Source: Blakeslea trispora
Lineage: Eukaryota; Mucoromycota; Mucoromycetes; Mucorales; Choanephoraceae
DNA: 64,000 nucleotides
Assembly (NCBI GenBank): GCA_025331445.1
Contig: JAIWNE010000038.1
Location: forward strand, 62,001 to 126,000
Reading direction: 5' to 3'
Shown: one piece after another, positions 1 to 64,000 of the stretch
Layout of the letters: the number at the start of each line of letters is the position of its first letter
Position numbering within the stretch: the stretch's first letter is position 1
The notes under the pieces: generated by a model
Database searches by the model: none
The model's input: the letters and a program-made list of their open reading frames with translations, nothing else
What the model was told of the DNA's origin: nothing
Made by a program: the position numbers and the translations under genes

Positions 1-10
1 ATACCTTAAA

Positions 11-844
11 ATGAGTGTAAGTGTTATGATAGACGTTTGGATTTGTGATGAAGTTATTCTTAAACTATCTTATTTGTGATTCTTTTTTTAGGATCGCAAA
101 CTTTCTGCTCTTCAATCGCGTATGTTTCAAGCAAAAGCTGTAAGAAAGTTAAGGTAAGTGTACACAGATGATACATATTGCCTCTCATATAAACTTGAAG
201 CAACTCAGCTTCGAACAAATAGGAAAGGAACTTGGATGTGATGAAGTATATGTGGCATCCATCTTTTATGGACAGGTACATCAAGCAACCTTACAAAGCT
301 AGTGCATCAAAAACTGACTTGAGTTTGCAAACATAGGCAAAGCCTACAGACAAAGAATTACAAGCATTGTCAGAAATACTCAATGTTCCAACACAGCACT
401 TGATGGAGGAGATGGGTGCACACTATTTCCCTACAAGAGGAGGGTAAGTATGCGTTTGAAGAAAAAGAGATACCTACGATCTACAAAACTGTTGAAACTT
501 ATGTTGTGGTACAGCTTGATGGATTTACCTCCACAAGACCCTACCCTTTACCGACTTGTAGAAATCATTCAAGTGTTTGGTTACCCTCTTAAAGCTGTCA
601 TTCACGAAAAGGTTTGTGCAAAGGCTACGTACATGGTTCGATATATTTACTATGTTATTACAGTTTGGGGATGGCATCATGTCGGCTGTTGACTTTAAAG
701 CACACGTAGATAAAGTAAGTTTTTGATATAGGAGCCATGAAGCACGGTCTAAACAACTCATTTGTTTAGGTTGAGGATCCTAATGGCGATCGAGTCAAAA
801 TTACCTTGGATGGCAAGTTTTTACCTTACAGAAAGAGCTGGTAG
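11..844 (+). CDS. cynS: Cyanate hydratase (cyanase)
   Basis: Cyanase converts cyanate plus bicarbonate to ammonia and CO2 and is a soluble decamer. Seven exons give a 154-residue product, the family's normal length: 11-16, 92-153, 209-275, 337-443, 515-611, 664-714 and 770-844. All introns are GT-AG and the exon sum (465 nt) keeps one frame. The N-terminal helical part (KLSFEQIGKELG, then VASIFYGQ) matches the DNA-binding-like fold of the family. The catalytic domain shows LYRLVEI, which supplies the conserved Arg and Glu, and GDGIMSAVDF, which supplies the catalytic Ser. The end VKITLDGKFLPY is the conserved C-terminal strand. The first coding exon holds only two codons (ATG AGT), so the start depends on a 75-nt intron; an upstream start cannot be excluded because the window begins 10 bases earlier. 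The identification is secure from motif order and length. Confidence 0.93.
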
Positions 845-1741
845 AAGAATTCAAAATGAATAAAAACAAAAGTTTGAGTTTAAAACAGCATTACGTAATG
901 CCAAATTTGGAAATATGACAAGTTACACAAGCTACATTGTATTTAGAACATTTTTAAGGAATGGAATCGTTCAAAAAATAAACAATAAATCAAACGGAAT
1001 ACTAGAGAAATAGTGTCTAAAAAATAACAGTAAACTGTAGGATATATTGTGTCTTAAGAAAAATTAATTGTATTGAGGAATAGCAAGGTGATTAGTAACA
1101 AACATTGAATATTGTTAAATGTGTATGAAGCTTACCGGATAGTGAGGATTTTTGCATCCCCACCACTTGTGCACCCAGGACCATGGTGGTGACGGAGAAG
1201 GAAATTTATGACAAAAAAAAAGAGAAATCTTACAAAGACATAACCCAAACGAGACTTGGTAACAAATAACATGTAGACCAGCGTCAGACAGTGATAGGCC
1301 TAGCTTGATAGATGTTTTGCGACATATCGGTATCCGCATTCATCAATCACCAAACAAAGTCATCAAAAGGTAACAGGAACGAGGTATGGTGTCATTATTG
1401 ACGCAGACTTCTCCGGATAATAGTTTTTCATTCATTGAGAATTCAAAGATGCTAAATGTTGCCTTTGTAGCCCCCAGATTAAGGCGCCTCTTCAGTTAGA
1501 CTCAGATATTGCTCAACTCGTATGACACAGCTTATGCAATCAATCCTTCGTATTGCTGTTTCTGAGCCAAATCGACTATCAAATTAGCGAAGCCTTTTTT
1601 GTCAGCAAGAAATGACTCCCATGATTTCCGAATTGTTTGATCCAATGCGCTAAAGGGCTATATTATTTTGTACAAAGTAGATTTTTAAATATATTTATTG
1701 AAAGATTACAAATAATGGGGGGATGGAGAGTTTATACAGAT
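845..1741. other. Intergenic region without a recognisable gene
   Basis: About 900 bp separate the cyanase stop from the stop of the malate dehydrogenase gene, so this is a convergent interval. I see no continuous coding frame with splice support and no tRNA. A short imperfect palindrome (CCACCA...TGGTGG) lies at about 1160-1190. Confidence 0.5.
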
Positions 1742-2875
1742 TTATTGAACGAAAGAGTTACCCTTGGTAATGTTCTTCTTCAATTCAGGGACAGCAGCAG
1801 CGATGAGTTCCTTTTCGTAATCAGAGATTTCACCGAGACCGTGGATCTTTTCAACACCTTCGGGACCGAGTTCGATGTTGGTAGAGAAGTATTCGACACC
1901 TTCAGAGGCAAAGACATCAGACTTGACGAAAGAGGGTTCAACAACACCCTTCTTGCCACCAACGGTAGCTTCCAAGACAGAGTTAGCCATACGAGCACCA
2001 GCGTAGGCCATGGAGAGAGTGGCAGAACCAGTACCGTTCTTGGCCTTAACAACTTCGTCACCACCGAATTGGATACGGTGAGTCAAGGCATCAAGTTCTT
2101 CCTTGGTGAATTCAATACCGGTTTGAGAAAGGAGAGGGACAATGGTGACACCAGAGTGACCACCGACAACGGTAACGTTGACATCCTTGGGGTCGAGGTT
2201 CTTGACTTCAGCAACGAAGCGAGAAGCACGAACAACATCGAGGGTGGTGACACCGTAAAGACGCTTGGCATTGAAAACACCAGCCTTCTTCAAGGTTTCA
2301 GCAAAGATGGGGACAGTGGAGTTGACAGGGTTGGAGATGATGAGGAAGTGAGCATCAGGACAGTACCTATAATTGAAGGGATTGGTGTCAGATATATCAT
2401 TCTATGCAATTTGTATCCCTTATCACTTCAACTCTTGTTTTCTCTCTCTTATTCCCCCTTTTTTAATTAAATGAATAGAAACTTACTTGGCAGCAGCAGT
2501 GGCAAGGTCACGAACAATGGAGGCGTTGGTGTTGAACAAATCGTCACGGGTCATACCAGGCTTACGGGGAACACCAGCGGGAATGACAACAACGTGAGCA
2601 CCTTCAAGAGCAGCCTTCAAACCTTCGTTTTCGGGAGTGTGACCGGTGACCTTAGAGTTAGTGTTGATGTGGCTAAGATCAGCGGCAACACCAGGAGTGT
2701 TGACAATATCGTAGAGGGAAAGGTGGGTGACGTGAGGGTTTTCCTTCAACAACAAAGACAAAGGTTGACCGATACCACCAGCGGCACCAAGAACAGCAAC
2801 CTTGGAGAGGTTAGCAGCAGAGGTAGAGAAAGCGCGCTTGGCAGCAACAGACTTGAAGAGACGAGAAGCCAACAT
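1742..2875 (-). CDS. MDH1: Malate dehydrogenase, mitochondrial
   Basis: NAD-dependent malate dehydrogenase of the TCA cycle, interconverting malate and oxaloacetate in the mitochondrial matrix. Two exons on the minus strand, 2875-2487 and 2366-1742, are joined by a 120-nt GT-AG intron and give 337 residues. The first ~25 residues ([19 protein letters not shown]) are Arg/Ser-rich with no acidic residues, a matrix-targeting peptide. Next comes the Rossmann motif [11 protein letters not shown], then [16 protein letters not shown] with the substrate-binding arginines, and after the intron [11 protein letters not shown]. The active-site histidine is in [13 protein letters not shown]. The end [14 protein letters not shown] is typical. 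Upstream is a G-run (about 2952-2958), perhaps part of the promoter. Its 5' end is 166 bp from the stop of the next minus-strand gene. Confidence 0.96.
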
Positions 2876-3041
2876 TGTTAATGAATAAAGAATGAAAAAG
2901 AAAAACAGAAAAAAAACGCGGGGTCACTTGGAACACTGCACTTTTAAACAACCCGGGGGGGTTTAGTATTATTCATGAATTCAGTCACAGTTCTCCACAA
3001 TATTTAGCCGAGCATGATTTCAGGGGGCGGTTTATTTATCA

Positions 3042-4641
3042 TTACACAAGTAAATCGGTTGTAATCTGTTTGCTTACTGCATTATCTGATTTCAATGTTC
3101 GGATAGAAGACAACTGAGATTTTTGAATGATCGATTTTAGAATCTCACCAGAAAGAGGCTTGTTTCCTCTCTTTTGAAGATTAGCAATCAAAGTACCTAC
3201 AAAGCTACAATAAAATAAAAAGTCAGGATATGAACGTGATAGAAATATATCAACCTAACCAATCACCAGCTCCAGTAACGCTTTTGATTTCATGTTCTTG
3301 GATAAATTCTGGGGAAAAATATTCAATGACAGCATTTTTGCTGACAAAAAGACAACCTTCTTCACCTAATTTGGTCAATATATTAGGAATATATTGTGAC
3401 AAGAAAATAGCATAAGGTGCTACAGTTTCAACTGATCTAGGCACATCTAAATACGTTGTAGAAAAAAAAAGGGACTGGTTAATGCAAACTCGTTCTGTTC
3501 TTTCCCTTAATTAAACTGTACTTTTCAGTTGGTTTAACAAAGATGTATCCACTCGGCCTACTTTTAATGAAGGATCAGATCTTATTTGATCACACATTGC
3601 CTCAAGCTCGAATTGATTCGGTGTTGTGTATTGAACGGAACGTGCTTGCATGGTTTTGCTTCTTTGAAATAGTTTAAGAGACTTGGGTACAGAGGTTGGT
3701 TCAAACAGGGCTATGATTTAGAACGTAAGTGATGTGTGAAAGCCATTTATTTTTTTACACAGATATGCCTTACCTGGAATGGATAGAGATGCACAAGTAG
3801 TTGCAATGCTTTCCATCAAAGTTGAGGTAATATTACCATCAAAGCAAACAAAATCTGGCCTTTCGCTTTGCATAACAGAAGTAACCTGAAGTTATTCTTT
3901 CTTTTGTAAGCAAAGCTCATTATCATTATTCCTACAATCATTACCGTTGAAGCATCCAAAGAATCGAATATGTTCATATCAGCAACAGCTGCAACTAATT
4001 GTCCATCATTTGAGTGAAGTGCGTTGTAAACCTATGGATAGATTTTTTTAGAGAAAACCTTTGCTCCTATCTATGTGTTTACTGAGGGTTGAATCGTTAC
4101 TGCTGTGGGTTGATCTTTTAACGTCTGAATATATTCAGTTGTCTTGATAGCAAAAAATTAGCTCAAGCCAAGATTTCTATGACAAATAAACGTACCATGC
4201 CAATAGCTTTCATGCCTTGTTTCACAGATTCTCCAGCCAAATCATCACCAACTACCGATACAAGCTTAACATTTTTAGCACCTGTTCTCCAAGCTGCCTC
4301 AGCGACGTTTCTGCCAACACCACCCAAACTTTGAGTGACATGACCTGGTGTTGAAGTGTGTAAGATGGAAGTGCCTACGGTCTTTCCAACTGTTGCAGTT
4401 ATGTCAAGTGCTATACCACCTATCACAAGTAACTAAGAAGAGCGAGAAAAAGATAAGCATCATTAAAAGGAAAGAGGTTGGACTACGTCAACTAACAGAC
4501 ATAATAAGCGTGTTTAAGGTTTTGCATTTAATTTCATAAACACTTATCTCAGAGAGCTTAAAAGTTAAACGGTCACGCCATCACATCGATCTGGCCCTTA
4601 GTCATGCGTGTAACTCGCTTTGATCTATGAATATCAGCCAT
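3042..4641 (-). CDS. PfkB-family carbohydrate kinase, pseudouridine-kinase-like
   Basis: Predicted ATP-dependent sugar or nucleoside kinase of the ribokinase superfamily. About seven exons lie on the minus strand between 4434 and 3042, separated by 50-90-nt introns. The N-terminal core LLVIGGIALDIT and the glycine motif SLGGVGRNVAEAAWR match the substrate-binding half. Other matches are LVAAVADMNIFDSL, RPDFVCFDGN, and VTGAGD followed after an intron by CFVGTLIANL, which is the anion-hole and catalytic-Asp signature (D in GAGD). In many fungi this kinase is fused behind a pseudouridine-5'-phosphate glycosidase domain, and no such domain is visible upstream. The first exon is uncertain: the frame is stopped directly upstream of 4434, which sits next to an acceptor AG. 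A short exon MADIHRSKR with ATG at 4641-4639 and a GT donor would give a phase-0 join and is my proposed start. The family is confident, the substrate inferred, the start weak. Confidence 0.78.
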
Positions 4642-5415
4642 TAGCGTTCACTTAGTGTGCAAGTTTAATCCTATTGTTTTCTTGAGTTTTCTCTGGCCCA
4701 AAAAAAAAAAGAAGAAGAAAGACACAGTGAGAACGGTGTCTTGACTTTGAGAAGCTATGAGTTGGTTTTAGATTTTATTTACTATGTTTTCTTTAGAAAA
4801 AGAGCAACCAAGATCAGTCATGTTCATAAACAAAAGATTTCTCGGTTAAAATGCAATGAATATAAGAGAATTCCTTTCTGGTTTTTTTTTTTTATAAAGC
4901 AGATCCATGCCAAATGTTTCACTCAAATCCATTTTTTTCGTTTACTAGAGGAAGAATCTATAGTAACTTAAGAACAAGAGCCTTTAAATTGTGATATTTG
5001 TATACACAGCATCTTCATTTCTTGTATAACAGTTACAAATGATAAAAAAAAAGAAATGTGTTTGGGTAAAGCACTTGTCATTTGTTTTTAACGTCTCTTT
5101 TCCAGACCAAATGTTGTGAAAACGAAGGTTAAGAAACTATTTATCTACCTCCCTATTCCCCCGAATTAGATCTCATTGAACCAATTTGGACATTTAATTA
5201 AAAGGAGATGAAAAAAAATGGTAGACTTATCATAGGAAGCAAAATCTACTAGCAGAATGATTGATTTGCTTCAATGGTTTTCTTTATCGCTCTTACAATA
5301 CACTCTGGAGGATTGACCGCTATAAATCAATTTCGGAAAATTATTGGCTCATAAGAAGAATAAAATGCACTTGTCATTATCAATGGATGCCTACCTGCCA
5401 ATTAAATGATCAATT
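4642..5415. other. Intergenic region upstream of the mariner-like element
   Basis: AT-rich DNA with several A/T homopolymers and no coding frame supported by motifs. It probably holds the promoter of the PfkB-type gene at its left side. Nothing else is recognisable. Confidence 0.45.
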
Positions 5416-5417
5416 TA

Positions 5418-5442
5418 CACCTTTTTCGGAAATAGATTGCAC
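5418..5442 (+). repeat. Left terminal inverted repeat of mariner-type element
   Basis: Starts CACCTTTTTCGGAAATAG and follows a TA dinucleotide. It is the reverse complement of 6831-6855 apart from one base. Confidence 0.85.
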
Positions 5443-5525
5443 GCTTGAAGAAAAGACATTGCACATTTCTTCAAAATAGATTGCATAAATGTGCAATCTC
5501 AAAGAGGTTCTTTATTCAAGCATAC

Positions 5526-6802
5526 TTATAATTTAGAGTTAGAGTATCGACAGAAGCCACGAAGATCTTCCAAATAGACACTGTTGCAAGCATCAACTAT
5601 TCTTGAAGTCAAAGTCTCCTCCTTCAGCAACTTCTCTCTCTTCACTTTACTCTTAACCACAGACCAGAACTGCTCAATTGGATTAAGCTCAGGGGAATAA
5701 GGTGGAAGATACACGCATCCATATCCTCTACTAACAATCAGCTTCTCAATCTGGTCTGAAATATGGATAGGAGCATTGTCCATAATAAGGTAATGCCCTT
5801 TGAATTGCTCATGTCGATCAAGTACATCCAATGTATCAGAAATGAAATTGGAATAATGACCAAGAACAGTTCCTACTGTCTTTTTTGCCTTTGGCTCACC
5901 TGTGACCTTTCTTTTCTTTGAGCTTTCTTGATAGGGTACTCTAACCTTCATGTTAATAACACCCCTGCGACGATATGGCTCCCCCAAAACAGTGATTGTT
6001 CTAGCTCTCGTCTTTGGCTGAATAACAGTAGCTCGAGTACCCTTAGTTGACCAGGCCATAGTACGGCTCAAGTTGATATGGAAAGCAGACTCGTCAATGA
6101 AAACACAGTTGCTCATGAAGTTGATGTCTGTTTGTATCAAATTGGTTTGCCCATTGAAAGCGTGCTTCAATGCTGCGAGGAGAGAATTTCTTTCTTAAGG
6201 TTCAAAGTGGGCTTTCTTAATTGTAAGAGCATAGTCATTGACCATAAAATCATGGACAGCAGTTTTTGCAATCTAGAGTCCTTCAAATTGGCCGGCGAGG
6301 CTTTCCATTGCTTCATTTTACAGTGGCTCTAGGGTTTTTGCTGTATTTCTGGAGCAAGAAACCTTTGTGCTCCTCATTGAGAATTTTTGGTCGCCCAACT
6401 TTCTTCTTCTTGAGCTAGCTCAGGTTATTCAATTCTCTTTTGAGCTGCGTCTTCCTCTTTCTTGAACCAATAGTGAGAGGTACGCTTAGGTACGTCCAAC
6501 TCTTTTGCTGCTTCAGGAACTGTATAGCCTTTAACGTAGACGAGGTGGAAAAAGCGCTCCTTTTTCTCGTCACTATGTCTGGTGTATTTGCGCTGACTAT
6601 GGCCTTGATCAGCGACAATCTCGGCTTTGACAATTTTCATTTTCTCCAATCTTTCAGGAGGCTTCAAGTCCATGTAGGTATCATAGTTGGTGACGTCCTC
6701 AAGCGGAAACTGCTCGTTATCAACTTCCATTTCAACTGGTTCATTGCCGTACTCATCAAATACACTGCCCTTTCCGTCTTCTTGAAAAAATTTGAGGTTC
6801 AT
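5526..6802 (-). pseudogene. Tc1/mariner (DDE_3-type) transposase, degenerate
   Basis: The minus-strand reading starts at 6802 with an acidic leader, then a helix-turn-helix DNA-binding region (KKERFFHLVYVKGYTVPEA, then DVPKRTSHYWFKKE). A middle part follows containing KKVGRPKILNEEHKGF and IAKTAVHDFMVNDYALTI, then the catalytic domain. Catalytic landmarks are CVFIDESAFH (first Asp), YLIMDNAPIH (second Asp) and LPPYSPELNPIEQFW (Glu about 35 residues later), typical of this superfamily. The last 214 residues (6170-5526) are open. The middle is broken: an in-frame TAG at 6417-6415, at least one frame change near the end of the N-terminal frame (about 6425-6470), another after RATVK (about 6300-6320), and two more stops (in GL*IAK and EP*ERN). 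The protein cannot be made from this copy. Confidence 0.85.
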
Positions 6803-6830
6803 TTTATATGTTTCTTGTAGTTCTGTTGGA

Positions 6831-6855
6831 GTGCAATCTATTTCCGGAAAAGGTG
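6831..6855 (-). repeat. Right terminal inverted repeat of mariner-type element
   Basis: Ends ...TTTCCGGAAAAGGTG directly before TA. It pairs with 5418-5442, with one mismatch. Confidence 0.85.
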
Positions 6856-7989
6856 TACTTTTATTGAAAATAGCTATAATTGCACTCTTCCGTTCTTTAT
6901 CATACTATAAATACCCAAAATAAATAGCTTACAGCTTTTATTATGCATTTACAAGACATGTTCCTTTTCTATTGAAGCTTGCTATTATTCTGTTGGTAAG
7001 TGTTTCTCTTTTTTTTTTCTCCCCATCAGTACTAACATTACAGTATAAACAGGGTGTCTTTTTGCAAAATCCCCCATTTTCTTTTCTTTTTTTTACTGCG
7101 TAACAAGATAAGAGGTAAGCTTATTTTTCAAAAGCAAAAGGATGGTATGTAACTTTCAATATGCTACTGGACAGCTTTACGATTCTAATGAAGCTATCGT
7201 GCCCACATCGCTATGACATAGTCTAAGTACTATACAATTACCTTGTCAGCAAGCCATTCAGTTCGAATAACGATAAAGCTAGTGAATACAGAATCTCTGA
7301 GATCTATTTCACTAATTTTTTTCTTGGATACTTCAGCTTATCTTCACTATTCTGGCCGTACTTGATTTATGCTCACTGCATTTTTTAAACTGATCATGAT
7401 TAGTGTCTAGTTTTTGCTCTATGCTTTGGCTTGTTTGCTTGTAACAAAGTATCTGTCCATCAAGGAAAAGGATCATTGTCGCCTTGAAGGGTGCGTTTCA
7501 TGTTGCCAAGCTGATCAATCTGTTCGAATGCATCTAAGGCAACATCTTAGCAAGAGGAACGGACGCTATAGCTTAAATAGCGCTAAAGAAGCACCTTGCA
7601 ATTGCATTTCTATAATCCTGATACATCTAAATAAAAAAATCTAATTTACCCATTACATCCATTTCACCTAATTATGCAATTGTATTTTGCTGATGAATAA
7701 TGACCCCAATTCGCTAGTAGATCACTTTAAATCACAAAAATTGCTCATTAAGAAGCATAGAAAGACCAATTGCGATAGGATTGCTGTCCTCATACAGCAA
7801 AAAAAAAACTACTAACTGTCACTGGCTCTGTAATTCAGATTTTAAAGGTAGTCTTCTACACCGCTTCTCATGCTTTACAAAAAGGCGTCAAAGACTTGCA
7901 GAAGTGATTCTTCAACTCCAAATTGGAGTTGCTGAAAGAAGAGTTTCAGGCGCGCGGGCTGTTTGACACCTTGAGACGGATCGTAAGCG
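6856..7989. other. Intergenic region between two dead mobile elements
   Basis: AT-rich with short open frames that show no motif or splice support. The part at about 7780-7980 is slightly richer in coding-like sequence and may be a more decayed upstream stretch of the LINE remnant that follows. I could not align it to the family by eye. Confidence 0.4.
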
Positions 7990-8960
7990 ACTTTTTTTTA
8001 GGGTCTCATGCTCCTTCCATTTGATGCAGCGTGCAAATTATCAAAGAGGCATGCGAAGCAACTAGCGCTGACACAGAATAAAATCCTGAGACAATTCTTT
8101 GGGCCCTTCAGTAAAAGATCCACTAAGGCCACATGTCATCTTTGTAAGGTGCCTTTTATGGCTTTTAGGGTCTCCAAATTTGTGACCAATTCAGTCGCTC
8201 TTCCTGACGAAAACGTTTTTAGATCCTCTTCTGCCCTTCCTCCAGCAGGCCCTGCGTTGCCAGTGGCCTACTGTTAGTTCTACTCTCGTACGCTCTACTC
8301 CGTTGACCCTAACAACTTCAAGAAGCTTAGACATCAGTTCCTTTGTGAGGCATTTGACGCTGAGCGTAGGGCTTTGTGATTAGCACAACACAATCTTTCT
8401 GTTGTCCTTCGCTTGGCATTGATTCAATCATTCAGCTACCTATAACAGTAACCGAGCGTAACCTTTTAATGCGCTGACGTTTGGATTAGCTTCTTGGAGA
8501 AAAGCCGCATCCCTGCCGTTCTGGCTTCCGTAAGATTACCAGATAACATGTCTCCTTTTGTTTCTTTCCTTATTTACGTCTACGTTTACGAAGCCAAATT
8601 AAAGATCCCCTTCTCACATATTCTGAACAAGTTCCCGCGAAAGCGCTTATTCTCTCACCGTATAAAGTAGTGCTGGCACTACATATGCCCCACAGTCATA
8701 TCATCACTGCTCTTCATCGATGATATATACCACCAGGATGCCTCTCGTTTGTACACACCTCAACTGCCTACCTCTTCTCCATCTCATTTCTCAAATGGCT
8801 AGAGAATGAGGATATTCCTTCTCCTTTCCCTCCTACCTTTCTATTACTTATTTTATTAAGGAAGTCTCTTAGCTTCATTTTTCTTATTGAACCAATTTCT
8901 GATCTGGGAGATCAAGGTTCCATCTCACCGTTTGCTCAACGAGGTCATGTGGATATGTTC
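7990..8960 (+). pseudogene. LINE (non-LTR retrotransposon) remnant, reverse transcriptase C-terminal region
   Basis: Shifting plus-strand frames together resemble the segment downstream of the reverse transcriptase in Mucorales-type LINEs. In order these are ALTQNKILRQFFGPFSKRST with ATCHLCKVPFMAFRVSKFV (about 8060-8190), then KLRHQFLCEAFDAERRAL (about 8320-8380), then GIDSIIQLPITVTERNLLMR followed by RLD and LLGEKPHPCRSGF (about 8408-8530). After that come DPLLTYS/SHILNKFPRKR (about 8605-8650) and a final piece to about 8960. The pieces are in the right order but separated by stops and frame changes, so this is an old, dead, 5'-truncated copy. No poly-A tail or target duplication could be fixed. 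The identification rests on remembered family patterns and should be tested by translated search. Confidence 0.55.
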
Positions 8961-9336
8961 AATAAATACCCGTTTTAGAAAAAAAAACTTGATTGGAGGA
9001 TCTAATTAAAATGAAATACCCTGTATGTGTAGGAAAACGTTGTTTTCTTGAGGTATTCTGGAAGTTTAATTATATAATTCATTCTACCATTTAATCAATA
9101 AATAATAAAGTGACAATGATAATTGCCGGCGTATTTTTTGAAGTTCTTTGGTGCGTCTGTTAATTGTTGAGAAAGAAAAAACCAAGGAACAAATTAGAGG
9201 CTATGGTTTTGATGTTTATGAAATCGAAAACAGAAAAGAACGATGTTACACCATGGATCAACATAACTATCCGTAGTCTACTAGATTTCAGTCTTCATTC
9301 TCCTTCCCTATTACTTCTTTGAATTACATTTTTACA
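8961..9336. other. Intergenic region, probable promoter of the following gene
   Basis: No coding signal is visible. The last ~100 bp contain pyrimidine-rich patches (TCTTCATTCTCCTTCCC) of the kind found before fungal start codons. Confidence 0.4.
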
Positions 9337-11516
9337 ATGCCTTATGTTTTATATAACGGTAAGATTCCTTTATATATCAAAATGAGCATGCCACTAACAA
9401 AATATCAAAAAGAACACAAAGTTTTTGTATCCTCAAAAGAAAAGCCTATACTAGAGCAGTTCCTTGCAGACAAAAAGGATATGTTTAAAAACCATATATT
9501 TCTATCTCACGAAGACCTACGAGACACTTGGCGCTCGCGCCATACAAAGCTCTTGAAAGAAAGATGGCCCAACATTAGCACTCAAAAGATCAGCCAATTG
9601 TGTCGTTGCAAAAGAGGATTCTGGCGAGATCTGTTTCTGGCAAACAACGCTGTAGTGCCACTTGATCTAACACCACACAACATCTTGTTTTTATGGTGTT
9701 ATGCTTGCGTGAGTTACATAAATAAAAGCAGAGCAAATTAGAAGTTACGGAACTAACGCAGGCAATGCAGTTTGGTGATTCCAATGTCACGATCAGCCAA
9801 ACGAAAATAGCAGGAAGAAAAACAATCAAAGAAATGAAAAGAAAAGATGGCTCGATTAAAGAAAGAATGGAGAGGAAAGCAGTTGAACTGTTGGAAAAGT
9901 TTGATGATATCAGTTCGAACGAAAAGGCCACATTGAAGTGAGTGGGTCAGATAACGACTATGACAGTTAAATTTATTTCTGGTATTAGGTTACTCGTGTC
10001 AGGCATATTAAACTGTATCGAGTTAAAGATCTTTCCTTTGCAAACCTTAAGCCATGCCGCAAGAAGTATGTGCACTGATGAAGAGTGGCAAAGATTGAGC
10101 AAAAAGACAAGGCTGACAATTGACAAGCAAGAAGAAGTCGAAATAAGATACGTAGCCTCTGTTATCGATAAGGTGAGCAAAAATAATGACTGAAGCTGTT
10201 ACAGCGTTATCTAACGATGGATAGGTGTTGAGCCAACACAAGGATATGAGCTCTGGCGGCGTCCTTTTTGACCTAAAGTCAACAACAATGGCTTTACTTA
10301 AACAAATGACAAAAGAGACTCTGCTCTTGTTCGAAGAATGTCAGTTTAATCAAACTAGACATACAATTCTTGAAATATACAAATACTTGTAAGTGATATC
10401 TGCAATCAGACATAATACGGAGCATTAATTTCTAAAAATAGCGTGCTTCATATTCCTCTTTGGAAAAAGAATGTTGCTCAAGAAGATGAGTATGTTTCGA
10501 GAGTGAAGGAAGTCTTGAATCTTGTTTTCTATGACACAAGTATAGTATTTGCCTCGTAAGTATCTCAAAAATAGAATTGAGGAATTACACCATTGACTTT
10601 CTCCTTTCCGAAATAGTGGAGAAACTGGTGCGAATTGCACCAAAGTCTTCCGCCACTATCTTGAAGGCAAATTTGGTTCGTGTTTCCTGAGAGACTCGTC
10701 GCTGGAGACAGTTACCAGCTCCACTCCCTCATCCTCCTCAACCCCTCTTCCTGTTGGCGTTGCTATTGCTGAAAATGAAGAAGGCCATGTTGAAATTTAT
10801 TTCAACAAGAAGCCTTACATCAAGAATCTAAAAGCACGCAAAATAGACATCCGAGTCTTAAAGGACAAGGTATTTGGGCTGGAGCTGTCTTGCATCGAAT
10901 TCAAGATTAACGAGCAAGACATGATTAAGAACCAAGCAAAGTCTTTAAGACTCAATAAGTGTGTCATGCAAGCTTTGAAGCAGCATGACGTCTTCGTTGA
11001 CAGAAGAGAAGAGAAAGAAGAAGAAGAAAAGAAAGAAGAAGAAGAAAAGAAAGAAGAAGAAGAAAGAAAGAAGAAGAAGAAAAGAAAGAAGAAGAAGAAA
11101 GAAAGAAGAAGAAGAAAAGAAAGAAGAAGAAAAGAAAGAAGAAGAAGAAGAAGAGCTCGTGTGTATGGATTGGTGTGGTAAGTTAAAAACTTTACAAAAA
11201 TTTGCATGACGCATAGTAACTCTAGTGCAATAATAGGGCCAAAAGGCTACACCTATAGCCTGACAAAGAGAGAAGGTGTTCTGGTGGCAAATGCTGTAGA
11301 CGAGCTCGAATTGCCAGAAGACCTTGATGCGCTGTCTAAGCTTGAGGAAACACTTATAGCTCTTTTCAAGTGGAAGGTAAGATGTCCACACGCTTGCGAA
11401 AAAGATTTTACTAATACTTTCTTCAGAAACATGTTGTTGCCTTAAACAACAAGGCAAAAAGTAAAACCCCTTCCTCTGCCGTCTCTTCCCCTATATTCCA
11501 TTCCCCTTTACAATAA
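9337..11516 (+). CDS. Uncharacterised multi-exon protein, frame broken in a GAA tract
   Basis: I do not recognise a function; the layout resembles large uncharacterised families I associate with Mucorales. At least eight exons can be followed by frame continuity: 9337 to about 9710 (KYQKEHKVFV..., then TRSRHTKLLKERWP-like basic sequence), an exon from about 9771 (FGDSNVTISQTKIAGRKTIKEM), LLVSGILNCIELKIFPLQ... (9989-10171), VLSQHKDMSSGGVLFDLKS (from 10225), VLHIPLWKKN (from 10442), GETGANCTKVFRHYLEGKFG (from 10617), GPKGYTYSLTKREG (from 11237) and a last exon 11427-11516 ending in TAA. All introns are GT-AG. The exon from 10617 enters a GAA/AAG tract at 11002-11154 in one frame, but the next conserved piece (ELVCMDWCG, then the intron) is one base out of frame. 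The gene is therefore either a pseudogene or the tract is mis-assembled or polymorphic. The 5' start (ATG 9337 or 9382) is uncertain. Confidence 0.55.
11002..11154 (+). repeat. Impure GAA/AAG microsatellite inside coding sequence
   Basis: About 150 nt consist only of G and A, built from GAA and AAAG units. They encode mixed Glu/Lys/Arg runs depending on the frame. The tract separates two coding halves whose frames differ by one base. Confidence 0.9.
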
Positions 11517-12606
11517 ATCACTACATACCGCCTACTAAACAGATACAGTTTATCCAGAATTTGTTCTTTGAGCAGACATCAGTATCTTTCTTTCGTTTAC
11601 CAAGCAATTAGCTTTCTACTGGTTGGCTCAGAAATCACACCATGACATGGGTGGTGCTTTTGTTTATTGTGAAGGGAAAGTGTGACTGAACAAGATAAAT
11701 ATTGGGCTTATTATTATTAAACGAAAAAGTTGATAAACACAATAGGGGGTTTCTATTTGCAATATTGAATGCCACAACATACACCAATTAAATTGTATTA
11801 AACTTCTCAAGTTTTTTCTTCAGTCTGATTCTTCTTGTAATCAGGTCCAAAAAATGTAATTGTTTTTGGTAGATATTCACCCTGTTTCTTTGTTAAACTG
11901 CTTAATAGTTTATAATGGCTTTGCAATCATCAAGCAATCAGTACCTTGTGTATTATGCAGCTGAGAAAAAAATTGCACTTGTATCAAAAAGCTCTTTTTT
12001 TTGTCTGTCTTGATCCAGTAAATCATATATAAAAGGAGGGAAGCATGAAGATCCTTCTTTCGGGAGTAATGAGAGCTCTTTCCAGAAGGTTTGTCTTCAA
12101 AGCAACGAAACAGCGTCAGCATAAAGCCCCTAGCAGCCACTTCAGTTTAAGATGAGACCAGGAGAAGGAAAGAAGATTGCATATGGAATAAATCGCTAGC
12201 GAAAAAAAAATAGCCGTTGTATATGCTTGGGTAAATACGGGGTGCCCCTCTCTAGGCACTCTACCCGCCCACATACGCAAGAAAAATTATTTAGCAGCAT
12301 GCAAAGCGAGCTGCTCCTTTAAAAGAAATGTTCTGTGTCTCATCTAGGTAAGAAGCAGATTACTTAGACTGTCTGTAGAAACATGAGTCGTGCTGAGAAA
12401 AGGTTTAATTAATTATTCTAAGTTAAAATTTTCTACTTAAATACTGTCTTAATCTGACGTAATTAGTACTAGCCAATAGTTTTAGAGTAATTATCCGCGC
12501 ACCAGGTTTTGGTTATACAGTGACGTAGAACTATGAACAGCCAATAATATTCAAGAAAATATGGTGCCTGAGTTAGATTTTGCATAATGGTTTAATTCAT
12601 ATTGTA
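11517..12606. other. Intergenic region without a recognisable gene
   Basis: AT-rich, with no open frame bearing motifs and no tRNA-like fold. It ends at the TA target site of the foldback element. Confidence 0.4.
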
Positions 12607-12982
12607 CAGTCGTTCCACTGCCAATTCGCAGATTCAATGAAAAAAAGTGCGGATTTTAAAAAATCAATCTGCCAGGTTTTTAAACTTTTTTCAACGAAAA
12701 TTTGAAAACCAATTCGCGGATAAAAAACACATTTCATTGATCTTGCTTTTCGTTTTTTATATAATCAAGCACTTTAAGAACCAGTACAATAACTGAATCA
12801 ATTACAAGCCCATATAAGGGTCTCTTTTCTTTTTTTTAATGAAATCTCTTAGTGAAATGTGTTTTTTATCCGCGAATTGGTTTTCAAATTTTCGTTGAAA
12901 AAAGTTTAAAAACCTGGCAGATTGATTTTTTAAAATCCGCACTTTTTTTCATTGAATCTGCGAATTGGCAGTGGAACGACTG
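12607..12982. mobile_element. Foldback/MITE element with identical 130-bp inverted arms
   Basis: The left arm 12607-12736 and right arm 12853-12982 are exact reverse complements over all 130 bp when compared base by base. They enclose a 116-bp AT-rich spacer. The outer ends read CAGTCGTTCCACTGCC, and TA dinucleotides flank both ends (12605-12606 and 12983-12984), which points to mobilisation by a Tc1/mariner-type transposase. There is no coding capacity; an apparent 94-codon frame from 12852 is only a read-through of the right arm. The perfect arms imply recent insertion or ongoing arm correction. Confidence 0.9.
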
Positions 12983-12984
12983 TA

Positions 12985-13478
12985 ATTCATATAGTATATT
13001 TTCGGTAATACTACGTCCACTCGTTGGAGTGCAATCTATTTCCGGAAAAGGTGTAGTTAACGCACTGTTTTTGAATCTCCGTCATTTATATTTGCCTTTT
13101 GGCCAATCACTTCTTTCGAGACGCCAATTCTTATAGGCTCGACTGTGTTTAGTACTCCTATTGAGTTGATTTGTTCTACCTTTTCTTACTTTCTCTTTCT
13201 TCTTTATATATAAAGTAACCCTATTGCTTTTCAGCATCCTCAAACTTACACTCATTTCGCTCCAACTCTTCTCAAGAAAGTAAGTTGTTGTATTAGTCAC
13301 AAAAAGGAAACGGATGACCTGAACATACTTTTTTTTTTTATATATATATCGTACCACTTAGATTACTTTTTCACTATGATCAAAGGATGGAAAGAGGCTG
13401 TATGTTGCTTAAAGCTATTTCGTTCGAGACACTAACATTTGCCTATACTAGCTCACTCGAACCAAAACTGAAAAGCCT
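12985..13478. other. Interval with solo transposon end and PP2A gene promoter
   Basis: It contains the solo mariner end at 13023-13055, then about 400 bp of AT-rich DNA with T-runs leading to the PP2A B56 start. An extra 5' exon for that gene could lie here but is not evident. Confidence 0.4.
13023..13055 (+). repeat. Solo copy of the mariner-type right terminal repeat
   Basis: These 33 bases are identical to 6825-6857, the right end of the mariner-type element including the flanking TA. No matching left end is found nearby, so this is a remnant of a deleted or abortive copy. Confidence 0.85.
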
Positions 13479-14425
13479 ATGCCAGTTGAACCCAATACCG
13501 ATATGAATATGAATAGTACTGTTCATAGGGATATGCCGCCTGATTCGCCCAAGCCTAATGGAATTATTGATTCATCCAATTTAGACGTGGTATGTTTTTT
13601 TCCTTTTTTTCTAGACTGCATATACTGAAGAACGACTCTATCTATTCTATAGCAACAGAAAAACATCCGTGTCAACACGACCGTTACTAACAATAATAAC
13701 AATGCTGTTAGTTTCATACATACCAATCCTCATGTGAAGGACGTACCAAAGACAGGTCCTTTACACCATCGTCTCAAAAATGCACCCATTGATCAGATTC
13801 CTATCAGCAAAGCACCTCGTCGTCAAAAATCATCACGTTTTTATGTCACTGAAAAAGTACAGTTAGAACCTACACCAGGATTCCATGGTAAGGAAAGAGA
13901 CTGTGGATCTAGTTAAAGATAACTAAAGTACAAATCTACAGAGGTACCGAGTCATATGCGCTCGGATCTATTTCTCAAGAAGATCAAGCAATGTACAGTC
14001 ATTTTTGATTTCAGTGATGCTTCTGCAGAGCTTCGTGAAAAAGAAATCAAACGTAAAACATTGCAAGAGATTTTGGATCATATCTCAATGAATCGAGGTG
14101 TATTGACCGAGAACGTATATCCCGAGATTATCAATATGGTAAATACTAGCTTGTGTTATTGATGAAGAGAATCAAGGCTGATGATTCAAATTCTCTTTTC
14201 TTTTTTTTGTGTGTGTAGTTTGCTATCAACCTTTTCCGTCCTATTCCTCCTCAAGTCAATCCTGTTGGTGACGCTTTCGATCCCGAAGAAGATGAACCTG
14301 TTTTGGAACTAGCCTGGCCTCATTTGCAAACTGTGTATGAGTTCTTTCTTCGTTTCTTGGAATCACCTGAATTCAATATCAGCTTTGCAAAGAAACACAT
14401 AGATCATAAATTCATTCTTCAGGTA

Positions 14426-14459
<34 letters not shown>

Positions 14460-15950
14460 AACAAAATTAGTAGTTAATATAGCCTATGCTTAGTTGTTGG
14501 ATCTGTTTGACTCTGAAGATCCTCGTGAGCGCGATTACCTAAAGACAACATTGCACCGAATATACGGCAAGTTCTTGAATCTTCGTGCATTCATTCGTCG
14601 TTCTATCAACAATATATTTTTCCAATTCATATACGAAACCGAGAGACACAACGGTATTGCCGAATTTTTAGAAATCTTGGGCAGTATCATCAATGGTTTC
14701 GCACTACCTCTCAAGGAAGAACACAAGACCTTCCTTTCTCGAGTCTTGATACCCTTACATAAAGCCAAGTCACTTGCTTTGTATCATCCTCAATTAGCTT
14801 ATTGTGTTGTGCAGTTCCTAGAGAAGGATCGATCCTTGACTTTTGAGGTAAGGACAAGATGGGGTTTGAACTTTCATTTACCTAAACTGTTTCGACTAGG
14901 TTGTTACTGGTCTTTTACGTTATTGGCCAAAAGTCAATAGTCCCAAAGAAGTCATGTTCCTAAATGAAATGGAAGAAATCTTGGATATTATTGACATACC
15001 TGAATTTCAACAGATTATGTGTCCTTTATTTACCAAGTTGAGTCAATGTGTCGCCAGCCCTCATTTCCAGGTCTCTGAGAGAGCTTTATACTATTGGAGC
15101 AATGACTATATTGTCAGTCTGATGGCTGAAAATATTAAGGTGATCATGCCCATCATATTCCCTACTTTCTTCAAAACTTCAAAAACCCATTGGAATAAGT
15201 AAGTGTTTCAATGATGATGGGTTATTGTTTGACTTGCGCTTAACCTTTTGTTAGGAACATCTTGAGTCTAGTTTATACAGCCTTAAAGCTTTGTGTCGAT
15301 ATAGATCCAGCTTTGTTTGATGAATGTGCTACTGAATACAAAAACCAAAGACAAATGTAACAAAAAGAAAAAAAAAAAGCAACAAATCCAAGCAAGGAAC
15401 AGATCATTGACTTCTTTATGAATTTAGGGAACGAAAGCTTCAAAAAGAACGTGAAGACAATTGGAGATACTTGCAACAAAAGGCAGAAAAGATGATTGCA
15501 TCAAAAACAAGTGCTGATCATCCTGAAGTCTTTGAAGAATATAATACCAACTCTGACTATGTCTTTGGTCAGAGTGATATCAATGGTGAGTTGTATAGCT
15601 TATCTCTATAGAATTCACTAACACACACACTTATGATGATAGATATGCTTAATGAACTGGAGGAATTGGATACTGAGGACAGTCAAGAGATCATGTCAGA
15701 GCATGGAGGAGAACAAAAAGATGATATACATCCTGATATGCAGCAATTCGAAGCTCCTCCTGCCCAATTCCAAGTCTTTAGACGTAAATCAATTATACCA
15801 GTAGATGAGACTGTAAGTTTTTTATTTTATCTTCTTCAAACCATACTGATCCATTCATTTAAATCTTAGGTTTATAATGAATTGTCACGTCACGTCAGTC
15901 TCGATGAAGTGTTGAACCAAGCACCTGGCGCTCATAGTCCATCTGCATAA
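13479..15950 (+). CDS. RTS1: PP2A regulatory subunit B56 (B' family)
   Basis: B56-type regulatory subunit that directs protein phosphatase 2A to substrates. Ten exons: 13479-13589, 13653-13887, 13942-14138, 14219-14422, 14494-14847, 14900-15198, 15255-15356, 15428-15585, 15643-15812 and 15870-15950, all GT-AG with matching phases. After an Asn-rich leader the HEAT-like B56 core begins at [18 protein letters not shown]. It continues through [32 protein letters not shown] (split by an intron), [57 protein letters not shown] and [16 protein letters not shown]. These are the most conserved family blocks. Intron 4 carries a 29-A run. The C-terminal tail is acidic and low in complexity. The start ATG is the first in frame, and an additional upstream exon is possible. 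It converges with the next gene. Confidence 0.94.
14429..14457 (+). repeat. Poly-A run of 29 in an intron of the PP2A gene
   Basis: Uninterrupted A run directly after the donor GTAAGC. It is likely length-variable. Confidence 0.9.
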
Positions 15951-16140
15951 AACCCTTAAAAACATACACCATATATACATACACATACACACACATATAT
16001 ATATACGCACATACATATACACGCTCGAAAAAAAAAAGAACAGTGCACAAGATAGTATCCTTATATAAATTGTACTTCTTCCTGAAATGATTGGGACACA
16101 TTGTACCTATATCACTCATAAATCTTTATTTCATTCTCTT
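15951..16140. other. Convergent 3' region with CA/TA-rich microsatellite
   Basis: The stretch at about 15961-16022 is an impure (CA)n/(TA)n tract between the ends of the PP2A and ZNF830-like genes. Their 3' UTRs probably meet here. Confidence 0.6.
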
Positions 16141-17049
16141 CTATAACTTTTGAGCGCGCCAATCCTCTTCTTCTTCTTCTTCACTTTCCTCTTCATCATC
16201 AAACATAGATGTTACTTGTTTTGCGGGTTTGTTGGTAAGCACCTGTCTTACACTCGTCTTGAGATGAAGACGAAGAGAAGCATCATCATCATCTGTCTCT
16301 TCTGAATCTAACTGCATCTTTGTCTCGCCTGTCTTTCTCAATGCCTTTAACTTTTCAACTCGAGAATCAAACACAGCTTGTTCTTGAAAGATATCGTAAT
16401 TTCTTTCTCTCCAAAAGGTTTCATCGTCTTCATCTTGTTCCTCACGTGACTCCTTGGTCACATCGATCATGGCTTCGTTAAATGACTGAAGGTCTTTTTC
16501 GAGATCAACCTGTGCCTGCTCCTCGGGCGGCAGTGTACCTTGGACACGTGCTTCTTCTTCAGGATCATCAAAAAACCCACTAGGCAAAGCGTGATTATCC
16601 GCGCTTTCTGTCACCTCGCTCTCCTCCTCCTCCTCCTTTTCTTCTTCTTCTTCTTTTTGGTCAAAAAAGTCATCAGGTAGTTGCATCGTCTCATCTTCGC
16701 TTACATCTTCATCAAGTTCAATATCTTGTTGTTCCTCCTCTTCTTCTTCTGTTATACGAGCGCGCTTGAATGTTTGGGTATCTTGTTCTTGTTGCATAGG
16801 TGGTGATGAGGCAGGACGTTTTAATTGTTGTTGTTTTAGCGCTCTTAATTTCTGCAAGTTGTCTTTGTGTGTGCTTGAGCCCAAGTGTGCTTGCCATATG
16901 GCTTCAGACTTTACAGACAAGTTACAGACAACACATAGCAGATGTCCAGTTTCGTCATATTTGGCAAAAGGATGTGATATTCTATTTGTCTTGCTGCGTT
17001 CTTTCTGTTGCTTTTTAAATAATTTGCGTACGTCTGCTGAGGATGACAT
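16141..17049 (-). CDS. ZNF830/CCDC16-like zinc finger protein
   Basis: A 302-residue single-exon protein starting MSSSADVRKLFKKQQKERS. This N-terminus, followed by a single C2H2-type finger (LCVVCNLSVKSEAIWQAHL..STHKDN, residues ~40-65), is the hallmark of the ZNF830 family, which is linked to pre-mRNA splicing and genome stability in animals. The middle and end are highly acidic with long Glu runs and two DDFFD/GFFDDPEEE-type blocks, then ETFWRERNYDIFQEQ. I chose the ATG at 17049-17047 because it begins the conserved block; a 10-codon longer start at 17079 is possible. The gene shares a 142-bp divergent promoter with the Nop13-like gene. The family is clear, its role here inferred. Confidence 0.85.
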   Translation of the reverse strand: MSSSADVRKLFKKQQKERSKTNRISHPFAKYDETGHLLCVVCNLSVKSEAIWQAHLGSSTHKDNLQKLRALKQQQLKRPASSPPMQQEQDTQTFKRARITEEEEEEQQDIELDEDVSEDETMQLPDDFFDQKEEEEEKEEEEESEVTESADNHALPSGFFDDPEEEARVQGTLPPEEQAQVDLEKDLQSFNEAMIDVTKESREEQDEDDETFWRERNYDIFQEQAVFDSRVEKLKALRKTGETKMQLDSEETDDDDASLRLHLKTSVRQVLTNKPAKQVTSMFDDEEESEEEEEEDWRAQKL

Positions 17050-17191
17050 TGTTAGAGGAAAAGGGCTGTACGAATCCAATCATTGTCTGTGGCTTAATTT
17101 CGATTAATGCAGTTGTGACTGTTTGCGATTTTCTTATTCGACTTTCTATATCCTCTATTCTCTCTCTCTCTACTTTTCTACAATACGAGCA
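17050..17191. promoter_or_regulatory. Bidirectional promoter, ZNF830-like / NOP13-like
   Basis: Only 142 bp separate the divergent start codons. The stretch contains a CT-rich patch (TCTCTCTCTCTAC, about 17158-17171) on the Nop13 side, typical of fungal core promoters. Confidence 0.6.
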
Positions 17192-18516
17192 ATGGCAAAA
17201 AAAGAGACAAAAGAAGAAGAGACTTTCAATGTGCTTACAGAAGTAGTCGATTACGAAAAGGACGAGGAGGAAGAAGCTCGTCTTGCTGCAAAGGCCGAAA
17301 AGAAGAAGCGCAAGCAGCTCAGTAAAGAAGAGAAGGAAGCCCAACGCAAGATCAACAGAGAGAACAGAGAGAAAAAGAAACAAAAGAAAGACTTGAATAA
17401 GAAAAGAAAGGTAAGCTAGTCCTTGATTGAGTGATGAGTTCTCTGGACTGACAAAAAAGAAACAGAAAGGTGAATTAGCTGAAGACGAGGAAGAAGAGGT
17501 AGAAGAAGACAATAAGATGGAAGTAGATTCAACAGAAGACAAAAAGGAGGCCGAGAGACCACCTAAGCCCGAAAAGAAGCAAAAAGTGATTGAATATGGT
17601 GTTTGGGTTGGTAACCTTAGTTATGCCACTACATCGGATACGATTCGGGATTTCTTTAAGGATTGTGGTGAAATCATCCGTTTAAAGTGTCCTAAAGGAA
17701 ATGGTGTCAAAAACAACAACAAGGGGTAAGAAAGGAATAACAAGCGTATCCCGAATGGTTATTGATAGAAAGATTGCAATTACTAGTTTTGCCTATGTCT
17801 TTTTCTCTACACCTGAAGCATCTGCAAAGGCTGTTGGTCTATCAGAACAAAAATTAGAAGGCCGCTCTCTATTGATCAAGGATTCTGAAAATTTCGAACG
17901 AGTGGATGATTCGAAACCACTGACTGCAGTTGAGAAAAAGGAAATGAAAAAGCAAAAGAACCCACCTTCACCTACCCTTTTCCTCGGCAACTTGAGCTTC
18001 GACACCACAAAGGAATCAATTCAGGAACATTTCTCTTGGGCAGGCGATATTCGTAAAGTCCGTTTGGCCACGTTTGAAGATTCAGGAAAATGTAAAGGAT
18101 TTGCCTATGTGGATTATCACGAAGTAGAAGCAGCCACCAAAGCCATTCGTGCACCTGATAAACATAATTTGGATGGAAGAAAGATCCGTGTTGAATTTGC
18201 TAGTGCTGAGGCACATATGCGATCAAAACCTTGGTTAATGCGTAAGGCAAAGAAGGACGATGGATCAGAACAACCCTCAAGAGAAGAATCAGAAGAGTCT
18301 GACTCTAAGAGACAAAAGACATCTACAGAAGAACCTGCCTTTAAGAGACAAAAAACCTTTAATAAGGAAGAGAATGATAACTATAGACCAAGAGAAAGAC
18401 GTCCCAAGAAACCAGTTGATCAAGGACGTCTTAAGCCAGGAGAAGCCTTGTCTTCTGCACAAAGACAAAAGCCTACAGTACAAGAATTTAAGGGTACTAA
18501 AGTTGTTTTTGATTAA
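17192..18516 (+). CDS. NOP13: Nop13-like nucleolar RNA-binding protein with two RRMs
   Basis: Three exons: 17192-17410, ~17466-17725 and 17787-18516. The N-terminal ~150 residues are a Lys/Glu-rich basic-acidic region. The first RRM starts at YGVWVGNLSYATT (RNP2) and its RNP1 strand is rebuilt across the second intron as GFAYVFFS. The second RRM has TLFLGNLSFDTTKESIQEHF and CKGFAYVDYH (RNP1). A basic tail follows (RRPKKPVDQGRLKPGEAL). Two RRMs with this spacing and a charged leader match the yeast Nop13 group of pre-ribosomal proteins; nucleolin/Gar2-like proteins are the alternative. It lies head to head with the ZNF830-like gene and 110 bp upstream of the PPIL1 gene in the same direction. 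Confidence 0.8.
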
Positions 18517-18626
18517 ATAGAATAAATAAGCTTCGGTTTTTGAATCCTTTTTTTTTTATATATATATACATGAAAAAACAACTATTTTTTTTTCTTTTTT
18601 TAAACATATACTTTTTGCTTTACCTC

Positions 18627-19711
18627 ATGACTGACAATAGATCTGTTATTCTCGATACCTCTATGGGCTCGATTCATATTGAGTTGTATTGGGATCATGC
18701 ACCAAGGTAACTTGATCTCGAAACGGTCACAATAGTCGCTTTATTTAAGAGTGTTCATATTCTCGAGAATGACACTCTTATATTGAGTCTACTTTTAAAT
18801 TGAATGAAGTTTTAGCACTTGAGCGATACAAGTCAAAGGATTGCATTCTTTTATTGAAAATATCCTCACATCAAACAACTCTTAAATCGAGCGACTTACT
18901 GTATAAAACTCAATTAACCATTCTATTATTCTTTACAGAACCTGCAAAAACTTTTATGAGCTTGTAAGTTAAAGACGACTGAAACAAAAAAAAGACATTG
19001 TCAACTTGTCTTATTGTTATGGATAGGCTAAGCAAGGTTATTATGATGGCGTGAGCGTAAGTAGTTTAATATGTTAGTGATGTCTTATTAAACAAATGAT
19101 TATTTAGTTCCACCGTATCATTGCCGTAAGAAACAAAAAAAAAATCAGCTAAAAAAAACACGCACGCACAACAAACTGAGTTTAATATGGATTTTATAGG
19201 ATTTTATGATCCAAGGTGGTGATCCTACTGGTACTGGACGTGGTGGTTCTTCCATTTATGGGTATGTAAGAACAAAAAGATCTTTCTGTATCGCTTATTG
19301 ACAATCATCTGTATATTGAATTAGCGAGAAGTTTGCTGATGAGATTCATCCTCAATTGAAGCACACAGGTGCTGGTATTTTAAGTATGGCCAATTCTGGT
19401 CCCAACACAAATGGTTCACAGGTAATGTGTTATTTTCCTCCTCCGAGATAATAAGAGGGTGTACTCAAATTATGGCTAGTTCTTTATTACATTGGCACCT
19501 ACACCTTGGTTGGATGGAAAGCATACTATCTTTGGTAGAGTGAGTGATGGTATGAATGTTGTCAAACGTATGGGCTTAGTAAGAACAGATGTTTCAGATC
19601 GGTAAGACAACAGAAGAAAGACAACAAACATAGCTACAGATAAACTCATGTTGTTTATTTTGATATAGCCCCAAAGACATTGTGCGTATTGAAAAGTGTC
19701 GCCTAGAATAA
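18627..19711 (+). CDS. PPIL1: Peptidyl-prolyl cis-trans isomerase, PPIL1 (spliceosomal cyclophilin)
   Basis: Single-domain cyclophilin of the PPIL1 type, a component of activated spliceosomes. Eight exons: 18627-18706, 18939-18963, 19027-19056, 19108-19125, 19200-19261, 19325-19421, 19480-19601 and 19669-19711, including exons of only 25, 30 and 18 nt. The assembled protein reads [73 protein letters not shown] and [15 protein letters not shown]. It keeps the catalytic FHR Arg, the FMIQGGD and NGSQFFI blocks and the Trp/His of the active site. A short plain C-terminus fits PPIL1 rather than larger cyclophilins. The first intron is unusually long (232 nt) and holds a foldback structure. Confidence 0.93.
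18734..18896. repeat. Foldback structure inside PPIL1 intron 1
   Basis: The arms AGTCGCTTTATTTAAGAG (from 18734) and CTCTTAAATCGAGCGACT (to 18896) pair with two mismatches. Nested inside at 18746-18780 is a hairpin with TAAGAGTGT/ACACTCTTA stems around a palindromic ATTCTCGAGAAT. It is probably a small MITE or a structured intron. Confidence 0.7.
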
Positions 19712-19781
19712 CAGCAGTAATAAAATAGAAAGAAAAGAGTAAAGATTATTTTATTTGTAATAGAGAAAATGGATCAAGTTA

Positions 19782-20059
19782 TTAGACAATAGGCTCGTAT
19801 CTTGCGTTGTGTTCATTGCGATCACTGAAAAGGCTGTTTAAAGTAGGATGAGTCAGATAGAATGAAGAGGATAAGCTTATTCGACTTACAAGTAAAGAAT
19901 CAAACCAACAACTGGGAAAAAGAAGATTAAAAGAGACCAGCCAAGTTTACCGGAAACATTGCGGTTAGAATTCATGACTTCAAAAATGACTATCAGGTCA
20001 AGGATAAGAATCAAGAGACCCAAGATGCCACCGCTATAGCTGAGAACTGTATCGTACAT
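19782..20059 (-). CDS. Small two-helix membrane protein with PLDc_N-type domain
   Basis: A 73-residue protein from two exons on the minus strand, 20059-19890 and 19833-19782, joined at a GT-AG intron. It starts MYDTVLSYSGGILGLLILILDL, then VIFEVMNSNRNVSGKLGWS and LIFFFPVVGLILYFLFSDR. This is the GG-IL-L-D...E...GKLGW...FPVVG-ILY-LFS pattern of the phospholipase D-nuclease N-terminal (PLDc_N) module: two transmembrane helices, here without any catalytic domain. The hydrophilic tail NEHNARYEPIV ends the protein. It converges with PPIL1, with 70 bp between stops. Function unknown; stand-alone PLDc_N proteins occur widely. Confidence 0.75.
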
Positions 20060-20340
20060 TATGTGTGTGAGAAAGAATAAAGAAGAGAAAAAAGAGAAAA
20101 AGAAATGATGTCAATTCAAGGCAATAAAATACCAAAAAAAAAAAAGACATACGGACTTTGAAACGCCATTGACAAAAAAATAACGCAAACTGCCTTTTAT
20201 TGTGTGTAAATTATGTTGACACTATCTCGTTATACGCTTATTTTACAAAACAGCTATCCAAGACTTCTTTTTTTCTTTTGGCCTATCTAACTATTGTAAG
20301 TTTATTGAATGATAACTAAACTGAATAAGGTCAAATGTCT

Positions 20341-21980
20341 CTAGATTGATACACTGTAAGTATCAGAAAGAGTAATTGCATAAGGATTGGAAATGTCTAA
20401 AATCAGCATTGAAGTGAGGCTAGTTTTGTGAGCATCAACACCCCACGTAATTAAAAGTGTATTGTTTGAAACTAAGGTGGCTAACAAAGGAAAAAAAAAA
20501 GTAATTGAGTCACGTGATCGTTTCAAGGGGGGATAATCAAACTAGATTACCAGAATGGCGTGTTCGTGCTAACGCAGTATGTCTAGGTGCTCTGATCTTC
20601 ACTTTCTTCCATTTATAAGTTTCAAGACTTAATGTGTAACAGTAGTCCTTGGAGGCTATGAGATCTATTGGTATATGCTCCTTGTTGAGCGTCATATCGA
20701 GCTTACCTTTGCCATCGTTCTTGCCACCAAAATCTTCACCACCAAATAGGATGATATCTTTGTTTGTATTAGGTGCTGAAATATCAAAGTGTTAGAAAAA
20801 AAAGGGGGGGAGGGGAGGTTAAGGTTGATACCAATGACAGATACATGACGATATCTTACCTAAAGTCAAGGTATGGAAATTTCTGCCTATCTTTGGGTAG
20901 TTTCCTGTCAGTTCAGTTGTATTCCATGTATTGTTGATAGTATCAAAGGACCATGCTGACGAAAAGGAAAAGGCTTGAAGAACATTGGTATATTTCTCTT
21001 GTTCGTTCAGACGAGCTTGACCACCCATAAATAAGATTCGATGGTGGATGGGGTCATAGATGGATTTTTGATGAGCAAGAAATGCAGCTGTCCAACCGTA
21101 TGCTGTTACTGGTGTATACCAAGCCTATCATGTTAATCAACATTAGCTATTATATCTACAATCATTTCTTTCTTATTTTACATTTTTAGTGTTGAAATAA
21201 GTCACTTTTGTGAAACCAATGGTTCTTGATCTATCCTCTGCAAAATTAAATAGACTGACATTCAAGCTAGGTGTAGTCCAGCTAGGGTTGATGAATCTAT
21301 ACAAAAGCTGACTTAGATGGGGGGGAATGTATAGCTTATCATGATGATGAATTTCTTACTCTTCATATCCACCATAGAATGCAATGCCTTTACCAGGAAC
21401 TCGGACGGCAGAGCCAAAGTATCTATTTTGGAGTATTGGGAGTCAGTAGGCATAAACTAAAGATCAGTTCAAAATACTACATTTGTCTGGGGCCATAAGG
21501 TGGTTCGGTATAAGGGTCATGTTTGGTCCATTTGTTTTCTACAGCATCATAGATGATGGTCGGATCCGTTAAGCGCTCTGCAGTAGCAGAATAACCTCCA
21601 TTGAATAGTACTCGTCTGCCATCGCCCAAATCAGCTGACTGTGACCATAGTCGAGGTGCAATGTCAACACCATTTGCGTCTGATTTGACTATGGTCCATT
21701 CGTGTTCCAGTTGTGTAATTGATTTTCCTGAAGCGCTGGAAAGATCAAGCGATAATATTTCATTGCTGTGTATGCTTTTTGTAGAATTTTCAGATGATTC
21801 ACCAAAGAAGCAAAATAGCTTTCTATCCAGTAAAGCACATGCTACAAATATGTTTAGCAATGACATTTCATTCATTATTCGTTGTTTTCTTAATTTACTA
21901 TGATGAGAGCGTGCTAAAGATGTTGATTGTACAGTGGATGCTGTAGCAAGAGCGATGAATATCAGATAAGAAAATACCAT
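20341..21980 (-). CDS. Secreted kelch-repeat protein
   Basis: Six exons on the minus strand encode a signal peptide (MVFSYLIFIALATASTVQS) and a kelch β-propeller. Repeat landmarks are KLFCFFGESSEN, RRVLFNGGYSA, GIAFYGGYEE, HRILFMGGQARL and DIILFGGEDFGG, each followed by a conserved Trp position (NKWTKHDP, TWNTTELTG, YKWKKVKI). The structure is parallel to the plus-strand gene at 51833-53852, with the same exon logic: the first blade ends RQ(M/I) at an intron, then (Y)FGSAV...FYGGYEE. Here the reading ends DTYSVSI with TAG at 20343-20341, exactly before the region that carries a transmembrane helix in the paralogue, so this form lacks an anchor. It is either secreted or lost its last exon. Substrate or partner unknown. 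Confidence 0.78.
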
Positions 21981-22638
21981 CTCTCTTTGATTTGATCAAA
22001 GAAAACAGAAATGTGGGTGCATAACAGCACTCTTATTTATAGCTGAAAGAAATAAAGATACTAGTGCTAGGCTTCCACTTTTTTTTTCTCCTATTTGCCA
22101 AAAATAGAATAAAAGGGCAATGCGCAGACTGACCAACTGTTTAATTGTAGCCCAATCATTCAAGCTATCAAAGCCTTTCGAGAAAAGAAAACATGGCAGA
22201 AATATGTGATTAGCTACATTGCATGCTCAATAGTAGCCTGAAGAAGGACAAATGTGACATACGTTGATAATTTTGACTTTTGAAGGATACTTGTAAAAAT
22301 ACAATAGACTACAAAAAAAAAATTGGGCTATGATTGACTGCGCAGATAAGGCGTAGTTGCTTAGAATCAATGGCTTTGTTGTCTTCCACAAGACAAGCTA
22401 AAACAAAAAAAGAGAAAAGAAGGGCTGATGAAGATGAGTTGTTTTGATAAAGATTTCTTCTAAAAAAAAGTTCTGTCGATTGTACAAGTAGTGATGTTTT
22501 TTTTTATATGCCCATATTCAAAGTTGCTATATTTCATAGGTACGCTATAACTATATTCAATGGTATAAATGTCTTTCTTTTTTTTTTTTTTTATTAATAT
22601 TATAAAAGTGACATATTTAAAGAAATAAATAAGTTAAA
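21981..22638. other. Intergenic region between kelch and GH28 genes
   Basis: The right part is the 3' side of the GH28 gene with a T/A-run (about 22578-22592). The left part is the kelch promoter. No further gene is seen. Confidence 0.45.
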
Positions 22639-23784
22639 TTATTGGCTACAGTAAGCGATACCGTTGGAGCCATTAAGGTTGATACATTCGTTCTTCTTGG
22701 TCTTGGAATTCTTGGAAATGTTGATACCAGACAAGGAGAAGTTGGAACAAGGAGTGTTCTTGGAACAGTTGATGCTGATGACAGGGTTGCTCTTGGCAGA
22801 AGTAGAACCAGTGATGCTCTTGATTTCAACATCCTTAATGGTCAAAGAAGCATTGTCGTTACCATTACAGTAAGATTGTTGGTTGTTATCACAGTAGTGA
22901 GTGGTGATGACAATGGGGTTCTCGACATTGTTAAGTTGAACACCGCTGAATTGAACGTTGCTGACAGAACCCTTACCACCGGGCCAGGTCTTGATACGGA
23001 GACCGTTTTGACAGTTGGTACACTTGCTGTTGGTAACAGAGATACCAGACACAACAGCAGTTTCGCCACCCTTACCGAGAGAGCCGACAGAGAAACCATG
23101 AGATCCGGTACATTGAACATTGTTGACCTTGACGTTAGAGGTGCTACCGTTGATGGCCATACAGTCGTCACCGTTAGTAACAACAGAGTTGGTCCAGTTG
23201 ACATTCTTGGAGTTGGAGATATCGACAGCATCAGTGTTGTGAGCATCATTGCCGCTAGCAGAGACAGTACGCATAGTGATTCTATCAAGAGTGACACCAT
23301 CACAACGAGTGACACCAATGTGAGCACGAGGAGCTTGAAGGATTTGGAAGTTGGCAAAGGTAGATCCACCGCTGACAGTCATTCTGAGGACAGTAGGGGC
23401 GCTTCTGTTCTTGGCATCCCACCACTTTTGACCGTTACCGTTGATGACACCACTGTTACCACCATCAAAGTTGACCTTGTTACCCTTGATGGTAAAGAAA
23501 GCACTTTGGCCGTTGAACTTTGTGTTGTAAGCAGGCAAGTTGAGAGTACCATAGAATTGAACATTGACGTTATTCAAGCCTTCGACAACGACCATATCAT
23601 TCAAGTTGTAAGTAGCACCCTTGCTGAAGACGACAGTACCACCACTCTTACAGTTGTTGAAAGCAGAGACAATGTTTTTGGCAACATCGCCGCTGGTGGA
23701 GACAGTACAGGTAGCAGCTTGAGCAGCAGAAGCAAGGACAGTAATGAGAGCAAGGGAGGAAGTGAGAGAAGGAATGTAAACCAT
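22639..23784 (-). CDS. Polygalacturonase, glycoside hydrolase family 28
   Basis: Secreted pectin-degrading enzyme of 381 residues from one uninterrupted exon. The signal peptide MVYIPSLTSSLALITVLASAAQA precedes a right-handed β-helix. All four GH28 catalytic signatures are present: NTD at about residues 183-185, GDD with two Asp at about 206-207, GSHG at about 227-230 with the His, and RIK at about 263-265. Eight or more cysteines suggest disulphides. Repeated INGNGQKWWDAK and NVNNVQ-type turns fit the helix. Whether it is endo- or exo-acting cannot be decided by eye; the WWDAKNRSAPTVLRM segment recalls fungal exo-enzymes. The absence of introns, unlike nearly every neighbour, is consistent with transfer or retroposition but proves neither. 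The complementary strand carries a long accidental open frame. Confidence 0.94.
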   Translation of the reverse strand: MVYIPSLTSSLALITVLASAAQAATCTVSTSGDVAKNIVSAFNNCKSGGTVVFSKGATYNLNDMVVVEGLNNVNVQFYGTLNLPAYNTKFNGQSAFFTIKGNKVNFDGGNSGVINGNGQKWWDAKNRSAPTVLRMTVSGGSTFANFQILQAPRAHIGVTRCDGVTLDRITMRTVSASGNDAHNTDAVDISNSKNVNWTNSVVTNGDDCMAINGSTSNVKVNNVQCTGSHGFSVGSLGKGGETAVVSGISVTNSKCTNCQNGLRIKTWPGGKGSVSNVQFSGVQLNNVENPIVITTHYCDNNQQSYCNGNDNASLTIKDVEIKSITGSTSAKSNPVISINCSKNTPCSNFSLSGINISKNSKTKKNECINLNGSNGIAYCSQ

Positions 23785-24468
23785 TTTGATTGTTGTAGAA
23801 TAATAAAATAGAAAGAAACGAAGATCTAATGTTGACCTTTTTATACTCTTTCTGATCCTTCATCTCCGCAAGCTTATCATTTTCAAATTAGTGTAACATG
23901 AAATGACACCTTTTCTATTGAAGGGTTTACTGTTTGGGATCAGTATCCACGTTACCTCTTTTAGCTGCTGAGTTACATTAAAAGGGAGGTTCTTGGTTTG
24001 ATTTTTCGGAATACTGAAGTTACAAAATAATTTCGTGCAAGCGGCAACTGATCAAAGGTTAACCTTATCATCTTTGGGATTATCTTGTTGTTGTTGTACA
24101 GAGAAGAAAGAAATGATGCGCTAGCTCCAAGCAAGCAATACACCGATGACCAGAAAAAAAAAAAAAAAAAGAGTGTGATAGAAATAATAATTAAAAAAAA
24201 TTGCCTTGACAAGAGGCTAGATCTGGTAAGGAGACGTCAATAAATTTTTGTTAAATAGCATTACACAAGACCATCTATGAGTTTTCTGACTAGTTTGTAA
24301 TTACTGTTTAAAGTAATGATTATCCACTATTCATAAATATAGGATAGATGGTTTCGCTTGGTTAGCAATTCAGGGTGTTCTTGCCAAATATGTGTCATCA
24401 AAACTGTATACTTTATCTCGAGCCAGAGGTTTGAATACCAGTCAATAGATCGTCCTGTATCAAATTCG

Positions 24469-24504
<36 letters not shown>

Positions 24505-27237
24505 GAACAAATAAATAAACTTACATAATCTTAATAAAGACTTCTCTAATGCGGCTAACTCAACAGGTATCCCAGCATTAATTACTTGTGCTTGTCTTGT
24601 GCTTCATTGTTTGATCGTGTGTAACCAAGATTTCCGACTTTTTTGGATGATGAAAAACAAAGGTAAATGAATATATTGTTGACCCAGCAAAGTGTATGGA
24701 TTCTTTTTTTTTTGGGTTATCAAAGAAATGTTTATCTTACTATTATTCCAATAATCACTCATGCTATTTACGTTGTTCTAATGTCAACAAGAATCAATGT
24801 TTTAAGAGATGATAAATTTGTATGGATGTATTAAAAAAAAATTAATTTAATATATGTCCTTTGACAGTACATGGTCTTGACATCCTCATCCAATCTAAAG
24901 TAGTGTATTCTAAGCACTAAATCGAGTCCATTGTCAGATATAGACAAGAATTCGTTGTAGCCCCAAGGCATCTGCAATAGGACGGATGTGTGCTCCATGG
25001 CCCTAACGCACAAATCAGAGCTGCATAAGTTCGACCCTACAGAACATTCTTAATATGCTTCTAATAGAGAGGGAATAAATTGCAACCATCTATGCGCCAT
25101 TTATTTGAACCAGATGAGCAACGTAGCACACAAACCAAGTCAATCAAGCAGAGCAAACATCTCATATAGGTAATTGTTAAGACATCAATTGAAGAATTTT
25201 ATTAGATGCTTGATTGAAAAAAGAAGGGTATGCTAGTTGTATCACGAATCACACACACCATTTATGGGTAAATCGCACACCTCCAGAAAATCAACTAGAC
25301 AACTTTTTTTTTTCCAGAGAACTGATTACACAATTTTACAGTTATAGGAAGGTCCCTTTATACAAACACATGTGTGTTTCTAATGCTTGCAGCAAAACCC
25401 AATTCGGTCAACCAAGATCTACCTGTCTCAATTTTAAAAGCCCTTTGATCGGACTTGCAAGAAAATAGAATCATATCAATATGATCTTTGAAACTTACAT
25501 GTACCATCATCTTTTTTTTTTCACTTACTAATAGACTGTTATTTTCTTTTAGCTGTGATATTAATGCTATCTGTTGACTCTTTGACTTGATATATGAGTC
25601 ATCAAAACAAGCTTCGATCGATGGGTTCTTTGCTTTGAATGTTCAGTTTTGTTGGATCTTCTATATGATGAGCTCTACCACAGACGAAACAGTCAAATTG
25701 TATAGCTAGTTTCTCAGTGAAAAAAGACATGCATATGACTCGCTCCCTATTCATTATGTTCTTATCAAGAAGAAATGAGAGACAAGATAGTTGAGGAAGA
25801 GGAAAGTGAAATGACAATGACTAAAGTGAAAAGCCTGTCTCTTTCACTTACGCCACAGTCATTCTTGACTGATGAGCACTCAAGGTTTATGCAAACAAAA
25901 TTGTCGTTTGTGTTTCTGTGCTTTATTATTTTTTTTTTCTACTCAAACTAGCTGCTTTAGGTGCTAGAGCTTGAGGAGGCAGTACGCCTGTGAAACTTTG
26001 TTATGGGAAAATATGACTATAAGAAAACAAGAGACAAGAGAATCTACTTCAAGGCTGATTATACACTTTCATTTGGCAAAGTCAAGATATACAATATAAA
26101 GAAGAATGATTCTCTTTTTCTTTACTTCATCATAAATGATGTATTGATTTCATTGCTCATCATGACCCTATATGGTTTCCTGCGGTCTTAATAACTAAAA
26201 AGTCCTATGTGTTGATTGCTATTATAGTTGTGCAGTGCTTGTACTTGTATGCCTAGTTGTGCTCAAAGCCTTAAAAGAAAAGCGGGTTTATGAATGTATC
26301 ATCTTGAAGAAAAAAAAAGCTTATATGCTATTACTTATAGTTAAGTATGTTATGGTTGAGCTCTTTGTATAGTCATAAATGACGATTGCGTCAGATAAGA
26401 AAAGGTAAAGACAAGAACTCAAGTGAACTCAGATTGTTATATTGAATCCTGACAATGCCTCAGAGATACAAATATATCTGAATAAAAAAAGACCTCTTCT
26501 GTGATTACATAGCTGTGCAGTCGACTTGTTAGAGGAGTGCAATTCCCAAATCATAAATATACAATCTTTGTTCTTTGTGGATGTAGTTCATGTAATCTAT
26601 CTCAAAAGGTAGTGTACTCTTTTCCAGATTGCTTTTTAGGTGCCGAATAGAATTTTTGGATCAGCTGTAGAGGAAAGCTAACCATATATGTGAGTCTTGA
26701 GCTTGAAGGTGGATACAAGAATCTCTTGATCTCTTTTAGGCAATACAAGCGATGATTTCCAGGAACCAAACATTTGTCTGTGTAACACAAACTGTATAGA
26801 ATGTATGATTAACTTTAAAAAGTCTGCACGCTACTGATAGAAGCGAACAACACAAAAAAAAAAGGTTCAACAAGCTCATTTCAAGACTAGTTTAAGCCAA
26901 CTCATTTCGATGTCGTTTCAAGCATTGCATCTGTCTGCAGCATCACCATGCCTGTACGTCTACTCAATTTGAACCTTTCATCAACTACGTGAAATTGCTT
27001 TTGAGATATAGGCCCTCTCCGTGTGTGTGTGGGAATTCATCAAACAAGAAGGTAGATTGTACTTTATGCAATTGATAAATCTTGTCAAACAGACAGAGTT
27101 AGCTTTTTTTTTTTAAAAAAAAATAGGCTGCCTTATCTTCTTTTTCTGGTTTACTGTTTGTGAAACATAAATTTTCTGTCTACAACACACTAGTACAATA
27201 AAGTTGCTTGCCGTTTCTCACTTGCAGTAAACATAGT
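23785..27237. other. Long gene-poor region (3.4 kb)
   Basis: The left 100 bp hold the GH28 promoter. The rest is AT-rich with homopolymers and short frames without motif or splice support. A (GA)14-type microsatellite lies at 24472-24500. No transposon ends, tRNA or structured RNA were recognised. Confidence 0.45.
24472..24500 (+). repeat. (GA)n microsatellite
   Basis: A 29-nt uninterrupted alternating GA tract. Confidence 0.9.
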
Positions 27238-28108
27238 TTATTTCATATCGGGAAGTATGTAATTTAGATAAAATAGCATTGGCATTGCCTCAATTTCTCT
27301 CTTTGAGCTAGCTAATTTGATCAATGGGTGCCTACCAAATAGTACTGACGTTAGAATTCTACTAATAATCATAATGTTCAGAAATAAACCTTTCTTCAAG
27401 AGCATTAGATGATGATAAATAGCATCTAGCATTTGATAGGTTGTTTCATTCATGTCTTCTATAGGCCTAATATGCGAGACTACCACGAAGGGTTTTTCAT
27501 GGGTGCACTTTAAACGTCCAATGACACTGATATACAAGCCAGTCCTATCAATCGTTTTAATTGTTTGACTGTATAAGTGATAACATGTACTAAACCAAAC
27601 TTTTTCTTTACTTTATCAGAGATAGAACTTGCAATACATCATCTCCAGGCTCTAAAGATGCTTCACCATCAACCTTCAAGTCAATCGATCCTGTTCCATC
27701 TTCAATACACACAGTGGAATATCCTTCCAATTGTGTGATGTAGCGGATCTTGCCATTGATGCAAATCTTTTCTCTAATGTTATAATCAAGAAAGTCGATT
27801 ACAATAAATGAACATAAGACAGACATACATTGTAAACTATTACGCCATCAATAAAAAAGCGATCTTCTTCTATCAAAGCATTCAAGACTTGCTTTATAGT
27901 AACAGGCCTCAAGGAGCGTTCAATCTTTGCATCAACCTTTAAACAAAATAAATGATTCTGAAAGACAATTGGTAAACTATTTTTACCTTTTCTTTGGCTT
28001 GGGAATCATCTTGATTTTCGTTATTGCCTACATATACATGTGTGTATGTTAGTCACTATTTGAACAGAGCTACAATTATGTGCAACCTGGCTTTTCTATG
28101 GCTGGCAT
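27238..28108 (-). CDS. RFA2: RPA32-like single-strand DNA-binding protein (OB fold), short form
   Basis: Five exons on the minus strand start MPAIEKPG, cross a GC/AT-rich intron to NNENQDDSQAKEK, then VDAKIERSLRPVTIKQVLNAL and FFIDGVIVYN. That is the start of the OB fold as in RPA32 (R-P-(V/I)-T-I-K-Q). Next come INGKIRYITQLEGYSTVCIEDGTGSIDLKV (DDGTG-type strand), LEPGDDVL, and ISVIGRLKCTHEKPFVVVSHIRPIEDMNETTYQMLDAIYHHLML, matching the RPIED-NE-T-H-LE block. The C-terminal winged-helix domain of normal RPA32 is absent: the frame ends soon after MLLKKG, whether or not a further 58-nt intron (GT...TTTGGTAG) is spliced. The donor of the fourth intron is uncertain (CAA/GTTCTA or ATAAA/GTAAAG). 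It may be a paralogue or a decaying copy. Confidence 0.72.
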
Positions 28109-29381
28109 GATATTGAAATAAAATTAAAAGAAACAAAGAGACTAAAAAAAGAGTATCTGGATCAATTCTTTAAAAAAGAAAATTGATTTATGATATTTTC
28201 AGAAAGAAACTGCATTTTTTTTTTGGCAGCTCCCAATCAAATGATACGTCTTTGATCTGCATTTCAGACTTAGGCAGTAAAAGCTATCTAATTGTATGCA
28301 GTATTTGACGACTCAACCTTGGCTTATGCTATAACCAAACATTTGATTGATATGCTTGATTGACCGATTCCCTAATGGCAATCTCTTCCATACTGGCTCC
28401 ATTTTCTGAGAAAGGCCAATCCATAAAAAACTATTGCAAAATCTATAGGTGAAATTGCAGAGGCAAGATACCCTATGTACTGTCTCATCAGAAGCAATAG
28501 AAAGAAACTTTGATTATATATGAATTTCGCTGAATCAATGCCTACAGATAGCACATCCAATTCAGACAATTCAATACTCGAAACTGGACGTTTTAAGAGT
28601 TAAAGAAAATCATGTATGAATGTCGATGAATGACAAAGTAGACTAGTACAAGTACCAACGAGAAGAAAGAAAAAACTTAGTATTAATGAAGGATAGAATG
28701 ATGCGTAAAGTTACTTGTCGATATATGGCTAAACCATATTAGGTGGCGCATTGTCTCGTTTCTTTTGTTATGATATTCTTACATTTCATTTGGCATAGAT
28801 TCTCTTAAAGAATACCAGTATGTTGCATTCGCCTAAATCGACTTTGATATAAGTTGTTCTCTTTTATTTGGTTTCATGATTACGCTTAACTTGTCCAGCC
28901 TTTCATCATATTGATACTGAAGAGGATCTCGTCAATATAGATGTAGTTTTAGTTGTATAGGATGTGATCAGACTGAGAGGCCACCACAAAATATTTTCTT
29001 CTTATCAATATGCCACTGTTGTTTCTTTTTTCTTCCTATGGTGTTGGTCATCTAAGAGTTAGCCTGACAGCGGCTTTTTTTTTTTAGGTATCTATACATA
29101 ATAGAAACGCTGACTTATTCGATGTCTATAAACTTTTCAAGAACCTATCACTAAGGTTCAGCAAGAGTGACTGTGTTCTTTGATGATAATGCTTCTTCTA
29201 TTACTATCCATACGCCTGTACAGCAATCGCTCAATTCAAGGGTAAGTTCTTGAGATAATTTTATCAATTTAAGCTTCAAAAACCAACTCTATTTAAAAAT
29301 AATTTTCTATTTAGGGGTGAAATTTTCAAGACTTTTGGCTATCCTCAAATAGAGCAACTACTGTAATTTTTACTACCAACT
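28109..29381. other. Gene-poor region
   Basis: No supported gene. A hydrophobic 65-codon frame (28569-28372, minus) has no recognisable motif and no promoter evidence. Confidence 0.4.
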
Positions 29382-29573
29382 TTAGCTTAGCGACCGATTA
29401 TTTTCTTTGGAAAAATCGAGTTTTTCTGCTATCTCTGCATAGTTTTCGAGATGTAAAAAATCACGAATTGTCTTTGATCGAGTAGTTTGAAGATTATTTA
29501 GCTGAGCTCTGTCATCCTCATACTGATGGTGAAGGCTGTAGTTTGAAGAAGAAGAGCTCAGACTAAGAGACAT
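29382..29573 (-). CDS. Possible small Ser-rich protein
   Basis: A 63-codon frame begins MSLSLSSSSSNYSLHHQYEDD, with a predicted helical and charged second half (RSKTIRDFLHLENYAEIAEKLDF). The initiating ATG follows an A-rich leader as in many fungal mRNAs. No family is recognised and it could be chance. Confidence 0.25.
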   Translation of the reverse strand: MSLSLSSSSSNYSLHHQYEDDRAQLNNLQTTRSKTIRDFLHLENYAEIAEKLDFSKENNRSLS

Positions 29574-30441
29574 TTTTTTTATTAAGATTGTAATGTTTTG
29601 AGAGAACAATGTAGAATTATACAGCGTTTCAAAAATTGATAGATAAATAAATCTAAACCAAAGTCTTTGTGGCAATCATCTACCCCAGAGAAATTCTCAA
29701 TAGATGTAATGACAACATTTGTCTATCTTTCCTCTTTCGTTTGACAGGATACAACTTTTAGTTGTGGCAGAATAAGTTTCTTTCAAAAATAGTACTTGTT
29801 TCGGTACCAAAAAAAAAAAATATAGAAAAAACCTGTATTTTCTCAGATTGTGCCATAAAAGGATTTATGCCTATTCTTACTCTGAAACAGATGTAACCCC
29901 CGCCTCAACAACCATTAAGAGTCCTCTGATTATGACAAAGCACTACCTAATGGCTTGAAAAAGTGATTCAATGGCTCGGCGCTGCTTAGCAATCGCTTGG
30001 AAACCAAAGAAATCTTTTTTCCCTGTGGTACAAGCACAAAAAGGGACCATTGTTATACAGTAACACATATTTTTTCTTTTTAGCAACAAAAGAGAGAGAG
30101 GGAAAATAAGAGATAGATAGATAGATGAAATTTCAAAACTATCCTCGTATTTAGAGAAATCAATGAGTTCAAGGTTAAAAATGAAACATATGTTGTTTAT
30201 TGTTGATTTTACAAAAATAAATATATAATAAAAAAAATTGCATGTAGCGTCTATAATAGGGGGGGTTTGTTTTCTAATAAAATGTACATAAAGTGAATGA
30301 ATGGAATTGAAAATAATAAGTGGGAATACATATTAGCTTCGTGTTGTAGCTAAAATCAGATAATATAGTCTATAGTTTGTATCGTCTATCATAGAGGTAT
30401 ATATACAGTGTGTTGAGAGATATACAGGTGTCCTGGGTTAT
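29574..30441. other. Gene-poor region
   Basis: AT-rich, with short tandem stretches such as (GATA)n near 30112-30125. No gene recognised. Confidence 0.4.
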
Positions 30442-30594
30442 TTAAGCTCGATCGTAGGGACATGTATCGTCATGAGTAAATTGAGAGACATCAACGCCAC
30501 AACCTGGGCAGAAAGTGTAGTCATTGACAGAAGCATTGAATGAAGAGACAAATGAGCCGCCACTAATAGAATTAAGCAATCGATTGAAGTTCAT
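30442..30594 (-). CDS. 50-residue protein with CPGCG zinc-ribbon-like motif
   Basis: A single short open frame starts MNFNRLLNSISGGSFVSSFN and ends with FCPGCGVDVSQFTHDDTCPY plus DRA. The C-x2-C-x(13)-C spacing plus a His could bind a metal or form a half ribbon. Support comes from context rather than length. A TATATAAA box lies 114 bp upstream of the ATG on the same strand, an A/T-rich leader precedes the ATG, and codon choice is ordinary. Genes of this size are usually missed by annotation. Function unknown. Confidence 0.5.
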   Translation of the reverse strand: MNFNRLLNSISGGSFVSSFNASVNDYTFCPGCGVDVSQFTHDDTCPYDRA

Positions 30595-30707
30595 TTTTGT
30601 TGTATTTTGAGAAAAAAGACTTTTTTCTTTTTGTTTATGAGAATCAAATAAAGAATAGAAATGGAAAGAGAAAAAGTATGGAAAAAAAAAGTTTAGAAAA
30701 CGTGGCG

Positions 30708-30715
30708 TTTATATA
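30708..30715 (-). promoter_or_regulatory. TATA box of the 50-residue protein gene
   Basis: It reads TATATAAA on the minus strand (TTTATATA on plus). The distance to the ATG of 114 nt suits a fungal core promoter with an 80-90-nt leader. Confidence 0.5.
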
Positions 30716-33463
30716 GACAACGGGATATTACTATATTTGGCAGAAAGGTTAAAATATACACAGCTGCGGATGATTGAAACTCCTGTCAATTTGGTGGTTG
30801 GTTGGTCTTTATTAAATTGAGATTAATTGCTGATTTTATAAGAAAAAAAAATTTTTTATATTCGAGAAATTCTGAAATCGTAAGCTTTGCTTAGTACGGG
30901 AATGATCTGAATGGAATGATTCACAGTTGACCCGTTTATAGGTAAAAACAAAGAAAAAGAATGAAAAAAAAAAGAATTGTACCTGAATTTTATAGTATTG
31001 CCCAAAATGATCCGCTACCGAGTCAAAAGAAAAAAGAAATTACACTTTTATTGACATCTTTTATTATAATTATTGACTTGTTTTTTGCTGAACAAACGAA
31101 TTCATTTATAGCATTGAAATATAGATTATCTTAAACTACACATAGCCATCATTTGAAGTCATAAAAAAAAAAGAGAGAATTGTCAAATTTGGATTTAATA
31201 CCGCGTTGGAAGGTTTTCATGCTCAACAATAAAAAAAAAAAAGTCGCGCTTAGCGCGTTTAATCAAGAAATCCCCTCCCCCAACATTGTACATTTATTTA
31301 AGCAAAAATGTGTTAACAGGGCTAAGAAATTAGATGGCACTATCCTTTCTTCTCTTTCTCCCCCCTTTTTTTTATTTAGCTGAACGAGCTCGATTCAAAG
31401 GGATCGTATGATGATGAAAAAGTAGACAACTGGAAAACTAATCGCCGATGGTTAAAACAAATCGCAATGCATGTGACACTTTGTGTTCAAGGAACAAGTG
31501 GGTTTTATGTTCCATCTCATTCCACCAGTTTTTTTTTTGGATAAAATAATTTAATAAATCAAAAAAAAAGAAAATAATAATTTAGAGAAAAGTCTGCTGT
31601 AAGTAGAGTATACTTTCTCTCTTGAAGCTTGTAGAACTCTCTGTTTGTCAAAGTTTACCAATCTATTATGTAATCATCACCTGTTGACCATCTGCTACCT
31701 TTTTTTTTTTCTTATATGTATATTTTTGGGATTTTCGGGTAAAAATCAGAAAAAAGTATGTTCCGAGGGAAGAACCATTAATCCTTTAAAGCTTAAGCTG
31801 TAACGCAACCATCTATGACTTTCTATAGAAGGTAAAAAAAGAAGGATTGGCCGATATGTGTTGTAATTCTTAAAAATAAGCTGGGTATGTTTTCAGAGAT
31901 CAAGCCCAAGCAGGCAAAGAGTACAAGCTAATTAAGACAACCCCAATTAATACGATGGAGTTATTTAGTGTTGAATATACTTTTTTTTTCTTTTTTCCTC
32001 CTGTGTTTCAGGTGCTTTGAATCAACCATACTCATTCGAGTGCAAGTATTCTCTATCCAATACTGATAGAAAATGGGACTTTTGTAATGCTCGATTTTAT
32101 TTATGCTGTACCTGAAACTCGATTGTAGTGACTATAGTTATCTAAACCTAAACTTTATTACTTGCTTTAGTACCTGAAGGCCCACGGCAATATCAACTGT
32201 GGTAAGCAATTTGCTGTCAATAACTAAAAAAAAAAAATAGATAATTTCATTTCTAGAAAATAATTACTTCTTAATATGACTCATTGAAATTGAATCTCTT
32301 ATATTTGAATTAGACTAAGGCTTTAGTACAGAAAAAGATAACTGTTTCATATTTTGTATTCAAATGTCTCATTTATTTTGTAGAATAAAGATACACGTAA
32401 ATCTAGTCTCAGAGTACTTGTATATTAGTTTTTTTTCATAAATGTTTTTATCTGGCAAACAGTACAGGGTTGGCACTTAACCTAAAGATACTCAAAGCTG
32501 ATATCAATCCTGACCCTCTTTACCTTCGCTGGCAATTTCCTTACATACACTTGATATATCTCTTTTACTGACCATCACAATCCTCTACAATTGAAGTTCA
32601 AGATTCAATGAAATCTCATTTTGAAAGTTATGTAGAAGCTTGTGGTAAGCTGTTCTTTGGTAAAAGATAGAGCGATGATAAACAAATGGGTCTACAGAGT
32701 CTTGAATGAAAGATAGAAAATTACAATAAAGAGATGTTTACAAAGCGATTCAATACAAGTAAAAATAAAAAAGGGAGGAGAAAAAGAATTAGCACTTGCT
32801 TGCATCATGCTTTGGGCTGAGGCAAGTCAGATATTCTTTCCTCTTGAGTGCATTTGTACCCGTTGTAGTGTATACCACGAAGACTTCTTTATTCCACTTG
32901 ACTAGATACCTCTAAAAGTAAGGAAGTAGGTTAGTCATTTTGAGAGAAACTAGACCCTCAAATTTGGAAAGTCTAAAGTGTGAGCATTGCTTTAGTTTTC
33001 TGCTTCTCAGATATTTTTTGTGCTCTTGAATAGATGACTTACCCGCCTTTAAGAAAAGAACAAGCTAAAGTTCTATTCGTTTTAATTAGTACAAAGAAGT
33101 GACGACAATCATAGTAAACTAGATGTCTTTTTTTTTTTCAAGCTATTTCTCTTTTGCATATCATACAGATAGCAAAAAGGCGCGCGGTTCTTCATCTAAG
33201 CAAGTATTGGCAAATAACTTATAGTCTACTGAACAGCTTTGTTACCTTTGAGTGTAATAAATTCATTCTTTATAATAATTAAAAAAGGAAAAATAATGCT
33301 TTTTTTTTGTTATTATAAAGTAGATTGACCACATTACTGATCAGTTGTTCTCATTGGTTAACGTATTGTTTGTTTGTTTATTCTTTGTTTATTCTTTGTG
33401 TATAAACCAGTCTGGGCCTGAGGAGAAGATTTTCATAGATCATTCGCAGCAATTACTGTTTAT
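30716..33463. other. Long gene-poor region (2.7 kb)
   Basis: Mostly AT-rich with many homopolymers. One minus-strand stretch (about 32929-32808) follows an acceptor-like TTTTAG and stays open for 40 codons (RYLVKWNKEVFVVYTTTG...); it could be a stray last exon, but no upstream exon was found. Confidence 0.4.
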
Positions 33464-33505
33464 TAACGTGCCTCTGAACTTAAAACTACAAAAATATTGT
33501 TAATA

Positions 33506-33646
33506 TTCAAAAATCTTCACATAAAAACTTTCATATAAAAAATAAAAAACTGAGTGTATAACTCTGTTGAGAAAACGTTTTTGAACACGATGATCCACTC
33601 AGTTTCTGGAATTTCATATAAAAGTTTTCATGTAAAGGTTTTTGAA
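33506..33646. repeat. Subterminal foldback in the HDEST transposon
   Basis: The arms 33506-33556 and 33595-33646 are inverted copies of about 50 bp (about 80% match by eye; the innermost AAACTGAGTG/CACTCAGTTT is exact). They enclose a ~38-nt loop. It may be a transposase-binding site or a small element nested in the larger one. Confidence 0.8.
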
Positions 33647-33881
33647 AGTTGATCGGTTTTTCAAAATTTAAGCTGGGGAGATATAGAGGGGACCAAGGAA
33701 ATGAAACAGGTCAATGTACTGGTAAAGATTTGAAAGACCGTTAAGTATATTTGTGTAACAAATGGAAGCCAATAAAAACTGTGTATAGCAATTTTTGTGT
33801 TCCCTTCAGATTATGGTGATTATTTTTAGGAACTGACATCCATATAGCAAAAGTTTTCCTTTATCCAACTTATTATTAAAT

Positions 33882-36005
33882 ATGCCCTTCCCAAGCAAAA
33901 GAAAAGCAAGATTCAACGCCCAGAAAAAGGACGCTAAAGGAAAATTCTTGAAAGAGAATGTTCCTGAAGTTATTTCTGAAGAAGTAATTGAAATAAATGA
34001 AGATTGGGAAACTTTGGGTGGTGAAATGGATATGTCAGCCCTTTCCCGCCTTACAGATAGTGTATCCTCTGGTGAGAAGAGAAAGATCCACTACACTAAG
34101 GACTCTAGAACCATAAAGTGGAGAAGAAAAGTGGAGTCCAGCAAGGTAGACCCCAAATCTACCTTGTTCAACTTTGGTATCACTGTTGTCAACAGTGATA
34201 CCCAGGAACAAAATGAAGACGATGAGCAGGATGCTGAAGATAGGCTGACCCATCCTAAGAGGGAATTGATCAAGATCAGCAATTGCATTGAATTGTTGCG
34301 TGAGCAGGTGAAGCCTGAAATGAACCAGAGAATGGAAGGTAGCTCAGTAGGTTCATACAACCAATGCCGCTTGTACTCTGTTCTCATGTACTTTGAACTT
34401 CGTTTGAAAGGAATGAAGATGGGCAAGGCATCCCAGAGAGTATCTAAACTTTTCTGGCCAAGTTACTCTAAGGATGCCCGCTCAAGAAGCATCATGAGTT
34501 GGGTAAAGGAATACCTTGAGCACAATAATCTCTCCGATCATAGCCAAGGTGTTCACACCAAAAGGCAATCCTTCTTGAGTCACAACGACGTAAAGATGCA
34601 AGTCGTAGAGTATATGCAGAGAACAAAGCCTGCTGAAAGATTGCTTGTGGCCATCAAGGACTTCATTGAAACTAAAGTAATCCCTTCTTCTTTGGGTGTG
34701 CCTGGAACTGTTGCCATCTCTACCATCAGCAAGTACTTGCATGAATGGGGCTACTCTTATGGCAACAAGAAAGGCCTCTTCTTTGATGGACATGAAAGAG
34801 AAGATGTGGTGAAGTACGGAAAAGAATGGGCTCTACGAATGGTAGACTACATGCATAGATCCGAGTTTTACGAGGGAGATCAAGAAGAAAATGTTCTTGA
34901 ACCAGTTCTTTTGGAGGGTGAAGAGAAGGTTGTATTCGTCACTCATGACGAATCAACCTTTTACGCCAACGATGGCAAAAATGACATTTGGAGTTTGGAA
35001 GGTGAATCTTTCATCCGCAAAAAGGGGCCTGGATCCTCCATTATGGTAAGTGAATTCCAGTGCCCCTGTCATGGGACGATGAAGTTGGGTGGATGAACCT
35101 CCCGTAAGCTTTTCAAAGCTGGAGAGAGTAGAGACGGTTGGTGGACTCATAAAGACATGGTCTCTCAGCTGGACTATGTCATTGGGCTGTTCGAAAACTT
35201 ACATCCTAACTGCCGAGCTGTATTCCTGTTTGACAACAGTTCAAACCATGGTGCTTACAGTGATGACGCATTGGTTGTAAGTCGTATGACTCTCAACGAG
35301 AAACCATGGTCTCTGACTGATAAATATCAGTTCAGAGACACAACCGTCAAACTCTCGACCGGTGAGCTTCTTCATCAGTCATTTTTTTATGAGAAAGAAA
35401 TCTCTTCTCATGACTCAAAAGGTAGACCCAAAAACAAACGAGTCAGATATTTTAAAGGTAAATAGCACATGTATTTCCGAAGCAAACTCTTCTAACATCT
35501 TTACAATAACAGGAATCAAACGAATTCTTGAAGAACGTGGCCAATGGCTTGGTGACCTTGAAGGCAAGGTATGGAAACTTCGTTGTGGTGCTGCTGAGCC
35601 AGGTTTGAAGTCTATGTGCTGCGCTTCCCATTTCCTGGGAAGTAGAGTGGATTTTGCAGCTCAAAAGACTGCTTTACAAGAAGCAGTAGAAAATGCTGGT
35701 CACATTTTCGAACTTTATCCAAAATATTACTGCGAATGCAATTGGAGACGCATTAAGAATTGGCCAAGAGAGAGGCTAGATTGAGATGTGATGACACATT
35801 CAAGTCTCTCGAAAAGAACATCCCCATGTTTTTGGACAATGCAGGAGATGTCAAGAAAATACGAAGATTTTTTCAACGTTGCATGAACTATATCGAAGCA
35901 TATAGTAAGCACGACGATGGCAGAGAAATAGCAAAGGAGTTGAAGAAATTTGTAAAAAAAAAGTGTTTGTCCCATAGAAAAGTGAGAGCTCCTCAAGACA
36001 TTTAA
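33882..36005 (+). pseudogene. HDEST-type DDE transposase, broken by one stop and one frameshift
   Basis: The reading starts MPFPSKRKARFNAQKK and runs open for 404 codons through a basic N-terminal region, a region with RVSKLFWPSYSKDARSRSIM and KYLHEWGYSYGNKKGL (DNA-binding-like), to VVFVTHDESTFYANDGK, the presumed first catalytic Asp. KKGPGSSIMVSEFQCPCHG follows. An in-frame TGA at 35094-35096 interrupts, but the same frame continues with LFKAGESRDGWW and VFLFDNSSNHGAYSDDALV (second Asp). An intron follows (donor at about 35457, acceptor ending 35513), then GIKRILEERGQW, the Cys-rich MCCASHFL and YPKYYCECN. At about 35740-35762 the frame changes by one base exactly where the CN..(I/L)E third acidic residue is expected. 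The 3' end (AKREARLRCDDTF... to TAA at 36005) is intact in the new frame. Confidence 0.85.
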
Positions 36006-36202
36006 AAGTTAAAAAAGAAAAAAGAAAACACTTGATGAAGGATTGCTCTCAATTGTGATTTAATTATGCTGCTCAAAGAAAAGAAATCCCCAAAAAGATT
36101 GACAGGTCGTATGATCGATCCATACCAAAAGCAAAAAAAAATGAGTCCTCAAAAAATGAAACAATTTCTTGTTTTTGTGGTTTTAAGTTCAGAGGCACGT
36201 TA

Positions 36203-37388
36203 TTCTGCAGTAAAAAAGAGAACATGGTGATATGTTGGTGCTCTTATATAAGTAAAAACATACAAGTTAATCGTATCATACAAGCAGCTAATTGACAACT
36301 TATCTGTATTCGTGTTTATCTCAATAATTTGTCGTTTTATTGTATAGCTCATATTGTTGGTTGCGATTGTGATGGAGAAAAGAATCTGCTTTGACATTAC
36401 AGAAGAGGTAGACAATACTAAGACTTGACTTTATACTCCTGTCGGCGAATCTCATTGACTCAATGTCCCTGCGTGTGCCCAGACTGCTTCATGTACTTTT
36501 TGGCATAGTGCTATTAATGCTAATGAGCTTCCTCTTGTTTTCTCGATACAATAGCGCATTGTTAAAAATAGGTGGTAAGCCTTTGCCTTCAATACTGCAG
36601 CATCTAACAATAATCATTGGATTACGTTAAGCATAATAAGGCCAATGGGGTCTATTTAGCCCGTGGTAGTTTCCACTTATTGAATTTCAAAAGAACCTGT
36701 TTTAAATCTTCTGATTGCAGTTATTCACGAATACGACTAAAAGAAACCGAAGAAAGACAAAGGAGAAATGCTTTTGCAGCCATGATATTTCACTGGAGGA
36801 GTTTTCTGTTTCGACTTTGTCTTGATTGCATATCGATACATATATGCTACTCTAGAAATAGGGATAAAGCTATCAAAAACCAACAACAAGTCACCACATT
36901 TTAGAGCGAGAGATCCTGCTCTAAGACGCAATGGCACTAAAGCAATTTACATCATCATAGGCTTTAGGTACAGTCTCTTTTTCTTGAATCACCCTTTGGC
37001 ATTGGAGCGACTATATCAACCTGCAATTTTATATGTCGAATTGTTGATGGTGTGTGTATTATGACTGAATTGAATGGTCTAAGACTCTCCCTTTTCACTT
37101 GATGATTTATCGCAGTTAGTTCCATACTTTGACTATTTGTACAATATAGTAGAAACAGCTTATAGTAACTGCTACTCTAAAGATAACATGTCAACAATAA
37201 GAGTACTTTGAAAGTATTTGGCTTCTCAGCAACTTTCACAAGTCACATCTATGAGTCTTAAAAAGCAACTATGCAGTTGATCTAAATTAAAAGACCGCAT
37301 TGATCTCTTTTTTTTTTCTCCATAGATCTATCCAACTTGCCTAACTTTTTTTTTTCTCCCTTTCTTTTATTTTTGTTTTTCTACAATC
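36203..37388. other. Intergenic region with a possible type II membrane protein exon
   Basis: From ATG 36461 a 55-codon frame encodes MSLRVPRLLHVLFGIVLLML followed by MSFLLFSRYNS, a convincing signal anchor. About 70 bp downstream of its possible donor, another frame reads KANGVYLARGSFHLLNF, faintly like the start of KTR-type mannosyltransferases, but nothing conserved follows. It is at best a gene fragment. The last 100 bp are the T-rich promoter of the GART gene. Confidence 0.3.
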
Positions 37389-37997
37389 ATGTCAAAACAA
37401 ACCATCGTTGTTCTTATCTCGGGCTCAGGAACCAACTTGCAAGCATTGATTGATGCAACACAAGAAGGAAGATTAAAAGCCAACATTGTCGGTGTAATTT
37501 CGAACCGAAAGACCGCCTATGGACTTGAACGCGCCAAGAAGGCAGGCATTCCTACCGAAACTTATTCTCTAAAGCAGTTCAAAGATCAAGGAAAATCCCG
37601 AGTCGATTTTGACATACACCTCGCCAAATCGATTCAGGAGCACTATAAGCCAGATTTGGTCATTTTGGCAGGTTTCATGCACATCCTATCACCCGAGTTT
37701 CTGTCGTTCTTTACGAACAATGTCATGAACCTGCATCCTGCTTTACCTGGTCAATTCGATGGTGCTCATGCTATTGAACGTGCTTATGAAGCTTATAAGA
37801 AGGGAGAGATTGAGCATACGGGTATCATGGTACACAAGGTCATTGCTGATGTGGATCGTGGCCAAGTGATTCTTCAACAAAAAGTGCCTATTTATGAGAC
37901 AGATACATTGGAAGACTTAGAGGAACGCATTCACTCATTTGAGCATAAGCTCATTGTGGAAGGTGCTCAAGTCTTTTTGAATGAGCTTGAAGCATAA
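37389..37997 (+). CDS. ADE8: Phosphoribosylglycinamide formyltransferase (GART)
   Basis: Third enzyme of de novo purine synthesis; it transfers a formyl group from 10-formyl-THF to GAR. A single exon of 202 residues, the normal length of the monofunctional enzyme. The N-terminal phosphate loop is VVLISGSGTNLQAL. The folate and catalytic region reads DLVILAGFMHILSPEF, then NVMNLHPALPGQFDG with catalytic Asn and His, and HKVIADVDRGQVI with the catalytic Asp. It is stand-alone, as in other fungi, rather than fused to AIRS/GARS as in animals. T-rich promoter DNA precedes the ATG. It converges with SRP72, with 67 bp between stops. Confidence 0.96.
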   Translation: MSKQTIVVLISGSGTNLQALIDATQEGRLKANIVGVISNRKTAYGLERAKKAGIPTETYSLKQFKDQGKSRVDFDIHLAKSIQEHYKPDLVILAGFMHILSPEFLSFFTNNVMNLHPALPGQFDGAHAIERAYEAYKKGEIEHTGIMVHKVIADVDRGQVILQQKVPIYETDTLEDLEERIHSFEHKLIVEGAQVFLNELEA

Positions 37998-38064
37998 AAA
38001 AAAAAGAGAGATACCTTTTCTTTTGTTGTTGTTGTTGTACATATTTATTTTAATATAATAAATT

Positions 38065-40224
38065 TTATTTCTTTCCTTTTCCTTTTCCCTTCTTCTTTTT
38101 GTTAGAGCTTGATTTACTTGTAGAAATGGGTTTGGCGGGTTCCTCGGTAGGTTCTGCAACAACAACTACTGCTGCTGCTGCTGGAGCCTTTTTTCCACCA
38201 ATGTTGGCACTGCCTGTACCACCAATACCTCCACCTTCCATCATCACACCTTGAGGACCCTTGTTTAATGCTTTCTTGTTCTTACCCTTCATACGGAAAG
38301 TAGATCTTTCATATTTAGGAAGCCAGCGTTCAGGATCAGGCGTGGTATTGGTCATCTGTTTAGGCAAAAGTGCAGCTCGCTTCTTTTTTGTATTGGGTTT
38401 CTTGACATGGACACCATGAGGGTCCTTTTTGACATAACCACGCTTGACACCAGGCACCATCTTCTCCAATGTGTCCATATCCAGGTGATCTATAGCAATG
38501 GCAGGCAAGGCATGACCATATTGCTCAGCCTTCTTGAGATCCACTTCAGCATAGGCTGCAATCAAACCAGCAATCGCTTGAGCATCGGATGGATCCGACT
38601 TGACCAATTGCTCATAATCCGCAACAGCTTCTTGGTATTGGCCTGTCTTGAGCTTGAAGGCAGCTGTCTGTTTGACGGTCGACTTGGGTGCACTGGTGGA
38701 GGCAAAAGCAGGATCGGTCTTCCAGATACCAGATGCTTCATCCAACACTTGCATGGCTTTATCCGATTGTCCTACTTGCTCATACAACCAGACCAACAAG
38801 GCAATCAAGGCAGGCTTATAGTAAGCGCGCTTGTTCTGCTTGACATTGGCCAGATAAGATTCGAGTGTGGCCAGGGCTTGAGCAGGTTGAGATTCAAGCA
38901 GCTGAAGTTGGATGGTGGCAAATCGAATCGCAAGAGAGGCAGGATTCTTTTCCGAGTACTTTTTGAGTTCCTCTACTGCCTTGGCTGCCTTGTGCTGATG
39001 CAAGGTAGCACTGGCCAAAATGAGATACAAGAGGTCGTTGTTAGGATATTTGTCAATTAGCTTTTGAGCTTGGTCTCTACAGGCAGAGTATTTGTGATTG
39101 TAAAGTTGAAGCAAGCTCTCGTTCATAGAAATCACTCTCTTTTGATAGTTCTTCAATTTAGCGTCTGCTTCCTTATGAGTAGCCACCTTCAATTTCTTTG
39201 CAGCATCCTCTAGATCACTTGCTTGTTCAATAGCCACCACATTGTTAGACACAACAGCTGCTACAGCAAGATCACTACATAGAGTTATGAGTCTAATTTG
39301 ATCCTATTCATCTTCTTTTTCTTTACCTTGATTCTAGTAACTGCTTGTAAATGTTCATAGCATCTGTAGAGCGACCTTGTAACTGATAAGTATAACCAAG
39401 TTGAGTAGCAATCACAGCAAGTTCTTGCTCATGTTCTTCTTTACTCATGCCTTGGGAGCGATCACTGCATTGCTCTGATAGACAAAAGAAAACTGAGTGA
39501 GTGAAATATATAAAATCGAGATGTTTACACTTACTGTGAGCCAATTCAAGTTGTTGTTGAGCCTTCTTGATATCGCCACGAGCTAAATAGACAGAAGCAG
39601 CATTATAGGCTACTTCATAAAGATCAGCACTTTCCTTCAACTCTTCTGTCTCCTCTTTGTTGCCGTTTGAATAGAGCAAACCAGCTTTGGCAGCTAACAA
39701 GTTGACTTGAATTTCATCGTACAGATGGTTACTCTTGTCCGATGACTTGAGAAGGGATTCATATACCTTTATAGCCTGCTCAAAATGACCTTGAGAATAA
39801 AGCTATCAACAAGATATAAGTAAGAAAAAGAGAGAGAGGATATGAAAGCATGTTTAGAGCTTACAAGTTGAGCTTCAAGGTAAGATAAAGAAGGATCGGT
39901 CTGTTGTTGTTTGGATTTGACTTCCTGAAGAAGTTCCATGGCAGGCATCAGTTGGTTTGTACGGTAATAACAATAAATCTTTTCATAAGACAGATCAATC
40001 TCGCTGTTTCTGAACTGGCGTGCAATCAGCGTAAGTGCATCCTTATATTTCTCGAGGCGAATCAGAGTGACAACCTTGCATTGAAGTGCAAGCTGATCGT
40101 TTGAGTCTAGTTTGATGAGTTTGTCACAGATGTCTAGACTGAGATCTTCATCATAATTGTCAATAGCCTGCTTTAATTCGGTAAATAATGTAGCAGCTTC
40201 TTGTTCTTTGCTTGTGGAAGCCAT
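38065..40224 (-). CDS. SRP72: Signal recognition particle subunit SRP72
   Basis: Largest protein of the signal recognition particle, which binds SRP RNA with SRP68 for co-translational targeting to the ER. Four exons on the minus strand, 40224-39865, 39802-39535, 39474-39327 and 39274-38065, total 661 residues. The N-terminal two thirds consist of TPR-like helices (for example KLIKLDSNDQLALQCKVVTLIRL, NAASVYLARGDIKKAQQQLELAH split by an intron, and QLGYTYQLQGRSTDAMNIYKQLLES). The C-terminal SRP72 RNA-binding motif is the diagnostic DPERWLPKYERSTF, preceded by a basic KKPNTKKKRAALLPK and followed by a Lys-rich tail ending GKGKGKK. The start ATG opens the conserved helix. It shares a 328-bp divergent promoter with PRP22. 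Confidence 0.94.
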
Positions 40225-40552
40225 CTTTAAGAGAGAGAAAGAGAGAGATTTCGCGTCTAGGGGAAAGAAAACCCAATGGTTTTTAGAGTGGCGCTTAAAC
40301 CTGTATGGTTGCTCTATCATTGAATGATACAAACCATTCCTTTGTGTACTCTATGAAAATGTTACATCTGTATTGATCCAAATCTATATGCATTTACATA
40401 TGTATTTGAATGTGTGTGTGTGTGTGTATGTCTATGCGTTGATGGAGTTTATAGAGAGATTGAGTCAATTCAATGCCATCACTCTCTGACAAAGTCACAT
40501 TTTCATGTGTGTCTATTTTTTTTTTTTCCTTTTGCTTCTTTTTTTTAGCATT
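40225..40552. promoter_or_regulatory. Bidirectional promoter SRP72 / PRP22
   Basis: 328 bp between divergent start codons, with a (TG)n tract at about 40410-40428 and a T-run close to PRP22. A TTTTTTTTAG directly before the PRP22 ATG looks like a 3' splice site, so a 5' UTR intron is possible. Confidence 0.5.
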
Positions 40553-43500
40553 ATGGATGATATCGAAAAGTTGGAGCATTTGTCACTTGTACAAAAAGTA
40601 GCAAGTGAACTCTATAACCACACTGGGTTACATGAACAAGTGCTAGGTAAAAAAAAACAGATTCTGGCTTGCATTTCTTTTTCTAACCGTTTGTTTATCG
40701 ATAGCTGAATTCATTATCCACCTACACGATCAAGCCAATGGCTCACTTGACAAGTTTAAAGGATCACTCAAAGAAGCAGCAGCCGACTTTCCTGATGCAT
40801 TTGTAGAAAACTTGGATCGTCTAATCAAGACATTGAAACCAAAGAAGACAGTGCATCGAGAGGAAAATATGGACGAAAAGACGTCGATATTTCCTGGTTT
40901 AGCTGTCAAAGACGATCCTGACTGGCAAAAGAAAAGAGAAGAAGATATGGAAGTAGCAGATGATATGTTGGCCGAACTTGAAGGACTCAAGACCAAACGT
41001 CCCCGCAGCCCTTCTCCTTATCGACGTCGTTCTCGATCGCCATCTCCTTCTCGACGTAGACGCTCACCTTCCCCTTCTCGACGTAGACATTCACCACCAT
41101 CCAGTAGACGTACGCTGGACGATAGACCGATCATCTACAAGATCTATCACGGCACAGTCACCAACATCAAGGACTTTGGTGCCTTTGTTCGACTGGAAGG
41201 CATTCGAGGTAAAGCAGAAGGTCTTGTACATGTGGGCTCACTTGTTCAGGGACGTGTCAGCCATCCACGTGAAGTTGTCAAACAAAAACAACTGGTACGA
41301 GTCAAAGTGATGTCCGTGACGAACGATCGTATCGGTCTGTCCATGAAAGATGTCGATCAGCGCACAGGAGAAGACTTGAGTCCCAACTTACGCGTCCGAT
41401 CGCAAGAAGAGATGGAAGCCATGACCTCTCGTAATCCCGATAGACACACCTATCTTAGAGACAGCAGTAGCACAGTGGCTCGGATGGACGATATGCCCTC
41501 ACGTTCAGTGCAGCGTATGTCTTCACCTGAGCGATGGGAATTAAAGCAACTGATTGCTTCGGGAGTGGTTGATCCTGCGGATTATCCTGAGCTGAATGAG
41601 GACACTGATTTCAGTAGCCATAATGCAGTGGAAGCAGAGGAAGAGATTGATGTTGAAGTAAGGGAAGAAGAGCCTCCGTTCTTGAAGGGGCAGACAACAC
41701 AGACCTTGGATTTGAGTCCGGTCAAGGTAGTCAAGATTCCTGATGGTACCTTGAATCGATCGGCTCTTGCAGGTGCTTCTTTGGCTAAAGAACGTCGTGA
41801 ATTAAGACAACAACAAATTCAGCAGGAGATGGATGCTGTGCCACAGGATGTGAACACCCCTTGGTTAGATCCGATGGCAGGTCCTGCAGGCAGACAATTT
41901 GCTCAAGATGCTCGTGGTATGCCTACCAAGTCAGACCAAGTGCCAGAATGGAAAAAGGCCACTTTCAATAATGCCACTACATTTGGTAAAGTCACGAACC
42001 TGACCATTCAAGAGCAACGTGAATCTTTGCCTATTTACAAATTAAGAACTTCATTAATTGAAGCTGTGCGCGAGGTAAAGTTGAATGTGTTCTGTAATGT
42101 AGATGGTTCAACTCATTCAATCTATAGAATCAAATGTTGATTGTGGTAGGTGATACAGGTTCTGGAAAGACAACTCAGATGACACAGTATTTAGCTGAAG
42201 AAGGTTTTGCTAATTACGGTCGTATTGGCTGTACCCAACCCCGTCGTGTGGCTGCCATGTCTGTTGCTAAGCGTGTTGCTGAAGAAGTCGGTTGCCGTGT
42301 AGGTCAAGAAGTAGGTTACACCATCCGTTTTGAAGATTGTACCAGCCCAGAGACCCGTATCAAGTACATGACAGATGGTATGCTGCTGAGAGAATGTCTG
42401 ATTGATCCAGAGATGAGTCAATACTCTGTCATCATTTTAGATGAGGCTCACGAACGTACCATCTCGACCGATGTCCTGTTTGGTCTGCTGAAGCGAGCAG
42501 CCAAGAGACGGCCCGATCTCAAGTTGATCATTACCTCAGCTACACTGGATGCAGACAAATTTGCTACCTATTTTAACAACTGTCCTATCTTTACTATTCC
42601 CGGTCGAACCTATCCTGTCGAAGTCCTGTATACCAAAGACCCTGAATCCGATTACCTGGACGCTGCTCTGATCACAGTGATGCAAATTCACCTTTCCGAG
42701 CCCCCGGGTGATATCCTGCTCTTCTTGACAGGTCAAGAAGAAATCGATACAGCATCTGAAATCTTGTTTGAGCGTATGAAGGCACTTGGCAATGATGTAC
42801 CTGAGTTGATCATCTTGCCTGTCTATAGTGCCTTGCCTTCTGAAATGCAGTCTCGTATCTTTGACCCTGCCCCTCCTGGTTCTCGTAAGGTGGTGATTGC
42901 GACCAACATTGCCGAGACATCCATTACCATTGATGGTATTTATTATGTAGTTGATCCTGGTTTTGTCAAACAGAACAAATGGGATGCCAAATTGGGTATG
43001 GACTCTTTGGTGGTGGTGCCTATCTCACAGGCAGCTGCTCGACAGCGTGCAGGTCGTGCCGGTCGTACAGGTCCAGGTAAATGTTATCGTCTGTACACAG
43101 AAACGGCTTATCGAAATGAAATGTTGCCCAACACAATTCCTGAAATCCAATTGCTCAATTTGTCCATGACTGTCTTGACCTTGAAGGCCATGGGTATCAA
43201 CGATCTACTTCATTTTGACTTTATGGATCCTCCTCCTGAAAACAATCTGATTCAAGCTTTAGAACAACTGTATGCTCTTCAAGCACTGGATGATGAAGGT
43301 CTCTTGACACGTCTTGGACGAAAGATGGCTGAATTCCCCTTGGAACCTCAGTTGTCCAAGATGTTGATCCAGTCTGTTGATTTGGGTTGTTCTGAAGAGA
43401 TCCTGACCATTGTAGCCATGTTGACTGCTCAAAATGTGTTCTATAGGCCCAAGGAGAAGCAAGCTCAAGCAGATCAAAAGAAAGCCAAGTTCCATCAACC

Positions 43501-44189
43501 TGAAGGGGATCATTTGACACTTTTGACTGTCTATAATGGTTGGAAAGGAAGCAAGTTTTCAAATGCTTGGTGTTTTGATAATTATATTCAATCGCGTAGC
43601 ATGAAGCGTGCACAAGATGTTCGAAAGCAATTGCTTGGTATTATGGACAGGTAAAAAAAAATTATGATTGTAAGGATGGAAGTGATCTAACATGCCTTGT
43701 AGATATCGTCATGATATTGTATCTTGTGGAAGGAATTATACAAAAGTCTCTAGAGCCCTTGTCTCTGGTTATTTTAGAAATGCAGCCAAGAAAGATCCTC
43801 AAGAAGGTTACAAGACATTATTAGAAGGAACACCTGTTTATATCCATCCGTCAAGTGCATTATTCAATAAGGGACCTGAATGGTAAAAGAAAAACGAGGG
43901 AAGATGCGATGGTAGTATCAAATGTGTGTCTCATACTTTATCAATTAGGGTCATTTATCATGAAATTGTGTTTACATCCAAAGAGTATATGCGTGAAGTA
44001 ACAGCCATTGATCCTAAATGGTTAACTGAAGCAGCACCCACTTTCTTCCGTATTGCAGATGCCAACAAGATTTCCAAGCGTAAAAAGCAAGAAAAGATTG
44101 AACCACTTTACAATCGATATGAAAAGCCAAACGAATGGCGTCTTAGCAGAGTTAAACGCGGTGGTAGAATCAGTCAGACATTTGGTTAA
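40553..44189 (+). CDS. PRP22: DEAH-box splicing helicase Prp22/DHX8
   Basis: ATP-dependent helicase that releases spliced mRNA from the spliceosome. Five exons: 40553-40646, 40705-42074, 42128-43650, 43703-43882 and 43949-44189, with matching phases. An N-terminal helical part is followed by an RS-like segment ([10 protein letters not shown]) and an S1 RNA-binding domain ([21 protein letters not shown] to [18 protein letters not shown]). The helicase core shows motif [11 protein letters not shown], Ia [27 protein letters not shown], then [13 protein letters not shown] region [12 protein letters not shown] and [14 protein letters not shown]. The C-terminal HA2 and OB domains end with [18 protein letters not shown]. 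Exon 2 ends exactly before the [14 protein letters not shown] block. The S1 domain plus DEAH distinguishes Prp22 from Prp2/16/43. Confidence 0.97.
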
Positions 44190-44208
44190 ATAATAAAAAA
44201 AATATACT

Positions 44209-44895
44209 TTATATACGAATCATCTTTTGATTGATATAAACAAAATAATAAATAGCAGGTGCACCCGGTTTATCGTTGGGTTGATGTACTTCTACAGGCA
44301 CTTTTGTGATGGTTTTCCAATAAGCATCCTCAGCATCATCCACATAAAAGTCGCGTTCACCCGAAAAGGAAATGGAAAACCAATAGGCATTTGGTTTGGC
44401 CACTGACAACAATTCTTTTGATAAACGCTTGACTCGTGTCTGTTGATTGTCATCACCACAGGCAATGGTATCTGAAAGACTCTTGTCAATCAAGAGATCA
44501 TATTCAGGTTGAGGAAGATAGGATTCAAGTCGTTCAAGGCAGTCACCCGTGACCCAGGAGATGTTTGGATAGGCTCGCTCCTGTGTTACTTGCTTCATAT
44601 ATTGAATCACGTTGGCTGCATAATCCACATTTAGGATCTGATTGGCGTGTCCATCATCCGCTATCTGGAAAGCCAATTCTGAATTACCACAGCCTATCTT
44701 GTTGTTGGTCTTTACTGTTTTGTATGTCATGAATAACTTACCTAAATGAAGTATGGTGTGGTGTGGTTGAATGTAAGGTGCAATAACATCTTTTATATGA
44801 TTCCATGTCAATAACCATTCAAAATGTCTTTCTTGTTCAAATCTTGATTCCCAATAAGCTTTTTGATCAAAGGGTACAGCATTCAGTTTTGTCAT
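44209..44895 (-). CDS. Class I SAM methyltransferase, EEF1A-KMT4/METTL13-like
   Basis: 212 residues from two exons on the minus strand, 44895-44742 and 44693-44209. The opening (AYWESRFEQERHFEWLLTWNHIKDVIAPYI) with a Y-W-x2-R-x4-FEW pattern is typical of the small methyltransferases that modify eEF1A lysines. Motif I is rebuilt over the intron as ILHLGCGNSELAFQI. Then follow NVDYAANVIQYM (motif II), WVTGDC, and YDLLIDKSLSDTIACGDD (motif IV, DKGTLD-like). The end is a β-strand region, VYINQKMIRI. Substrate assignment to eEF1A is inference from family. Its stop lies 19 bp from the PRP22 stop, so the two 3' UTRs must overlap, and its start lies 36 bp from the stop of the CZIB gene. Confidence 0.85.
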   Translation of the reverse strand: MTKLNAVPFDQKAYWESRFEQERHFEWLLTWNHIKDVIAPYIQPHHTILHLGKLFMTYKTVKTNNKIGCGNSELAFQIADDGHANQILNVDYAANVIQYMKQVTQERAYPNISWVTGDCLERLESYLPQPEYDLLIDKSLSDTIACGDDNQQTRVKRLSKELLSVAKPNAYWFSISFSGERDFYVDDAEDAYWKTITKVPVEVHQPNDKPGAPAIYYFVYINQKMIRI

Positions 44896-44931
44896 GACAA
44901 CAAATGGGCGAAAAAAAACAGTTTTTTTTTA

Positions 44932-45748
44932 TTATTTTTCTTTTTTAAATTCAACTTCAATATTGTTAATGCCAACAGGTTCACCGGACTAAAAGGGAAA
45001 ATGGTTACCAAAAAGAAACCCATGCCTATTTTCGGGATTTCTTACCTTTTCATCATATTCAACCCATTCTTTCTCTGTCAAATCAACATCTTCAAAGACA
45101 GTACCGGATTCAGCACCTTTACAAGTCCAGGATTCCTATAGAACACATATCAGTTTCTTCCCCTCCTCTTTCATTTATGTCTATAGCTTACTCTAGGATC
45201 AAAATCAATCAACTCTAATCCTCGACAATCAAATTGAGCGATTTGTTGAAATTTGCTGTTGTTGTCAATATCGTATTTCTTTAATTTGAAAGAAGGCTCA
45301 AATTCTATATATAAAAAAAAGAGGGTTATAATCTCTGTAAAATGATTCAAGTTATTTCTTCTTTTTTTACGTGCAGACATGTCACGCTTACAAAACTTGC
45401 AGCGCATGACCAAGTTGGCAGTACCGCGAGAAGAGTTCATGTCATACGTGTCCTAGATTTTCTAATCAGTCCAGTTCTTTTGTCATGTGTTTCTTGTTTA
45501 CCTGTTGATTAAACGAGATCCAACTTTCGTCTACTTCATGACAACTGGTACATTCAATCTTATGCAAGAAATCAATCAAAAGCTTACAGTAACATCTTTA
45601 TTATTTTACCTTGAAATACCATTCAAAATCCTCTACAGGAGCAAGATCAGTGACGTTCTCGAGATCTGCTTTCAAGTACAAGCCAAGTTTCTATACAGTA
45701 TCATGAGCTTTTGGTACTGTTTGTATAAGAACAATAACTTACAACCAT
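44932..45748 (-). CDS. CXXC-motif zinc-binding protein (CZIB/C1orf123, DUF866)
   Basis: A protein of about 160 residues from seven small exons on the minus strand, the first coding only Met-Val (ATG at 45748-45746, donor right after). The assembled protein reads KLGLYLKADLENVTDLAPVEDFEWYFK, then CTSCHEVDESWISFNQ (first CxxC), MNSSRGTANLVMRCKFCKRD (second CxxC), QFDCRGLELIDFDPR and ESWTCKGAESGTVFEDVDL with KEWVEYDEK. This order matches the UPF0587 family exactly. The two CxxC pairs form the zinc site. The human protein is linked to copper-chaperone and redox roles, and the function in fungi is open. The boundaries of internal exons were read by splice consensus. The alternative long reading without splicing in the middle is clearly intron. 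Confidence 0.88.
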
Positions 45749-46591
45749 AATTTAAGTAAAAAGAAAAATAGAAAGAAAAAACGGGAAAGACTACATGTTC
45801 AAAAAAATAAAAGCGTGGCTCGGAGAACCACAATACATTTCGAGAAATTCAAAAGAGATGCTTTTTAATGTGTATGAATAACACCTGAATAGATGGCTGT
45901 TATATGAGTAAAATCAATATTTTGAGAGCATCATTAGATAAAAGGAAATGAGTATAACACGCAATGAATAAATACATAAGAAATAGAAAGACATTGACAA
46001 CAAGACTCTTGGAATTCCACCTTTGAAACACACTTGTTTGTTATGCCTAGTACAAGTGGACTTGTCACATCTTATCTTAAACCAGCCAAACTAGAGTAAG
46101 AAAATAAGCGTGATATTGAACTGTTTAACATTATTATCATTAGGTTCTTTAAAGAGCTATGTACAATAGCAGAAGAGAAAGACAAACAATATTGCGTCAA
46201 AACCGAAAATGAATCATAGACAATCAAGTTATTCTTGTTCAAAGAAAGCGTTTGATGTTTCCCTGTCACAATATAGAAGACATTCGTTAACAACCACCAA
46301 AAAAGGGGGAAATCCTCAGTGAAAAGAATTTCCTGTTGTGAAAGAACTATAACAGCTATTCTCTGATAAAAACCTAAGAATGCCTTGCAATAGATATGAA
46401 GCAAGAAAAGTCTCATCTCGAAAGAAAAAAAAAAAAGAAAAGTACGTCGGAGATTGAAATAAACCTAGTGTTATCAACTCCCCCCCCCATCCATCCTCCT
46501 CTCTCTCTCTTTCTCTTTCTTTTAAATCAAAAAGGTAAAACCATCCATCCATCCATCTATCAATTATTGACACAGTTTTTCTATAGCTAAC
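45749..46591. promoter_or_regulatory. Divergent intergenic region with RPL31 promoter and 5' UTR intron
   Basis: The right 100 bp hold a C-run and a long CT tract (about 46490-46524), then GTAAAACC...TTTTCTATAG just upstream of the RPL31 ATG. This looks like a 5' UTR intron of about 55 nt, as usual in ribosomal protein genes. Further left nothing is recognisable. Confidence 0.55.
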
Positions 46592-47226
46592 ATGGCCAAG
46601 GACCAAAAGACCACCCAAAAGCGTTCCACCCTCGCTGATGTCGTCACTCGTGAATACACCATTCACTTGCACAAGCTTGTCTTTGGCCGCTCTTTGAGAA
46701 AGCGTTCTCCTCACGCTGTCAAGGCCATCAAGGCTTTCGCTGAAAAGGCCATGGGTACCAAGGATGTCCGTCTTGACCCCTCTTTGAACAAGGCTATCTG
46801 GTCTCGTGGTGTCAAGCACCACAACCACCGTATCCGTGTTCGTATCGCCCGTAAGCGTAACGACGATGAAGATGCTAAGGAAAAGTTGTACTCTTATGTC
46901 ACCTATGTTCCTGTTGCTGAATTCAAGGGTAAGTTGAGTTTTTTCTCAAGATTTACTTCTAGCAATCCATATCGCTGCGATTCCGTGTAGTTCTTCTTTT
47001 TAATTGAGGTCTTTGTTTTTCACCCATGGGTTGTAAAAATCCTCTATAAAGAAGAACTTCCGGCCAGTTTGTGAGCGCAAGAGGTTGGAGTTGTAAAATC
47101 ACCATATTGACCAAGTTGCTTTATCGCCTTGGTTGACTCCTATCTATGAACGCGGCAAAAATCAACTAAAAAAATTATCAATATTCTATAGGTCTCCAAA
47201 CTGAAGTTGTTGAAGATGAAAACTAA
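46592..47226 (+). CDS. RPL31: 60S ribosomal protein L31 (eL31)
   Basis: 123 residues from two exons, 46592-46928 and 47192-47226. It contains [54 protein letters not shown] and [24 protein letters not shown], the full eL31 core lying at the exit tunnel rim. The final exon adds only [10 protein letters not shown]. Codons are strongly biased to C-ending forms (GTC, ATC, AAG), as expected for a highly expressed gene and unlike neighbouring genes. The 263-nt intron near the 3' end is long for this genome and folds strongly. Confidence 0.97.
46929..47191 (+). other. Structured intron of RPL31, possible host of a small RNA
   Basis: A perfect 10-bp stem GTTCTTCTTT/AAAGAAGAAC (46990-46999 with 47048-47057) encloses further nested pairings (GAGG/CCTC, TTTTT/AAAAA, ACCC/GGGT). 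A second stem ACCAAG/CTTGGT is at 47110-47133. No clear box C/D pair was found and the H/ACA boxes are not convincing, so the function is open. Confidence 0.45.
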
Positions 47227-47303
47227 AAAAGCTATTTTTTTTTACACTGAAATAAATATCATTTTTTATAATACTTTATTTTAATTTGAATTCAATATTC
47301 TCT

Positions 47304-49324
47304 CTATAAAGAAGTGGGTGGTGGTGGTGTTGATGTAGAAGTGTTGTTTGTATCTGAATTACCTGATGAAAGTTGATAGAGTAATGGAAGCATAGAAGGA
47401 TTGGTTTTGGTTAAAGAATCTAATAAACCAGGATTACCATTTGCTATTGTACTTATTAAGGCAGCTATACTAGGTTGTTGTTGTTGTTGTGGAGGTGATA
47501 CAGTGATAGGAGAAGATGGTATGTGTGAAGGAGACTGATTCAATCCGTTCATTAAGGTAGCTATTAATTGAGGTATGGTAGGCTGTGATGGTGGTGTAGA
47601 GGAAGCTGTTTGTGGTGATGATACAATAGCTTGTTGCGATACAGGTGGGTAGTATGGATTGGCAGCTGGTAAAGGATTAGGCTGGATCATGCTATAGATG
47701 GCACTGAGTGTGTTTGTATCCAATTGAATAGGTTGTGTTGTAGTAGCAGGTGTATTTGCTGTTGTATAAGGTGATGATGTAGCAGGCACTTGGTTATACT
47801 GAGTTGCAGGTTGATAAGAAGGCACATAGGCCTGTTGTTGTTGTGGTGGTTGTTGTTGTGGTTGTTGTGGTTGTTGTGGTTGTTGTGGTTGTTGTGGTTG
47901 TTGTGGTGGTGGTAGATGGTGTGGCTGATAGTGTTGCTGTGGTTGGTAAGATGAATGTTGATATGACTGTCTTGGTGGTCGATAAGAAGAAGAAGTATTA
48001 GAAGAAGAAGAAGGTGGTTGAATAGGATAGGTACGTTGAATGATATTGACTGCCTCTAAAGGTGTGATACTATCATATTCTATAGGCGAATAAGTAAACA
48101 AACTAATAAAATCCAATCTGTTATTTACCATCATATCTAACACCACTTCCTCCTTGACCATTAGGTGCAAACACCTGAAGATGAACTCTGCTCTTTTTTA
48201 GATTGTTTCGATCAATCATGATAATAGCTTTTACACCCTCAAGTACCAACTGCTTTACAATCTCACTACGGTTCACAGCAGAGTATTGAATGACAGCAGA
48301 AGCAGTTCGTACTTGATACTGTTGAAAGACAGACTCAACATAAGTCATGAAATGATGATAAGTACTACCCCATCCAATGATCTGTACTGTGGGCACAGCA
48401 TAGCCTGTACGGAATGGAATTAACCGTGTACTGCTTGAGTTGTCTGTGGGCTTTCTAGGGTTACTCAGACTATTACTATTACTATTACTATTATGATTAT
48501 TATCAACATTGTATCTCTCTTTAGGTCGGCGTAATTCATGTTGAGGTAGTGTACGGCTACGAACCGATCTGTTGGCGGGTGTGCCACTATTTCTTCTCTT
48601 TAGGTTACGACGTGCCATGGGTGGTGAAGGTGTAGGGTCTGATAGATTATCTTCTGTAGTTTCTTTTGCACGTGCAAAATAAGGCTTTCGTTTACAGATC
48701 TCCAAGTCTAAAGAAGTGGTTTCAGTTGTCAGGTCATCTCACTTGGTTCCTGATCTTACCTAGTGTCACACCATGAAGAATATTGCCATTCTCTGCCTCT
48801 ACAGCACGAGCACAGGCAGAGGGTTCTTCAAAGTGAACAAATCCAAAAGAATCCTTTTGAACTACTTCAATTACTTCCCCATACCTACTAAAATACTGGA
48901 GAACATCATGTTTCGTTGCATTTCTAGGAAACTGACGCACCAACATTCGAGACTCAGGTTTGACTGTGCTCCAGTCAATCTCCTTTTTAGATAGAATCTG
49001 AGCTGGCACATCACTACTATTATTTAAATATCTTTCTTGCTGTTGCTGAGGTTGACGATGACCCTTCTTAGAAAGTAAAGAGTACTCATCAAACTCATCC
49101 AGTTCTTCTTTAGGACTCAGTACATCATCATAAGAGACAGGTTGTCTAGCAGGCAATATAGGTTCTTGCAAAGAGGGTTTAATGGGAGAGGAGAGAGGTT
49201 TCAGATCATTATTATCCTTATTATTGTTTGCAAATAAAGCTGAGAAAAAGTCATCTACCACAGATGGCTTTGTAGTGTCATTACTACTCATTGTGTGTTC
49301 ACTTTTGGCTGATTCTGTCATCAT
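47304..49324 (-). CDS. NAB3: Nab3-like RNA-binding protein
   Basis: 639 residues from three exons on the minus strand, 49324-48760, 48707-48129 and 48079-47304. After an acidic, Ser/Gln-rich N-terminus there is one RRM: SRMLVRQFPRNATKHDVLQYF, VVQKDSFGFVHFEEP and, across the intron, GVTLDLEICKRKPYF. A Ser/Asn-rich linker leads to a conserved domain (VPTVQIIGWGSTYHHFMTYVESVF, VKQLVLEGVKAIIMIDR, EYDSITPLEAVNIIQ) that parallels the region after the RRM in yeast Nab3. The C-terminus is Pro/Gln-rich and ends in hydrophobic repeats (IPQLIATLMNGL, IAALISTIANGNPGLLDSL) like the Nab3 assembly domain. Nab3 acts with Nrd1 and Sen1 in termination and decay of non-coding transcripts. The assignment rests on domain order and needs a search. 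Confidence 0.72.
47834..47930 (-). repeat. Gln-Pro coding tandem repeat in the Nab3-like gene
   Basis: Repeats of TTGTTGTGG (plus strand) encode (QQP)n on the minus strand. The plus strand shows a long poly-Val shadow frame. Confidence 0.85.
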
Positions 49325-51832
49325 GTCCTTTTTTTTTCTTAACTTATTAGTTTGTTAAAAAAGTGTGTGTGTATGTGTGTGTATATATATGTGTGTGTGG
49401 GGAGGGAGGGTGTGAGGGATAAAAGAGTAAGTTGTGTACAGGTGTGAATAATACTGGACAAAGAAAGAAACTTTTTTTTTTTGCTCTAAAGCCTTGGGTT
49501 TTCTTACTATTGAATGACAACGAATAGTATGGTAAGAAATGTAAAAGAAAAAGAAAAAGAAAAAGAAAAAAAAATTTATATGCTAATGATAACCCCGCAC
49601 GTGACGCAATCAAATGACGCTGCAAAAGGAAAAGGAAGTTTTTATACACTCTTTTTTCAGACTAAATGTTGCCTTGTTTCAATTTTGTGAATCTGGATAG
49701 AACTATGGCACTATTTTGACTGCTTATCATCTAGTATATTAGCTTATTACTCTTCTTGAAGAACAAAATGTCAGTCATATCTTGCATTCCAACAATATAA
49801 ACAAAATGCAGGTTTATTTCTAGAATGAATATTGTTGAAATGGATTAGAGCCAAAAATATATAATCTGCGTTTATTTCAAATATGTGCCTTCTGTTTATA
49901 CAATGACTGAGTAGCAATCTTTGATTACACTGAGTATAGTGTATTATTGGTGCTCTAATCCAACTGATACTATTAGCTTGTTGATTAAAAGAGATCATTT
50001 CTCTGATCCTTTAGAATGCATCATGACTGATGTTTTTATATGAAAGAATTCGGCTTATTAAAAGGAGAAGAGAGAAGGGGGGGGGGTTTCTTACAATAAA
50101 AAAGCAACTACTAAATCAAGCCACTTGAGCCTAGCCAATTTGCTCATTGATTTACAACAATAAAAAAAATAAACTAGGCATTTGATTGTTCTTTCCAACC
50201 CAAAATATCAGCATTATGAGCTGTATAATAAGATGAAGTCTGATTTGCCTATTTCATACACACACACCTTAGAGTGAATCCACTTTGTCTAGAATGCTTT
50301 TCTTGTTTAATAAAATACCTGAAAAGCAATACATCAATATCACCTTGCTAAGAAAAGATAGATCAATGTATTTGGCACTCTTCCCCCCACCCACAGAGCA
50401 GATCAGAAACCAATGATTGCTTCCAAGCAGAATAAGCAATAAACAACAACAACAAAAAGTCGTCTCGACAAGTATTCTTTTGTTCTATAGAAATATGAAA
50501 GCAGAGCATGTATAAAAACAAAAAAAGAGGGCCATGTTTGACAAATGAAGCAATCAAATAACCAAAACTAGTATTTTTGAGAGGAGTTTAGCTGTCAAAA
50601 AAAAACAGAGAAAGGGCTGTCTGTTCAGTAAACCAATAAATCACACAGCAAGTCATACTCATCCTAAAGCAACCAAATGAAACGAGAAACACTGTGCCGG
50701 ATGTAGCACAAACAACAAACAGTTTCACCTGAAACACGGTAAATGCATAACAATGAATCTTCTAGTAAACAATGTTGTGCTAAAGAAAAACAGTAAAGAG
50801 ATCTATCTTCATTGAGATTAAGCTGTCAAGTGCCTAAATTACATTAGGAAACAAGATCCCATCTTTATCTTATCTTTCTGACTCTTTGACCCTAACACAG
50901 ATGGACTCCCATCTCATATACTGGTTGTTTTAACTCTTTTTGTTTGAAATAAAGCTATACGCCTTAACAAGACTGAGGTAGCTTTAGGTTACTGTATTAA
51001 AGAGAGAGAGAGAGCTTCACTTGAAGTCTTGATTTAGATGGTTTAGACATGCGCTTATTTTTTTTTGTATATTACAAGCAATATAACACAAAATAGCTAA
51101 ATCAAAGAAAAATCTCCCAGGTTTATCTGTTGCCTATTTTATATACTTGTCTTCTCACTTATTCTCTAGTTGCTTGATTCAATACTCAACAGGATTCAAA
51201 TGCTATCCCAAAGATAGAAGAAGAAGGGGGAGGAGGGGGGAGCAAAATAAAACGTGGCTGTAAATAATCATATCTACACAGCCTCCCCCCTCTTTGTCAT
51301 CGCTTTTGTTTTCTTTCCTTATTCAATAGGCGTGCGATATTTATAGGCGTTTTACCAATGTCAAAAAACAGTTTTGAGTTGTGGCTGTTCCTGTATTACT
51401 TGTGACCATGCTTCTTTGGATGAAAGATGTCAAAACCAGTTTGTATTGGCAACCCTTCTTCTTAACTCATAAAGAAGACTGTATACATATCATTATGCTT
51501 GCTTAAAAAAAACCAATAGAGATATCGTTAGAATGGCTTACTTTGATCACCAAGCTTTAATGATCACCAACGGTCTTTTTTTTAAGCTTGTGCTACCTTG
51601 TTAAACACACCATCTTTTTGAAGGGACTTTCTTCCTACCGAGAAAATGAGCTTTATAAAGAAATAAGTGAGGATCCTTAGTACAGGAAGTGATACAAGGT
51701 TTTGGCTCGAAAACTATATGTACCACATCAACCCAAAACTCATGCTCTCTCTTTTTTTTGTTTTCTTGATTCTCCCTTCTTTCTCTCTAAAAAGTCTCTC
51801 TCTCTCTTTCTTTCTTCTTACACGATCAAGCA
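49325..51832. other. Long gene-poor region (2.5 kb)
   Basis: The left end carries (GT)n/(TA)n tracts (about 49365-49400) and (AAAAG)n (about 49541-49572) in the promoter side of the Nab3-like gene. G-runs lie at about 50081-50088 and 51226-51240. CT-rich DNA at 51770-51815 precedes the kelch gene. No gene found between. Confidence 0.45.
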
Positions 51833-53852
51833 ATGAAACTTTTCTTTTGCCTGTTATATTTGACTATTGTATTTAAAGTAGATGCAATCAGACTACAATC
51901 CCGATACGGAGCGAGTAAATACCTCCCCCTCATGAAAATGTCTCATTTGCTTTCCTATTGACTTGTTTGTGTGATAGAATGTGCTTACTTGATGAATAAA
52001 GTATACTGTTTTGGAGGCTCTGGCAATACTGATATAGTGAACGATACTATTGTCATGCTCGATATCAACAAGAGTACGCCAACTTCTTCAAGCAGCTTAA
52101 TCGATCAATGGGAAATCATCAACGCTACTCGTAACGGTGCTGCCTTTGGTAAACGCGAGTTCTCTCAGGCTTTACCATTGCCTGATGGCAAAAGCTTTCT
52201 AGTTCATGGCGGTTACGATCAAAACTCAACCAGTTTAGATCAAACCATCATCTATAATGTAGAAACCAACACATGGACTGCAAAGGCCAATTATTCTGAA
52301 CCTGAAAATGGTGGTCTGCGACAAATGTAATTCTTTTCAACTATCTTCATGATCAAAGAAAAGAAAAAGAGCTCATCTTTTCTTTTTTTATATAGTTATT
52401 ATGGTACTGGAGTCTATATTGATTCCCTCAATAGTATTGGTTTTTATGGTGGTCTTCAACAGTGAGTGATAAGACTATTTCTTTGATTCCCCAACTAAAA
52501 GAAATTTGATAGGCATGTAGAAAATGGCACCAACTTTATTAGACCCGATGGTACATCCATCTCAGGCTTAACGTTTGTTAACCAAAAGAATGAATCAGTG
52601 AGTGCTGCAGGCTTTTACCACTTGACGTTGTACGATCTTACCAAAAATGTAAATAAGACCATAAAACCATTCATAAAGTGAAACCTATGATTGACTCCTG
52701 TTCTATTTATATAGACCTGGAGTAGACCTGAACAGACAAATGTACCCTTTGCTTACTCCAACACTCAATCTGCTACCTACATTCCATCCAGCAAGAAAAT
52801 CTATTACTTTGGTGGCATGTTTTTTGACACAACTGATTTCAGACTGCATTACTATGATATGAACTGTATCTTTACTTATGATACTGTGTCTAGTGCTTGG
52901 AAGAATGTGTGTTCTAACAGTAGTGAATATCCTACTTCTAGAAATCTACACTCAACCACTTTATGTAAGTGAAAATTGGAGACAGAAAAAAAAAGGGAAA
53001 TATCAAACAACTCACTCTGCTCTTTTTTTTTTTAAGTGTCTGATGAATACACGATTCTTTTGTATGGAGGAAGTGATGATACCTTTATCCCTGTGGCAGA
53101 TTATTGTTATACCTTGAACACTCAAACAAATCAATGGAGACGTCATTACCTGCTTGAACCAACAGGTGCATCTGCTCAAAGAGCCTATCATTCAGGTAGA
53201 TCAGTTGAATCATTACTGTTTTTTTTCGGCATAAGCTAACTTTTGTCTTCTTCTTTTCGGGGGGAATAATTTAGCTGTCTTGATAGATAACTCTACATTG
53301 GGTATCTTCTTTGGTGTAGATAGAACTGGCTATGCTACGAATGAACTTCTTTTTCTTAATGTTGGGGATATTGATCATCTCTCTTTTGCCGATACCTATC
53401 CTATCATCAATAACATTAGCCAGCCAATCAATACCAAGCCTAATAACAATACTGCCATCGCTATTGGTGTGGGTGTAGCATGCGTAAGTTTTTCTTATAT
53501 ATAAAGATGACCAGCTTACTAAAGATGATTTTAATAGGGTGTATCTGCCATCCTAGTAGCTGCCATCTTTTATTTCCTGCGAAAAAGAAAGCAAAAGTCC
53601 CAAACTTCAGCTATCCAAGAATCAAATAATACACATCCACAAACAGAGATGCTTGAAGTGGATTGGGATAAAATCGATGGGCAATTCCACCATCAGGCCT
53701 CACTTCCACACCAACTTAGTCCACCAAGCCATCATTCACCCATCACAACACAGGTACCTAATGAAGCTTATTCGCCTGGACTTTCTGAGCCATCCACAAT
53801 ACACGTAGGCTCATCTGGAAACATGCCTATAAAACCAGATGTAGGCCATTGA
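51833..53852 (+). CDS. Membrane-anchored kelch-repeat protein
   Basis: About nine exons encode a signal peptide (MKLFFCLLYLTIVFKVDA), a kelch β-propeller and a C-terminal anchor. Blade motifs include KVYCFGGSGNTD, KSFLVHGGYDQN, SIGFYGGLQH, KIYYFGGMFFD, TILLYGGSDDTF and LGIFFGVDRTG, with Trp residues in QWEIINA, TWTAKANY, AWKNVCSN and QWRRHYL. After TYPIINNISQPIN, a transmembrane helix is rebuilt over an intron as AIAIGVGVACGVSAILVAAIFYFL followed by RKRK, then a cytosolic His/Pro/Ser-rich tail ending KPDVGH. The same exon logic as 20341-21980 marks the two as paralogues. The function is unknown; attractin-like cell-surface roles are a guess. Confidence 0.82.
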
Positions 53853-54605
53853 TGATAAGAAGAGAAATTTACCTTTCATCTTTTTCTACCCTTCTATCCT
53901 TCTTTTGTTTACCTCATGTACTATACTATATTTCTTATTATTATTAAAATCAGTTATCACTCTCTTTTATCTATTTTATGTTCTGAAACAAGAGACACCT
54001 ATTTCAGTTGTGTACACATAGACCATGATGTTAGTATGAACGCCAGTGTAGTTTATAGTACCACAATCAAAAGACGAGAGAGAGGGGGGAGGTCAATAAA
54101 CAAACTGAATGTATAGACGTATTGGGTTAGACAGCTAGCATACACATACTATCACTGTACTGAATGAATATCAAACAAACAAATAAACAAATAAGCAGAG
54201 CATAATCAGTAAATGTTGATATTCATGCACAATCCGATTTAGTGTCATCGTTTTAACAATCAAGCACATTGATTGGTGGAGACATAAAAAAAAAAGTAAC
54301 TGAAGAGTGTCCTTTATTTTCTTTGTTGAGTAACTGATACACACATGTATATATAAAGCACAGACTTCCTTCCAAGTCTATATCCCTGCCTCTGTTTTGT
54401 TTTCTCGGGAATAATCTCGGTCAATTCCAATACCAGCAGTAGCAGCAGCAACAATGATAGCATGCTATGTATTCAGATAAAAAAAAAACTTGATTTGCAT
54501 GTATTTCACTAAACTTTCTTAAAAAATAAAAAGTCCGCTTCACTTTTTTTTTGTTTGGTTTTCGTTTATGTAAAGTGTTGTTTCTTTTGTCTTATAAAAA
54601 GCAAA
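53853..54605. other. Intergenic region between kelch and SVP26 genes
   Basis: AT-rich promoter and terminator DNA. A short TATATAA lies at about 54350-54356. No gene recognised. Confidence 0.4.
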
Positions 54606-55366
54606 ATGTTGAGCATTTTACACTTGGTTGCTTATGGTGCAACTGGACTTGCCTTTTGTTTTGGCATCTTTAGTTTAGGTAATCTTGACATTACGCGAAG
54701 GTTGATTATGACTAAACTAGTGTCAATAAACAGCATGTGGACTTTATTACCTTGCTGAATTGGTTGAAAAAAAAAATCGCCCGACCTTTGCTTACCTCTC
54801 TAACAAACTACTGGTTTTTTTTTCTATAGGTTGAAGAATACTCTGTCTATACCAAAAAGATCATTAAATCCATGACAATCGTAAGTTGTGTTGTTTCAAA
54901 CTCAAATGAAAGCGAGAGATATAATTGTTAAAAAGAAAAGGATGAACTGGGATAGTTTGTGATTGTGTTGCATGTCTTGTTATGGATATTTGATCGACTT
55001 CCTTTCTTTTCGCTTGCCTTCTCAGCTGGATGTCATTTAGTCTACAGCTTAAATTTACGTACCTTCCCATTCATTCGACTCTCCAGTTTACCATTTATTT
55101 CTAGTTGCTGTAAAGAAAAGAAAACAAGATGATATTTTTCATTGATCAGCTAAAAAAAAAAAATGATCATAGTGCTTGTGTTTGTAGATCATTTTATTTG
55201 GTTCAAGTATTTCACGGTTCATTATCGTCCCTTTATGGATATTGCTGCCTTCTTTGGCTTATGTGTCTGGCTTGTCCCTTTTGCTTATTTCATCAGCCTA
55301 AGCGCCAATGATAATGCATTACCTACAAGTGGAGGTAAACTATCTTTAGCAGACAAAAAGAAGTGA
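54606..55366 (+). CDS. SVP26: Svp26/TEX261 family membrane protein (COPII cargo adaptor)
   Basis: Early-secretory-pathway membrane protein that loads glycosyltransferases into COPII vesicles in yeast. About five exons assemble to MLSILHLVAYGATGLAFCFG, then CGLYYLAELVEEYSVYTKK, FVIVLHVLLWIFDRLPFFSL, HLVYSLNLRTFPFIRLSSLPF, and HFIWFKYFTVHYRPFMDIAAFFGLCVWLVPFAYFISLSANDNALP, the conserved family core with four to five membrane spans. As read, it stops with DKKK and TGA at 55364-55366. The next base frame continues with a family-like tail (see the following entry), so this stop may be a one-base lesion. Introns are GT-AG and 55-100 nt. It converges with DPH6. Confidence 0.82.
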
Positions 55367-55599
55367 TGGCTAAACAAGTGATAGATCCTACCTTTGTAGA
55401 TTCTCTCCCTAGTCAACAAAAGCAAGGCTTGATGAAGACTCTGTTGAGTTCTTTAGGTATCAAGACACAAGAAAGTCAGACGATGGCTTCTACTCCTACT
55501 CCTACTGTTGATTATCCTCCTGCTGCTTATCCTTCTTCTTCTTCCTCAAGCATGCATTATATGCCTCCAAGAGATATTCAAAACAGAAAGCATGCTTAA
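55363..55599 (+). other. Probable out-of-frame C-terminal extension of SVP26
   Basis: It opens with ATG overlapping the SVP26 stop (TGATG) and encodes MAKQVIDPTFVDSLPSQQKQ followed by GLMKTLLSSLGI, then a Ser/Pro-rich tail. I expect this to be the natural cytosolic tail of the gene, one base out of frame. The alternatives are a 26-nt intron, which would be too short, or an independent reading. Confidence 0.5.
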
Positions 55600-55644
55600 A
55601 TGTAGATAGAATAAACTAGATTTTCTTTTTATTATCGAAAAACC

Positions 55645-58278
55645 TTAAAGTACATGAACACTACAGGCTGCTACAGTATCAGCATTGGGTCCTAAACCAT
55701 CCACAGCTATACTTGTAATCACAGGCATAGATAAAGTTGCCTTGGACAGTTCAGATATGACATGGTCTATACATGCTCTATCCGCCAAACCAAGCTTACG
55801 CTGGTGATAAACACGAACAGCAAGTACATCTTTCCATGTCTTTTCTACCTTTTGGAGTGACTTGTCTAAAGAGCAGATCAAGTCTCTAAACAAATGAGCC
55901 GAGTCTAAGGAAATATGAGACATGGATCATTGTTAATGACTGTCACTTACTGTTCATATGTGTCACTAGGGTAGTCATTTGTGGACGAATAAATACGCTT
56001 GTTTGAGCATTACCTAACTCTATTTCTTTTTTTTTTCTATGAGACACGCTATTCTATTTAGTGATATCTGTTTTTTTTTGTTTTTTACCAAAGGTGGGTT
56101 GTGTCAATTGTAATTGCTTTAGCTTATGAACAGTACTATCATCACTATCATCGCTATCATCATCATAGGCAACGAATGGTGCATACATCATCACTTGCCA
56201 TTCTACCATAGCACCCTTTGGAAGTGAAGGTACAGCAGCATACAAGGTGGGTGGTGGAGTACCTTGATGATAGGTATTCCAGGCAGCATGAGCTAATGGT
56301 AGATAGTCAGGATGGCTCACATAACAATGACAGAGTGCCACATTGGATTGTAAAGGTAAGTCAAGTACAGACACGATATTCTCCAAATTTCTTAAAGAAA
56401 GAGCTACTTCTTGAGTAAAGGATGGAGGTGAAGGTAGTTCAAGTGTAGTTGGTATAAGACCAATTTGACCTGCAATAAAGGCATGACCCCGAGTCTATAG
56501 AGAAAGAAAGGATCAGTATCAACCTATCCTCTTGTTCTCTCTCTCTCCTAAATACCTTACAATCACACTTTGAGAATAAGGTCCAATATTAGCAGGTGCC
56601 CAATAAGAGATACCTTGAACATGCATAGTCTCTCTCTTCACAGATGCCTCTGTCTTGATAGCCACTAAATCAATCTTGAGACGAGCATTGTCCTCTAAAT
56701 GACCACCTACAAGTGCACTAGTTTAAAAGAGTCAGGAAAAGACAAACATACAACAAAAGCCAAGCCCATCTATTGGTTACCGTGGAGAAGGATTGATGTC
56801 GAAAAAGGTTTGGTAGACAGCATTGATTCGACCAAAATCATTCATATCTCGAACAGACACATTGACTGTGACTACATCTTTCCAACATAAGCCCTTTTCA
56901 GCCAATCTATCTTGTACTAGTGTCATACACGCCTCTGTTTCTTCTTCGATACTGTTGAATGCATGAGGTTGATGATCGCTATAGGCTGTAGTGCCGCCAA
57001 GGACAAAGAAAGGTAAATGGTCATGGTAAGTAGCCGAGGATGATAGCTCAGGAAGATGGCCTAATGAAAGATTGTCACTGACACTAGGAGAAGAGATGCC
57101 CTCGACAGATGCTACAATAGCATCGTAAGAGGACCATGACTTCCAATCTTGAATGACTGTCTGACTGATATCCATTTCCTCTGCTGTCTTTTCAACCAGA
57201 GAACATGACTTAAACTTGAGATAAGCCACTTGAGCAAATGCATCGTCTGAATGAACGACAGTCTCTGTTTCTTCTCTAAAAAAATAGGCTGTCAATCAGG
57301 TGAAATCTAAAGTAAGAGGGAATCGACTTACACTACAATACGCTTTTTGAATAATGGACAATCAATGGTAAATGTCTCATATTCACCCCCTTCACCACAA
57401 ATATGTAAGTCATACATATCATGCTAATTTCGAAATAAACCCATTGTCAATCAACACTTGGACCATGTCTTTCCTTTACCATTTTACATAAATAAGGATA
57501 CATCTGACCAATGGATTTCCCGAGGTGAACAGGCTTTAATCCGATAGCAGCTATTTTGATGAGAATAGCATTTACACCTGCGTTTGCCATTTCAAACAAA
57601 AGCTCTTGTTGCTCTCTTCTCCAAAGATAAGCAAATGAAGTCAAACCAAGTCTATGACAACTATAGAGAAAAGAGACATATGAATACCTTTATACACACA
57701 CATAAGAAAACGGAACTTACACATGCTCTACACGAACACGTTGATAATTGGATAAAATGGCGCCTACAGATACACCTTGAATATCAGGATGATCTTTCTA
57801 AAAGAATCAGTTAGACTAAAGTAAAGTGAAACAAGGTCCCCTATTTCATTACCAACACTTCAGATAACAACATGTAAAGATCCTCTGTTTCATCATTAGC
57901 TGTCACTGTATAGTCTGATCCTTGAAGAACAGATCCGCCCAAGATTTCCCTTCGATATAAAGGTAGATCCATACATTCTGAATAAAGATGAATGGCATCA
58001 TGGCCTACTGTTTGATACATGAAACTATCGAGTTCATCTAAACAAAAAAAATGTGAGTATGTCGCCAGTCATTTCTTCTTCTTTTTTTTTTCCTTTACTT
58101 GCCTTTGCCAGAATGACTAGGAGGTTTAAGGTTGGCAAGTGCAACGATCTCATGACCGTTGGCCACACATTGCATCATGTTGTAGCAACTATCTTTTCCA
58201 CCACTAAGCTACATGTAAGTCATTTAAAAAAAGGAGAGAGAGTGTGGGAGTTTACCTAATCAAGGCTACAATCTTCAT
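55645..58278 (-). CDS. DPH6: Diphthine-ammonia ligase (Dph6) with C-terminal RidA/YjgF-like domains
   Basis: Catalyses the last amidation step that makes diphthamide on elongation factor 2. About ten exons lie on the minus strand. The N-terminal ATP-pyrophosphatase domain starts MKIVALISGGKDSCYNMMQC, with the PP-loop SGGKDS rebuilt over the first intron. It continues with SFMYQTVGHDAIHLYSECMDLPLY, LSEVLKDHPDIQGVSVGAILSNYQRVRVEHV, LTSFAYLWRREQQELL and LHICGEGGEYETFTIDCPLF, all diagnostic. After VVHSDDAFAQVAYLKF come two YjgF-like domains (EEETEACMTLVQDRLAEKGL..., SYWAPANIGPYSQSVI, RGHAFIAGQIGLIP), the arrangement of full-length yeast Dph6. The tail (LGPNADTVAACSVHVL) ends at 55645. It converges with the SVP26 gene, 45 bp from the extended frame. 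Confidence 0.93.
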
Positions 58279-58803
58279 AGTGATCTAGTGATAAAGAAAG
58301 AAAAACACATCTTTTAGCCAAAAACAGCGTTGAAAGTTTTTCTTTTTTTTTTGGTAAATGACATTCACTCCGCATAAAAATTGATTTGAATGGTGTCATC
58401 TTTGAAAAAAGATCCTTTAACATAGGGACCACCATAAAAGAATTCTATCGGACCGCCAGTAGTACAATATATTTCTATGGTTGGATAATACTATAAGCCG
58501 ATAGAAATGTACTTTCGAATAAAGTATTGATGGCTGTACTAACTGACTAGTATGGATCAGAGAGCTTTAAGATACTATGGCGGTAGTACGCAATAAACAA
58601 AAGAAGTAGTGGCAGTAGTACACAATTTTGAACATGTAGATAATTGTGCTGGTGAAGGAGTCATGTTTTTCAATTTGTAGATAATAACATTTAATGCATA
58701 ACAAAGTAAACGAATTCAATGGGTTATTATCCAAGTAAAAAAATGAAGAGAAAGCAATGAGTCAGTATGTTGGAGCTTTAAATTTTGATTTTACTCTACG
58801 TAC
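58279..58803. other. Intergenic region with repeated GTAGTAC motifs
   Basis: A 9-bp inverted repeat TTCTATCGG/CCGATAGAA (58443-58451 with 58498-58506) lies here. So do three related 15-mers of the form GCC/GGC-A/G-GTAGTAC-CAAT near 58455, 58579 and 58609. This looks like a worn small mobile element. Confidence 0.4.
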
Positions 58804-59559
58804 TTAATTTTTACCTTTAGGGAACTGTCCCCATTTATTCCAGTAAACTCGGAAATTTTTCTTCTTGCCATCAATGGCAAAATAGAGTATGTTTACTGCA
58901 GGATTAGAGGTATGATCATTCTTCATTCTTGAAGCGCCCCAATGTGTCTGATCTATATTTTGTAGATGCAAAGGAGATGGCTTGTTTGATAGCTTGATAG
59001 GAAGCTCCAATGGTAAGAATGTCATAGCAGGATTCCATTCGCTTTCAAAGCTAGGAGACGAGTAAACATAGATTGGTGCAGAAACAGCATCAGCTAAAAT
59101 CTGTACAAAATCTGGAGAGTTAAGCCAGTATTTCGTCCCTGCTATTTTGGACTGTATATGTGGTTTTGGATGTTTTTTATCTAAAGAAGCATCATTTTCA
59201 TCAATCTCACTGTCACCAATTCTTTTACTTCTCGCTGTCACCAATTCTTCCGTTGTCGGACCTATGCCGCAAGTGATTTTGTCCTCTGCATCTTTTACAT
59301 CTATGCCAAAGGACTTCTCATAAACTTCTCGGTTCCTTTTTAATGCCTTTAGCATTTCTTGTTTGATAATGGGATAAAGCCCCTCATTTCCATGAACAAG
59401 AAAGCTTGCACTGCGGAAGTCACAATGACCATCACCGACAGGATCGTATGCCTCAGAGACATCACTTCTAGGAATACCAGAGTGAATGTCAAAGGGGAAA
59501 TATGCCTCTTGAAGCCTAGGTCTTACAAAAGTTCGACTTCGCTTCTTGGGGATATTCAT
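58804..59559 (-). CDS. OTU-type cysteine protease domain protein
   Basis: A single exon of 251 residues. The OTU core opens with DPVGDGHCDFRSASFLVHG, giving the catalytic Asp/Cys motif GDGxCxFR. It continues LYPIIKQEMLKAL and, 120 residues later, FVQILADAVSAPIYVYSS and IDQTHWGASRM with the catalytic His. The spacing is wider than in compact OTUs because of a charged insert (SKRIGDSEIDENDASLDKKHPKP). No transposase, ubiquitin-binding or other domain is attached. OTU genes of this kind are often spread by, or derived from, transposons in fungi. No inverted ends were found here, and G/C content is ordinary. Activity is likely if expressed; the target is unknown. Confidence 0.75.
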   Translation of the reverse strand: MNIPKKRSRTFVRPRLQEAYFPFDIHSGIPRSDVSEAYDPVGDGHCDFRSASFLVHGNEGLYPIIKQEMLKALKRNREVYEKSFGIDVKDAEDKITCGIGPTTEELVTARSKRIGDSEIDENDASLDKKHPKPHIQSKIAGTKYWLNSPDFVQILADAVSAPIYVYSSPSFESEWNPAMTFLPLELPIKLSNKPSPLHLQNIDQTHWGASRMKNDHTSNPAVNILYFAIDGKKKNFRVYWNKWGQFPKGKN

Positions 59560-60589
59560 GTGATGGGTAGCATCATTGCTCTTTCTTTTCTTTTATCATT
59601 TATTGAATGTTTGTTGAATTTGGCACATTTGCCCAAAGATTCTTACTTGCTCATCAATATGGTTTATTTGCTAGATAATCTGACACATAAGTACTATATT
59701 CTTTTACTGGTCAAACACAATCAGTGGTACTATCTTGGTTATTCAGAGCAATTGTGTTATTTTTATGAAAATTTTCTTTAGCTACACTCGAGTATCATCC
59801 GATTTGACTACATTCCCAATAGTACTCATACGCAAAGTCATTCGCTTGTGATCTCGGCATTTATAAACACTGATGTCGAGATCCTCACTGGTTCTTTTCC
59901 AACACTGTAACTAGAAGAGAAAACAAAGATCGTTTTAGTCTTGGTTCTATGCATAATGCTTAAGTCATAACACGGATCATTTTGGTTTTTTTTTTTTTTC
60001 AGAATATAGCCAGCTTTGACTGTTTAACCATTCACTGTAAGAAAACAAGTCTAAAAAAGAGATTAACCTTGGTGGAGTGACAACTTCAAACAAACTAAAC
60101 CTCTCGTTAGTTGACTTTTGAAAACAAAAGAGTTTGTGATGCTCATAAATAGAATAAGAGAGCAGATTAGGAGCCTTTCAAATTCTTGGGCATAAAAAAG
60201 AACTTGAAGCGGAGTCTATGCGCACTGACCAACGTCTTGAAGTGGTTGGACAAGTATCACTATAATCCATGCTTTTTTGAAAAGGAGTTTGTTTATTGAA
60301 GTAAAGTAAATGTCAAGGAAATCTGCATCCTTTCTTTGTAGCTCTTTACTCTTTCTTGCTTTTCTTGCTTTTCTTGCTTTTCTTGCTTTTCTTGCTTTTT
60401 CTTACAAACCAATCAGCGAAAAGAGCGAAAATAGCGCAAGATACAAACTGGTGGGAATAAAGCAAAAAGCAAGTCCCATCAAGGACTGCTAGAAAAATTT
60501 AGCAGTCAAAATAGCATGTGATTTGGTCTTGTCAAAAAAGATATAAAAAGGGACCTTTTCCCTCTTGTTTTTTGTTTCTTTATCCTAAC
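59560..60589. other. Intergenic region with a 9-bp tandem repeat
   Basis: A frame on the plus strand at 59605-59781 is only an A/T-rich shadow continuing from the OTU antisense side. The tandem repeat is listed separately. No gene recognised. Confidence 0.4.
60351..60404 (+). repeat. Tandem repeat of CTTGCTTTT
   Basis: About five and a half copies of a 9-mer, giving a (LAF)n frame in translation. Confidence 0.85.
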
Positions 60590-61010
60590 TCTGATTATAG
60601 TACGTTTGGGACTGGGCAGCTCTCTAGCTGTGATAGTAACGCGGACTGATGAGTCGAGCTCTGCCAAGTTTCTAATGATCGACTTCATTGTTGTGAAGGA
60701 ATTTCGCTTGAGTATGTTTGTTCATTGTTGGGCAGCTGCATACACCTGATCTCTTAAAAATGGTTATGTATCGTCTTCGGCGACGCACTTAGTTTCCTTC
60801 CCGTGAAGCGCTAAGTATGCAAGTTAACCGGAGGATGACGATGATTGTTATTGCACTCCCTTTGAACAGGGATCCGCCTCATGATCATTGCTGTATGGTA
60901 GCGCTGCACGGGACAGCATGCCATACTCAATGTGAGCCGGCGTATTATATATTGCCTTCTTTTCCTTCCTTCTTGGGAGGTTTTGGCACTGACTTCGGTT
61001 GGTGTGTATA
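60590..61010 (+). ncRNA. Possible structured non-coding RNA
   Basis: The tract is visibly richer in G+C than its surroundings, has no long coding frame on either strand and contains strong local stems. One is GTATGG/CCATAC enclosing GCTG/CAGC at about 60895-60935; another is CGTC-TTCGGC-GACG at about 60773-60786. A TATA-like stretch (GATATAAAAAGG, about 60539-60550) lies about 50 bp upstream, as in polymerase II or III small RNA promoters. TGATGA and CTGA boxes occur but do not sit in a terminal stem. It does not match U1-U6, U3, RNase P, MRP or SRP RNA by eye. Confidence 0.3.
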
Positions 61011-62636
61011 CTTAATGAAAATGAAAATTATTATAATCTAAGGGGAGAAAAAAAAAAGGGAATACATTAAGCTTTTTTTTTATTCTTCATGGATAACATT
61101 GGTATATGAATACCAGTCACTCAGATACTATACCTAGTTGTATGTTTGAAATAAAGTAGACAAAACTCGACTCAAGCAGCAAGTTGTGTTTGCTGATTTA
61201 AGGGTTTAGATTCTTTGCCAAAAACCTTGAGATTTGTAGAATGAAAGAAGAAATAAGGCAATGTTCAATAACAGAAATCATGTTTTTTGCTGTGTCACCC
61301 AAATGAACATAGTCAACAGATTGATTTTTTTCTGTTCTTTCTTGATTTTGAAAGTCTTGTGTATGCATCCTCAGCACTTGAAAGCAAAGATATGCAGGAA
61401 AACCATTATTAGCTGTTTTATGCAATGCTGAGTAGTTCAAAAAGCGTCAGTTGGTACTTGAAAGTACCTTGCAAAAACGATAATTTAGTGGCTATTCGAT
61501 ATAAGGATAATGTGATGAATCAGTTCAATTTTTTACTTGCAAAAAAACAAAAACAAGAGTTGTAGTTTTCTATAGAATTTGAAACTTGCAGGTTATAGTC
61601 TGCAAGACTGTATTTACATTTTTCTTTTTAAAAATAAAACAAAACAAGAGAATGATGGTATGTCTAGTTTAATCTCCAATCCCTGATAGAGTCCATCAAC
61701 GCACAATATTCTGGGCCAGTTACATCCTCTAAAAAAGAAGCAATCTGTTAAAAATCAATGCTGCTTCATAAAGCACTCTACTTGGTTGCCTGAACTAGAG
61801 GTGTTACCAACCAAGCCATAGGTCTTGACAAGACACTCCCATGAAAAGGGAGTGACAATTGAGAAACGGCCCTTGAAGTCATCTCTTGGCATCTCTCACT
61901 ATCGTTCGTAAGCAATTTGAGTTATAGATCTACATAGTGCGTTTTTCCAACATCACCCCCGGTTTCTCCAAGCTAATGACTGTTACAAGCCTGTTTAAGT
62001 TGAATGTTACTTGAAGTTGCATTCTGATCAATACCAATGGAAAGCTTTTCTGCATCTGCAGAAGTCAAGTTGGTTTTGCGACCTTCTGCAGAGCTCACCA
62101 GACTGGCTTCATCGAGTAAATGCTTGTGCTTGTATGCATCTTTGTTCTTTGGCGATACAAGATCAAATCCTTTATTCTTTTTCACTTGAAGTGTCACTTT
62201 TAAGAATAATCAAACTTGCAGCTTAGTCTGATTCTTTGCTTATCAATTGGATTGGTTCTCTAGTGTTGCGATATGATTCAGCCTTCTTGCAAATCAAAAC
62301 TAATCTGTTCTTTTCTGATCGATGGGTTATCAATGTAAAGTTATTTTTTTGTAGCATATTCAATGAGCAAGGTTCTGAAACCGTATGCCAGAGAGGCACG
62401 CTCGTAGTAATTTCCTTGACACATATGTGGCTGCATTGCCCATATAGGAGCTTGATTGCTTGTTGACAACTAGTATCAAAATATGATGCACCATCCTCTC
62501 TCTCTCTCTTTTTTTTCGATATACCAATCATATGTATGAATGCAATAAAAAAAAGAACATTTATGAATATACAACAAAATGATTGAACAAAAACAAAAAG
62601 GTAATACAAAAGAGATACAATAAACAGACTCTCTCT
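61011..62636. other. Gene-poor region with possible gene fragments on the minus strand
   Basis: Minus-strand frames at 62197-61973 (GFDLVSPKNKDAYKHKHLL and SSAEGRKTNLTSADAEKLS) look protein-like. A piece after an acceptor-like TTTTTTAG at about 61730-61670 (GPEYCALMDSIRDWRLN, stop) could be a last exon. Another frame is at 61440-61198. No family was recognised and no full gene could be built. Confidence 0.3.
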
Positions 62637-64000
62637 CTAAGCGGTTTCGATATGACAATGCTGTGCTTCTTTTTCAGAAAGATTTAAACTGTCTGAAGAT
62701 TCCATACTTTTTGTCTGATGATGATCGTCCAGATCTTTGTTGGTAGTTTCTGGCATGAAAAATGAAATAAACAAGAAACCAACCAAGTTAATGACTGCAA
62801 ACACGACAAAGCTGTAGGTACCAAGATGCTGATCCATGTGTGGCCATATGGTGTTGATGATAAAGTTAAAGAGCCAATTGGATGAGTTGCCAAGAGCAGA
62901 ACCAGCAGCCAGAGCATGCATAGGCAGCAATTCTGGTGCAAGCATCCAAGGAATAACACCACAACCCATACTGTAAGTACCTGTGAATAGAACAGCAGCA
63001 GCAATCGCTAGACCACCAATACCCTGTGTGCCTTGAGCATTTCGTAAAGTGGCACCTAGGACCATCATGACAGAGGCAATACAGGTGCCGCCAGTAGAAA
63101 TCATCATAAATCCCTTTCGACCTACCCTATGCATAAAGATTACAGCAATCAAGGTGGCAATGATATTCACAGCTCCATCAGCCAAGGTGATATTGGTAGC
63201 CAAGGTAGCATCGTCAAAGATGGCAGTAAAGAAACCTACGGAATAGACCGAGATAGGACCTATACCACCAATCTGATTATAGGCTTGAGCTACAATCACA
63301 ATCACCGTATTCCATGTCACCTGCCTATCTTTACAAGACACAATGTCCCATATCGACATCTCTTGTTGAGTACGCGCGGCTTCCTGTTGACGTGCTAACA
63401 TAAGTGCATGAAATTCTTGTTCAGTGTCTGCTCCTGCACGCAACTTGTTTAGTGCCATACGTGCTTTGTCGTATTGCTTATTGGCACAGAGACGACGAGG
63501 ACATTCAACTGTAAAAACGTACAAGAGCACCAGCTGAACAGTAGCCAGGATCGTGGGAATGGCCCATAAGTAACGCCATTGGTTCATGTAACGACCAGAG
63601 AGTTGTGTCAATAGGATGCCTGCATTCAGAAACAGTTCAAAGAGAGAACCAAGGGCACCTCGGCTCTTGTTGGTAGAGATTTCAGATACATAGATGGCAA
63701 CAGAGGAACCACACATGCCAGAGGCTATACCCACAAAAGCGCGGCCTACCGAATACATACCGAGATTGATGGCACAAGCAGATAAAATGCCGCCCACAAT
63801 CATCCAAAAGCAGGATATCATGATATTGTCTCTTCGACCAAACCATACGTTTAAATATTTACTGGCTATACTACCAAAGAAACCACCTATAGCATAAGCA
63901 CCTATCGTATAGCCCCTTTTTTTTTTGAAAGACAATAGTATCAGTTACTTTACTTTTCGTCTCACATCTGAATCACTTACCATGTATAGCTGTCCATGGG
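62637..64000 (-). CDS. MFS sugar transporter, 5' part beyond the window
   Basis: Partial gene on the minus strand. An exon end at 64000-63981 reads PMDSYTW. A 65-nt intron follows and the main exon 63915-62637 starts GYTIGAYAIGGFFGSIASKY. It shows the signatures of sugar porters: WFGRRDNIMI (D/N-R-x-G-R-R type loop), VGRAFVGIASGM, SVAIYVSEISTNKSRGALG (P/A-YVSEI), QLSGRYMNQWRYLWAIP, VECPRRLCANKQYDKARMAL (PESPRWL-like), AQAYNQIGGIGPISVYS (QQ-TG-N-like), MHRVGRKGFMMI and FMPETTNKDLDD (PETKG-like). About ten membrane spans are visible; the first one or two are missing. The Gln-Gln of hexose carriers reads AQAYNQ here, so substrate choice is open. The tail is hydrophilic. Confidence 0.9.

Follow-up and report, generated by a model that had tools for sequence, protein, structure and literature searches.

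A TA-flanked transposon with a broken long-spacer DDE transposase gene in Blakeslea trispora, probably moved in trans

A 64,000-nucleotide stretch of the Blakeslea trispora genome (contig JAIWNE010000038.1, positions 62,001 to 126,000; hereafter the window) contains what is very probably a complete, non-autonomous cut-and-paste transposon of the IS630-Tc1-mariner (ITm) group that was moved in trans. We put the probability of this reading at about 0.85. The element belongs to a family of DDE transposases with a long spacer between the second Asp and the Glu of the catalytic triad, and we found no name for that family.

RESULTS

The element occupies positions 33466 to 36200 of the plus strand (2735 bp) and belongs to a lesion-bearing lineage of what we call subfamily A. 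It lies between the two copies of a TA target-site duplication, at 33464-33465 and 36201-36202. Its terminal inverted repeats (left, 33466-33494, plus strand; right, 36172-36200, minus strand) agree at 28 of 29 positions, compared with 15 for the best of 2000 shuffles of the element. The first-pass annotation had set the same boundaries for a complete element with TA flanks and matched inverted ends, and our analysis bears it out; it had also given the ends a length of 35 bp, but the good match covers 29 bp.

The transposase gene lies on the plus strand and is broken. Exon 1 (33882-35457) holds the codons of the first catalytic Asp (34947-34949, in HDEST) and the second (35232-35234, in FDNSSNH), with an in-frame TGA at 35094-35096. 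A 55-nt GT..AG intron (35458-35512) was inferred from the reading frame, and a matching intron fits L032, a copy from subfamily B. Exon 2 (35513-35784) is shortened by a frameshift and ends in a stop at 35782-35784; beyond the frameshift, a C-terminal coding remnant continues out of frame (35760-36005). Within exon 2, at 35744-35759, a lesion that is common to 12 copies (4 nt lost plus clustered substitutions) runs across the catalytic Glu motif and shifts the frame. The stretch for the third catalytic residue reads CNWRRIKNWPRERLD here, followed by a stop. The same stretch reads CNWIEM in the B loci and is intact or nearly intact in lesion-free A copies. The Glu motif is thus family-wide, yet it is missing from the window copy, which is a broken ITm member without an intact DDE triad. 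When the gene was searched against Pfam in three pieces, the first gave two matches below the cut-off and the others none.

These observations revise several earlier claims about the gene. HDEST, FDNSSNH, and the Cys-containing insert before the Glu do belong to a DDE protein, as had been proposed. The single long transposase-like gene also stands as a gene, but it has two exons and is broken by the TGA. The CN(x)E motif that had been reported for this copy is not there, and the idea that the copy carries a working transposase is not supported, since the Glu motif is destroyed and the frame broken. As an autonomous element, the window copy is ruled out by the TGA, the lesion, and the frameshift.

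Two further features of the window can be recorded. Downstream of the element, the first open frame that reaches 130 codons or more (37389-37997, 202 aa) has the insertion about 1.2 kb upstream of it; its product resembles a phosphoribosylglycinamide formyltransferase. On the minus strand, at 5610-5828, another DDE_3 (Tc1-like) stretch lies in a 222-codon open frame (G000:C218:67610-67828).

Searching the genome with the element (37.2 Mb in 285 contigs) gave 121 candidates, 40 of which were scored, so that the counts are lower bounds. At least 24 matches, the window copy included, span most of the element at 93% identity or more, and there are also fragments and more distant copies. A 23-nt query made of the end and its TA, with up to 2 mismatches allowed, is found at 58 places in the genome; its backward control is not found. 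In our subfamily A sample of 31 loci (L001-L030 and L040), 20 loci keep both ends, and every one of these is flanked by TA on both sides. Two pairs, L016/L018 and L022/L023, each represent one insertion within an inverted duplication, which leaves 18 independent TA sites among the 20 complete copies. By megablast, these two pairs, both without the lesion, are the only complete A copies with related flanks. For support, the first-pass annotation had looked to several copies with the same ends and TA duplications, which are present, and to empty sites in related strains; HMM comparison was to show the placement.

An empty site was found within the same genome. We joined the flanks of the L005 insertion over a single TA and used them as a probe, which found at least 40 places (40 of 131 candidates scored); in all 40 the match starts at position 9 and runs without interruption across the junction at 113 to position 197 or beyond. 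In the four examined (L061-L064), the site carries a single TA. L005 was inserted into a repeat of Helitron-like type, of which 40 or more copies (L061-L064 and 36 more places) are 98-99% identical over the probe; the frame beside L005 we take to encode a Helitron-like helicase. A preference for palindromic targets, hinted at by L005 and L001, was rejected: the mean score was 3.13 at 24 sites versus 3.20 at 4302 TA sites in the window, and the observed mean was matched or passed in 12149 of 20000 resamples.

The genome also holds two related subfamilies. Subfamily B comprises nine loci, which are about 72-74% identical in DNA to the window element and have end sequences of their own. All seven B loci with both ends have TA on both sides, and the remaining two have TA on the right. 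Of the nine, one (L032) has a frame that is open across both exons. Subfamily D comprises six loci with ends distinct from those of A and B; five are flanked by TA left and right, and in the sixth, L045, the right end is gone. A single-exon frame of 720 codons is kept open in four of the six (L044, L045, L046, and L048), and the 99.9% identity of L046 and L048 suggests recent movement. Over the first 21 end positions, B matches A at 16 and D matches A at 14. It had been considered that other copies might have different boundaries; those of A are the same, and those of B and D differ in their ends but share the TA flanks. Searched with protein, the genome returned at least 160 matches at the exon level (E 1e-5; 127 of 341 candidates were scored), which makes the family a large one here.

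Several observations extend this picture. Near its left end, the window copy has a subterminal inverted repeat (33506-33646) with two 69-nt arms that are 75% complementary and a DNA fold z of -3.84. The repeat in L032 (L032:1104-1255) has 49-nt arms, 98% complementary, around a 54-nt loop, and a search of the D copy L044 found none comparable to either. The repeat could give a hairpin transcript or serve as a binding site. A more distant family relative (L021:3289-4839, minus strand; about 65% DNA identity) adjoins an A copy, and a further subfamily is indicated by numerous exon matches of 180 codons with 64% identity in protein. Contigs filed under one bacterial MAG and two animal symbionts contain either family pieces (L067 and L071) or a Sailor-like gene (L068); this is probably eukaryotic DNA in those assemblies.

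The lesion defines a lineage that multiplied while catalytically dead. It occurs at 12 places in the genome, 10 of them exact and 2 differing at one position, compared with none for the backward control. Against a majority sequence of about 2.74 kb built from eleven lesion copies (L001-L011), eight of them (L001-L008), at eight unrelated sites, differ by only 7-13 substitutions each (0.3-0.5%); L009 and L010 differ by 34 each and L011 by 64. It is these eight near-identical copies at unrelated sites that indicate multiplication after the loss of the Glu, presumably in trans. Among 25 A loci (L001-L025), exon 1 is intact in two (L006 and L007, both lesion-bearing), exon 2 is full-length in eight, and no locus has both exons in good order. 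Along their length, the A copies also alternate between two sequence types, a mosaic pattern of the kind that gene conversion or template switching would leave, so exchange between copies occurred as well; assembly chimeras may contribute. L011 has the lesion in a 3' block joined to an otherwise different body, and L028 has it on a body that is more diverged. Gene conversion placed the lesion on at least these two copies and might have done so on more.

Beyond this genome, the family protein is recognizable by its motifs. In 221 family proteins, HC[EK].N.IE was found in 164, [HQ]DE[STC] in 185, and a FDxSxNH-type motif in 172; L032 carries the variant HCECNWIE. The spacer between the second Asp and the Glu is 153 residues in L032 (DD153E) and 112-166 in 65 of 66 aligned members, with P0116 (92) as the lone exception; of 82 aligned sequences, 11 show a gap where the Glu should be, and another 5 are without the triad in some other way. 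The Cys-containing insert, earlier offered as a family feature, is present but not universal, with each of its three Cys columns kept in 49 of 66 aligned members. Homologues are common in Mucorales and were found in Glomeromycotina, Basidiomycota, a truffle, a chytrid, an aphelid, and oomycetes, with P0003 of Mucor saturninus and P0004 of Rhizopus delemar among the members. The description of a common unnamed protein holds for Mucorales; some members are already called "Tc1-like transposase DDE domain-containing protein" in their source. Among viral contigs, 38 pattern matches were found, and none was confirmed as a relative.

The family's position in the ITm group rests on profile matches together with fold prediction. 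The DDE_3 model matches 51 of 65 members at E <= 0.01, L032 matches it below the cut-off, and the IS630 model matches five of five members, all below its cut-off; P0003 matched no Pfam family. The Glu region aligns to Tc1-like enzymes of the same genome (E 6.3e-8, probability 94.7). A sequence search of PDB with L032 gave one weak unrelated match; a search with the profile gave Sleeping Beauty (E 0.15) plus two entries that are unrelated. The fold predicted for a homologue is mariner-like, and its 11 best structure matches, which stand well clear of the others, are mariner/Tc1 enzymes without exception. TA duplication, a feature of the ITm group, was observed in all complete copies (A, 20 of 20; B, 7 of 7; D, 5 of 5) and is joined by the empty site.

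The literature offered no name for the family. None was found in the parts seen of the open-access literature searched, which does not include Repbase, and the portions consulted of PMC7928374, PMC11075540, PMC12730594, PMC3627910, and PMC7325037 name no such family. A text search for the string HDEST returned, among the matches listed, none with the four companion terms, and in the match that was checked the string is absent from the main text. In the literature searched, the combination of HCELN and transposase had a single match, the paper on Sailor (PMC8533490).

To compare the family with Sailor, we used a stand-in for the published sequences, namely relatives of the L068 protein (120 listed of 1197). 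L068 came from a looser motif scan (7 stretches), the first motif scan having found nothing. Spacing could be measured in 46 of the 120 proteins (one at 77, 45 at 81-85). Profile comparison gave E 1.2e-27 for the family and Sailor (409 columns, probability 99.8), E 4.2e-9 for the family and Tc1, and E 1.4e-21 for Sailor and Tc1, with a Tc1 profile of only four sequences, all from the same genome. In an unrooted tree (56 sequences, 281 columns; no published Sailor sequences), the family (29), the Sailor set (23), and the Tc1-like proteins (4) form splits with support 100 each, and with three unrooted groups sister relations are not readable from it. The sampled mean tree path between Sailor and Tc1 (3.7) is shorter than that between Sailor and the family (4.2), which speaks against a simple sister relation.

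DISCUSSION

Our results are most consistent with a transposon that spreads by an enzyme it does not make. By homology, the transposase would use N-terminal helix-turn-helix domains to recognize the ends, which are about 29 bp long. It would then excise the element and insert it at a TA, duplicating that TA in the process, and the family may be active at present. Lacking an active enzyme, the window copy and its lineage were most likely moved by an intact relative. Candidates would be a subfamily A copy now missing from the genome or from the assembly, a B-type copy (L032, for example), or a D copy. Because the ends of A are matched more closely by B than by D, a lost A enzyme or B would be a somewhat better candidate.

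Other explanations have to be weighed against this one. It is unlikely that the lesion copies arose without transposition after the lesion, by gene conversion overwriting older A insertions or by segmental duplication. Mosaicism among A copies, the lesion on other bodies in L011 and L028, and the two insertions duplicated together with their flanks all lend something to that view; against it, L001-L008 agree over their whole length, end exactly at TA, and have unrelated flanks. The placement of the family could also be wrong. In fungi, TA is also the duplicated target of Harbinger-type and CMC-type lineages, and CMC-type enzymes are described as having Cys/His motifs in the stretch from the second Asp to the Glu, according to the parts of PMC12730594 consulted. 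However, the DDE_3 and IS630 matches, the alignment of the Glu region to Tc1-like enzymes, and the best structure matches all argue for ITm, and another TA-duplicating superfamily of this sort is very improbable. Harbinger-type and CMC-type (EnSpm/Transib) enzymes are absent among the structure matches listed, an absence that is no exclusion.

A closer contender is Sailor (DD82E), defined in the parts consulted of PMC8533490 by DD78-111E, mostly TATA duplications, and the motifs VVYLDET, VIIMDNA, and HCELNPIEL, and reported there from 12 fungal species with variable spacing. That the family is the fungal form of this superfamily would fit the fungal distribution, the long and strong profile match, and the shared HCExNxIE around the Glu, which resembles HCELNPIEL. 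Other Sailor features are lacking in the family. In 65 of 66 aligned members its spacing lies beyond both the published range and the 77-85 of the measurable Sailor set, its target is TA instead of TATA, [HQ]DE[STC] and FDxSxNH-type motifs take the place of VVYLDET and VIIMDNA in most members, HDES or FDxSxNH occurs in none of the 120 Sailor-set proteins, and the two form separate splits. We consider identity with Sailor quite unlikely.

The reading we prefer, a dead element of a long-spacer ITm family moved in trans, may admit a more ambitious version, which we regard as possible though doubtful. The family would be a separate ITm superfamily beside Sailor across fungi and oomycetes, and its transposase would carry, between the second Asp and the Glu, an additional domain that contains Cys and has predicted strands. 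The Glu-less lineage would be the successful one here, moving in trans, and L006 and L007, with their intact exon 1, could make a DNA-binding dead protein that damps active copies.

Whichever version applies, a protein family mostly listed as hypothetical or unnamed gains defined ends, a target site, and an empty site, and with them a means of annotation. The family adds a long-spacer lineage beside Sailor, which bears on how far the mariner catalytic core tolerates large inserts. Furthermore, a single genome provides a case in which a catalytically dead lineage multiplied alongside relatives with open reading frames.

Compared with known systems, the element has relatives at several distances. 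Closest are the hypothetical proteins of Mucorales and other fungi, which are the same family and which the databases searched give without ends or target sites. Sailor is the nearer of the two profiles compared, and it has in common with the family the HCExNxIE motif, an enlarged spacer between the second Asp and the Glu, and the DDE_3 fold family. It differs in its spacer (78-111 residues versus 112-166), in its mostly TATA target (PMC8533490, in the parts consulted; TA only in the family), in its Asp motifs (VVYLDET and VIIMDNA versus HDES and FDNSxNH), and in its element ends (GT or CC versus AC or CA). Tc1/mariner elements such as Mos1, Sleeping Beauty, and SETMAR, a superfamily of which Mucorales genomes are reported to hold more than 200 copies each (PMC7928374, in the parts consulted), are further removed. 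Their proteins are about half as long, their spacer is DD34-41E/D (PMC8533490, likewise in part), unlike that of the family, and the four Tc1-like proteins of this genome split apart from the family in the tree.
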